A DNA stretch of 43,318 nucleotides from an uncultured Treponema sp. (GTDB lineage Bacteria > Spirochaetota > Spirochaetia > Treponematales > Treponemataceae). Made by a program: the position numbers and the translations under genes. The notes beneath the pieces are model-generated. The model saw only the letters and a list, made by a program, of their open reading frames with translations. It searched no databases and was not told the DNA's origin. Below are positions 1 through 43,318 of this stretch, piece after piece; position 1 is the stretch's first letter, and the number at the start of each line of letters is the position of its first letter. The stretch is taken from contig CAMOWQ010000004.1 of the NCBI GenBank assembly GCA_946628495.1, forward strand, positions 1 to 43,318. Direction: 5' to 3'.

Positions 1-34
1 TCGACCGGTAGCATTTTTCTTTTGGTGTATTCAT
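1..34 (-). CDS. possible 5' end of an unidentified CDS running off the window
   Basis: Downstream of secA on the same strand an ATG at 34 opens a frame with no stop in the 11 codons visible (it begins MNTPKEK). No convincing ribosome binding site is seen at normal spacing. Too little is visible to name a product, and it may be spurious. Confidence 0.2.
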   Translation of the reverse strand, partial: MNTPKEKCYRS

Positions 35-102
35 GTTTATAATGCGTTTGCCCTGTGGTTCTGGAAGCTTCTGGTTGACCGCTTTTTTTTATGCACGAAA
101 TA

Positions 103-2937
103 TTATCTTCCGCAGCACTGTTTGTATTTTTTTCCTGAGCCGCATGGACACGGATCGTTGCGTCCAACTTTTGGCATTGTGCGGCGTACCGTTACGTTGT
201 CTGCCTGTGAACGCTGGTTCATTGCGCTTCCAACAGCCTGTCGTTTAGCCTGTGCTCCGTTGAATGTAGAAGCAGCATTTCTCTGAGCTTCGTTCTGGGC
301 AGCGGCTGAACCAAAAGATGATGAATCATTGTGAAGCGCATTCATTCTATTCATCTGCTCTTTCTGTGCTTCTGCCATGCGTTTTCTCTGTTCCATTGCT
401 TCTGGAGAAAGCTGGATTCTTACTTTGAATACACGGGACATAACTGTATTTCTGATTGTATCAAGCATTTCGTCAAAGATATTGAATCCGTCGATTTTGT
501 ATTCTGTAAGCGGATTCTTTGAACCGTATGAACGGAGACTTACTGCTTCCCTTAATCCTTCAAGAGCTTCCAGCTGGTCAAGCCATTTACGGTCAATAAT
601 CTGAACGTACTGGTAGCGGATGAACATATTAAAGTTTTCTTTACCCGCAAGAGTTTCTTTTTCGGTAATATCATTCTGAAGGGCAGCAAGAACAGCATCT
701 TTTGTAAGGCGTTCTGCAGGAAGCTGAATGCCGAATGTATTTCTGATTTTTTCGTTCAGTTCCATTAACGGTGCATTTGAATTCTTGTTATGCTTTCTTT
801 CGTATTCATAGTTGTCGAAAAGGTCTTCTACCATTTCTGTAGCGTTGTTCATAACTCTTGCAGAAAGATTGTCGTCGGCAAGAAGCTGATCGCGCTGATT
901 GTAGATAACGCTTCTCTGTTCATTAAGAACATCATCGTATTCAAGAAGATGCTTACGGATTTCGAAGTTTCTGTCTTCTACTTTTGACTGTGCCTTTTCG
1001 ATTCCTTTATTGAGCCATGGATGATCTATTGGTTCGCCCGGCTGCATACCGATACGGCTCATCATTGCTTTCATGCGTTCTCCACCGAACAGGCGCATTA
1101 AATCATCATCCATTGAAATGTAGAATTTAGAACGTCCCGGATCTCCCTGTCGTCCGGAACGACCTCTAAGCTGGTTATCGATACGGCGTGATTCATGACG
1201 TTCAGTACCGATTACATAAAGACCGCCGAGGTTTTTAACTTCTTCGTAGTCTTTTTTCCAGTTTTCTTTTTCTATTTCTAGAGCTGCCTTGTACTGTTCT
1301 TCTGTTGCATTTGTTCCGGCACGTTTTCTTGCACGGAATTCAGGGTTTCCGCCAAGTTTTATATCGGTACCACGACCTGCCATGTTTGTTGCAATCGTTA
1401 CAGCACCTTTTGCACCTGCTTCTGCAATTATAAGGGCTTCTCTTGCGTGGTTTTTTGCATTCAATACTTCGTGGCGTATTCCTTTACGTGTAAGAATTGA
1501 AGACAGGTGTTCTGATTTTTCTACAGAAACTGTACCGACAAGAACCGGCTGTCCTTTTGCATGAGCCTGCTTGATTTCTTCTGCAATAGCTTCCCATTTG
1601 TCTGCTTCGTTAAGGTATACTTCATCGTTTTCGTCGATTCTTGCTACAGGAAGGTTTGTTGGAATTGCAACTACATCAAGTTTGTAAATATTGTTGAATT
1701 CAACGGCTTCTGTTGCGGCTGTACCAGTCATACCGGAAAGTTTGTCGTACATACGGAAGAAATTCTGGAATGTAATGGTTGCCATTGTTCTGTTACGCTG
1801 TGCAATGCGGATGTGTTCCTTTGCTTCGATTGCCTGATGAAGTCCGTCTGAATAGCGTCGGCCTTCGAGAACGCGTCCTGTAAATTCATCAATAATTTCA
1901 ACTTTTCCGTCGCGGACAAGATAATCAACGTCGTTATGGAAAAGAATATGTGCCCTTAAAGCCTGTGCAAAATAATGTGCAAATTCAAAGTTTTCTTCAT
2001 CAACAAGCGAACCGCTTTTAATAAGATTGTGCTTGTGAAGAATTTCATCGATGTGATTCATACCCTTGTCGGTAAAAGAAATTCTCTTGGCTTTTTCGTC
2101 AACAGTGTAATCACCTTCGATAGCAGCCCTTTCTTCCGGAGTCATCATTGTTTCATCCGGATATTCACCGGTTTTTGGGTCTTTTGCAACTTCTGTAAGT
2201 TCTCCGACATATTTATCTACTTCGTGATATTTGTATGTATCGTCTTCGCCTGCACCGGAAATAATGAGAGGGGTTCTTGCTTCATCAATAAGGATGGAGT
2301 CGATTTCGTCCACAATACAATAGTTGAAGCCGCGCTGTACCTTGTCTTTAAGGTCGATTTTCATGTTGTCGCGGAGGTAGTCAAAACCGAATTCGTTATT
2401 GGTACCGTAAGTGATGTCGCAGTTATATGCAGCCTTACGTGCTTCGTTATCCATGTCGGAAAGAATTGCACCGACTGTCTGACCAAGATATGCAAATACC
2501 GGACGCATTGTGTCAGCATCGCGGCCTGCAAGGTAATCGTTTACGGTTACGATATGAACGCCTTTTCCTGTAAGTGAGTTAAGGTATGCAGGAGCAACGG
2601 CAACGAGCGTTTTACCTTCACCGGTTTTCATTTCTGTAATGCGGCCCATGTGCAGGTTTATAGAACCCATTACCTGAACATCGAATGCACGTTCTCCGCG
2701 GACCCTGTAGGCAGCTTCCCTTACAAGGGCGAAGGCTTCCGGCATTATGTCATCGAGAGTTTTTCCGTTTTTAAGTTCTTCCTTGAATCTTTTTGTCTGT
2801 TCCGGGAATTCTTCGGGCTTTAAGCTTTTTGCCCATTCTTCTTTTGCATTAACTGCGGCAAGCAAAGGCCTTAATGCTTTTACATCCCTGTCATTCTGGG
2901 ATCCGAAAATTGCAGTAAGTATTTTATCAACTAACAT
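103..2937 (-). CDS. secA: preprotein translocase ATPase SecA
   Basis: SecA is the ATP-driven motor that pushes unfolded preproteins through SecYEG. The 944-residue product has the Walker A box GEGKT at residues 106-110, a DEID Walker B-type box near 210 followed by the [11 protein letters not shown] stretch, and the GTDIKLGGN and [10 protein letters not shown] motifs of the second helicase lobe. It ends in the zinc-binding SEC-C tail [13 protein letters not shown], which in other bacteria contacts SecB and lipids. The length is normal for a SecA with a full C-terminal linker. The start is supported by AGAGG six bases before the ATG. The gene stands alone on the minus strand, divergent from the lipoprotein cluster at 3229. 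Identification is certain. Confidence 0.98.
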
Positions 2938-2969
2938 TTTTTTCCTCTGAAATTTTTTTACAAGTGAAT

Positions 2970-2987
2970 ATTATACACCATATTATA
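2970..2987 (-). promoter_or_regulatory. tandem -10 boxes of the secA promoter
   Basis: On the minus strand two perfect TATAAT hexamers lie at 2982-2987 and 2970-2975, upstream of the AGAGG ribosome binding site. No good -35 is visible for either, so which one is used is unclear. Confidence 0.45.
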
Positions 2988-3035
2988 CAAATTTACTATA
3001 ATTTAAATTGGAACGGCAATTAAAATAATTTTTTT

Positions 3036-3155
3036 TTGAAGAAGCGTCGGCGCCGAGCATGGAGCAGCTTTAGTCCACCGCAGGCATTTTTAATGCCAAG
3101 GCGGATGAGCGTGAGCGAACTGCGGAACGCGAGTTGGTGTTTGCAGTTCCGCCCT
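3036..3155. repeat. G+C-rich palindromic patch between secA and the lipoprotein cluster
   Basis: This stretch of about 120 bases is clearly richer in G+C than the AT-rich DNA on both sides. It holds hairpins: GGCATT/AATGCC (3083-3088 with 3092-3097) nested in CCGC/GCGG (3078-3081 with 3101-3104), and GCGGAAC/GTTCCGC (3122-3128 with 3146-3152). A frame runs through it, but it is arginine-rich and lacks a credible start, so I do not call a gene. It could be a dispersed palindromic repeat or a small structured RNA. No second copy was noticed in this window. Confidence 0.45.
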
Positions 3156-3192
3156 TATTTCTTATATGCTCTGCTGAATCTTTTTGCTGTAG

Positions 3193-3221
3193 TTGTGTAT
3201 CTGCTTTTTTTGATATAAAAT
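3193..3221 (+). promoter_or_regulatory. promoter of the 3229 lipoprotein cluster
   Basis: TTGTGT at 3193-3198 and TAAAAT at 3216-3221 are 17 bases apart. Only seven bases separate the -10 from the ATG at 3229, and there is no ribosome binding site, so the predicted transcript starts at or next to the ATG. Confidence 0.5.
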
Positions 3222-3228
3222 AAATATT

Positions 3229-4449
3229 ATGAACAGACGACTTTTATTTTATGTTTTGCCGCTTGCCGCCGTGCTTTGTTTTTTCTCCGGCTGTGTCGGT
3301 TCTGAAAAAGTTGAATCAATAAGCGAAACTGAACTTTTTACTATAAAATACGGTTCTTTTGAAGAACAGCTGAGTGTTTCCGATTTGAATAGAGTCGGTT
3401 CTGTAAGAATCGGCGTGAATATGAAAGACGGATTTTTCTATGTTGTAGACGGTGCTTCTAAAAAAATAATGGAGTTGAATTCCTACGGAGATCTTCTTTC
3501 TTTATTTTACAATGAAGATTCCGATACAAAAAAATTTATAGATAATCTTCCTAACGAAAAGCACAGCGTTCATCATGAACTTTCTTATCCATTTGATTAT
3601 CCTGGCGAAATTGCTGTAGATTCTCAGAAATGCATTTATGTTGCCTGTACAATTCCTTCAAACCTTCAGGAGCAGGGGGATAATCAGGTTTTGTATTCTC
3701 AGACAGTGCTTCGTTTTGCAAGAGACGGTTCTTTTATTGATTATATCGGTCAGCAGGGACCTGGTGGAACTCCGTTTCCCTATATAAAAAATATTTATAC
3801 GAATCAGAATAATGAACTTATTGTAGTATGCCTTGTAAATGACGGAATAAGCGTTTACTGGTTCGAAAAAGACGGATTTTTAAAATATCTTATACCTGTA
3901 ACGCCTGACTCTATTCCTGAAAATCAGCACAAAAAAGATGCAGAGGATGTTTATTTTACTATTGAAAATATTATTCCTGATACAAAAGCGTATAAACTTT
4001 ATGTAAAAACAGATTATTATCAGTCTTATCTTGATGCAGATTCTCATGTTCAGTCGGGAATTAATTATACTCAGACTCTTTTATATCCTTTTGATATTAT
4101 TGGCGGCGTTTTTGAACAGCCTGTTTCCGTTCCTCCTTATGAAGAATCTTATGTGCAGAATTACAGCAAGCTTACATATAGAATTCCTTATGATTTTCTT
4201 GGTGTTACAGACAGCGGATGGAAATTCTTTATAGTTGCAACCGACGGCGGATTTAATATCGAAATGATTCAGAATGAAAATCAGAAGATTCTCAGGCGGC
4301 ATTTTGATGTAAGCAGAGCTGAGAATATTTATAATTATATGTCGCTTTCATCTGACGGTATTATAACTGCCCTGTATGTTGGAAGAGAAAATGCGCGGGT
4401 TGTATGGTACAGAACAGATTCTCTTATAGATGCCGTTATAAAAAATTAA
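3229..4449 (+). CDS. lipoprotein, possibly a beta-propeller, function unknown
   Basis: A 406-residue exported lipoprotein. Residues 1-21 form a signal peptide and a lipobox (FFSGC) puts the lipidated cysteine at residue 22. The rest is rich in short strand-like segments of the type 'aVDsqkcIYVAC' and 'VLRFARDGSFIDYIG', which recall NHL or other six-bladed propellers; this is an inference from pattern only. It is the first gene of a close-packed plus-strand cluster running to 6944. No ribosome binding site precedes the ATG and the -10 box is seven bases upstream, which suggests a leaderless message. I do not recognise a specific function. Confidence 0.85.
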   Translation: MNRRLLFYVLPLAAVLCFFSGCVGSEKVESISETELFTIKYGSFEEQLSVSDLNRVGSVRIGVNMKDGFFYVVDGASKKIMELNSYGDLLSLFYNEDSDTKKFIDNLPNEKHSVHHELSYPFDYPGEIAVDSQKCIYVACTIPSNLQEQGDNQVLYSQTVLRFARDGSFIDYIGQQGPGGTPFPYIKNIYTNQNNELIVVCLVNDGISVYWFEKDGFLKYLIPVTPDSIPENQHKKDAEDVYFTIENIIPDTKAYKLYVKTDYYQSYLDADSHVQSGINYTQTLLYPFDIIGGVFEQPVSVPPYEESYVQNYSKLTYRIPYDFLGVTDSGWKFFIVATDGGFNIEMIQNENQKILRRHFDVSRAENIYNYMSLSSDGIITALYVGRENARVVWYRTDSLIDAVIKN

Positions 4450-4464
4450 CAGGCGGTGTGCTGT

Positions 4465-5019
4465 ATGTTCTATGATAATATTGAGGAAGGACATCCTGAT
4501 AGGTCAGAAGAGACTGATATTCATTTTTATTATAACAGGGACGAACGTCTTGCCCGTGCTCCTGAAATTGTGCAGAAAGCATATAACGGTGGAATGCGCC
4601 CCGTAACAGGCATAAAAATCTTTTTTACAAAGGAAAACCGTTTTATTCTGCTTGGGCTTGTTGTTTTTGTTGCATTTGTCTGGATTTATACAGGCGTTAA
4701 TCATACCAGAAACAGGATTTCTATAAACGGTATTAATTGTGAACTTCAGGCGTTTTCGTTTGATGAACAGATTTATGTTACGCTCAAACTTACTGCCGGT
4801 AAAAAATATGATTCAAATGTGCCTGAAAAAATAAACGTTGATTTTTTTCTAATAGATAATAATTCTCAGGTGAATCAGAAGGATTCTCAAACGGTTGTTT
4901 TTTCTGGTTCGGATGAAGTAATCAGGTTAAAATGCACGGATTATGATATAATGCGTGTAGATGGAATAATAAATGCAGGCGGTGAAGAAAAGGAAATTTC
5001 CGCTGCAATTAAACGATAA
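4465..5019 (+). CDS. hypothetical single-pass membrane protein
   Basis: A protein of about 184 residues with a charged N-terminal segment rich in Glu, Asp and Arg, one hydrophobic segment (FILLGLVVFVAFVWIYTG) near residues 57-74, and a C-terminal extracytoplasmic domain of roughly 110 residues with alternating strand-like segments. The ATG at 4465 is preferred over a GTG at 4456 because AGGCGG (4451-4456) lies eight bases before the ATG but directly abuts the GTG. It lies just after the lipoprotein at 3229 and before the Nudix gene, so it is probably cotranscribed. No family recognised. Confidence 0.75.
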   Translation: MFYDNIEEGHPDRSEETDIHFYYNRDERLARAPEIVQKAYNGGMRPVTGIKIFFTKENRFILLGLVVFVAFVWIYTGVNHTRNRISINGINCELQAFSFDEQIYVTLKLTAGKKYDSNVPEKINVDFFLIDNNSQVNQKDSQTVVFSGSDEVIRLKCTDYDIMRVDGIINAGGEEKEISAAIKR

Positions 5020-5031
5020 GCAGGTAATATT

Positions 5032-5442
5032 ATGAGTGAATCAGTGGCATGCATAGCATTTGAAGAAGGAAAATTATTCATAGCAAAAAGAAATCCTACA
5101 GGAGATATGGGCGGTCGCTGGGAATTTCCTGGTGGCAAGATAGAGCAGGGGGAAACTGCCGAAACAGCTGTCCGCAGGGAAATGCTGGAAGAATTTGGTG
5201 TTGAGGTTCAGGTTTTTGAAAAACTTTCATCTGCATCTTTTGTGCATAAAGGAAAAAACTGTTCTGTAAATGCATACCGTATAAAATTTCCTGAATCGGG
5301 AATAAATGAAAAATTTAAGCTGACAGAGCATACTGAATATAAATGGGTTGAACCTGCAGAAATTCCAGCCCTTAATTTTGTTGATTCTGATATTTCGTTA
5401 TATTCTGGAATAATGAAATCTCTTCTGGAGGAACAAAAATAA
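5032..5442 (+). CDS. MutT-type Nudix hydrolase
   Basis: Nudix hydrolases cleave nucleoside diphosphates linked to another group; the MutT subgroup clears oxidised nucleotides such as 8-oxo-dGTP. The 136-residue protein has the Nudix box in its first half: GGKIEQGETAETA followed by VRREMLEEFGV, matching GX5EX7REUXEEXGU. The preceding NPTGDMGGRWEFPGG is typical of MutT and NTP pyrophosphohydrolases. Size fits a single-domain MutT. AGG lies seven bases before the ATG. Its stop overlaps the start of the next gene (TAATG), so the two are translationally coupled. The exact substrate cannot be told from sequence. Confidence 0.9.
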   Translation: MSESVACIAFEEGKLFIAKRNPTGDMGGRWEFPGGKIEQGETAETAVRREMLEEFGVEVQVFEKLSSASFVHKGKNCSVNAYRIKFPESGINEKFKLTEHTEYKWVEPAEIPALNFVDSDISLYSGIMKSLLEEQK

Positions 5443-5825
5443 TGCAGCTGATTAAAAAAAATCGTTTTGTTTTGTTGCTCCTTATTCAACTTGCTTTTTC
5501 CGCTGCGTTTTTGTCCTGCAGTAAGAAAACCGAAGATATTATTGTTTTTAACAATTCTTATCCGCTTGCCCTTGCGCCTGACGTAACCTGGGCTGTTATT
5601 ACAAATCCTTATGCGGCATATCGTGCAGATAAGTCGTGGGGGGCAGAAAGCCGCGGTTATTGCCGTAAAGGAGAAATACTTCAGGTTCTTGGAAAGTCTG
5701 TAGATGAAAACAATGTCCTCTGGTATAAATTTGAGCAGGGATGGCTTCCTTCCGACTGTCTTGCAGAATACAGTAACAGATATAAGGCACTTTCGGTTTC
5801 GAAAAGTTTCGGGGAGTCTGAATAA
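5442..5825 (+). CDS. small lipoprotein with SH3-like domain
   Basis: A 127-residue protein with a signal peptide and a lipobox ending at Cys26 (AFLSC). The C-terminal part (about residues 45-112) reads like a bacterial SH3 domain: an alternating pattern with GEILQVLGKSVDENNVLWYKFEQGWLP, where the 'WY.v..gWlp' core is typical. Such domains commonly bind cell-wall peptides or act as export-side adaptors. GGAGG precedes the ATG. It overlaps the Nudix stop by one base and abuts neuB with no gap. The role is not known. Confidence 0.8.
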   Translation: MQLIKKNRFVLLLLIQLAFSAAFLSCSKKTEDIIVFNNSYPLALAPDVTWAVITNPYAAYRADKSWGAESRGYCRKGEILQVLGKSVDENNVLWYKFEQGWLPSDCLAEYSNRYKALSVSKSFGESE

Positions 5826-6944
5826 ATGAGTCTGATAATTGCAGAAATTGGTACAAGTCATGAAGGTTCTGTGGAAAAGGCAAGGCAGCTTGTCGATGCC
5901 TGTGTTCAATCTGGCGCAGACTGCATTAAATTTCAATGGGTTTATGCAGATGAAATCCTTCATCCAAATACAGGCATGGTAAAACTTCCGGGCGGCGATA
6001 TTCCGTTGTACGAAAGGTTCCGCCAGCTTGAATGTAAACCTTCTTTTTATAAGGAAATGCTTGATTATGTTCATTCAAAGGGCTGCTTATTCTGCTGTTC
6101 GCCTTTTGGCGTTAGAAGCATGCAGGAACTTCTGGAAATAAAACCTGATTTTGTAAAAATAGCTTCTCCCGAACTTAATCATTTTCCTATGCTTCAAACA
6201 CTTGCAGAATTCAGGGCCGCTCAAAAAAGCAGGGGTGAAAATGTTATTCCTGTAATTATTTCTTCCGGTGTTTCAAAACTTTCGGATATAGAAAATGCAC
6301 TTGAAATTATTGGAACAGAAAATGTTTCTCTTTTGCATTGCATAACAAGTTATCCTGCTCCAGAAACCGAATATAATCTTTTGGTAATTTCTAACTTGCA
6401 AAAGATTTTTGGCGTAAAAACCGGTGTTAGCGATCATAGTCTGGATCCTGTTCTTGTTCCTGTCCTTTCTACTGTATGCGGCGGAACAATTATAGAGAAA
6501 CATATTACGTTAAGCCGGAAAAACTCTGGCCTTGATGATCCTGTTGCCCTTGAACCTGAACAGTTTGCGCTTATGGTTCATACCGTTCATCAGGCAGAAG
6601 CCGTTTTGCGGCATTACGGGGCAGAGGAAGGGTTTAAGAGGGCTTGCACTCAACTTGCGGAACAGTTTGGCGAACAGAAGGTAAACGAAGCCCTTGGCAA
6701 TGGAGTAAAAAAACTTGCATCTTCGGAAACTGCAAATTATGGACGCACAAACCGTTCACTTCATTTTATGCGTTCAATGAAGGCAGGTGAAAAAGTTTCT
6801 GCCTGTGATGTAGCGGTTTTACGTACCGAAAAAATCCTTACCCCTGGAATTAGCCCTGCGTTTTTAAGCGAGATTTGCGGAAAAACTTTGTGCAGGGATG
6901 CTGCTGACGGAGAAGGAGTTTTGTTCTCTCATTTTATTAGATGA
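5826..6944 (+). CDS. NeuB/SpsE-type sialic acid synthase
   Basis: This family condenses phosphoenolpyruvate with N-acetylmannosamine or a related sugar to make a nonulosonic (sialic-type) acid for surface glycans or protein glycosylation. The 372-residue protein has the NeuB TIM barrel (IAEIGTSHEGSVEKARQLVDA at the N-terminus, DCIKFQ, SPFGVRSM, VKIASPEL, LLHCITSYPAPETEYNL, GVSDHS, IIEKHITL) and an SAF/antifreeze-like domain at about residues 310-372 (NRSLHFMRSMKAGEKVSACDVAVLR). GGGGAG lies eight bases before the start. It is the last gene of the 3229 cluster and converges on coaX. T. pallidum, as I recall, has a homologue annotated spsE. The exact sugar is not determinable here. Confidence 0.9.
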   Translation: MSLIIAEIGTSHEGSVEKARQLVDACVQSGADCIKFQWVYADEILHPNTGMVKLPGGDIPLYERFRQLECKPSFYKEMLDYVHSKGCLFCCSPFGVRSMQELLEIKPDFVKIASPELNHFPMLQTLAEFRAAQKSRGENVIPVIISSGVSKLSDIENALEIIGTENVSLLHCITSYPAPETEYNLLVISNLQKIFGVKTGVSDHSLDPVLVPVLSTVCGGTIIEKHITLSRKNSGLDDPVALEPEQFALMVHTVHQAEAVLRHYGAEEGFKRACTQLAEQFGEQKVNEALGNGVKKLASSETANYGRTNRSLHFMRSMKAGEKVSACDVAVLRTEKILTPGISPAFLSEICGKTLCRDAADGEGVLFSHFIR

Positions 6945-6948
6945 TTTA

Positions 6949-6972
6949 CCAGCTGTTTAGTTAATTAGCTGG
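6949..6972. repeat. inverted repeat between convergent neuB and coaX
   Basis: CCAGCT (6949-6954) and AGCTGG (6967-6972) form a short hairpin in the gap of 43 bases between two convergent genes. There is no clear U tract on either strand, so it is at best a weak terminator. Confidence 0.3.
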
Positions 6973-6987
6973 CCAGGTAATAACTGC

Positions 6988-7782
6988 TTAAGAATTAACA
7001 GCTTTTAAAATTTTCAACATGCCGCGGATTGTAAGTTCCTTATCCGTGAAGTCGAAGGTATTTGTAATAGGTTCAAGCATACTGTTTAATCCTCCAGTTG
7101 CAATTACCTTTATATCCTGTTTTGAACAGCCTGTTTCGCTGCATAAATCTTCCTTCATTCGGTTTATCATGCCTTCTACAAGGCCTTTGTAACCGAGCAC
7201 AATACCCGACTGAACTGCCGTAACGGTATTTTTTCCAAGACTTGATTCTGGAATTTCAAGAGGAATTGCAGGAATTTGTGCCGTATTTGCAAAAAGCGAA
7301 TTGAATGCAGTTTTTATTCCCGGTGCAATTGCAACTCCTGCTATGCAGCCATTTTTATCTACGGCTGTAAAAGAAAGTGCGGTTCCAAAGTCTGCAATAA
7401 TGCATGGCATTTTGTAACGGCACCATGCTTCGACTGCATCGCATAAAAGGTCTGTTCCAATTTCGTAAACTGCTGTTGGCGGAAGTTTTACTGGAAGCTT
7501 ATCATAAATAGAAGGCTCTATTATTACAGGTTTTTTTCCTATTAAATTTACGCATACATTTATAAAAGGTCCTATAAGTGCTGGAACAACAGAGCTTAAA
7601 AGTGCATCTGTTATCATTTTAAAATCCAAATTTGCGGAACGGAAAAGAGGATGCAGAATTGAAAAATATTCGTCGCCGGTTCTTGAAATGTCTGTTGAAA
7701 TCCTCCATTCGTTAACAAGAGTTTCACCGTCAAATACTGCTGCCTTTACGTTTGTATTTCCTATATCAAAAATCAGAACCAT
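6988..7782 (-). CDS. coaX: type III pantothenate kinase
   Basis: CoaX phosphorylates pantothenate, the first step of coenzyme A synthesis. The 264-residue protein has the ASKHA phosphate loop FDIGNTN at the N-terminus, a second nucleotide motif IIADFGTALSFTAVD in the middle, and the GVAIAPGIKTAFNSLF segment typical of type III enzymes. The usual call would begin at an ATG at 7797, but the GGAG inside that codon pair is a well-placed ribosome binding site (nine bases) for the ATG at 7782, which also gives the conserved MVLIFDIGNTN start. The gene is convergent with neuB and divergent from hisS. Confidence 0.95.
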   Translation of the reverse strand: MVLIFDIGNTNVKAAVFDGETLVNEWRISTDISRTGDEYFSILHPLFRSANLDFKMITDALLSSVVPALIGPFINVCVNLIGKKPVIIEPSIYDKLPVKLPPTAVYEIGTDLLCDAVEAWCRYKMPCIIADFGTALSFTAVDKNGCIAGVAIAPGIKTAFNSLFANTAQIPAIPLEIPESSLGKNTVTAVQSGIVLGYKGLVEGMINRMKEDLCSETGCSKQDIKVIATGGLNSMLEPITNTFDFTDKELTIRGMLKILKAVNS

Positions 7783-7886
7783 ATTATTTTTCTCCATATT
7801 AATTTAATTTTCGTTAGTATTTTTTTTTATGGCCAAAGAAAGCCTGTTTATGCTTCATTAATTGTTGCATTAAAATTTGCTGTTTA

Positions 7887-7915
7887 TTGTATTAATGAAA
7901 GTTTTTAGCTATTAT
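7887..7915 (+). promoter_or_regulatory. hisS promoter
   Basis: TTGTAT (7887-7892) and TATTAT (7910-7915) are spaced by 17 bases, giving a predicted leader of about 18 bases with AGAGG at 7926-7930. A 9-bp inverted repeat, TTCATTAAT (7854-7862) and ATTAATGAA (7891-7899), overlaps the -35 side. The 12 bases around the -35 (7884-7895) also occur at the lepB promoter. Confidence 0.5.
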
Positions 7916-7939
7916 ACTGATTTAAAGAGGAAACAACAA

Positions 7940-9175
7940 ATGAAAATTAATGCTTTAAAAGGAATGAGGGATATACTGCCGCAGGAACAGAGAATCCGCG
8001 ATTATGTTCAGAGAAAAATTCTTGAAGTTTACAGAGCATCTGGCTTTGAACGCATTTCTACTCCTATTGTGGAAGATTCTGAAAATCTTGATAAATCTGA
8101 CGGTGGAGATAATCTGAACCTTGTATTTAAGATTATGAAACGTGGCGAAAAACTTGAAGCTGCATTGGATTCAAAAGACGCATCGCAGATTTCTGATATG
8201 GGGCTTCGTTATGATCTTACGCTGCCTCTTACACGTTTTTTTGCGGCAAATCATGATTCAATACAATATCCTTTTAAGGTTATACAGACTGACCGTGTTT
8301 ACCGTGCCGAGCGTCCTCAAAAAGGAAGACTCCGCGAATTCGTTCAGTGTGATATAGATATTCTTGGAGATGCATCTGCAAATGCCGAAGTAGAACTTAT
8401 TGATGTTACTGCAAGGGCAATGAAGGCAATCGGTTTTAATGATTTTACAATCAATATAAATGACCGGCGTGTTCTCCGCGATATGCTTGCAGGCATGGGC
8501 TTTGCACAGGAAACGCTGGATTCTGTATGCATTACATTTGATAAGCTTGATAAAATTGGTGCTGACGGAATTGAAAAGGAACTTATGGAAAAAAATCTTC
8601 CTGTAGATGCCGTTAATGCGCTTGTTTCTTTTGTAAAAGACAGTTCAGGGCTTTCTTTAGAAAACGTTGTTTCTCACTGTTCAAATCCATCTGTAGCCGA
8701 CGACCTGAAATATATTATAAGCACTGTAGATAAAGTAAGCTTGGGAAATTACAAAGTTGCTTACTGTCCAAGTCTCGTTCGCGGGCAGGGATATTATACT
8801 GGCCCTGTTTTTGAAATTGTATGCCCTCAGTTCAGTGGTGCTGTCGGTGGCGGCGGACGTTATGATAATCTTATTGGAAAATTCCTTGGTCAGCAGATTC
8901 CAGCAGTTGGTTTTTCAATTGGTTTTGAACGTATCTGCAGCATTCTTGTGGAGCAGGGCTTTTCAATTCCAGATCAGAAAGAACGATGCGCATTCCTTTA
9001 TGATGACAGCGTGCCTTTTGATGAAATTCTGAATTTTGCTTCATCCTTAAGGAAAGATTATTTTGTGTCAGTAATAAAAAAGGCAAAGAAAGCAGGCCCT
9101 CAGTTTGCAAGCCTTGAACGACTTGGTTATACAAAATTTGCTTCCGTTAAAGATGGAACTCTTAACATAAAATAA
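7940..9175 (+). CDS. hisS: histidyl-tRNA synthetase
   Basis: Charges tRNA-His with histidine. The 411-residue protein shows class II motifs: GMRDILP near the start, RYDLTLPLTRFFA, motif 2 (VYRAERPQKGRLREFVQCDIDILG), the HisRS signature LVRGQGYYTGPVFEI, and motif 3 (GFSIGFERI). The start is the ATG at 7940, nine bases after AGAGG (7926-7930); an upstream in-frame ATG at 7877 lies before the promoter and should be ignored. The C-terminal anticodon-binding domain is short, about 65 residues after motif 3, ending where other HisRS proteins have a further strand and helix. It precedes lepB with its own promoter between. Confidence 0.96.
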   Translation: MKINALKGMRDILPQEQRIRDYVQRKILEVYRASGFERISTPIVEDSENLDKSDGGDNLNLVFKIMKRGEKLEAALDSKDASQISDMGLRYDLTLPLTRFFAANHDSIQYPFKVIQTDRVYRAERPQKGRLREFVQCDIDILGDASANAEVELIDVTARAMKAIGFNDFTININDRRVLRDMLAGMGFAQETLDSVCITFDKLDKIGADGIEKELMEKNLPVDAVNALVSFVKDSSGLSLENVVSHCSNPSVADDLKYIISTVDKVSLGNYKVAYCPSLVRGQGYYTGPVFEIVCPQFSGAVGGGGRYDNLIGKFLGQQIPAVGFSIGFERICSILVEQGFSIPDQKERCAFLYDDSVPFDEILNFASSLRKDYFVSVIKKAKKAGPQFASLERLGYTKFASVKDGTLNIK

Positions 9176-9202
9176 TTTTTTCAATATTTTAGATTTTAAT
9201 TC

Positions 9203-9246
9203 TTGTAACCTTTATTGTATTACTGTATTATATATGTAATACAATA
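9203..9246 (+). promoter_or_regulatory. lepB promoter bracketed by a perfect 11-bp inverted repeat
   Basis: TTGTAA (9203-9208) and TATTAT (9226-9231) are spaced by 17 bases. The arms TATTGTATTAC (9213-9223) and GTAATACAATA (9236-9246) are perfect inverted repeats with a 12-base centre that contains the -10. The left arm lies in the promoter spacer, upstream of the expected start, so this cannot be an mRNA hairpin and looks like an operator for a dimeric regulator. Confidence 0.6.
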
Positions 9247-9269
9247 TAACGACGGGAGTATTTGTTAAA

Positions 9270-10997
9270 ATGAATAAAAAAATTTCACTTTATTATTATA
9301 TTCAGTTGGGATGTGCAGCGTTGTTTTCGGTTTTTGCGTTGAGCTTTAAACCTGATATTTCGTTGCTGGCTTTTCCTCTTTCTGTTATTTTTACAGGTCT
9401 TTCTGTTTATTTTATTTATTTCAGAATGATAAAAACGGGTTCTGCAAAAAATGCCACTGCATGTTATAAAATTTCGCAGTATCTGCCCTTTGCACTTCTT
9501 CTTACTTTTATACTAAGACGCGCGGGAAAATACGGAGTTCCTTATTGGTATGATATCGTTACCGTTTTGTTGTGGACAGTTATTTTTGTTACTTCGCTTA
9601 TTATAAGCTGGCATATGAATCCAAAAAGAACTGCTCAGACATTTAAAGGCTGGAAACAAGTTCCTGATTTTTCAAAAAAGCCAAAAGGAAAGGCAAGAAT
9701 TGTTTTTGAAATTGTAGACTGGATTGATGCAATTATCGGCGCAATTTTTGATGTTCTTTTAATACAGATTTTTCTGTTTCAGCTTTATGTAATTCCTTCT
9801 GAATCTATGGTTCCGACTTTTCTTGTAAAAGACAGGGTTGTCGTTTCAAAAGTAAACTGCGGACCTAAATTTCCTCTTACTGATGTAGGACTTCCTGATT
9901 TTGGAAACTATAAACGTGGAGATATTGTCGTTCTCCGCAATCCTCATTACAGTCTTGACCGAAAATCTGAAGTAAAAACAGTAACTTCTCAGCTTGTTTA
10001 CATGCTTACATTCATGGCAGTTAATCTTAATAAAGACGAAAACGGAGAGTTAAAGGCTGATCCTCTTGTAAAACGAATTGCAGGTGTTCCTGGCGAACAG
10101 CTTGTAATGCAGGATGGTTTTCTTTATTCACGTACAAAAGAGTCAGATGAATTTAAGGTTGTAGAAAAAGATTCGAAATTTGCTACATGGAATCTGAATG
10201 AACTTCGTCCTGGAATAAAAGCAAAGGTTCAGACATTTCCGTTTACACAGGAACAGTATGAAAAAATGCTTCGTCTTGAAGAAGAACGCCGCAATATGAA
10301 TATGAGTGTTGCTGAATTGCAGGCATCCGAAATTGCCGCTAAATTTTCAAAATACTGCAAATACAGTTCTTCAGAAAAATTTACTTTTGATTCAGATGAA
10401 GGTTTGAATGAATTTCATCTTTTTGAAAGCGCAGAATCAATTGCTGCAAAGCTTCTTTCAGCTGCTGACGGAAGTAACTGGTTTTCTCAGTTTATGCTTT
10501 CTTGGACAAAACCGGAAATTAAAAATAAGGTACGCGATATGTATTCCGAAGCAAATTTCCGTTTGAATGTAATGGTTAAGCTTTGTTTTGGAAACATTGT
10601 TTTGCGTGCTGCTGAACTTCATGCCTCGGGAACCGACTATGCCGACTGGAAAAATGATGCGCTATGGCGTCAGTATTGGGAACAGGCTGAACTTTTGAAC
10701 TGGTACATTCAGGGCCTTTTGGACGAAAGAAATATGCCTGTTTTCCCTCCTTGCGATGCAGATGGCAATCCACGCTATCTTCCTCAAGACTGCTATTTTA
10801 TGATGGGAGATAACCGTTTTAATTCACTTGATTTGAGGCATTCAATGGATTATGAACCGGCTGTTCTTTGTGCAGATGATCCTCTTTCTGTTTCCTATTA
10901 TTCAATGATGGCACCTCAATACATCAATAAAAAATACATAATTGGAAAACCTGTTTACCGCTTTATGCCGGCAGGGCGAATTGGAAAAATAAGATAG
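9270..10997 (+). CDS. lepB: signal peptidase I, unusually large
   Basis: Cleaves signal peptides from proteins leaving through Sec or Tat. The 575-residue protein has several N-terminal membrane segments (within about residues 8-115) and another at about 155-172, followed by the catalytic motif PSESMVPT with nucleophile Ser179. Box D carries the general-base lysine at Lys268 (LVKRIAGVPGE), and the late box GDNRFNSLDLRHS is near residue 510. Typical enzymes are 170-330 residues. Here about 230 extra residues, charged and helical, lie between the lysine box and the GDNR box, and the N-terminal membrane region is long. GGGAG precedes the ATG. It is convergent with the symporter and shares a terminator. 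Confidence 0.93.
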   Translation: MNKKISLYYYIQLGCAALFSVFALSFKPDISLLAFPLSVIFTGLSVYFIYFRMIKTGSAKNATACYKISQYLPFALLLTFILRRAGKYGVPYWYDIVTVLLWTVIFVTSLIISWHMNPKRTAQTFKGWKQVPDFSKKPKGKARIVFEIVDWIDAIIGAIFDVLLIQIFLFQLYVIPSESMVPTFLVKDRVVVSKVNCGPKFPLTDVGLPDFGNYKRGDIVVLRNPHYSLDRKSEVKTVTSQLVYMLTFMAVNLNKDENGELKADPLVKRIAGVPGEQLVMQDGFLYSRTKESDEFKVVEKDSKFATWNLNELRPGIKAKVQTFPFTQEQYEKMLRLEEERRNMNMSVAELQASEIAAKFSKYCKYSSSEKFTFDSDEGLNEFHLFESAESIAAKLLSAADGSNWFSQFMLSWTKPEIKNKVRDMYSEANFRLNVMVKLCFGNIVLRAAELHASGTDYADWKNDALWRQYWEQAELLNWYIQGLLDERNMPVFPPCDADGNPRYLPQDCYFMMGDNRFNSLDLRHSMDYEPAVLCADDPLSVSYYSMMAPQYINKKYIIGKPVYRFMPAGRIGKIR

Positions 10998-11016
10998 CAG
11001 GATTCGTTAAGATTAT

Positions 11017-11065
11017 AAAAAAGGCAATGAACGCAACTGAAAATGCATTCATTGCCTTTTTTTTG
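11017..11065. terminator. bidirectional terminator between lepB and the symporter
   Basis: The arms AAAAAAGGCAATGAA (11017-11031) and TTCATTGCCTTTTTT (11048-11062) form a perfect 15-bp stem with an inner GCA/TGC pairing. It ends in a T run on the plus strand and on the minus strand, and so serves both convergent genes. Confidence 0.88.
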
Positions 11066-11091
11066 CAGAATTATTATTTATATGCGATTAT

Positions 11092-12657
11092 TTATTTTGT
11101 TTCTTCAGGTTCGTCTTCTACAAGAACTGTTTTTGCAGTTACCTGAATCTTTTCATCATAGCAGCTGAAAATCTGGTCTACTTTTTCCTTTTCCATTTTT
11201 GGAGTAATAAGGCTTACAAGAGGAACAATTATAAGACCTCCGACCATTGCAACAGCGCCGCAGTTAATCGGATTCAGGAAGTTTAAGAACATATTTACAA
11301 CTGTAATTCCAACGCCGTAAATAAAACATGCCCAAACCGATGCGCGTGTAATTTTTTTAGAGAAAAGACCGTACATAAACGGAGCAAGGAAGGCACCTGC
11401 AAGTGCACCCCAGGAAATACCCATTAACTGAGCAATGAATGTCGGCGGATTAAGAGCAATAATTACCGAAATTACAATGAAGAATACAATAAGAATTCTC
11501 ATGATAAGAACAGTTTTCTTTTCGTCCATCTTTTTAGCAACAGTTTCTTTGATTACATCAAGAGTAAGTGTAGAACTTGAAGTAAGAACAAGAGATGAAA
11601 GGGTAGACATTGAGGCAGAAAGAACCAGTACGATTACAACACCAATTAAAATGTTTGGAAGCGTAGAAAGCATTTCTGGAACAATGTTGTCGTAAAGGAG
11701 TGCGCCTGTCATTTCTCCACCTTTATGGATTGCAGGAGTATTGAAAAGTCTTCCAAATCCACCAAGGAAGTAGCTGCCGCCTGCAATAATGATTGCAAAG
11801 AATGTAGAAACGATTGTTCCGGTTTTTACAGCTTTTTCGCTTTTTATAGCGTAGAATTTTCCTACCATCTGAGGAAGTCCCCAGGTACCAAGGGAAGTAA
11901 GGATTACAACTCCAAGAAGGTTCAGAGGATCAGGACCAAAGAAAGATACAAACGCACCGTTCATGCCTTTAAGAGCTTCTGTTGTATTTGCTGGATCTAC
12001 AGGAATTTCAGAAAGCTGTTTTACGGCAGAAAGGAAGCCGCCTTTTCCGTTAAGAACTGCAAGAATTACGGCACAGATACCAATCAGCATGATAATTCCC
12101 TGAATAAAATCGTTGATTGCTGTTGCCATGTAACCGCCAAGTATTACATAAACGGCTGTAAGAAGAGCCATTCCGATTACACAGTAAGCATAAGGAATAT
12201 CAAAGGCAAGTCCGAACAGTGTAGAAAGTCCTTTGTAAACCGAAGCAGTGTATGGAATAAGGAAAACGAATGCAATTGCAGAGGCTGTAATTCTGAGCGC
12301 TTCGCTTGAATAGCGTTTGCCAAAATATTCAGGCATAGTCTTTGCATCGATATGATGTGTCATTACTCTGGTACGGCGTCCTAAAATTACCCAGGCGAGC
12401 AGAGAACCGATAAGCGCGTTTCCAATGCCTACCCATGTTGAAGAAAGTCCGTATTTCCAGCCGAACTGTCCTGCATAACCAATGAATACAACTGCGGAAA
12501 AATAAGAAGTCCCGTAGGCAAATGCAGTAAGCCATGGACCGACAGAACGGCCGCCGAGTACGAATCCATTTACATCAGTGGAATTTTTCCTTGAGTAAAT
12601 GCCTACACAAATCATTATTGCAAAGAAAACGATGAGCAGTGCAATTTTGATGAACAT
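11092..12657 (-). CDS. sodium:solute symporter (SSS family), predicted tyrosine or aromatic uptake
   Basis: A 521-residue inner-membrane protein with about 13 hydrophobic segments. The N-terminal GGRSVGPWLTAFAYGTSYFSA and the GGYMATAINDFIQG stretch near residues 174-187 match the signature of the SSS/PutP family, which couples Na+ entry to uptake of small organic solutes such as proline, pantothenate or sugars. Sequence alone does not give the substrate. The leader at 12694-12838 carries a run of tyrosine codons and an attenuator, which points to tyrosine or a related aromatic compound (inference). GGAGG (12665-12669) lies seven bases before the ATG. The C-terminal tail is charged and cytoplasmic. 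It converges on lepB. Confidence 0.9.
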   Translation of the reverse strand: MFIKIALLIVFFAIMICVGIYSRKNSTDVNGFVLGGRSVGPWLTAFAYGTSYFSAVVFIGYAGQFGWKYGLSSTWVGIGNALIGSLLAWVILGRRTRVMTHHIDAKTMPEYFGKRYSSEALRITASAIAFVFLIPYTASVYKGLSTLFGLAFDIPYAYCVIGMALLTAVYVILGGYMATAINDFIQGIIMLIGICAVILAVLNGKGGFLSAVKQLSEIPVDPANTTEALKGMNGAFVSFFGPDPLNLLGVVILTSLGTWGLPQMVGKFYAIKSEKAVKTGTIVSTFFAIIIAGGSYFLGGFGRLFNTPAIHKGGEMTGALLYDNIVPEMLSTLPNILIGVVIVLVLSASMSTLSSLVLTSSSTLTLDVIKETVAKKMDEKKTVLIMRILIVFFIVISVIIALNPPTFIAQLMGISWGALAGAFLAPFMYGLFSKKITRASVWACFIYGVGITVVNMFLNFLNPINCGAVAMVGGLIIVPLVSLITPKMEKEKVDQIFSCYDEKIQVTAKTVLVEDEPEETK

Positions 12658-12693
12658 AAAAAAACCTCCATGCCGTAGTGAATGCTGCGGCTT

Positions 12694-12733
12694 AAAAAAA
12701 AAGCCCGTCGTGCATGATAGTACGACGGGCTTT
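12694..12733 (-). terminator. attenuator terminator (segments 3:4) of the tyrosine leader
   Basis: On the minus strand AAAGCCCGTCGT (12722-12733) pairs perfectly with ACGACGGGCTTT (12700-12711) over a loop of ten bases. It is followed by an unbroken T tract to 12694. It lies between the leader peptide and the symporter gene, so it terminates the symporter message prematurely unless segment 3 is captured by segment 2. Confidence 0.93.
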
Positions 12734-12834
12734 GTAAATCCTGAGTCAAAACTGGAAAAAAGTTTATCGTGTTTCAGAATTCAACAAAGCCGTCATAGAA
12801 TAATAATAGTAATAATAGAATGCTTTGTTGAATT
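12721..12834 (-). promoter_or_regulatory. tyrosine-codon attenuator: segments 1, 2 and 3
   Basis: Segment 1, AATTCAACAAAGC (12822-12834), and segment 2, GCTTTGTTGAATT (12778-12790), are a perfect 13-bp inverted repeat flanking the tyrosine codons. Segment 2 extended (12784-12797) also pairs with segment 3 (12721-12735): GACGG with CCGTC and CTTTGT with ACAAAG, with one bulged C, plus three more pairs including a G-U. Segment 3 in turn pairs with segment 4 to make the terminator. The 1:2, 2:3 and 3:4 pairings are mutually exclusive in the classic trp manner: a ribosome stalled at the tyrosines covers segment 1 and frees segment 2 for antitermination. Confidence 0.9.
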
Positions 12835-12838
12835 TCAT
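12764..12838 (-). CDS. tyrosine-rich leader peptide (attenuator)
   Basis: A 24-codon frame read on the minus strand, ATG at 12838-12836 and TAA at 12766-12764. Residues 8-13 are six consecutive tyrosines (codons TAT TAT TAC TAT TAT TAT), preceded by phenylalanine at residues 3 and 7. AAGGAAAAGG (12847-12856) is a strong ribosome binding site eight bases before the ATG. The stop codon lies just past segment 2 of the attenuator. Its purpose should be to sense charged tRNA-Tyr by ribosome stalling, not to make a functional protein. It is 106 bases upstream of the symporter. Confidence 0.92.
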   Translation of the reverse strand: MKFNKAFYYYYYYSMTALLNSETR

Positions 12839-12863
12839 CTTATATACCTTTTCCTTATATTTT

Positions 12864-12891
12864 TATCTGATACTATAAATAGTAGCAGATA
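12864..12891. promoter_or_regulatory. inverted repeat overlapping the leader promoter (operator candidate)
   Basis: TATCTGATACTA (12864-12875) and TAGTAGCAGATA (12880-12891) are inverted copies with 11 of 12 positions matching and a four-base centre. The repeat covers the -10 box and the expected transcription start of the minus-strand leader, a position typical of a repressor site. Confidence 0.55.
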
Positions 12892-12906
12892 TTGCACCTG
12901 TGTCAA
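12879..12906 (-). promoter_or_regulatory. promoter of the tyrosine leader and symporter
   Basis: A perfect -35 TTGACA (12901-12906) and a -10 TACTAT (12879-12884) are spaced by 16 bases. The expected start is near 12872, about 34 bases before the leader ATG. Confidence 0.7.
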
Positions 12907-12912
12907 GTGAAT

Positions 12913-12940
12913 TTGTTTTTTTATTTTTTTGTGTTATATT
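12913..12940 (+). promoter_or_regulatory. possible promoter of the InlB/SUMF1 lipoprotein
   Basis: TTGTTT (12913-12918) and TATATT (12935-12940) are 16 bases apart, giving a leader of about 26 bases that contains GGGAG. The region is very AT-rich, so this is tentative. Confidence 0.35.
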
Positions 12941-12972
12941 ATATTACAATACTGTTATATTGGGAGAATTGT

Positions 12973-15900
12973 ATGGTATTGAATATGTTTGTAAAAAAAT
13001 CTTTTGTCATTTGTTTATTGGTTTTGACATTTTTTACAGGTATTTTTTTTACAAGTTGTAAAACTGACGCAGATCCGCTGCCGGGAACTACGCCAGCTAA
13101 TACAAACCCTGAATCAAATACGCCTTCCTCAAATTCAAATTTCTGGGGAATTTGGGTTAGAATGGATAACGGAAAGGAATACGAAATTCTTGAAACAACC
13201 GTCCTATACGATAAAAAGAGTTATGCAATAACTTCATGTACCGCGGATTCTCTTGCGGTTGCTTCTCTTGGAACTTTTAAAAAAGAATCAGACCGTGTAA
13301 TGGTGTGCGATAAAATTCCATACTATAGAAAAGGCGGTACAAATCTTGAATATTCACTTAAACTGGTAGGCTTTTCTTCATCAACCGTTGCTTCTGCAAG
13401 ATCTGCGGCTACAGTTCTTTCCGGTGTAAAGGGAAGGGGAAAATCAAAGAAATATCCGAAAAGCGAAGTAGAATCTGTAAGCGATTCAGAAGGTATTATT
13501 AAATTTAAGGCGCCAACTGTAAATGATGTTCAGACTGTAGAAATAACGTCAGCTGATTCGGTTGTTGTTGTTCCAGATCTTACTATTAATAATAGCGGTG
13601 ACTACATGGGAACCGTTGCTCTTGTTGGAAAAGATGATTATAACCTTAAAATCACCGGTACAATCAGTGAGAACCAGAAAGATAACGGTTATTTATATGG
13701 AAATGAAGCAAAGTCTTATGAGATGGAACTTACCATTACAAATATAAGTCAGAATGACTGTTCTACATCTGCATGTTTTGTAGAATCTGAAGATCCAAAC
13801 TTAAAATTAAAGTCTCTTGACGGAACCGACTTGTCTGGATTTACAATTTCAACTCTTAAAGGCGGTGCTACAAAAAAAATAAAACTTTCACTTTCTTACG
13901 GAAAAATCTCAAATCCGTATGTTGATACAGGTATTTCTGTAACGCTCCAAAATCCGTTTACCGGTCAGGAATGGAAGGACTATGTTCCTTTAAGATTTTA
14001 TAAAGGTTTAATTCCTATTGCTATAGCAGCAAAAAGTCCTGAAGATAACAATAAAGCTTCATTAAACGGATTTATTATATATCCGGATGGAAATAATCAG
14101 TATTTTACAATTGAAAATAAAAAGTCTAAGGTTTTATATGTACCGTCATTTGGTTCAAAGACACCTTTTATGCTTGTATTCAGCGGAGCTTCTGTTACCC
14201 AAAAACTTTCTGACAGTACGGAAATGTATTATACCGTTGAACCGGGAAAAATTGTTGCAAAAGATGTTGTTGTTTCCGGAAAGGATATATTAAAGTTTAT
14301 TCCTTTTGGTGGAAATAATCATTCAGAAAATTCTGCTTATACGGTTACAGAAGGTTTCGAAGCCTATTTAAGGGAAGGCGAAATTGATTATTACAGCATA
14401 ACAACAGATTCAAATAAATTTTATGCTCCGGAAGGAAGCATGCTTTATACAGTAAGTTTTGTAAACGAAAAAGGTGAAGCGCCAGAGACCTTTTTAGTAA
14501 AAGACGGAACTACATTAACTGAAGCACAACTTCCTGTAATGTTATTTAAAGATTATGAATTCTTAGGCTGGTATTCTGGAGATTCTGTAGTTAGGGCAGG
14601 AAGTTTTGAAGTAAGATCAAATGTTGAACTTAAAGCAAAATGGCAGTTAAGAAATTATCAGATTACTTATCAGCTTGCTGGAGGCTCGAATAATATTGCA
14701 AATCCATCTTCATATACAATCGAAACAAAGCTTATGGAACTGCTTAATCCTGTAAGAAATGGTTATTCTTTTGACGGATGGTATAAGGGAAGTGTTACAA
14801 GTGGAAATAAAATAGAAAAAATTGGCGGCGGAGCCTCTGGAGCAATTACGCTTTGCGCAAAATGGACTCCTGTAAAATATTCTATTACCTATGAAACAAA
14901 TGGCGGTACAAACTCTGCTTCTAATCCTGCTGATTATACAATAGAAACAGAAAATATTACGCTTGCGCCTGCTTCTAAAACTGGTTTTGCGTTTGGCGGC
15001 TGGTTTACTAAAAATGATTTTAGCGGAACAAAACAGACTGCTATAGCAAAAGGAAATACAGGCAATAAATGTTATTATGCAAAATGGCTTAAAGCATGTA
15101 CTGTAAATTATGTTACAGAACACGGAACTGCTCCTGGGGCAATTATAATTGGTGAAACAGATTATTTTGATTCAAGTCAGCTGCCTGTCCTTACTGATGC
15201 AAATTATTTGTTTAAAGGATGGTATGTCGGTACAACAAAGGTTACCGCAGGTAGTTATAAAGTAACAGGTGATGTAACGCTAACTGCTAAATGGGCTGAA
15301 AAATATACTGTTACTTACGTAAATAATGCACATGGAACGGCTCCAAAAGCTCTTGAGGTGGAAACTGGAACCACTTTAGCTGCTACGGCTCTTCCTAAAC
15401 TTACTGAAAAAGGCTGGAAATTCAGAGGCTGGTATACAGACAGTACCTTTACAGAAAGCACTAAGGTTTCTGCTGGTTATAAAGTTACGGCTTCTGTTAC
15501 TCTTTATGCAAAATGGGAAGAATTTAATGGACCTGATGACAGCTATGTTTTTGTAAAGGGTGGTACAGTTGTAGGAGACAGTAAATATAATAGTTATTAT
15601 TCCGGAGTATTCCCTTCTGGAAGAACCGTAACTTTAAGCAGTTTTTATATGTGCGACCACGAAGTAACTCAAAGTGAATATACGGCTGTTATGGGAAGTA
15701 ATCCAAGTGGTTGTTCTTCAAGTCCTTTAAGCGGTGAAATTCAGGGAAACAGACCTGTAGAATATGTAAGCTGGTATGATGCAATATATTTTTGTAATAA
15801 AAAGAGTGTAAAAGACGGTTATGATCCTTGTTACAGCGTAAATGGAAATACTGATACTACAAAATGGAATTACACTCCTCATAATGGAAACATGATAAGC

Positions 15901-16377
15901 GGTACTATCAGCTGTAATTTTAATGCCAGCGGTTACCGTTTGCCGACAGAAGCAGAATGGGAATTTGCGGCACGCGGTGGAACTGAAACTTACGGAAAAA
16001 CAGCATTTGCAAATTATTTTGCCGGTGCAGCTACAACAAATTTTTCTGCTTCAACAAATAGTGATTTAGCGCCTGTGGGCTGGTATACAGCTAACAGCAG
16101 CAATAAAACTCACGAAGTAAAGAAAAAGACCGCAAATGCCCTTGGTTTATACGATATGAGTGGAAATGTATGGGAATGGTGCTGGGACTGGTATGGCACT
16201 ATCTCCAGCGGTACGGTAAATGACCCGACTGGCGCTGCATCTGGTTCGAATAAAAGCATACGTGGTGGATCTTATTACAAAAATGCAAACCATTGTTCTG
16301 TTTCTTACAGGGGATGCGATACTATATATGAGCGTAACGACACTGTTGGTTTTAGGCTTGTGTGCTCAGGTAAATAA
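12973..16377 (+). CDS. large surface lipoprotein with InlB-type repeats and SUMF1 domain
   Basis: A 1134-residue protein. The signal peptide ends in lipobox FFTSC, with the lipid cysteine at residue 29. A Ser/Thr/Asn-rich N-terminal half of about 490 residues has no recognised domain. Residues about 492-850 hold five tandem InlB B-type (Listeria-Bacteroides) repeats, each ending in the '.GWY......KW' pattern. Residues about 855-1134 form a SUMF1/formylglycine-generating-like domain (HEVTQSEYTAVMG, RPVEYVSWYDAIYFCN, YRLPTEAEWEFAARGG, GLYDMSGNVWEWCWDWYG, SIRGGSY, VGFRLV). Only one cysteine of the aerobic FGE catalytic pair seems alignable, so catalysis is doubtful and a binding role is likely. 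The start at 12973 has GGGAG six bases upstream. It is divergent from the tyrosine leader. Confidence 0.9.
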   Translation: MVLNMFVKKSFVICLLVLTFFTGIFFTSCKTDADPLPGTTPANTNPESNTPSSNSNFWGIWVRMDNGKEYEILETTVLYDKKSYAITSCTADSLAVASLGTFKKESDRVMVCDKIPYYRKGGTNLEYSLKLVGFSSSTVASARSAATVLSGVKGRGKSKKYPKSEVESVSDSEGIIKFKAPTVNDVQTVEITSADSVVVVPDLTINNSGDYMGTVALVGKDDYNLKITGTISENQKDNGYLYGNEAKSYEMELTITNISQNDCSTSACFVESEDPNLKLKSLDGTDLSGFTISTLKGGATKKIKLSLSYGKISNPYVDTGISVTLQNPFTGQEWKDYVPLRFYKGLIPIAIAAKSPEDNNKASLNGFIIYPDGNNQYFTIENKKSKVLYVPSFGSKTPFMLVFSGASVTQKLSDSTEMYYTVEPGKIVAKDVVVSGKDILKFIPFGGNNHSENSAYTVTEGFEAYLREGEIDYYSITTDSNKFYAPEGSMLYTVSFVNEKGEAPETFLVKDGTTLTEAQLPVMLFKDYEFLGWYSGDSVVRAGSFEVRSNVELKAKWQLRNYQITYQLAGGSNNIANPSSYTIETKLMELLNPVRNGYSFDGWYKGSVTSGNKIEKIGGGASGAITLCAKWTPVKYSITYETNGGTNSASNPADYTIETENITLAPASKTGFAFGGWFTKNDFSGTKQTAIAKGNTGNKCYYAKWLKACTVNYVTEHGTAPGAIIIGETDYFDSSQLPVLTDANYLFKGWYVGTTKVTAGSYKVTGDVTLTAKWAEKYTVTYVNNAHGTAPKALEVETGTTLAATALPKLTEKGWKFRGWYTDSTFTESTKVSAGYKVTASVTLYAKWEEFNGPDDSYVFVKGGTVVGDSKYNSYYSGVFPSGRTVTLSSFYMCDHEVTQSEYTAVMGSNPSGCSSSPLSGEIQGNRPVEYVSWYDAIYFCNKKSVKDGYDPCYSVNGNTDTTKWNYTPHNGNMISGTISCNFNASGYRLPTEAEWEFAARGGTETYGKTAFANYFAGAATTNFSASTNSDLAPVGWYTANSSNKTHEVKKKTANALGLYDMSGNVWEWCWDWYGTISSGTVNDPTGAASGSNKSIRGGSYYKNANHCSVSYRGCDTIYERNDTVGFRLVCSGK

Positions 16378-16483
16378 ACAGGTATTTTTGTTCAGTTATG
16401 CCCGGAGAATATTAAAACAGCCGTGTAAATGTACCTGTATAAAATGCTCCTGGCGTGATATTCCATTTTGTTATAAATTGCGT

Positions 16484-16489
16484 TAAAAT
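16484..16489 (+). promoter_or_regulatory. candidate -10 box of uvrA
   Basis: TAAAAT lies 11 bases before the uvrA ATG. No ribosome binding site is present, so the message may start within a few bases of the ATG. No LexA-like site was recognised in the gap at 16378-16500. Confidence 0.35.
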
Positions 16490-16500
16490 GTTTCAATTAT

Positions 16501-19353
16501 ATGGACGATAAAATTGTAATAAAAGGTGCCCGTGAGCATAATCTTAAGAATGTAAGTGTTTCACTTCCGCGTAATAAGCTTGTTGTTATTTCCGGTTTGA
16601 GCGGTTCTGGAAAATCTTCGCTTGCATTCGACACTCTTTTTGCAGAAGGGCAGCGCCGTTATATGGAAAGCCTTTCTTCGTATGCACGTCAGTTTTTAGG
16701 AACAATGGATAAGCCTGACGTTGATTTTATAGAAGGTCTTTCTCCTGCAATTTCAATTGAACAGAAATCCACAAATAAAAATCCGCGTTCTACAGTTGGA
16801 ACTATTACCGAAATATATGATTTTTACAGGCTTTTGTATGCGCGTACGGGGCATGCACATTGTCCTCAGTGCGGCCGCGAAATAAGGGAACAGAGTATAG
16901 ACCAGATTGTTGATTCTGTAATGAGCTGGCCCGACGGTGTAAAAATTCAGATACTTGCGCCTGTCATTCGTGGAAAAAAAGGTGAACATCAGAAAGTTTT
17001 TGAAGATGCAAAAAAATCTGGTTTTGTACGTGCAAGAATTGACGGTGTTATGGCCGACCTGGAAGATACTGTAAAACTTGATAAGCAGAAAAAACATACA
17101 ATAGAAATTGTCGTTGACAGAATCATAAAGAGCGACAGTGTAAGGTCTCGTCTTGCAGATTCTGTTGAAATTGCACTTGCGAATGCAAACGGCATTGTTA
17201 TCATCACACGGCGTATAGAAGATAAGGATGAAGAGATTTTCTTTAGTCAGAAAAATGCCTGTCCTGACTGCGGAATTTCCATTCCAGAACTTCAGCCTCG
17301 TCTTTTTAGTTTTAATAATCCGTTTGGCGCATGCCCTGAATGTACGGGACTTGGCGAGCGTATGGAGTGGGATGTTGATAAAATCCTTCCAGACCGTTCG
17401 TTGAGTTTTAATGAACGTGCATTCCCGTTTTTTAATCCCGACAGTGAATGGAATTCTTCTATGTTCGGAGCTGTTGCAGAAGCGGCCGGTTTTACGCTCG
17501 ATACTCCTATAAAAGACCTGACGGAAGAACAGTTTGACTTTTTGTGGAACGGAGATTCGGAACGAAAAATTCACTGGGTTTATAAAAAACAGAGCGGGGA
17601 AGGTTACAGCGAATATAACCGTGCATGGCCTGGCGTTTTTAACGAAATGCAGCGGCGGCATAACGAAGCATGGGGCGAAAGTCAGAGAATTAATATAGAA
17701 GAAAAATTCATGCGTATAGGTCCGTGCAATACCTGCGGCGGAAAACGTCTTAGAAAAGAAGCGTTAGGCGTTACGGTCGGCGGAAAAAATATTCATGAAC
17801 TTTGTACGCTTTCTGTAAAAAAATCCATTGAATTTTTTGATACCCTTGAGCTTTCTGAAAATGAACAAAGAATTGCTTCTCAAATTTTAAAAGAAATAAA
17901 GGCACGCCTTAAATTTTTGCAGAATGTTGGTCTTGAATATCTTACGATGGAACGTTCTGCAGAAAGCCTTAGCGGCGGCGAGGCTCAGCGTATCCGTCTT
18001 GCAACTCAGATTGGTTCTGCCTTGTGCGGCGTTATGTATATTCTTGATGAGCCGAGCATAGGACTTCATCAGCGCGATAATCAAAAATTGATTGACACTC
18101 TGGTAAGCCTTCGCGATAACGGAAATACTGTTGTAGTAGTTGAACATGATGAACAGACACTTCGTACTGCCGATTACCTTGTAGATCTTGGCCCTGGTGC
18201 TGGTGTTAATGGCGGACACGTAGTTGCTGCCGGTACGCCGGAAGAGGTTGCTCTTGTAAAAGAAAGCCTTACGGGGCAGTATCTTGCAGGCACGCTAAAA
18301 ATGGATATCCCGGCTCAAAGACGTCCGGGTAACGGAAAATTTCTTAGCGTTTATAATGTTACCGAGCATAATCTTAAAAACGTAAGTGTAAAAATTCCTC
18401 TTGGCTGTTTTACCTGTATTACAGGCGTTTCCGGTTCCGGTAAATCAACCTTGATGAGTGATGTGCTTTTTCCAGCAGTTTCCAATAAACTTATGCGGAC
18501 TTCATATCCCTGCGGAAAATGCGAAGGTATTGAAGGCATAGAAAATATAGACAAGGTTATTAATATAGATCAGAGTCCTATCGGGCGTTCCCCGCGTTCA
18601 AACCCTGCAACTTATGTAGGTGTATTTGATTCTATCCGCGATTTGTTTGCAAGTCTTCCAGAAGCAAAGGCGCGCGGTTATTTAAAAGGCCGCTTTAGTT
18701 TTAACGTAAAGGGCGGACGCTGCGAGGCATGTCAGGGTGCCGGCGAAAATATTATAGAAATGAACTTTTTGCCTGATGTATATGTGCAGTGTGAAGTTTG
18801 CGGAGGTAAACGCTTTAACCGCGAAACGCTCGAAGTTCTTTATAAAGGAAAAAACATAAACGATGTACTTAATATGACTGTAGACGAGGCCTGTGAATTT
18901 TTTGCAGGCATTCCGCATATTTACAGAAAAATTGCAACCTTGCAGTCTGTTGGTCTTGGTTACATTTCTCTCGGTCAGAATGCGCTTACACTTTCAGGCG
19001 GCGAGGCTCAGCGTGTAAAACTTGCAAATGAACTTGCCCGTCCTGCAACAAGCAAAACTCTTTATATTCTTGATGAACCTACGACAGGACTTCATTTTTA
19101 TGATGTAAAGCAGCTTATGGGCGTAATTCAGAGGCTTGTAGATCAGGGAAATTCAGTTTTAATGATTGAGCACAATCTTGATGTAATCTGTCAGGCTGAT
19201 TATATAATAGACCTTGGCCCTGAAGGTGGTGATGGTGGTGGAACTATTGTTGCAGAAGGAACTCCTGAACAGGTGGCACTCTGCGAACAAAGTTATACCG
19301 GAAAATTCATAAAAGAACAGCTTGAAAAAAACAGGCAGAGGCTTGTTCAGTAA
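16501..19353 (+). CDS. uvrA: excinuclease ABC subunit A
   Basis: UvrA finds bulky DNA lesions and loads UvrB for nucleotide excision repair. The 950-residue protein carries two ABC ATPase modules: Walker [10 protein letters not shown] at residues 32-40 and GVSGSGKST near 641-650, and ABC signatures [12 protein letters not shown] and [12 protein letters not shown]. Zinc-binding cysteine sets include CPQCGRE, CPDCG with CPECTG, and CEACQG with CEVCGG. Length is that of a full UvrA. The ATG at 16501 gives the conserved [14 protein letters not shown] start but has no ribosome binding site. The stop overlaps the next start by one base (TAATG), the same gene pair I recall from T. pallidum. Confidence 0.98.
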
Positions 19354-22300
19354 TGCCTGAAGCGAAAAGTATGCCCTTGTTAAAACGTATCATTCTGATA
19401 GCATTTGTCTTTTCTCTGTTTGCAGTTTCTTCTGTTACGTTTGCGCAGGAAGTTTCTACAACCGTAATTACTATTACAAATGCCCGACAGACAAACTATA
19501 AAAAAGATGAAAAAACAGGAAATGATACAATCATTCTTGAAGGTGAGGTTGTTCTTTCCGTAAAAAAAGATGATTCAGTTTCCGAAATTTCAGCGGATAT
19601 CATCTCTTATGACAGAAAAACCGAAATGCTTTATGCAGAAGGTAATGTTTCTATCGTAACAAAAGATGAAAAGTCCGGTAATGATACTGCAACGGCTAAT
19701 TCACTTCTTTTGAATACTTCCACTCTTGAAGCGGTTTTTGACGGTGGTCGTATTGTCCAGACTCAGTCAGATGCTCTTTCTCTTCCGTCTGGTTCTACAA
19801 TGATTGTTTTTTCGCAGATTTTCGGGCGAAGTGATTCAAATGTAATTGCGTTTAAGAATTCAAGCCTTACTTTCTGCGATGATGATGAGCCTCACTGGCA
19901 TATTGATGCAACAAGAACCTGGCTTTTACCAGGCGGCGAGTTTGCTTTTTTTAATGCCCTTCTTTATGTCGGCGCCATTCCTGTTTTGTATCTTCCGGCT
20001 TTTTATTATCCAAAAGATGAGCTTGTGTTTAATCCTGTCTTTGGTTCTGATAAGCGTCGCGGTTATTTTATGCAGAATACTCTTTATCTGTATGGACGAA
20101 AACCTTTGAATACCGATTCTTCTACATCCTCTTCATCTTCTTCAAATGATGCAACAGCGGAAACAATGAAAGGTCTTTATAACTTTATGAAGCCTTCTGT
20201 CTTAAAGGAACAGGAATTACAGGGCCTTGTACTTCATAATCTTGATGCTGATTATACGGGCAATACTTCCGAATATGTAAAGCTTATTGCTGACTGGTAT
20301 TCCAATCTTGGTTGTGTTACAGGTGTTGAAGGAGTTCTTACTCCTTCTAATGCTTTTTTTTCATCTTTGAAATTTAATTTAAATCTTGGATTCAGTAATA
20401 CAGTCTATTACAGAAACAAGGAATATACTTTTTTGGATTCTCTGGGCAATCGTACCTGGGATGAATCTGCACTGTTAGGTTTAAAGCTTCCGTTCAGATA
20501 TGCGGGCAATGTTGATATGTCGCTTTCAAAACCGTTCAGTCTTACAATTTCGCTTCCATTTTATTCAGATCCGTATTTTTCGAATGATTTTAAAACCCGT
20601 TCTGAATCTATGGACTGGATTTCGTATCTTATGGATTTGCTTAATGATAAAACCGATGATACACAGGTTACAATCAGTACAGTTTCTTCATATACATGGC
20701 AGATTTCTTCTTCATATTCACCGACATTACCGTCTTTTATAAAACCGTATGTTTCCAGTCTGAGCCTTTCATTAAATTCTTCTGTAAATATTTCATCTCT
20801 GGCAGCTAATTCAGCAAGTCTTCGCGAATATGCACAGGAAAAAGATTATTCTACAGATTGGATTACTTATACTCCGATGCAGACATTTTATTATCCGTCG
20901 CAGGTTACTCCTGTAACATTGAGTTCTTCGGTAAGCGGTACTCTTTTTCAGTATCCTGCATCTTCTTCGACATCAAAAAAGTTTGAACGTCCAAATTATC
21001 AGGTTCCTTTAGTAAAACCCGATGAACTTAAAACAGAAAAAGAAATTGAACTTGAAAAAAAATATGAAGCATTAACGGCAGCGCTTGAAGAAAATCAGAA
21101 TTCAGAAAATTCGAATGAGAATAATATCATTAATAAAAAAGAAGATAAAAACGAAAAGGAAGAACAAAAAGAAGCAGAAAAAATTCCGCTTATTGAACCT
21201 GTATTTCCATCGCTGGACACTTCCGTTGCTTCTTCAACTGTAACTCAGCAGCCGTTAAATTATTCTTTGGGATATTCCTTTACGCCAACTGTAACGACAC
21301 AGACCCTGTATTCAAGTTATTCTCTGCGTCTTCCTGAAGATTTTAACTGGAATAATCCAAAATCGTTTATGTATACAATTAAAACGCCTCTGGCACTTAC
21401 AAGCAGCCTTAGGTTGAATAATGATTTTGTTACGCTGTCGAATAAACTTTCGTGGAATCCAACATGGCAGGATCACCCTTATATAAATACCGATAAAAAA
21501 TCTGATGAAGAAACAGATTCAGCTTATTCTCAAAGAATTAATGACAGCGGTGGTGTAACTTATGAATCTGCAAAATCTCTTAAAAAAGCCGATTATACTG
21601 CACAAAGCCGCACGGTTCAGAGTGTTAATTCACTTTCTTTTATGCCTTTTAAATCTCTTGATATTCTTAAAAATACAAAAATTTCATGGAATAACAGTTT
21701 GAATGTATACCGTCATGAATTTATTGGCGACGGAAACGATACGGACTGGGAAGCAAACTGGGCAACTGCATACGAAGATTACTGGTTAAAATTTAAAGCC
21801 ATTGATTATGACAAAAAAGACACGGATGATAAAAATGACCCTGAAGATTATTTTGGTTCGCATACGCTTGATGTAGTAATTGCTTCAACACAGATGTCCG
21901 AAAAAATAAAAGAATCTTTTACGCTTTCGTCTGTTTTGTGGCCGCTTAATCCAAAATATACAGGCACTCTGAGTATTTCTGTTCCGAATACGACTTTTAC
22001 AATGAGCACGTATTATTACGACAACCGTTATACAAATTCTGTAAAAGGCGGGCAGGAAGATTTTTATGAGTGGGGACCAATTCAGCAGTCTTTAAGTTTT
22101 TCTTATAAAGTTCTTGGTTCAACAATGTCTATTACTCAGTCTTTAAACTGGAATCCTTCTGCAGGAAAAGTGTATGAAATAAATGCAGAAACAGGCTTGA
22201 AAGAACAGAATTTAGAAAAATCAACAATAGAAGATTCTGAATGGTGGAAAAGATTTTCGGGTGCAAAACTTTCTTTTTCATGGATGAATTTTTCTGCCAC

Positions 22301-22964
22301 TTACACAATGTCTTATGTTAATGGTTATGATTTGTATATTACGCCTGAAGAAGCGGAACTTCACGGTGGCGTTCAGGGATATAATATAAAGAGCGAAAAG
22401 GAATTTCAGCCGTATTCACTTGTTTTTTCTTATGCCCCTTCTTCAAAAACGCTGTATGCATGGAAAAACCGAATATCTGTTGTGTTTGGACTTTCTACCT
22501 CGCTTTCGTACGATTTTATAAAACCGACAGAAAGTTATCTTAATTTTGCGCCTTCATTAACGTTTAATATTAATAATTTCTTTGACCTTACATTTTCCTC
22601 AACTTCGCGTAATCAGACTATTTACTGGTATTTTAATAATGATTACAGTCCTTATCTTGAAATTGGAAGTAACTGGTTTACGCGTATGACAAAGGATTTA
22701 ATCCGTTCGTTCTATTTCTGGGATGAATCTGCACGTAAGGCTTCTGGTTTTAAGCTTAAAACATTGAATATGACGCTTTCTCACGATTTGCATGACTGGA
22801 AATTCAATATGTCGCTGAGCGTGTCTCCTCGTCTTGTAACAAAAACGGACGGTAAAAAAGAATATCGCCTTGATCCGTATATGACAATCGGTATTGTATG
22901 GAATCCTATGGGAAGTATTAAAACCGAAATCGTAGATAAATATGGTGAATGGCAGCTTAATTAA
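19353..22964 (+). CDS. LptD/OstA-like outer membrane beta-barrel protein
   Basis: LptD with LptE places lipopolysaccharide in the outer leaflet of the outer membrane. This 1203-residue protein has a signal peptide cleaved near VTFA-QE, and an N-terminal OstA/LptA-like jellyroll (ILEGEVVLSV, ISADIISYDRKTEMLYAEGNVSI) at about residues 40-120. The LptD core (FKNSSLTFCDDDEPHWHIDATR, LYVGAIPVLYLPAFYYPKD, FGSDKRRGYFMQNT) follows, then many amphipathic strands of a large barrel. Residues about 557-610 are a Glu/Lys/Asn-rich low-complexity insertion, probably a loop. It overlaps uvrA by one base; an in-frame ATG at 19371 could also serve. Treponemes are generally thought to lack classical LPS, so the cargo is uncertain. 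Confidence 0.85.
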   Translation: MPEAKSMPLLKRIILIAFVFSLFAVSSVTFAQEVSTTVITITNARQTNYKKDEKTGNDTIILEGEVVLSVKKDDSVSEISADIISYDRKTEMLYAEGNVSIVTKDEKSGNDTATANSLLLNTSTLEAVFDGGRIVQTQSDALSLPSGSTMIVFSQIFGRSDSNVIAFKNSSLTFCDDDEPHWHIDATRTWLLPGGEFAFFNALLYVGAIPVLYLPAFYYPKDELVFNPVFGSDKRRGYFMQNTLYLYGRKPLNTDSSTSSSSSSNDATAETMKGLYNFMKPSVLKEQELQGLVLHNLDADYTGNTSEYVKLIADWYSNLGCVTGVEGVLTPSNAFFSSLKFNLNLGFSNTVYYRNKEYTFLDSLGNRTWDESALLGLKLPFRYAGNVDMSLSKPFSLTISLPFYSDPYFSNDFKTRSESMDWISYLMDLLNDKTDDTQVTISTVSSYTWQISSSYSPTLPSFIKPYVSSLSLSLNSSVNISSLAANSASLREYAQEKDYSTDWITYTPMQTFYYPSQVTPVTLSSSVSGTLFQYPASSSTSKKFERPNYQVPLVKPDELKTEKEIELEKKYEALTAALEENQNSENSNENNIINKKEDKNEKEEQKEAEKIPLIEPVFPSLDTSVASSTVTQQPLNYSLGYSFTPTVTTQTLYSSYSLRLPEDFNWNNPKSFMYTIKTPLALTSSLRLNNDFVTLSNKLSWNPTWQDHPYINTDKKSDEETDSAYSQRINDSGGVTYESAKSLKKADYTAQSRTVQSVNSLSFMPFKSLDILKNTKISWNNSLNVYRHEFIGDGNDTDWEANWATAYEDYWLKFKAIDYDKKDTDDKNDPEDYFGSHTLDVVIASTQMSEKIKESFTLSSVLWPLNPKYTGTLSISVPNTTFTMSTYYYDNRYTNSVKGGQEDFYEWGPIQQSLSFSYKVLGSTMSITQSLNWNPSAGKVYEINAETGLKEQNLEKSTIEDSEWWKRFSGAKLSFSWMNFSATYTMSYVNGYDLYITPEEAELHGGVQGYNIKSEKEFQPYSLVFSYAPSSKTLYAWKNRISVVFGLSTSLSYDFIKPTESYLNFAPSLTFNINNFFDLTFSSTSRNQTIYWYFNNDYSPYLEIGSNWFTRMTKDLIRSFYFWDESARKASGFKLKTLNMTLSHDLHDWKFNMSLSVSPRLVTKTDGKKEYRLDPYMTIGIVWNPMGSIKTEIVDKYGEWQLN

Positions 22965-22992
22965 AAACTTTGGTGTATTAATCAAATGTATA

Positions 22993-23001
22993 TGATATAA
23001 T
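22993..23001 (+). promoter_or_regulatory. extended -10 promoter of phoH
   Basis: TGATATAAT is an extended -10 (TGn plus a perfect TATAAT). Seven bases separate it from the ATG at 23009. The earlier in-frame ATG at 23000 overlaps the -10 and could not be transcribed from it. Confidence 0.55.
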
Positions 23002-23008
23002 GAGGATA

Positions 23009-23971
23009 ATGAACGGAATGACTGATACTGAATATACGATTGTACTGCAGGATGACAGGGTTTTGGACTGTCTTTGCGGTAATAATGATAAAAATATTCG
23101 TCTTATTGAAGAAAGCCTTGGAGTTCCTGTTTTTGCCAGAGGCAACGAAATTTCTATAGAAGTGCGTGAATCTGATATCAGGGAAAAATTCCGTTTTATA
23201 ATTGATAGAATTTCTGATGAAGTAAATGCCGGTTCAAAAGATTCGCAGGATATTGTTCTTTCTGTATTAAATACAAAGAAAAAAAGCAGCATGGAAGAAA
23301 CTGTAATTGTTGTGCCGGGTGCTGTAAGGCGTATTTATCCAAGAACGCAGAATCAGGCGGAATATATCAATCTTTTGCAGACAAAAGATATGGTTTTCTG
23401 TTCGGGCAGTGCAGGAAGCGGTAAAACATTTCTTGCAGTTGCGCAGGCATTAAGTCTTGTTTTATCTCATAAAAAGAATAAAATAATTATAACGAGGCCT
23501 GTTGTAGAAGCTGGAGAAAGTCTAGGTTTTCTACCTGGAGATCTGGAAGAAAAAACAGATCCATATTTACGTCCTTTGCGCGATGCAATGGATTTTATTA
23601 TTTCTCCTGAAAATACAAGACGGCTTTTCGATTCAGGCATAGTTGAAGTTGCTCCTCTTGCTTATATGAGGGGACGCACTTTGAGTAATTGTGTTATAAT
23701 ATTGGATGAAGCCCAGAATACAACCTGTTCGCAGATGAAAATGTTTCTTACGCGAATGGGCGACAATTCTAAGGTTTTTATAACGGGGGATGTTACGCAG
23801 ATTGATTTACCAAAAAAGATTCGTTCAGGACTTGTTCATTCAATGGAAGTTCTGCGTAATTTGGATGATATAGGATTTATGAAACTTACGTCGGAAGATG
23901 TTGTCAGAAATCCTTTGGTAAAGAAGATTGTAAAGGCATACGAATATGAAGAATCAAAACAAAATGTCTAA
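23009..23971 (+). CDS. phoH: PhoH-family ATPase
   Basis: PhoH-like proteins are cytoplasmic P-loop ATPases tied to RNA metabolism, often next to ybeY. The product of about 320 residues has an N-terminal domain of about 100 residues and then the PhoH core: Walker A GSAGSGKTFLAVAQAL, ITRPVVEAGESLGFLPGDLEEK, and Walker B VIILDEAQNTT followed by FITGDVTQIDLP. Start choice is uncertain among ATGs at 23000, 23009 and 23018; I prefer 23009 because it lies seven bases after a perfect -10 and the first ATG overlaps that box. It overlaps the next gene by 26 bases and heads a conserved phoH-pgpH-ybeY-corC series. Confidence 0.93.
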   Translation: MNGMTDTEYTIVLQDDRVLDCLCGNNDKNIRLIEESLGVPVFARGNEISIEVRESDIREKFRFIIDRISDEVNAGSKDSQDIVLSVLNTKKKSSMEETVIVVPGAVRRIYPRTQNQAEYINLLQTKDMVFCSGSAGSGKTFLAVAQALSLVLSHKKNKIIITRPVVEAGESLGFLPGDLEEKTDPYLRPLRDAMDFIISPENTRRLFDSGIVEVAPLAYMRGRTLSNCVIILDEAQNTTCSQMKMFLTRMGDNSKVFITGDVTQIDLPKKIRSGLVHSMEVLRNLDDIGFMKLTSEDVVRNPLVKKIVKAYEYEESKQNV

Positions 23972-25712
23972 GAGTGGATCTAACCATTCTGGTTCAGAAA
24001 ATTCTGCATTCAGCAGATATAGTGCAATCGTAAGCGAGTATATTTCAAGAAATTACCGATATATACTTTTGTTTTTTATAGGCTATTTTGCATTAAGCCT
24101 TATAAATTTTTTCAGCGTGAATACAAGTCAGTCTGTTGCGGCTTTTTCCATAACAGATTTTGAAATAGGACAGATTTCGGATAGAACGATAATTGCAACA
24201 AAAACGCTTCCTGCCGATGATATGAATCCTGTTTCGGTTGTTGAAGGCGAAAAAATCATAAAAAAAGGTTTTCCTATTTCGGAAGATGCATACAACAAGC
24301 TTGAAAAAATGGCTTCTTCGCCTGTTTATCTTGATTACCGTGCATTTGCAAATTCGGAGCTTTATCTGCTTCTGCTTGCATTCTTCTGGTATATTGTATA
24401 TTCATTTACATTATGCAGGAATAATAAAAAACTAAAATTGCGTGAACCTCTTGTACAGATTATATTCTTTATATTGCTGTATGGTTTTACCGCATTCGGA
24501 AGAAAAATTCCTTATTTTGCAAATTCCTATTCAATATGCATAATAATACCGTCTACGCTTTTTGTTCTTCTTGTCGTAATAATTTACGGTACACTGCCGG
24601 CAACTCTGTTTTCTGTAATTCTTTCTATGGGTGTTCTTAATGCGTCTTCGTGGCAGCTTATACCTTTTTTATATACGCTTTCTTCATCATTAACGGCCGT
24701 ATGTATAGTAAGAAAAATAGAAAAACGTGTTGATTTGTTCTTTGCTTCTCTTATACTTGCGGTTATTGATGTCATAATTCTTATATTCCTTATGACAATT
24801 TTTAATGACACGTTCTCTGATGTAGGAAAAATCTTTCTTGGCGTTGCCTTTAACGGTTTTATTTCTGGAATTCTTACCTTTGGTTTCCTTACACCGCTTG
24901 AACTTCTGTTGAATACTGCTTCTGTTTTCAGACTTATGGATTTGAGCGACTTAAATAATCCGATTATGCGTAAAATGATGGTGAATGCCAGCGGAACGTA
25001 TCAGCATTCGGTAATGGTTGCCCAGCTTGCAGAACGCGGATGCCGCGAAATCGGAGCAAATGCGCTTATTGCAAGGGTCGGCGGTTATTATCATGATATT
25101 GGAAAAATTGATCAGAGCCAGTATTTTGTCGAAAATCAAAAGGGCGAAAACAAGCATGATGAAATAAATCCGACTCTTTCTATTTCCATTATAAAGAGTC
25201 ATGTTAAAAAAGGTGTTGAAAAGGCTCGCCAGTTGCATCTGCCGGAACAGATTATCGATATAATTGCAGAACATCACGGAACAAGCGTTATTTCTTATTT
25301 TTTCAGCGAGGCAAAGAAAAAAGATGATTCACTTGAACCGGAAGACTGTTCATATCCAGGTCCTCTTCCTTCTACAAGAGAATCTGGTGTTGTAATGCTT
25401 GCCGATACAGTTGAAGCTGCCTGCAAGACATTAAAAAATCCGTCTGTTCCGAGTCTTGAAAAATTCATTACGTCGCTCATCAGTGCAAAAATAGAACACA
25501 ATCAGCTTGATAACTGTGGTTTGACTTATGCTGATATAACAAAATTAAAGAATGTATTCGTACAGATTCTTGCCGGATTCTATCACAGTAGAATTGAATA
25601 TCCGGATCAGAAAAAGGAAGAAGCTGCTAAAAACGAAAACCACACTGAAATTCGCAGCGAAAACCGTTCTGAATTACATACAGAATCCGAAAATAAAACT
25701 GAAACTAAATAA
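23946..25712 (+). CDS. pgpH: 7TM-HD domain protein, likely cyclic di-AMP phosphodiesterase PgpH
   Basis: PgpH hydrolyses the second messenger cyclic di-AMP through a cytoplasmic HD domain. The 588-residue protein has a first membrane segment near residues 38-58, a shortened extracytoplasmic region of about 80 residues, a cluster of membrane helices (about 140-330), and a C-terminal HD domain with His354 (YQHSVMV), His383-Asp384 (YYHDIGKID) and His443-His444 (EHHGT). The usual Firmicutes PgpH is about 720 residues, so the outer domain is truncated relative to that. AAAGG eight bases upstream supports the ATG. The hydrophilic tail is rich in Glu, Asn and Lys. It sits between phoH and ybeY as in many bacteria. 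Confidence 0.88.
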   Translation: MKNQNKMSKSGSNHSGSENSAFSRYSAIVSEYISRNYRYILLFFIGYFALSLINFFSVNTSQSVAAFSITDFEIGQISDRTIIATKTLPADDMNPVSVVEGEKIIKKGFPISEDAYNKLEKMASSPVYLDYRAFANSELYLLLLAFFWYIVYSFTLCRNNKKLKLREPLVQIIFFILLYGFTAFGRKIPYFANSYSICIIIPSTLFVLLVVIIYGTLPATLFSVILSMGVLNASSWQLIPFLYTLSSSLTAVCIVRKIEKRVDLFFASLILAVIDVIILIFLMTIFNDTFSDVGKIFLGVAFNGFISGILTFGFLTPLELLLNTASVFRLMDLSDLNNPIMRKMMVNASGTYQHSVMVAQLAERGCREIGANALIARVGGYYHDIGKIDQSQYFVENQKGENKHDEINPTLSISIIKSHVKKGVEKARQLHLPEQIIDIIAEHHGTSVISYFFSEAKKKDDSLEPEDCSYPGPLPSTRESGVVMLADTVEAACKTLKNPSVPSLEKFITSLISAKIEHNQLDNCGLTYADITKLKNVFVQILAGFYHSRIEYPDQKKEEAAKNENHTEIRSENRSELHTESENKTETK

Positions 25713-25728
25713 TCAAGCGGGGGAAATT

Positions 25729-26205
25729 ATGAATAGAATTTTTGTAAGTATAAATGAAAATATGGAACAGCCGGACTGGCTTGAAAGCACAGAAGTTTTT
25801 CTTGAAAAAGCAATGAAAGAATTGAATTATGACGGCGAGGAAGTTTCGGTTCTTTTCTGTGATGATGAATATATTCACGAACTTAACAAGGTTTACCGCG
25901 GAATTGACAGTGCAACCGACGTACTCTCTTTTGAAAACGAACAGGAATACGAGGATGAAGAAGGGCACTGGAAATGCATGGGCGATATTGTAATAAGCCT
26001 TGATACTCTTCCTGTAAATGCCGATTATTTTAACGTAAACAATGATTCAGAATTAAAGCGTCTTCTTGTACACGGTCTTCTTCATTTAAACGGAATGGAT
26101 CATGGAGAAGAGCATCTTGAAGATGGAAAAAAGCCTGAATGTGAAATGCTTGTTATTCAGGAAAATTTATTGGAAAAACTAAAGGATGAGAAAATAATAA
26201 AATGA
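25729..26205 (+). CDS. ybeY: endoribonuclease YbeY
   Basis: YbeY is a zinc metalloprotein needed for 16S rRNA 3' end maturation and ribosome quality control. The 158-residue protein has the HX3HX5H metal site at His115, His119 and His125 (HGLLHLNGMDH) and the family stretch SATDVLSFE. The start at 25729 follows GGGGG by five bases; an upstream extension into pgpH is out of family. Its stop overlaps the start of the CorC gene (ATGA), indicating coupling. Confidence 0.95.
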   Translation: MNRIFVSINENMEQPDWLESTEVFLEKAMKELNYDGEEVSVLFCDDEYIHELNKVYRGIDSATDVLSFENEQEYEDEEGHWKCMGDIVISLDTLPVNADYFNVNNDSELKRLLVHGLLHLNGMDHGEEHLEDGKKPECEMLVIQENLLEKLKDEKIIK

Positions 26206-27041
26206 ATTTTTTCGGATTAAAAAGAAAATCAGCAAAAAAAGAGGAATTACAGAATACTGAAACAAGTCAGCAGCAGGAAATGCTTCAGAAAATTTTGAAC
26301 GAAGAAAAACAGGTAATGCTGCAAGGTGTTGAAGATTTATCAAAGACTTCGGTAAAGGAAGTAATGGTTCCCCGTATTGATGTTGATTTTATTGCCTCTG
26401 ATACGCCAAAAGTGGAGCTCCTTCAAAAGATAATAGACAGCGGACATTCTCGTTTTCCTGTTTATACCGATTCAATTGACAATGTTACGGGTGTTCTTTA
26501 TGTAAAAGACCTTCTAAAAAAAATGGCAGATCAGACAGGCCTTCTTACAGACGAGCAGATTAATCTTCAGAAAATTATACGAAAGCCTTATTTTGTTCCC
26601 GAAAGTAAAAGAATAGACTCTCTTCTTCGTGAATTCAAAAAACAGCATCTTCATATTGCAATTGTAATTGATGAATACGGTGGAATTTCAGGCATCGTTA
26701 CAATGGAAGATATTATTGAAGAAATTGTAGGCGATATTCAGGATGAATTTGATACGGACAAAGAAGCAATCATTTCTGTAAGCGAAAATATATGGCTTTG
26801 CGATGCCCGTGTAAATCTTGATGATTTGAATGAAACTCTTGATGCAAATTTCCCTAACGAAGATTTTGACAGCCTTGGCGGTTTTGTATTTGATTTGTTT
26901 GGAAAAGTGCCTGTAAAATATGAAAAAGCAACATGGAATAATTATGATTTCATCGTGCAGGATATGGAAGGCCACCGCATAAATATGGTAAAAATAATCA
27001 GGAATATAGAAGACGGAAAATCTGAAGATGAAAAGGAATAA
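26202..27041 (+). CDS. CBS-domain protein of the CorC/TlyC family
   Basis: A 279-residue soluble protein. It contains the entry motif VKEVMVPRIDV, a pair of CBS domains (about residues 55-180, including HSRFPVYTDSIDNVTGVLYVKDLL and IVIDEYGGISGIVTMEDIIEEIVGDIQDEFD), and a C-terminal CorC/HlyC transporter-associated domain (about 190-270). It lacks the DUF21 membrane region of larger relatives, matching CorC of E. coli and TlyC of treponemes. Members are linked to Mg2+/Co2+ handling; the haemolysin name is historical. It overlaps ybeY by four bases and the TPR gene by 14 bases. Confidence 0.9.
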   Translation: MNFFGLKRKSAKKEELQNTETSQQQEMLQKILNEEKQVMLQGVEDLSKTSVKEVMVPRIDVDFIASDTPKVELLQKIIDSGHSRFPVYTDSIDNVTGVLYVKDLLKKMADQTGLLTDEQINLQKIIRKPYFVPESKRIDSLLREFKKQHLHIAIVIDEYGGISGIVTMEDIIEEIVGDIQDEFDTDKEAIISVSENIWLCDARVNLDDLNETLDANFPNEDFDSLGGFVFDLFGKVPVKYEKATWNNYDFIVQDMEGHRINMVKIIRNIEDGKSEDEKE

Positions 27042-29157
27042 GAGCGAACTCAGAGATTACAGGAAAATTTTCGCCGTTATTGCAGGAATATGCGTTTGTT
27101 TAAATGCTTTTGCTGCACCTAAAAAGACTGCCCGGGAATATTACGAAAGCGGCCTAAAATATCAGCAGGAAGATAACTGGTATCTTGCCTCTCAGGATTA
27201 TTTTGAAGTTGTTGAAATTAATCCTGCTTTTGCCGATGCATGGGTCAGGCTTGCTGAATGTGCCTATAAATTAAACGAATTTGACCTTGCATTTTTATAT
27301 CTTAGCTATGCTGAAAAGTATGAAGCCGGCAGTTCCGAAATACAGAATCTTCTGGGAATGCTTTTGCTTGCGCTTGGCAAAAATGATGAAGCCCGCGAAA
27401 TTTTTAACAATGTCCTAAAAAAATATCCAAACGATGTAGACGCGCATTTCGGACTTGCGGAACTTGAACTTTACGACGGAAAATTTTCAGGAGCAGAAAG
27501 TCAGTATTCGGAAGCTTTACGAAGACAGAATACAAACAGAAAGGCTTTGCTGTCCCTTGCTCTTGTTGCTGCAGAAACCGGGCATTTTGACAAAGCCGAT
27601 TCATATATCAAGCAGGCTACAAGTTTTTATTCCGGTGATTCAGAAGTTCATTATCTTTCGGCAGTTGTTTCTGCAATGAAAGGTGATTATGTAAATGCCG
27701 AAAAGCAGTGCAAGATTGCAGTAGAAATAAACGAAAATAATTCAAAGGCTTACGAGCTGCTTTCAACAATTCTGTTCATGCAGAAACGTTATGTCGAAAC
27801 TGCCGATATGTGTGATTATCTTATAAAAAAAGATAGAAATCATCCTACAGCCTGGTATTTAAAGGGGCTTGCAGAAAAACAGCTTGGCAGAAATTCAGAA
27901 GCAATTGAAGTCTGGAGTACGGGGCTTTCTATAAATCCTCATGACGAGCTTATGCGTTATGTAATGGAACTTGAAATTCGCGAAAACCTTTTGAATGATG
28001 ACCCTCGCCGCAAAGAATGGGCATCTTATCATATCGAAAATGCAATGATGTATGATTCAAGGTATGATAAAAATGGTGCTTTCTATGAATATCAAAGGGC
28101 GCTTTTGCTTGATCCGATGAATTTAACTGCACGACAGGCTTATGCTGATATCCTTAATCTTAACGGAATGCATGAGTTTTATCTTGAACAGCTTAAATTC
28201 ATACGCGATACACATTCTGAATCGATGAAAAAAAACGAATTAGTTACTCTTAATGATAAAATTGAAGCTTATGATTCACTGCTTACTACAACACTCGGAA
28301 AACGCTGGAAAGTAGATCCGTTCTATCTTGATAAAATCCGCTGGAATATTGCAATTTTTTATATGGATACTACAAAAAGTTTTGTGCATGCAGATTCAGA
28401 ACGTCTTGCTGCCGAAGCCTGTGCAGATATTTTTTCGGGTGTATCAATAACTTCTGTAAAAACTCAGATAAATCCTGTTGCAAGTTATGGTGAAGCTTTT
28501 AGAAAAGCCAGGATGAGCGGAATTGATTATTTTATCATAGTTTCCATGAGCGAAGGTTCTGATGACCTTACACTTTCTTTTCAGATGTATTCAGGACGTA
28601 CTGGTTCAAAAACTACGGAAAAATCATTTTACAGTACGGGAAACAACAGGTTTTCGAATGTGTTAAGACGTTTTAGAAATGCAGTTTTGGAACAGCTTAC
28701 TGTAAAAGGTAAGGTAATAGGCAGAAACGGTAAAAGAATTCTTGTTGATTTGGGACTTGCAGAAAATATTAAAAATGGTGCTGAACTTGCCATTATACGA
28801 AAAGGTGGTGTTCGTACTGCCGAAGTTGGTCCTGGTGTTATTTATAAGGATGAAGATGCCGTCGGTACTGTAAAAATAACCGAATGCGGTGAAGAAATTT
28901 CAGAAGGCATAATCGAAAATCATGGTTTTTATGACCGTATTAATATAGGCGATGAACTTGTACTTATTTCTCTTCCGTCGTCTGAAGAAAATGGTTCTGA
29001 AACACCAGAAAATGTAGTTGATAACGTTCCTGCCGCAGATGCAGAAGGTAAGCCTGTCCGTTCTGATACGTCTGTAAAAGGGCAGAGTACTATTGCAGAA
29101 ATTAAGCGTGCGGTTTCAAAACCTTCAATCATCGAACTATTGAGGAATATCTATTAA
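27028..29157 (+). CDS. exported TPR-repeat protein
   Basis: A 709-residue protein with an N-terminal signal peptide (residues about 12-30, ending NAFAA) and no lipobox. Residues about 35-320 are successive tetratricopeptide repeats (for example GLKYQQEDNWYLASQDYFEVVEINPAFADAWVRLAECAYKLNEFDLAFLY), which usually mediate protein binding. A middle region and a C-terminal part of about 230 residues (from FSGVSITSVKTQINPVASYGEAF) look like a flagellar or lipoprotein-type alpha/beta domain I cannot name; the last 60 residues are Ser/Glu-rich. It overlaps the CorC gene by 14 bases. T. pallidum has, as I recall, a TPR protein at the same place. Role unknown, periplasmic by inference. Confidence 0.85.
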   Translation: MKRNKSELRDYRKIFAVIAGICVCLNAFAAPKKTAREYYESGLKYQQEDNWYLASQDYFEVVEINPAFADAWVRLAECAYKLNEFDLAFLYLSYAEKYEAGSSEIQNLLGMLLLALGKNDEAREIFNNVLKKYPNDVDAHFGLAELELYDGKFSGAESQYSEALRRQNTNRKALLSLALVAAETGHFDKADSYIKQATSFYSGDSEVHYLSAVVSAMKGDYVNAEKQCKIAVEINENNSKAYELLSTILFMQKRYVETADMCDYLIKKDRNHPTAWYLKGLAEKQLGRNSEAIEVWSTGLSINPHDELMRYVMELEIRENLLNDDPRRKEWASYHIENAMMYDSRYDKNGAFYEYQRALLLDPMNLTARQAYADILNLNGMHEFYLEQLKFIRDTHSESMKKNELVTLNDKIEAYDSLLTTTLGKRWKVDPFYLDKIRWNIAIFYMDTTKSFVHADSERLAAEACADIFSGVSITSVKTQINPVASYGEAFRKARMSGIDYFIIVSMSEGSDDLTLSFQMYSGRTGSKTTEKSFYSTGNNRFSNVLRRFRNAVLEQLTVKGKVIGRNGKRILVDLGLAENIKNGAELAIIRKGGVRTAEVGPGVIYKDEDAVGTVKITECGEEISEGIIENHGFYDRINIGDELVLISLPSSEENGSETPENVVDNVPAADAEGKPVRSDTSVKGQSTIAEIKRAVSKPSIIELLRNIY

Positions 29158-29188
29158 AGCTGCAGTTTTCTTGTGGTGAATGCACGTC

Positions 29189-30082
29189 TTAGAAATTATC
29201 CAAAGCAGTATCAATCCATTTTTTTGTCTGCTGCGGATAAATCTGAGATATTTTAACAAAGGTTTTTACAGATTCTTCATATTCACCGCTGAAAAATTGT
29301 GCTTCTCCAAGATAAAAATATGCCCTGTTTTGAACGGCATCCGTTATGTTCGTTCCTATAAGTTTTTTTAATTGAATAATTGAATTTTTATAATCCCTTT
29401 GAATGAAATAATCTTTTAAGATAGAAAATAACAGGAAGTCATCACCACTATCCGGCGAAATTAAATCTTCTTCAAAAAAGTATGGCCGCATTACATCCTG
29501 CTTTTTGTCAGAAAAATAAGTAAGTTCCTTTACGGATTCAATTGTATGTTTTGAAAGTTCTTCTTTTAATGATGTATCTTTTACTTCCGTTCCAACATCA
29601 AGATATGGAAGCGGAGTTTCCCTTTTTGTTCCTGATTCGTAAAGTTTTTCAGGTTTCTGAATTTTTTCAGCTGGTTTTTCAACAGGAACCGGCATGCTTA
29701 TTCCTGTTGCCGTTGCATTTATTGATGGAAGGATAATATTGTAAGGTTTATCGGTAACTGCAATTACAGCATAGTAATATTCATTGTAATCTGGCAGTGT
29801 GTCCGTCCATCCCGAAAGTCTGTGGTCAAGTTCTGCAATTTTTACTGCTCCCTGTAAATCGGAAGTTCTTGTCATTGGCTGTGAACTTCTGTAAAGCCAG
29901 AATTTTGTGATTGACTCACTTGATGAAGGTAGTTTCCATGAGATGCTTATAAAAGAAGCATTTGCAACTTCTGCCTTTATGTCCTGTACTATCGGATTGT
30001 CTGCCGCATGTGCAGAAGAAATTTTTGTGCCAGGTAAAAGAAAAAATGAGAGTAAACAAAATAAAACGACAGTCTTTTTCAT
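29189..30082 (-). CDS. exported protein with fibronectin type III and TPR-like parts
   Basis: A 297-residue protein with a signal peptide (cleavage near SSAHA). Residues about 30-120 form a fibronectin type III-like fold (ASFISISWKLPSSSESITKFWLYRS, WTDTLPDYNEYYYAVIAVTD). A proline/glutamate-rich linker follows, and residues about 215-297 form a TPR-like helical repeat (AYFYLGEAQFFSGEYEESVKTFVKISQIYPQ). It converges on the TPR gene and is divergent from comF. The ATG has no ribosome binding site and the -10 is six bases away. Function unknown; probably periplasmic or surface-associated. Confidence 0.82.
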   Translation of the reverse strand: MKKTVVLFCLLSFFLLPGTKISSAHAADNPIVQDIKAEVANASFISISWKLPSSSESITKFWLYRSSQPMTRTSDLQGAVKIAELDHRLSGWTDTLPDYNEYYYAVIAVTDKPYNIILPSINATATGISMPVPVEKPAEKIQKPEKLYESGTKRETPLPYLDVGTEVKDTSLKEELSKHTIESVKELTYFSDKKQDVMRPYFFEEDLISPDSGDDFLLFSILKDYFIQRDYKNSIIQLKKLIGTNITDAVQNRAYFYLGEAQFFSGEYEESVKTFVKISQIYPQQTKKWIDTALDNF

Positions 30083-30088
30083 ACATAA

Positions 30089-30117
30089 ATAATATATTCA
30101 GTGCAACATAAAATCAA
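30089..30117 (-). promoter_or_regulatory. promoter of the FN3/TPR exported protein
   Basis: On the minus strand TTGATT (30112-30117) and TATTAT (30089-30094) are 17 bases apart. The -10 is only six bases from the ATG at 30082 and there is no ribosome binding site. Confidence 0.5.
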
Positions 30118-30127
30118 TTGAAAAAAA

Positions 30128-30976
30128 ATGCTTTTTATATGCTTTTTTTCTGGAAAAATACATGTAAAAAACTCCGAAATCTTTATTTTTCTGCAATATT
30201 ATTATGTGGAAAAAATATATTACTATATAAAAAAGTCTTTTCTGCTTGTAATAAGGCTTTTCTTTGTTTTTCTTAGGAATGGAAGTTCATGCATCGTGTG
30301 CGGAAAAAAGGCATGGTTGTATCCTGTATGCGGGGTGTGCGGAAAAAATCATTTTTCAGTGCAGAAGGCTTTTTTACAGAAAAGATGTTCTGTCTGTGGA
30401 AAGAGTCTGTTGTCAGCAAAAGGTTTATGTCTTGAATGCCGTTCGGAGCGTGTTATTTTTCATGTAGATTACAGTATGCCTTTGTTTTCGTACCGGCTTT
30501 GGAACAGACAGATTATGTACCGCTGGAAAAAACAGGAAGACAGGAGTTTGTCGTTTTTTTTCGGAAAAATGATTTTTCAGGCACTGCAAAAAATGAATGT
30601 AGATGCAGTTGTTCCGGTTCCTCCCAGACCTGGTAAAATCGGTGAAAAAGGATGGGATCAGATAAATGATATCGCTCAGTTTTTAAAATATGAGTGTGGA
30701 ATAAAAGTTCTTAATCTGCTTGTGCGTATTTCGGATAAAGAACAGAAGAAAAAAATACGTTCGGAACGTCTTCAGGCTATTTCTAATGCATATCAGCCAT
30801 GCAGTAAAAAAAGATTTGATTATATTTTACGGCAGTACGGAGGAAAACTTCCCGAAACTGTATGTATAATAGATGATGTTTGTACGACAGGCGCAACACT
30901 CGAAAGCTGTGCCATCATCTTAAAAAATATGAATATAAGGAGGATTTTTGCACTGACACTTTTTTGTGTAGACTGA
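30128..30976 (+). CDS. comF: ComF-family phosphoribosyltransferase-like protein
   Basis: ComF proteins take part in natural DNA uptake in competent bacteria, but are also kept in species where competence is unproven. The product of up to 282 residues has the double zinc ribbon (CIVCG, CGVCG, CSVCG, CLEC) around residues 55-105, and the phosphoribosyltransferase loop VCIIDDVCTTGATL near the C-terminus with VVPVPPRPGKIGEKGWDQ in the middle. The start is uncertain: the ATG at 30128 lacks a ribosome binding site, and an in-frame GTG at 30206 gives a more usual N-terminus. It is divergent from the FN3/TPR gene with 45 bases between. Confidence 0.88.
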   Translation: MLFICFFSGKIHVKNSEIFIFLQYYYVEKIYYYIKKSFLLVIRLFFVFLRNGSSCIVCGKKAWLYPVCGVCGKNHFSVQKAFLQKRCSVCGKSLLSAKGLCLECRSERVIFHVDYSMPLFSYRLWNRQIMYRWKKQEDRSLSFFFGKMIFQALQKMNVDAVVPVPPRPGKIGEKGWDQINDIAQFLKYECGIKVLNLLVRISDKEQKKKIRSERLQAISNAYQPCSKKRFDYILRQYGGKLPETVCIIDDVCTTGATLESCAIILKNMNIRRIFALTLFCVD

Positions 30977-31184
30977 GTTTAACTGGATTTTGCCCGTAAA
31001 ATGATTACTGTTTTTAGAAATTATAATAATTTGTTATATTTTTAAGCAACTTTTAAATCTGTTTATGTTGCAAAACCTTAGTTTTCGGAGTATTATTTTA
31101 GAAGTCGTTACGGATTTTTCCGTTATTACAACTGCATTTTCGTATTTTCTGCAAGAATATACGGCAGATTTTATGGGAGATAAT

Positions 31185-31661
31185 ATGGCTGTTCAAGATT
31201 CTCAGTTTCAATTGGTAACATTTCAACTTGGCGATGAAATTTATGGTGTAAACATTATGGATGTAAAAGAAATTGTAAAACTCCAGAATGTTCGTGTAAT
31301 TCCAAATGCACCATATTATGTGGAAGGAATTATTAATCTTCGTGGTGAAATCATTCCTATTATTGATTTGCATAAACGATTCCGTATTCAAGTCCTTCAG
31401 AATCAGGAAGAAGATGATTTGGACGGTGGATTTATCATCCTGAATATTGACGGAAGTAAAATTGGTATTATCATCGATCGCGTTGCTCGTGTTGTTTCTG
31501 TAAAAGGAGAGGATGTAAAAGAGCCGCCTCAGATGCTCAGTGGAATTGGTACGGAATATATTGAAGGTGTTATCCGTGAGGATAATGGATATCTGATTAT
31601 GCTTAATACTCGTAAGCTGTTTGATGGAAAAGAACTTCAGAAAATTATAGAAATGCAATGA
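31185..31661 (+). CDS. cheW: chemotaxis coupling protein CheW
   Basis: CheW bridges methyl-accepting receptors and the kinase CheA. The 158-residue protein is a full CheW domain (FQLVTFQLGDEIYGVNIMDVKEIV, YVEGIINLRGEIIPIIDLHKRF, IGIIIDRVARVVSV). The ATG at 31185 has GGGAG five bases upstream and gives the normal family length; longer frames upstream should be dropped. No cheA is nearby, so this is a detached copy. Its stop overlaps the next start (ATGA), coupling it to the DegT-like gene. Confidence 0.96.
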   Translation: MAVQDSQFQLVTFQLGDEIYGVNIMDVKEIVKLQNVRVIPNAPYYVEGIINLRGEIIPIIDLHKRFRIQVLQNQEEDDLDGGFIILNIDGSKIGIIIDRVARVVSVKGEDVKEPPQMLSGIGTEYIEGVIREDNGYLIMLNTRKLFDGKELQKIIEMQ

Positions 31662-32719
31662 TACCAGCTTACAGTACTACTATCAGACGAAAAGAAATGG
31701 ATGCCGTTCTTACCTGCATGGTTGATGAAAAAATCGGACCTGGTGAGCTTAACGGCAGGCTTATTCAAGTTGTAAAAGAATTTACCGGATGTGACGGGGC
31801 TGTTGCATTAAGAAGTCCCGCTATTGCCTTGCGATATGCATTACAGGCAATGGGAATGGAATCTGGTTCTAAAATAATGATTTCCGCACTTGCTCCTGTA
31901 TGGCAGTATAAGGTTCTTAAGGCATTGTCTTTTGAGCCTATTGTACTTGATGTATCAGAATCTTCTGGACTTGTTACTCCGGAAGTTGTTCAGGCTGGCA
32001 TTCTGGAAGGCGGAAAGCTTCTTGTTCTTCATGAAACAGAAGGCATACTCCCTGATATGGCAGGAATTGCAGCACTTAATATACCTGTAATTGAAGATAT
32101 TTCACAGAGTGCGGGTGCATTTTTTACTCAGGGTGAAGAAGCTCAGGGTAATCAGGAAAATGCTGTAAGAAATGCTGCTGGTTCCTGTGGTGTGTTTACG
32201 ATTATGGGACTTGAAGAAAGGGATGTAATTACTGCCGGCGGAGGGGCTGTCCTTATGGCTCCAAAACGAAGGGAATGGATTGTCCTGAAAAAACATATTG
32301 ATGAAGCACCTTCTACAGATTTGCTTCCTGATATAAATGCGGCTCTTGCCTGGGTTCAGGTTAAGGAATTTGCAAAAAATGAAAAAACTCGCAAGGAAAT
32401 ATATAATTTATATCAGCATTCCTGTATGATAGGTCGGCATAAACTTCTTTCAAGAGATATGGATGACGGTTCAACAATGTGCTGTTTTCCTCTTGTTCTT
32501 GCAAGTTCTTATAAAGATGTTAAACAGTATGCTGCAAAAAAGGATATAGAAGTTCGTCCGGCATTTGAGAATTCTGTAATCGCTTTTTATGATGAATTGT
32601 CGGAGAAGTGTATTCATGCTAAATCATTGTATTTACGATGCGTGCATTTTCCGTTATATCCTCGTCTTACTCATAATGAAAGTGCAAAAATTGCAAAAGT
32701 GTTGGGAAGTTTGCCTTAA
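31658..32719 (+). CDS. DegT/DnrJ/EryC1-like aminotransferase fold protein lacking the PLP lysine
   Basis: A 353-residue protein with the overall layout of DegT-family sugar aminotransferases: MIPAYSTTIRRKEMDAVLTCM start, GCDGAVALRSPAIALRYAL, and the PLP-ring aspartate region VIEDISQSAGAFF with Asp147 and Gln150. At the site where the Schiff-base lysine normally stands (before the GEGG turn) it reads GLEERDVITAGGGA, with Arg188 in the lysine position and no lysine nearby. It may therefore be catalytically dead or bind a ligand without transamination. It is translationally coupled to cheW and precedes nadK by 41 bases. Confidence 0.78.
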   Translation: MIPAYSTTIRRKEMDAVLTCMVDEKIGPGELNGRLIQVVKEFTGCDGAVALRSPAIALRYALQAMGMESGSKIMISALAPVWQYKVLKALSFEPIVLDVSESSGLVTPEVVQAGILEGGKLLVLHETEGILPDMAGIAALNIPVIEDISQSAGAFFTQGEEAQGNQENAVRNAAGSCGVFTIMGLEERDVITAGGGAVLMAPKRREWIVLKKHIDEAPSTDLLPDINAALAWVQVKEFAKNEKTRKEIYNLYQHSCMIGRHKLLSRDMDDGSTMCCFPLVLASSYKDVKQYAAKKDIEVRPAFENSVIAFYDELSEKCIHAKSLYLRCVHFPLYPRLTHNESAKIAKVLGSLP

Positions 32720-32760
32720 CGGGTAAAAAATCGTTGTAATTTTGCAATAAAAAAAGGTCT

Positions 32761-33615
32761 ATGAAATATCAAAAAACTCTTGTAATTGTTAATACAAATA
32801 AGGAAGCTTCAAAAAAAATAGCTCAGGATATCTCGGTTTTTCTGTCTGGGCGTGGAATTTCCTCGGAATTTTTTGATTTTAACGGTTTTGCTGTTGATAA
32901 GCCGGAGTTATTTAAAGGTTATGATTTTGTAATTACTCTTGGCGGTGACGGTACCGTTCTTTTTGCTGCAAGAAACTGTGTTCATCTGAATATTCCGGTT
33001 TTTCCTGTTAACCTTGGAGAATTTGGATTTCTTGCATCTGTTCAGCCAGATGACTGGGAAAAGTCGCTTGAAGCTTTTCTTGAAGATAAATGTTATTGTT
33101 CTGAACGGATGATGCTTGAAATTGAATTGCTGCGTAACGGAAAAAAAGAATATTCATCGCTTGCTTTAAATGATACTGTAATAAGTACAAAAAGTTCCAT
33201 TAATACTATTTCAATGTCTGTTTCACATAACGGACTTTCTTTATGCAGGTTAAAATCAGATGGGGTAATTATAAGTTCTCCTACAGGTTCTACTGCTTAT
33301 TCTGTTTCTGCGGGTGGTCCTATTGTTGAGCCTGGACTTGATGCAATAATCATGACACCGATGAATTCCTTTTCGCTTTCAAGCCGGCCGATTGTATTGA
33401 ATCCCGACGTTGAACTTTCTGTAACGATGCTTCCATGCCGTACAAAAGAAATTTATCTTACCGTTGATGGAAAACCTTCGGTAGGTCTTGAATGTGGAGA
33501 TGAAGTTCATGTTCGAAAAATCAAACAGAAAATAAAACTTGTAAACTGTACGGATGAAAATTTTTATAATGCACTGCGTTCAAAATTGAACTGGTCAGGA
33601 GTACCTCATGCTTGA
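32761..33615 (+). CDS. nadK: NAD kinase
   Basis: Phosphorylates NAD to NADP. The 284-residue protein has the diagnostic GGDGT at residues 61-65, the LNDTVIS segment that stands for the usual NE box, and the GSTAYSVSAGGPIV glycine-rich loop. Length fits bacterial NadK. AAAGG precedes the ATG by about five bases. It overlaps recN by eight bases. The nadK-recN pairing is common in many bacteria. Confidence 0.97.
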   Translation: MKYQKTLVIVNTNKEASKKIAQDISVFLSGRGISSEFFDFNGFAVDKPELFKGYDFVITLGGDGTVLFAARNCVHLNIPVFPVNLGEFGFLASVQPDDWEKSLEAFLEDKCYCSERMMLEIELLRNGKKEYSSLALNDTVISTKSSINTISMSVSHNGLSLCRLKSDGVIISSPTGSTAYSVSAGGPIVEPGLDAIIMTPMNSFSLSSRPIVLNPDVELSVTMLPCRTKEIYLTVDGKPSVGLECGDEVHVRKIKQKIKLVNCTDENFYNALRSKLNWSGVPHA

Positions 33616-35362
33616 AGAATTAACAATAAAAGATTTTGCTCTCATTGAATCAGATTTTCTGGAATTCAACAGGGGATTTACTGTCCTTTCTGGAGAAACT
33701 GGTGCCGGAAAATCAATACTTATAGGTGCCCTCTCTTTTCTGCTTGGCGGTAAAGCCGAAATTCAGCAGATTCGAACTGGTTCTGAAGCCGCAGATGTTT
33801 CGGGAACTTTTTTTCTTGGTGAAAAGCCTCAAATCAGAAATCTTACAGAAGATGATGAGCCTGAAAATGCATGGGAATGGCTTGAACTTCATGGAATGGG
33901 TGATCAGATTGAAAACGGCAGAATAATTTTAAGAAGATATATAAAATCTTCGGGAAAATCTGGTGCATGGATTGGTTCAACTCCTGTAACCCGCGCTGAT
34001 CTTGCACAGTTTTCTTCATATCTTGTAGATATTCACGGACAGCATGAACATCAGTCTTTGATGAAAGTAACTGAACATCGTAAATTCCTTGACAGAAAGG
34101 CTGGAATTTCAGTTGATGTAGATGCATTTACAAAATTGTATTCCTCTCTTGTTTCAAAACGCCGTGAACTGGAGCAGTTTGTTAATTCAGAAAATGAATT
34201 AAAACGGAAATTAGAAATGGCAGAATTTGCTGTTTCAGAAATAGAGAATGCAAAATTAAAGGAAAATGAAGATGTCCTTCTTGAAGAAGAGGAAGCCCGT
34301 CTTTCTTCTTTTGAAAAAATCTATTCGGACGTAGAAAATATAAATAATGTTCTTGCAGAAGATTCTTCGGGCAGTGAATCAATTGTATCTATGCTTAAAA
34401 AAATCCGCAGGGATTCAGCACATGCCGTATCTATGGACAAAAGTCTATCGGCACTCGATTCACGTCTGGAATCTGTTTTTTATGAAGTATCTGATATTGC
34501 CGACGAATTTTCTTCATATTTGCAGAAACTTGTTTTTGACCCTGCAAGGCTTACCGAAGTTCAGAACAGGCTTTCTTTAATATATGGGCTTAAGAAAAAA
34601 TATGCTTCATCTGTAAATGCTCCTTTAAGCGAAGTTATGGCCTGTTATGAGCGTGCAAAAGTCTTTCTTACGGAAAATTCTGAGGTAAGTAATAAAAAGT
34701 CTTCAATGGAAAAGGAAATTGCGGTTCTTGAAAAAAAAGTTCTTGAAGCTGCAAAAAAACTTTCTGCTGCACGAAAATCTGCTGCATCCGTTCTTGAAAA
34801 ACAGGTTGAACAGATACTTTCAAAACTTGGCATGAACGGTACGAAATTTGGCGTACAGGTAAACGAAAAGACCGGCACGGAACTTGAACAGAAATGCGGT
34901 CCTTATGGAATTGATGATATTGAATTCCTTATAAGTGCAAATCCAGGTTCTCCGCTGCTTCCTCTTGCAAAAATTGCATCGGGCGGTGAATTGTCCAGGG
35001 TAATGCTTGCCCTTAAAACTATATTTGCCCAGTCTGATTCTGTTGACACTTTGATTTTTGATGAGATTGATACTGGAATTGGCGGTGAAGTTGCGGTTGC
35101 TGTCGGCGAGCATATGAAAAAGCTTGCACAAAATAAACAAATTTTTTGCATCACACATCTAGCGAGTATTGCAGTTTATGCCGATAATCAGATTAAGATA
35201 GAAAAAGCTGTTTCCAGCGGAATAACGGCTTCAAATGTATATCCTGTTCAGGGAGAAGCTCGTGTTGCTGAGATTGCAAGAATGCTTTCGGGTGATTCAT
35301 CTACAGAGCAGTCTCTTGAACATGCACGCACTATGCTGAATAAATATTCAGGAGGTTACTGA
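33608..35362 (+). CDS. recN: DNA repair protein RecN
   Basis: RecN is an SMC-like ATPase that acts at double-strand breaks. The 584-residue protein has Walker A GETGAGKS at residues 29-36, two long coiled-coil arms (about 150-400), and a C-terminal head with signature ASGGELSRVMLALK, Walker B TLIFDEIDTGIGG and the switch ITHL. It overlaps nadK by eight bases and the next gene by one base (TGATG). Confidence 0.97.
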   Translation: MLEELTIKDFALIESDFLEFNRGFTVLSGETGAGKSILIGALSFLLGGKAEIQQIRTGSEAADVSGTFFLGEKPQIRNLTEDDEPENAWEWLELHGMGDQIENGRIILRRYIKSSGKSGAWIGSTPVTRADLAQFSSYLVDIHGQHEHQSLMKVTEHRKFLDRKAGISVDVDAFTKLYSSLVSKRRELEQFVNSENELKRKLEMAEFAVSEIENAKLKENEDVLLEEEEARLSSFEKIYSDVENINNVLAEDSSGSESIVSMLKKIRRDSAHAVSMDKSLSALDSRLESVFYEVSDIADEFSSYLQKLVFDPARLTEVQNRLSLIYGLKKKYASSVNAPLSEVMACYERAKVFLTENSEVSNKKSSMEKEIAVLEKKVLEAAKKLSAARKSAASVLEKQVEQILSKLGMNGTKFGVQVNEKTGTELEQKCGPYGIDDIEFLISANPGSPLLPLAKIASGGELSRVMLALKTIFAQSDSVDTLIFDEIDTGIGGEVAVAVGEHMKKLAQNKQIFCITHLASIAVYADNQIKIEKAVSSGITASNVYPVQGEARVAEIARMLSGDSSTEQSLEHARTMLNKYSGGY

Positions 35363-36162
35363 TGTCAAAGGTTTCGGATGAGGCCAGGCTGCATTTTACA
35401 GATTCCATTAAGCCTTATAAGGAAAAAATTGATAATATATTGAGCAAGGAAAAATCAACCCTTGATTCATTAAGTTCTGACGATGCTCCTGAATACAAGA
35501 AACTTCAGCTTTGTGAAGATATGATTTATGTTGCATCTTTGTATATTGCACAGAATACGCTTTCTGTCCGCATTCTTGATGTTAAGAATAATGATGTACT
35601 GAATGATGCCAGAAAAACAATTTATAAGGCTATCATCTATCTTGAAGAAATTGTAACGAATCATATTGATATTCCTTATGCAGATTTAGCGCCTTATCAG
35701 GAAAAAATTTCAAAGGTTCGTATTGAAAAACGCTATCGTATTATAAGAAAACTTGGACTTGTAATAAATATGCTTAAGGATGCTTTTGGCGATAACAGTA
35801 AATGGCATTATACCTTTGTTGAAATTGAAGGCCGTTTTACGACAGTTGCAAAGAATCTTATTGACATGAAACTTGCTGCCAGAGATTATTTTGATCCTGG
35901 CCATCCTGATTATGAAACTACAGTTCTTTATATTAGAATAATCCAGCGTATGCTTAATACTTCGGCAACCGCATATCGTGATAAATATGAACTTTCTACA
36001 CATCGTATTGATGATATGAGTGACGCTATAAAATTCCTGCTTGCATTGAACCGTCTTGATAATCTGATTAATCAGAAAAGCGAGGCAGAGGAAGCAAAGA
36101 AAAAAGCTGCGGTTTGGAAAGGCAAAATGGATGCCGATCACAAGAAGGGTATAAGTAAATAA
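35362..36162 (+). CDS. conserved hypothetical helical protein
   Basis: A 266-residue soluble protein that looks mostly alpha-helical and charged, with no signal peptide or membrane segment. The C-terminal tail is Lys-rich. It starts within the recN stop (TGATG) and is followed two bases later by the HD gene, so all three should be cotranslated. I do not recognise a family; T. pallidum has, as I recall, an unknown gene after recN. Confidence 0.8.
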   Translation: MSKVSDEARLHFTDSIKPYKEKIDNILSKEKSTLDSLSSDDAPEYKKLQLCEDMIYVASLYIAQNTLSVRILDVKNNDVLNDARKTIYKAIIYLEEIVTNHIDIPYADLAPYQEKISKVRIEKRYRIIRKLGLVINMLKDAFGDNSKWHYTFVEIEGRFTTVAKNLIDMKLAARDYFDPGHPDYETTVLYIRIIQRMLNTSATAYRDKYELSTHRIDDMSDAIKFLLALNRLDNLINQKSEAEEAKKKAAVWKGKMDADHKKGISK

Positions 36163-36164
36163 TT

Positions 36165-37391
36165 ATGGACAGGCAGCTTGCATTAAGAATTTTCGAAGGT
36201 TTTTCCATTCACAGGTGGAACGATTTAATTCGTCCGTTTGATATGGTCGAAATGGATAAAGCTGCCGAAAAAATGGTTCTTGCTTATATAATCGGGAAAT
36301 ATGAAGAAAATAAAGGGAAAGTTATAAACTGGAACTGGATGATTTATGCCTCCATTTTTGATCTTCTTAGAAAAATTGCCTTGTGTGATATAAAAGCACC
36401 TGTTCAGCAGATGTTAAGCCGTGAATTTCCAGAAGAATATATGCGTCTTAATGAATGGGTTTTGAATCAATACAGGCTGCTTATTCATGATGATGAAATT
36501 TTTTCTCAATTTACCATTTATATCGGACAAAAATCCGGTTCTTTTTCAATTCCTGCAGAACTTTCAGAAACAATTCGTGTTTATAAAGCCGCACATAAAT
36601 TTTCAACGATACGCGAATTAGAAATGCTCAGTGTTGTTAATGAAAAGGAACGTCTTTCTGATATAAAATCCATGCTTGAAAAAGAAATTCAGCCGTTTCT
36701 TGATTTGGAAGGACTTCAGAAACTTATGACACATCAGAAAGCATTTGAATTCCTGTTAAAAATTGAACAGCTGCGTTTTCAGACCAGATGGAATCAGACT
36801 CCACGCGTTCCTGAAACATCTGTTCTAGGACATTGTTTTTTTGTTGCAATAATGACGGTTCTTCTTGGCCGGGAATCTAATCAAAAAATGTGCAGTCGCC
36901 GCGAAATAAATAATTTCTTTTCCGCTCTTTTTCATGATTTGCCTGAATCTGTAACGAGGGATATTATTTCTCCTGTAAAGCAGGCAACGGATGATCTTCC
37001 CGCAATCGTAAAAAAAATCGAAGATGAAATTGTAAATAAAGAGCTTGTTCCTTTTATGGAGCCTTTTTTCCGTGATGAACTTATTTATTATACAAGCGAT
37101 GAATTTTCTGACAGAATTATTTCTGAAGATGGAACTGTTAAGACGGTTTCTTGGGAAGAATTGAATTCTCTGTATAATAAGCCTGAATATAATCCTGTTG
37201 ACGGTCGTCTTGTCAGAATATGTGATCATTTTTCGGCCCTTATGGAAGCTGATATTTCCATTAAGCATGGTATAACTTCTACACATCTTACGGGCGGTAA
37301 AGAAGGCCTCCTTAAGCATTATGGAAAAGATGAAGTTATCAGCGGAATTAATGTTTATGAATTTTTTAATGATGTAGTATCTGCCTCTTAA
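36165..37391 (+). CDS. HD-domain protein, YfbR-like
   Basis: A 408-residue soluble protein. The second half resembles YfbR-type 5'-deoxynucleotidases: RFQTRWNQTPRVPETSVLGH with His223, the HD pair His257-Asp258 in LFHDLPESVTRDIISPVKQ (compare the family HDxxExxTGDxxTPVK), and a late Asp in RICDHFSALMEA. The first 190 residues are an N-terminal extension without a recognised fold, making this about twice the size of YfbR. Probably metal-dependent phosphohydrolase; the substrate is unknown. It follows the unknown gene by two bases. Confidence 0.8.
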   Translation: MDRQLALRIFEGFSIHRWNDLIRPFDMVEMDKAAEKMVLAYIIGKYEENKGKVINWNWMIYASIFDLLRKIALCDIKAPVQQMLSREFPEEYMRLNEWVLNQYRLLIHDDEIFSQFTIYIGQKSGSFSIPAELSETIRVYKAAHKFSTIRELEMLSVVNEKERLSDIKSMLEKEIQPFLDLEGLQKLMTHQKAFEFLLKIEQLRFQTRWNQTPRVPETSVLGHCFFVAIMTVLLGRESNQKMCSRREINNFFSALFHDLPESVTRDIISPVKQATDDLPAIVKKIEDEIVNKELVPFMEPFFRDELIYYTSDEFSDRIISEDGTVKTVSWEELNSLYNKPEYNPVDGRLVRICDHFSALMEADISIKHGITSTHLTGGKEGLLKHYGKDEVISGINVYEFFNDVVSAS

Positions 37392-37435
37392 AAAAAATTG
37401 TGTTAATTTGTCAAAAATAATTCTTGCTTTTCAAT

Positions 37436-37451
37436 AAAATAACGTTATTTT
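37436..37451. promoter_or_regulatory. perfect 16-bp palindrome before the tocopherol-cyclase-like gene
   Basis: AAAATAACGTTATTTT is perfectly self-complementary and lies eight bases before the ATG at 37459, among AT-rich promoter-like DNA. A perfect TATAAT at 37453-37458 abuts the ATG, so it cannot produce a transcript containing that ATG. It may be an operator. Confidence 0.4.
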
Positions 37452-37458
37452 TTATAAT

Positions 37459-38640
37459 ATGAATAAATCTGATATTAAGCGTAATTTCTGGATGCTTAAC
37501 GGTAAATTTGCCAGAAAAGGTTATGACTGGTGGTGGCACAATTTTACGGCGGTAAATGACAGCACTGGTGAGGAAAGAAGTTTTTTTATTGAATATTTTA
37601 CATGTAATCCAGCTCTTTCTTTGAACGGGAAAGCGGAAAATGGAGATTGTAGTCCAGTTTGTGGACAGTTGCCTGCAAATAAGGAAAATCATATACGGCC
37701 AAGCTATCTTATGGTGAAATGCGGCTGGTGGGGAGAAAAGGCAGTTCAACTTCACCGGTTTATTGGCTGGAATTCTGTTCAGATTAATTGTGATGATAAT
37801 GGCTATCATCTTACGGCAAAAGATTGTTCAGCCTGCGAAACTCATCTTACTGGAAATGTTGAAATTTCTGCGGAAGAGGCTGCTTTGCATCCTGAATGGA
37901 TGTGTGATTCTGGCAAAATGAGCTGGGATATCAATGTAGATAAAAAAGTTGCCTTTAATGTCGGATACGGAGCGGGAAGTCTTTTTAGAAAAATGAAAGC
38001 TTTTGAAATGTACTGGCATGCAGAAGGAATGAAATCTCTTTATAGTGGAACGATTATTTGTAACGGTGAAAAATATACAGTTGTGCCTGAACGTTCTTTT
38101 GGTTATGCGGATAAAAACTGGGGTGCTGATTTTACTTCTCCATGGGTATGGCTTTCTTCATGTGATTTAATCAGTAAAAAGACCGGAAAACGTCTTGAAA
38201 ATTCAGTGTTCGATATAGGCGGCGGCAGACCGAAAGTTTTTGGAGTTGCCCTTAACCGCAAGCTTCTTAGTGATTTCTGGTATGAAGGAAAATCCTATGA
38301 ATTTAATTTTTCAAAATTCTGGACATGCTGCAGAACGAAATTCGACTGTCAGGAAACTGATGATAAAATAATATGGTATGTAAGACAGGAAACGAATAAG
38401 GCTGTAATGGAAACTTCCGTTGAATGTGCTAAATCAGAAATGCTTCTTGTTAATTATGAATCTCCAGACGGTGAAAAAAGGCATAATCGTCTTTGGAACG
38501 GCGGAACAGGACATGGAACTGTAAAACTGTATAAAAAGAATGCCTTCGCGGGCAAACAGAAAAGGCTTGAGCTGGTTGATGAAATTGAAGCCCGTCATAT
38601 AGGCTGCGAATGGGGCGAATATTGCAGGGCTTCTGAATAA
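37459..38640 (+). CDS. tocopherol-cyclase-like (lipocalin-related) protein
   Basis: A 393-residue soluble protein without signal peptide. The diagnostic part is YADKNWGADFTSPWVWLSSCDL near residues 214-235, matching the YAEKNWGxxFPxxWxWxQ motif of plant and cyanobacterial tocopherol cyclase VTE1. Together with the N-terminal GYDWWWHNFTA this suggests the two-barrel fold shared with CrtC/AttH-type proteins. A tocopherol pathway is not expected in a spirochaete, so the substrate is likely another lipid or quinone. The ATG at 37459 has no ribosome binding site; Met12 at 37492 is an alternative. Confidence 0.72.
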   Translation: MNKSDIKRNFWMLNGKFARKGYDWWWHNFTAVNDSTGEERSFFIEYFTCNPALSLNGKAENGDCSPVCGQLPANKENHIRPSYLMVKCGWWGEKAVQLHRFIGWNSVQINCDDNGYHLTAKDCSACETHLTGNVEISAEEAALHPEWMCDSGKMSWDINVDKKVAFNVGYGAGSLFRKMKAFEMYWHAEGMKSLYSGTIICNGEKYTVVPERSFGYADKNWGADFTSPWVWLSSCDLISKKTGKRLENSVFDIGGGRPKVFGVALNRKLLSDFWYEGKSYEFNFSKFWTCCRTKFDCQETDDKIIWYVRQETNKAVMETSVECAKSEMLLVNYESPDGEKRHNRLWNGGTGHGTVKLYKKNAFAGKQKRLELVDEIEARHIGCEWGEYCRASE

Positions 38641-38676
38641 AAATATTTTTTTCTGATGCAGTATTTTTTGCTAAAA

Positions 38677-39399
38677 TTATATCTGCATCAGATAGTTTGA
38701 AAATTCTTTTTTCTGTCCGCGCCAGAATGCAGTAAAATTATTCCTAGTTCCAAAAAAGAAAAGTCCTTCTGCCCATTTACACCATTCTTCCGACCAGTCC
38801 GTTTGTGTTTTTAATCCGAACAGGGCACTTGCCATAATTACTATATGACTGTCGTGCGTGCATATAATGTCCAGCATGCCTTTTTCAGTTTGTGCAGGAC
38901 GTTGTTTTGAATCAAGCGTCTGACTGAAAATTGCATCAAGAATTGTTTTTGTTTCCTGTTCAAGGGTTATGCCGCGGGAACCTTGTGTATCATGAATCTG
39001 AAGAAAATGAAAATATTCATACCAGCCGACACCTCCCTGTTCCTTTGGACGAGGGTCTCCCTGAATGTGGCAGAATGAATGAGATGTAAGTTTCTCCTTG
39101 TCATTTGAAATGTCGTTGTCCGGTTTAAAATTGTCTGGAACGCATTTTATTATTTCCTGAACAGTCTGCATGCATCTTCCTACAGGACTGCTTCTCATAA
39201 TTCCGATTTTTCTGTCAATGCTGCTGCCAATGTCATTTGCCATTTTAATTCCATTTGGCGTGAGCATTAAGTTTGAATAGTCTCCGTCAGGAGGATTTGT
39301 GTATCGTTCCGCATGCCTTATAAAAGCAACTGTATTAACGCCGTCTGGAATTTCTTTTGCGGCATCTTTCATCCATAAGTTAGTAGAATTAAAAGTCAT
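38677..39399 (-). CDS. histidine phosphatase superfamily protein
   Basis: A 240-residue soluble protein with the catalytic RHAE motif (VAFIRHAERYTN, Arg28-His29), the SSPVGRCMQTVQEI helix with its second arginine, and the C-terminal ICTHDSHIVIMASAL with the second histidine. These mark the phosphoglycerate-mutase-like fold. It could be a small-molecule phosphatase; the substrate is not deducible. It has no ribosome binding site and a -10 eight bases from the ATG. It is divergent from lon. Confidence 0.85.
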   Translation of the reverse strand: MTFNSTNLWMKDAAKEIPDGVNTVAFIRHAERYTNPPDGDYSNLMLTPNGIKMANDIGSSIDRKIGIMRSSPVGRCMQTVQEIIKCVPDNFKPDNDISNDKEKLTSHSFCHIQGDPRPKEQGGVGWYEYFHFLQIHDTQGSRGITLEQETKTILDAIFSQTLDSKQRPAQTEKGMLDIICTHDSHIVIMASALFGLKTQTDWSEEWCKWAEGLFFFGTRNNFTAFWRGQKKEFSNYLMQI

Positions 39400-39407
39400 A
39401 TCTGTAG

Positions 39408-39435
39408 TTTATCATATAAATCATCGGAAGTCCAA
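39408..39435 (-). promoter_or_regulatory. promoter of the histidine phosphatase gene
   Basis: TTGGAC (39430-39435) and GATAAA (39408-39413) are 16 bases apart on the minus strand, with eight bases from the -10 to the ATG at 39399. No ribosome binding site is seen. Confidence 0.4.
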
Positions 39436-39498
39436 ATAATAGAAAGTTCTTTTTTTGGCGTAAAAAATCTTTAGTAGTGCTATCCATTGTAAATAAAT

Positions 39499-39528
39499 TT
39501 GACGTAAAGGGTTTTGTATTATTATATT
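39499..39528 (+). promoter_or_regulatory. lon promoter
   Basis: TTGACG (39499-39504) and TATATT (39523-39528) are 18 bases apart. Seven bases separate the -10 from the lon ATG at 39536 and no ribosome binding site is present, which predicts a leaderless message. No CIRCE-type heat-shock repeat was seen. Confidence 0.55.
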
Positions 39529-39535
39529 TGTTACT

Positions 39536-42055
39536 ATGAATGATACAAATGAAGAAAAAATTGACGGAATCGAAAATGATTCTGAAAAAGATATTATAAA
39601 TGCGGAAGAGTATGGTGTTGAATCTGATGATGAGGAAAAAATATCAGATGAAAATTCTATAGCTACAACAGAACAGCTTCTTCCTGAAAAACTTCCTGTA
39701 ATTGTAATGCAGGGACGTCCTATGTTTCCTGGAATTTATACTCCGCTTATGCTTAATTCTCCGGATGATGTAAAATCTGTCGAAAATGCATACTCGGATA
39801 ACGGCTTTATTGGAATTGTCCTTCAGAAAACGTCAAAAGAAGAACCCGGTGTTGAAGATTTGTATTCTGTTGGAACTGCGGCTCGAATTCTTAAAAAGAT
39901 TAATCTTCCTGACGGTGGAATAAACGTGTTTATTTCTACAATAAAACGTTTTAGGATTAAAAAAGGCCTTCATAATTCATCTCCTATGGTTGTTGCAGTT
40001 GAGTATTTAAAAGATGAGGAAGATGATACATTCGAAGTAAAAGCTCTGACCAGGGCACTTATAACCGAAATGAAGGAAGTTTCTGAAAATAATCCGCTGT
40101 TTTCTGAAGAAATGCGCCTTAATATGGTGAATATTGATAATCCTGGAAAAATTGCAGATTTTATTGCTTCTATTCTTAATGTCTCAGCCGAAGAACAGCA
40201 GAAAATTCTTGAAACTATAAATGTACGTCAAAGAATGGAGCAGGTTCTTGTATTTATTAAAAAAGAACAGGAATTGCTGCGGGTTCAGAAAAAAATTCAG
40301 CGTGAAATTAACGAAAAAGTTGATAAAAATCAGCGGGATTATTTTTTGCGTGAAGAACTTAAGGCAATTCAGGAAGAACTTGGAGAAAATCTTGACGGTG
40401 ATGCAACAGATTATCAGAAATTTAAGAAGAAGATTGAAGAACTTGCCTTTGAAGGTGAAATAAAAGAAGCGGTTGCAAGTGAACTGTCTAAATTTTCTCA
40501 AATGGATCCGAATTATCCTGAATATATAGGAACCCGTAACTTCCTTGAACTTGTTTGTCAGCTTCCTTGGGAAAACAACAGGGATATACCGGTTTCTAAA
40601 CCTGCTGATTTTTCTCTTGAAAATGCACGGAAGATTCTTGATAGGGATCATTTCGGTCTTGATGATGTTAAAAAAAGAATTATAGAATATCTTGCCGTTC
40701 GTAAGATGAAAAATGATTCAAAAGGTTCGATTATTATTCTTGTTGGACCTCCGGGCGTTGGTAAAACGAGTATCGGAAAATCTATTGCTGCTGCAATGAA
40801 CAGGCCTTTTTACCGATTTTCTGTCGGAGGTCTTAGAGACGAAGCTGAAATTAAAGGACACAGGCGTACATATATCGGCGCAATGCCTGGTAAAATCATT
40901 CAGGGATTAAAAATAACTAAAAGCCGCAATCCTGTTTTTATGATTGATGAAGTCGATAAAATGGGTGAAAGTCATAACGGAGATCCTGCTTCGGCTTTGC
41001 TGGAAGTTCTTGATCCTGAGCAGAACGTAAATTTCCGCGATAATTACCTTGATTTGCCGTTTGATATTTCAAATGTGCTGTTTATTCTTACCGCTAATAC
41101 ACTTGATTCTATTCCGGGACCTCTTATTGACAGGGCAGAAGTAATCCAGCTTTCGGGGTATATAGATCAGGAAAAAATAGAAATTGCTAAGCATTATCTT
41201 ATACCAAAAAATCTTGAAAAAAACGGTTTGAAAAAGAATCAGGTAAAATATACAAAAGCGGCACTTCTTGAAATTGCACGTGAATATGCAAGAGAAGCCG
41301 GGGTTCGTAATTACGAAAAATGCATAGATAAAATTCACCGTAAGATTGTAACAAAACTGATAGATAGTCAGGAAAATGTAGTTTCTGCTGCAGACTCTTC
41401 AGACACTCCTGCTATGGAACTTCCTGTAACAATAGACAGCGGAGATTTGTATGACTATCTTGGAAAACCTGTTTTTGATGAATCTGAAATAAAGGCGGCA
41501 AAAGTTCCGGGAACCGCTATAGGTCTTGCATGGACAAGTATGGGTGGTGATACACTTCTTATAGAAGCTGCATCGTTTGCAGGAAAATCAGGGCTTGTGC
41601 TTACAGGGCAGATGGGCGATGTAATGAAGGAGTCTTGTCAGATTGCCTTTAACTGGGCCAGAAAATTTGTTCTTGATAAAAAAATTAAAAAGCCTGAATG
41701 GTTTGAAAAAAATGTAGTTCATCTTCATATTCCTGAAGGTGCAACTCCAAAAGATGGTCCTAGTGCAGGAATTACAATGGCAACGGCTTTTGTTTCCCTC
41801 TTTTTCGGAAAAACAATAAAACCTTCTCTTGCAATGACTGGTGAATTATCACTTACGGGGCAGGTTTTGCCGATTGGCGGGTTACGTGAAAAAACAGTTG
41901 CAGCAAAACGTAATAAAATAAAAACAATTATCATACCAAAGGCAAATGTTCGTGATCTTGATGAAATTCCAGAAAACGTAAAATCTGGTATAAATTTTAT
42001 TCCTGTTACGGATGTAAAAGAGGTCTTAAAAGAAGCTCTGAAACTTATATTGTAA
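39536..42055 (+). CDS. lon: ATP-dependent protease Lon
   Basis: Lon degrades misfolded and regulatory proteins in the cytoplasm. The 839-residue protein has an acidic N-terminal extension of about 50 residues, the LAN substrate-binding domain (LPVIVMQGRPMFPG), a coiled-coil region, the AAA+ module with Walker A GPPGVGKT near residues 404-411 and Walker B VFMIDEVDKM, and the protease domain with catalytic Ser743 (PKDGPSAG) and Lys786 (LREKTVAAK). All key residues are present. The gene is divergent from the histidine phosphatase gene and followed by a hairpin cluster. Confidence 0.98.
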   Translation: MNDTNEEKIDGIENDSEKDIINAEEYGVESDDEEKISDENSIATTEQLLPEKLPVIVMQGRPMFPGIYTPLMLNSPDDVKSVENAYSDNGFIGIVLQKTSKEEPGVEDLYSVGTAARILKKINLPDGGINVFISTIKRFRIKKGLHNSSPMVVAVEYLKDEEDDTFEVKALTRALITEMKEVSENNPLFSEEMRLNMVNIDNPGKIADFIASILNVSAEEQQKILETINVRQRMEQVLVFIKKEQELLRVQKKIQREINEKVDKNQRDYFLREELKAIQEELGENLDGDATDYQKFKKKIEELAFEGEIKEAVASELSKFSQMDPNYPEYIGTRNFLELVCQLPWENNRDIPVSKPADFSLENARKILDRDHFGLDDVKKRIIEYLAVRKMKNDSKGSIIILVGPPGVGKTSIGKSIAAAMNRPFYRFSVGGLRDEAEIKGHRRTYIGAMPGKIIQGLKITKSRNPVFMIDEVDKMGESHNGDPASALLEVLDPEQNVNFRDNYLDLPFDISNVLFILTANTLDSIPGPLIDRAEVIQLSGYIDQEKIEIAKHYLIPKNLEKNGLKKNQVKYTKAALLEIAREYAREAGVRNYEKCIDKIHRKIVTKLIDSQENVVSAADSSDTPAMELPVTIDSGDLYDYLGKPVFDESEIKAAKVPGTAIGLAWTSMGGDTLLIEAASFAGKSGLVLTGQMGDVMKESCQIAFNWARKFVLDKKIKKPEWFEKNVVHLHIPEGATPKDGPSAGITMATAFVSLFFGKTIKPSLAMTGELSLTGQVLPIGGLREKTVAAKRNKIKTIIIPKANVRDLDEIPENVKSGINFIPVTDVKEVLKEALKLIL

Positions 42056-42105
42056 TATTCAATAAAAAATGATATTTTATAAATTGACATTTTATATAGG
42101 AGCTA

Positions 42106-42142
42106 AGCAAAAAACTGCCAGAAATACTGTCAGTTTTTTGCT
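42106..42142. terminator. hairpin after lon, terminator-like
   Basis: AGCAAAAAACTG (42106-42117) and CAGTTTTTTGCT (42131-42142) are a perfect 12-bp inverted repeat with three further inner pairs (CAG/CTG). The T run is within the stem, so it can act on both strands but is not a textbook terminator. Confidence 0.6.
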
Positions 42143-42145
42143 TTC

Positions 42146-42247
42146 AAAGTTTGCGTTGCAAACTTTATATTTATTGCACATTCTCACTGTGTTACGAATG
42201 TGCGTAAAAAGTCAATTCGGAAACAGAAGTTTCCTCATCGACTTTTT
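42146..42247 (+). ncRNA. structured 5' leader of the Fe-S scaffold gene (three further hairpins)
   Basis: Three more perfect hairpins follow: AAAGTTTGC/GCAAACTTT with loop GTT (42146-42166), GCACATTC/GAATGTGC (42176-42203), and a nested pair AAAAAGTC/GACTTTTT (42206-42247) enclosing GGAAAC/GTTTCC (42219-42234). The last ends three bases before the AGGAG of the next gene. Could be a regulatory leader or a palindromic repeat; no known riboswitch is recognised. Confidence 0.45.
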
Positions 42248-42261
42248 ATAGGAGTAAAAAC

Positions 42262-42963
42262 ATGACATACACTGCAGAAGTGGAACATATGTGTCCTTTG
42301 GCTAAAGGCGCATATCATGGACCTGCCCCAATTCCTGAAGAAGGAGAATGGGTAAAGGTTAAGAAAATTGAAGACGTTTCTGGTTTTACACACGGAATCG
42401 GTTGGTGTGCACCACAGCAGGGTGCTTGTAAACTTTCTTTGAACGTAAAGAATGGTGTTATCGAAGAAGCACTCGTTGAGACTATCGGTTGTTCTGGTAT
42501 GACACACTCAGCTGCTATGGCTTCTGAAATCCTCATTGGAAAAACATTGCTTGAAGCTTTAAATACTGACCTTGTATGTGACGCTATCAACACAGCTATG
42601 CGTGAACTTTTCATGCAGATTGTTTACGGTCGTACACAGTCAGCTTATTCTAAAGACGGACTTAAAGTTGGTGCTTCTCTTGAAGACCTTGGAAAGAACC
42701 TCCGTTCACAGGTTGGTACAATGTTTGCTACACGCAAAACAGGTCCTCGCTATCTCGAAATGACAGAAGGATATGTAGAAACTTGTGCTGTTGATAAAGA
42801 TAATCAGATTATTGGTTACAACTGTATCAATTTCGGTAAATTGATGGATGCTCTTAAAGCTGGAAAACCAGCTCAGGAAGCAATTGAAGGTGCACGTACA
42901 CATTATGGTCGTGTAACTGCTGATCAGGGTATGGTTCGCCTCATCGACCCAAGAAAGGAGTAG
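42262..42963 (+). CDS. iron-sulfur cluster assembly scaffold protein (IscU/NifU-like)
   Basis: A 233-residue protein related to the IscU/NifU N-terminal scaffold on which Fe-S clusters are built. Candidate ligand cysteines are Cys49 (HGIGWCAPQ), Cys56 and Cys77 in the family stretch IGCSGMTHSAAMASEIL. Two more cysteines (CAVDKDNQIIGYNC) lie in the C-terminal third, which is longer than in IscU. Codons are more uniform and strongly biased than in neighbours, as in highly expressed genes. AGGAG is seven bases before the ATG. It is three bases from the GGGtGRT gene, a pairing known from anaerobes. Confidence 0.88.
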   Translation: MTYTAEVEHMCPLAKGAYHGPAPIPEEGEWVKVKKIEDVSGFTHGIGWCAPQQGACKLSLNVKNGVIEEALVETIGCSGMTHSAAMASEILIGKTLLEALNTDLVCDAINTAMRELFMQIVYGRTQSAYSKDGLKVGASLEDLGKNLRSQVGTMFATRKTGPRYLEMTEGYVETCAVDKDNQIIGYNCINFGKLMDALKAGKPAQEAIEGARTHYGRVTADQGMVRLIDPRKE

Positions 42964-42966
42964 AAA

Positions 42967-43318
42967 ATGGCATTGTTTGAAGATTTTGAAGGCCGCATTC
43001 CTCAGGTAAATAAGGCACTTAAAGAATATGGTTTTAAAGAAGGTGAAGCTGGATTAAACGAAGCTCGTGACCTTTGTAAAGCTCGTGGATTCGATCCATA
43101 TGAGATCTGTCAGTCAACACAGCAGATTTGTTTTGAAGATGCAAAATGGGCTTATGTATTAGGTTCTGCAATTGCAATTAAAGAAGCTGAAAAAACTGGT
43201 GACAAATCTGGTTCTACAGCTGCAGCAAACATTGGTAAAGGACTTCAGGCTTTCTGTCTTCCTGGTTCTGTAGCTGATGACCGTAAAGTTGGTCTTGGAC
43301 ACGGAAACCTTGGTGCAC
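42967..43318 (+). CDS. GGGtGRT family protein, 5' part only
   Basis: The first 117 codons of a frame cut by the window end. It begins MALFEDFEGRIPQVNKALKE and includes ARGFDPYEICQSTQQICFEDAKWAYVLGSAIAIKEAE, which I recognise as the start of the GGGtGRT protein family found next to the Fe-S scaffold gene in anaerobes. The namesake motif lies beyond the visible part. GGAG six bases upstream supports the ATG. Codon bias matches its neighbour. Its function is not established; Fe-S metabolism is inferred from context. Confidence 0.82.
   Translation, partial: MALFEDFEGRIPQVNKALKEYGFKEGEAGLNEARDLCKARGFDPYEICQSTQQICFEDAKWAYVLGSAIAIKEAEKTGDKSGSTAAANIGKGLQAFCLPGSVADDRKVGLGHGNLGA

Follow-up and report, generated by a model that had tools for sequence, protein, structure and literature searches.

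A predicted tyrosine-codon attenuator ahead of a sodium symporter gene in Treponema, and related leaders before DAHP synthase

The window analysed here, a 43,318-nt stretch of DNA from an uncultured Treponema sp., contains a gene for a sodium/solute symporter of the SSF family (11092..12657, minus strand; Pfam PF00474, E 1.6e-54) that is preceded by a short tyrosine-rich open reading frame and a terminator, and the question raised by this locus is what such an arrangement would sense and what the symporter would carry. A sequence-only reading had placed a ribosome-mediated attenuator in front of a sodium symporter, and the family assignment of the gene agrees with this. In our assessment the locus very probably encodes a transcription attenuator in which the ribosome gauges how much charged tRNA-Tyr is available; the gene under its control would code for a sodium-coupled importer whose cargo is most likely tyrosine or aromatic amino acids.

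Leader ORF and alternative helices in the window

On the minus strand, the elements are arranged in the order promoter-like site, AAGGAAAAGG, leader ORF, terminator (12733-12694) and symporter ATG at 12657, the last accompanied by a Shine-Dalgarno sequence, GGAGG, at 12665..12669. The promoter-like site, TTGACA-16-TACTAT (12906-12879), was located by a consensus scan and comprises a -35 box (12901..12906) and a -10 box (12879..12884), with 10 of 12 positions matched and TG preceding the -10 box. The Shine-Dalgarno region of the leader, AAGGAAAAGG (12847..12856), has 8 nt separating its AGG from the ATG. The leader ORF (12764..12838, minus strand) consists of 24 codons from an ATG at 12838 to a stop at 12764 and specifies the peptide MKFNKAFYYYYYYSMTALLNSETR, an assignment based on the sequence and on the homologous leaders L009, L014 and L042. 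Its six consecutive Tyr codons (12800..12817), which read TAT TAT TAC TAT TAT TAT, are the putative control codons. The 24-codon leader, ribosome binding site and Tyr run claimed in the sequence-only reading are all present, and an attenuator of this type is expected to have a promoter, a ribosome binding site and a short ORF in which control codons stand in a row, translation of the ORF being predicted.

In the assembly of the same genome (82% complete, 203 contigs), uninterrupted stretches of five TAY codons are confined to two sites, the window leader and an oriC-like site before dnaN. The TAT/TAC repeats before dnaN (L220, C120 of this genome, and L221) resemble DnaA-trio elements of an origin and were rejected as false positives. 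A near-perfect palindrome of 26 bp, ATCTGCTACTATT/TATAGTATCAGAT (11/13 positions; 12865-12890, minus strand), spans the symporter -10 box; it is operator-like and suggests a repressor besides the attenuator. At L016, a locus without the leader, perfect 15-bp arms, TTACATTTTGTTACT/AGTAACAAAATGTAA, were observed near the promoter.

The leader RNA can form three alternative helices, all encoded on the minus strand. Segment 1 (12822..12834) pairs with 12778-12790 in a 1:2 hairpin, AAUUCAACAAAGC/GCUUUGUUGAAUU, of 13 bp and -17.4 kcal/mol, a value as low being found in 0/500 shuffles. Segment 2, the 5' side of the antiterminator (core 12784..12797, with an extension to 12774), forms a duplex with segment 3 (12721..12735) that has a core of 14 pairs with one bulged C (-18.3 kcal/mol) and extends beyond this core. 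Segment 3, assigned by folding and because it changes in concert with segments 2 and 4, is common to the antiterminator 2:3 and the 12-bp intrinsic terminator stem-loop 3:4 (12700..12733; -21.1 kcal/mol, z -7.8), so that the two are mutually exclusive, as expected of an attenuator. The terminator ends in a tract of nine U (12694..12702), three of which pair with AAA of the stem. The dimensions given earlier for the hairpin (13 bp), antiterminator (about 14 pairs) and terminator (12 bp, nine U) hold. The 185-nt leader as a whole has a folding z of -4.75, with 0/200 dinucleotide shuffles as good. A simple terminator scan did not list the window terminator, whose loop exceeds the permitted 3-8.

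From these features we infer a course of events that includes transcription of the leader, ribosome stalling and a direction of response. Transcription would start ~7 nt downstream of the -10 box, with a ribosome trailing RNA polymerase across the leader ORF. When Tyr-tRNA is ample, the ribosome would reach the stop codon and cover or pass segment 2, segment 3 would pair with segment 4, and transcription would end ~37 nt ahead of the symporter. When Tyr-tRNA is scarce, the ribosome would stall in the six Tyr codons, breaking 1:2 and leaving segment 2 free; 2:3 would form before segment 4 exists, and the symporter would be transcribed. In folding calculations on nascent RNA up to the terminator loop, a ribosome placed on the first Tyr codon leaves segment 3 in 2:3 (-28.0 kcal/mol); a ribosome that has reached the stop codon masks segment 2, and 3:4 forms. 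The full RNA at equilibrium slightly favours the terminator even with a stalled ribosome (-30.7 vs about -28.0), and therefore the switch must be kinetic, decided during transcription. Other attenuators likewise decide during transcription.

Tyrosine leaders at symporter orthologues

Orthologues of the symporter with 59-83% identity are found in about half of 200 Treponema genomes. Their upstream regions were fetched at 90 loci, 89 of them long enough to read, and a run of at least five Tyr codons was present in three of the 89 (the window, G010 and G133). A fourth symporter leader with a Tyr run, outside the 89, was identified in Treponemataceae bacterium RUI404 (L042). The leader was found at only 4 of about 90 orthologues, most being without it, and in a maximum-likelihood tree the four symporters that have it do not form a single clade, which weighs somewhat against the attenuator reading. 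Because the carriers are both rare and scattered, the leader must, as judged from these sequences, have been lost repeatedly or gained repeatedly, so that its gain or loss is frequent; a single gain without losses was unsupported by the tree.

The four peptides are MKFNKAFYYYYYYSMTALLNSETR, MKYSKSNYYYYYYYSQSMACCKFN, (V)ILNRSSYYYYYYSLSMACHKSLCNK, which starts at GTG, and MAIRSSYYYYYYYSRSLACRFSSSLN. Six or seven Tyr are kept in all four while the other residues vary, and the three further leaders in related Treponema bear out the conservation of the Tyr run to be expected from the sequence-only reading. Each of the four has a start codon with a Shine-Dalgarno sequence and is followed by a terminator; the 5' arm of this terminator is able to base-pair with the nucleotides right after the Tyr run. 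The RUI404 leader is the weakest, its terminator being mismatched (-10.6 kcal/mol). The 1:2 pairing beats shuffles in three of the four leaders, with values as low found in 0/500 shuffles for the window and in 2/500, 2/500 and 30/500 for the others.

The antiterminator duplexes formed within each species have energies of -18.3, -16.5, -18.1 and -17.0 kcal/mol. When segment 2 of the window is paired with segment 3 of the other three leaders, the duplexes reach only -9.3, -8.7 and -11.9 kcal/mol, and the reciprocal combinations, segment 2 of the other three with segment 3 of the window, reach only -11.0, -10.7 and -8.4 kcal/mol. One triple of positions in segments 2/3/4 reads C/G/C in the window and U/A/U in G010 and G133, and the window carries an extra U/A/U triple present in all three segments. 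The compensatory changes to be expected in the stems are therefore found among the symporter leaders, where segments 2, 3 and 4 change together.

These changes bear on whether the terminator merely separates adjoining transcripts, the Tyr-rich ORF having arisen by chance or encoding a small protein with a function of its own. Intrinsic terminators are frequent in intergenic DNA. At this locus, however, the neighbour on the other side of the leader begins near 12973 on the plus strand and is divergent from the symporter, so that the terminator has only the leader transcript to stop and none from upstream. Segment 3 also pairs with the 3' part of the ORF in four species with coordinated changes, and the peptides differ outside the Tyr run. 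We regard a simple separating terminator as very improbable, and the attenuator remains the preferred interpretation.

Aromatic leaders before DAHP synthase

When runs of Tyr codons were sought across the genus, such leaders turned up in a second place, before the gene for 3-deoxy-7-phosphoheptulonate synthase (DAHP synthase), which catalyses the first step of the shikimate pathway and of aromatic amino-acid synthesis. The identity of the enzyme was confirmed by NF006421 and TIGR01361 (NCBIfam), both above cut-off, and the control amino acid in this set is a product of the regulated pathway, as is characteristic of attenuators. Among the best 30 loci of the genus (L225-L254), 28 have readable upstream DNA, and a script identified a Tyr-rich leader ORF with a terminator in 25 of these. 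On visual inspection a 26th, L242, shows a terminator and a run of Tyr and Phe, with no start codon identified, and at L227 and L236 there is no leader and another gene lies directly upstream. In a second set of 40 more distant loci (L260-L299), 37 contain an ORF whose aromatic cluster score is at least 9, and 38 contain a terminator; scores of at least 9 occurred in 1.0% of 800 dinucleotide shuffles and on 0/40 antisense strands. At one extreme the leaders use Tyr alone (MKNITYAYYYYYYSHKSCRVLAK) and at the other Tyr, Phe and Trp together (AYFYFSFYWFS), with Tyr plus Trp (YAYYYYWYS) in between. The occurrence of Tyr/Phe/Trp leaders before DAHP synthase throughout the genus is broader than the symporter finding itself.

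As a means of finding leaders, a bare pattern of TAY runs was rejected, as it also matches oriC-like repeats before dnaN and unrelated sequence. A strict pattern run over 294 genomes of the order matched in the same genus only, which does not bound the distribution of the leaders because the pattern misses mixed Tyr/Phe/Trp leaders. In the genome from which the window derives (the 82% complete assembly), DAHP synthase of the leader-bearing type was not found; a TyrA-like gene is present.

Among the close DAHP-synthase loci, a triple in segments 2/3/4 passes from U/A/U to U/G/C to C/G/C, the route through a wobble pair that would be expected. In the 15-row alignment, 92.5% of cells are paired in 2:3, as against at most 47.5% with the partner slid. 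Covariation in this alignment is modest compared with shuffles because the sequences are close, and RNAalifold recovers the terminator and not 2:3 because it reports one structure. The 1:2 pairing was unsupported in the two DAHP-synthase leaders that were tested against shuffles.

The two types of leader differ in how translation would begin. The symporter type has a normal ribosome binding site, whereas the ORF of the DAHP-synthase type would be nearly leaderless, since its ATG lies ~6-12 nt past the -10 box (L225, L247, L248 and L254). Formation of a leader peptide without a ribosome binding site has a precedent in ilvBNC of C. glutamicum, as indicated by the title of a reference listed in PMC4046766.

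The recurrence of this leader type also helps to decide what is being sensed. The attenuator could respond to translation in general, as under stringent conditions or antibiotics, with the Tyr run as merely a slow stretch, given that a stall anywhere in the early ORF would free segment 2. The specific retention of the Tyr run among otherwise variable peptides and the presence of the same leader type, across most of the genus, ahead of the enzyme that opens aromatic synthesis both speak against such a general sensor, which appears improbable. Sensing of charged tRNA-Tyr is preferred.

Several observations connect the two types. G010 carries both a symporter leader and a DAHP-synthase leader; TATTACTATTATTATTCTC recurs in the leaders of G056 and G103 before DAHP synthase and in those of G010, G133 and L042 before the symporter; and in several of these leaders a Cys follows a few residues past the Tyr run. 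A common origin of the symporter and DAHP-synthase leaders is plausible from these shared sequences. We lean, with some reserve, towards a genus-wide system of aromatic leaders of shared origin, in which Tyr alone or with Phe and Trp would govern entry into synthesis at DAHP synthase and pure Tyr would govern tyrosine import.

Symporter substrate, precedents and significance

The symporter product of 521 residues scores barely above the cut-off of NCBIfam TIGR00813, and among the named SSF equivalogs the proline symporter PutP comes closest to it; because this match falls far below cut-off, the protein sequence does not name the substrate. On the strength of the Tyr leader and of the Tyr-rich leaders before DAHP synthase, the symporter probably imports tyrosine or aromatic amino acids. 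The attenuator could also operate as proposed with a symporter that carries a non-aromatic compound (e.g., proline or pantothenate), tyrosine serving as a nutritional proxy; this alternative concerns the substrate and not the mechanism, and is compatible with the attenuator as such. It is in line with PutP being the nearest named equivalog, albeit below its cut-off, and with the orthologues in other phyla, since a Tyr leader was not seen before those of Lachnospiraceae and Prevotella and a T-box, sought as independent evidence of substrate, was detected by Rfam at none of 20 orthologous loci of other phyla. Against it, the twin leader would control aromatic synthesis, and amino-acid-specific T-boxes have served to predict the substrates of transporters (PMC2494555). 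A non-aromatic substrate is accordingly held to be unlikely, though it deserves more weight than the alternatives to the mechanism, and an aromatic substrate is favoured. The orthologues in Lachnospiraceae and Prevotella (L039-L111) have 62-74% identity, which suggests that the symporter has been transferred between phyla.

The mechanism appears to be that of the known trp, his and pheA attenuators; what appears new is the reading of Tyr, the phylum, and the sharing of the device between uptake and synthesis. The E. coli trpL, hisL and pheL leaders likewise combine competing 1:2, 2:3 and 3:4 helices with a run of control codons and a terminator that has a U tract, the first gene coming next; the window leader differs in that it reads Tyr, targets an importer (DAHP synthase in relatives) and belongs to a spirochaete. 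No Rfam match at gathering threshold, T-box included, was obtained in the window, and the leader families scored below threshold on the window leader (His_leader 30.1/49, Trp_leader 21.3/41 and Thr_leader 13.4/55 bits).

The statement in the sequence-only reading that no Tyr-reading leader peptide has been described stands in that no description was found in the open-access literature, and such a leader seems undescribed so far; it requires qualification by a near precedent and an early hypothesis. The AroR leader peptide of C. glutamicum likewise stands ahead of a DAHP synthase gene, aroF, and has the control codons Phe-Tyr-Phe, and is cited as responding to Phe and not to Tyr (Neshat 2014, as cited in PMC11802643; also PMC4046766). 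For E. coli aroF-tyrA, attenuation through Tyr-tRNA was put forward as a hypothesis in 1980 (Camakaris, as cited in PMC2659441 and PMC8632094); the idea, Tyr-tRNA sensing before DAHP synthase, is the same, and the citing passages mention no leader peptide. In Acholeplasma, the uORFC-13-1 motif likewise places a predicted leader ORF and terminator before aroF, but in another phylum, with Phe codons arising from a U run and no Tyr run described (PMC8632094). The Tyr T-boxes of Firmicutes (tyrS, NhaC-type transporters) also sense tRNA-Tyr charging and control uptake and charging genes through a terminator (PMC2494555). In these, unlike in the window leader, the uncharged tRNA binds the RNA directly, without a leader peptide, and the T-box survey found none in 6 spirochaete genomes (PMC2494555). 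In 2010, leader peptides were stated to be known only from Proteobacteria and Actinobacteria, a His leader being added in bacilli (PMC2965389).

The DAHP-synthase leaders are present in Treponema genomes that are complete or nearly so, which makes the leader idea testable with RNA end-mapping data. The symporter belongs to a group that had no assigned substrate and that Lachnospiraceae and Prevotella also possess; the Tyr leader suggests one. If the genus-wide system is true, it would represent an attenuation regulon in spirochaetes and the first leader-peptide attenuator to read tyrosine, and the leader ORFs of the synthesis genes would start very close to the 5' terminus of their transcripts.
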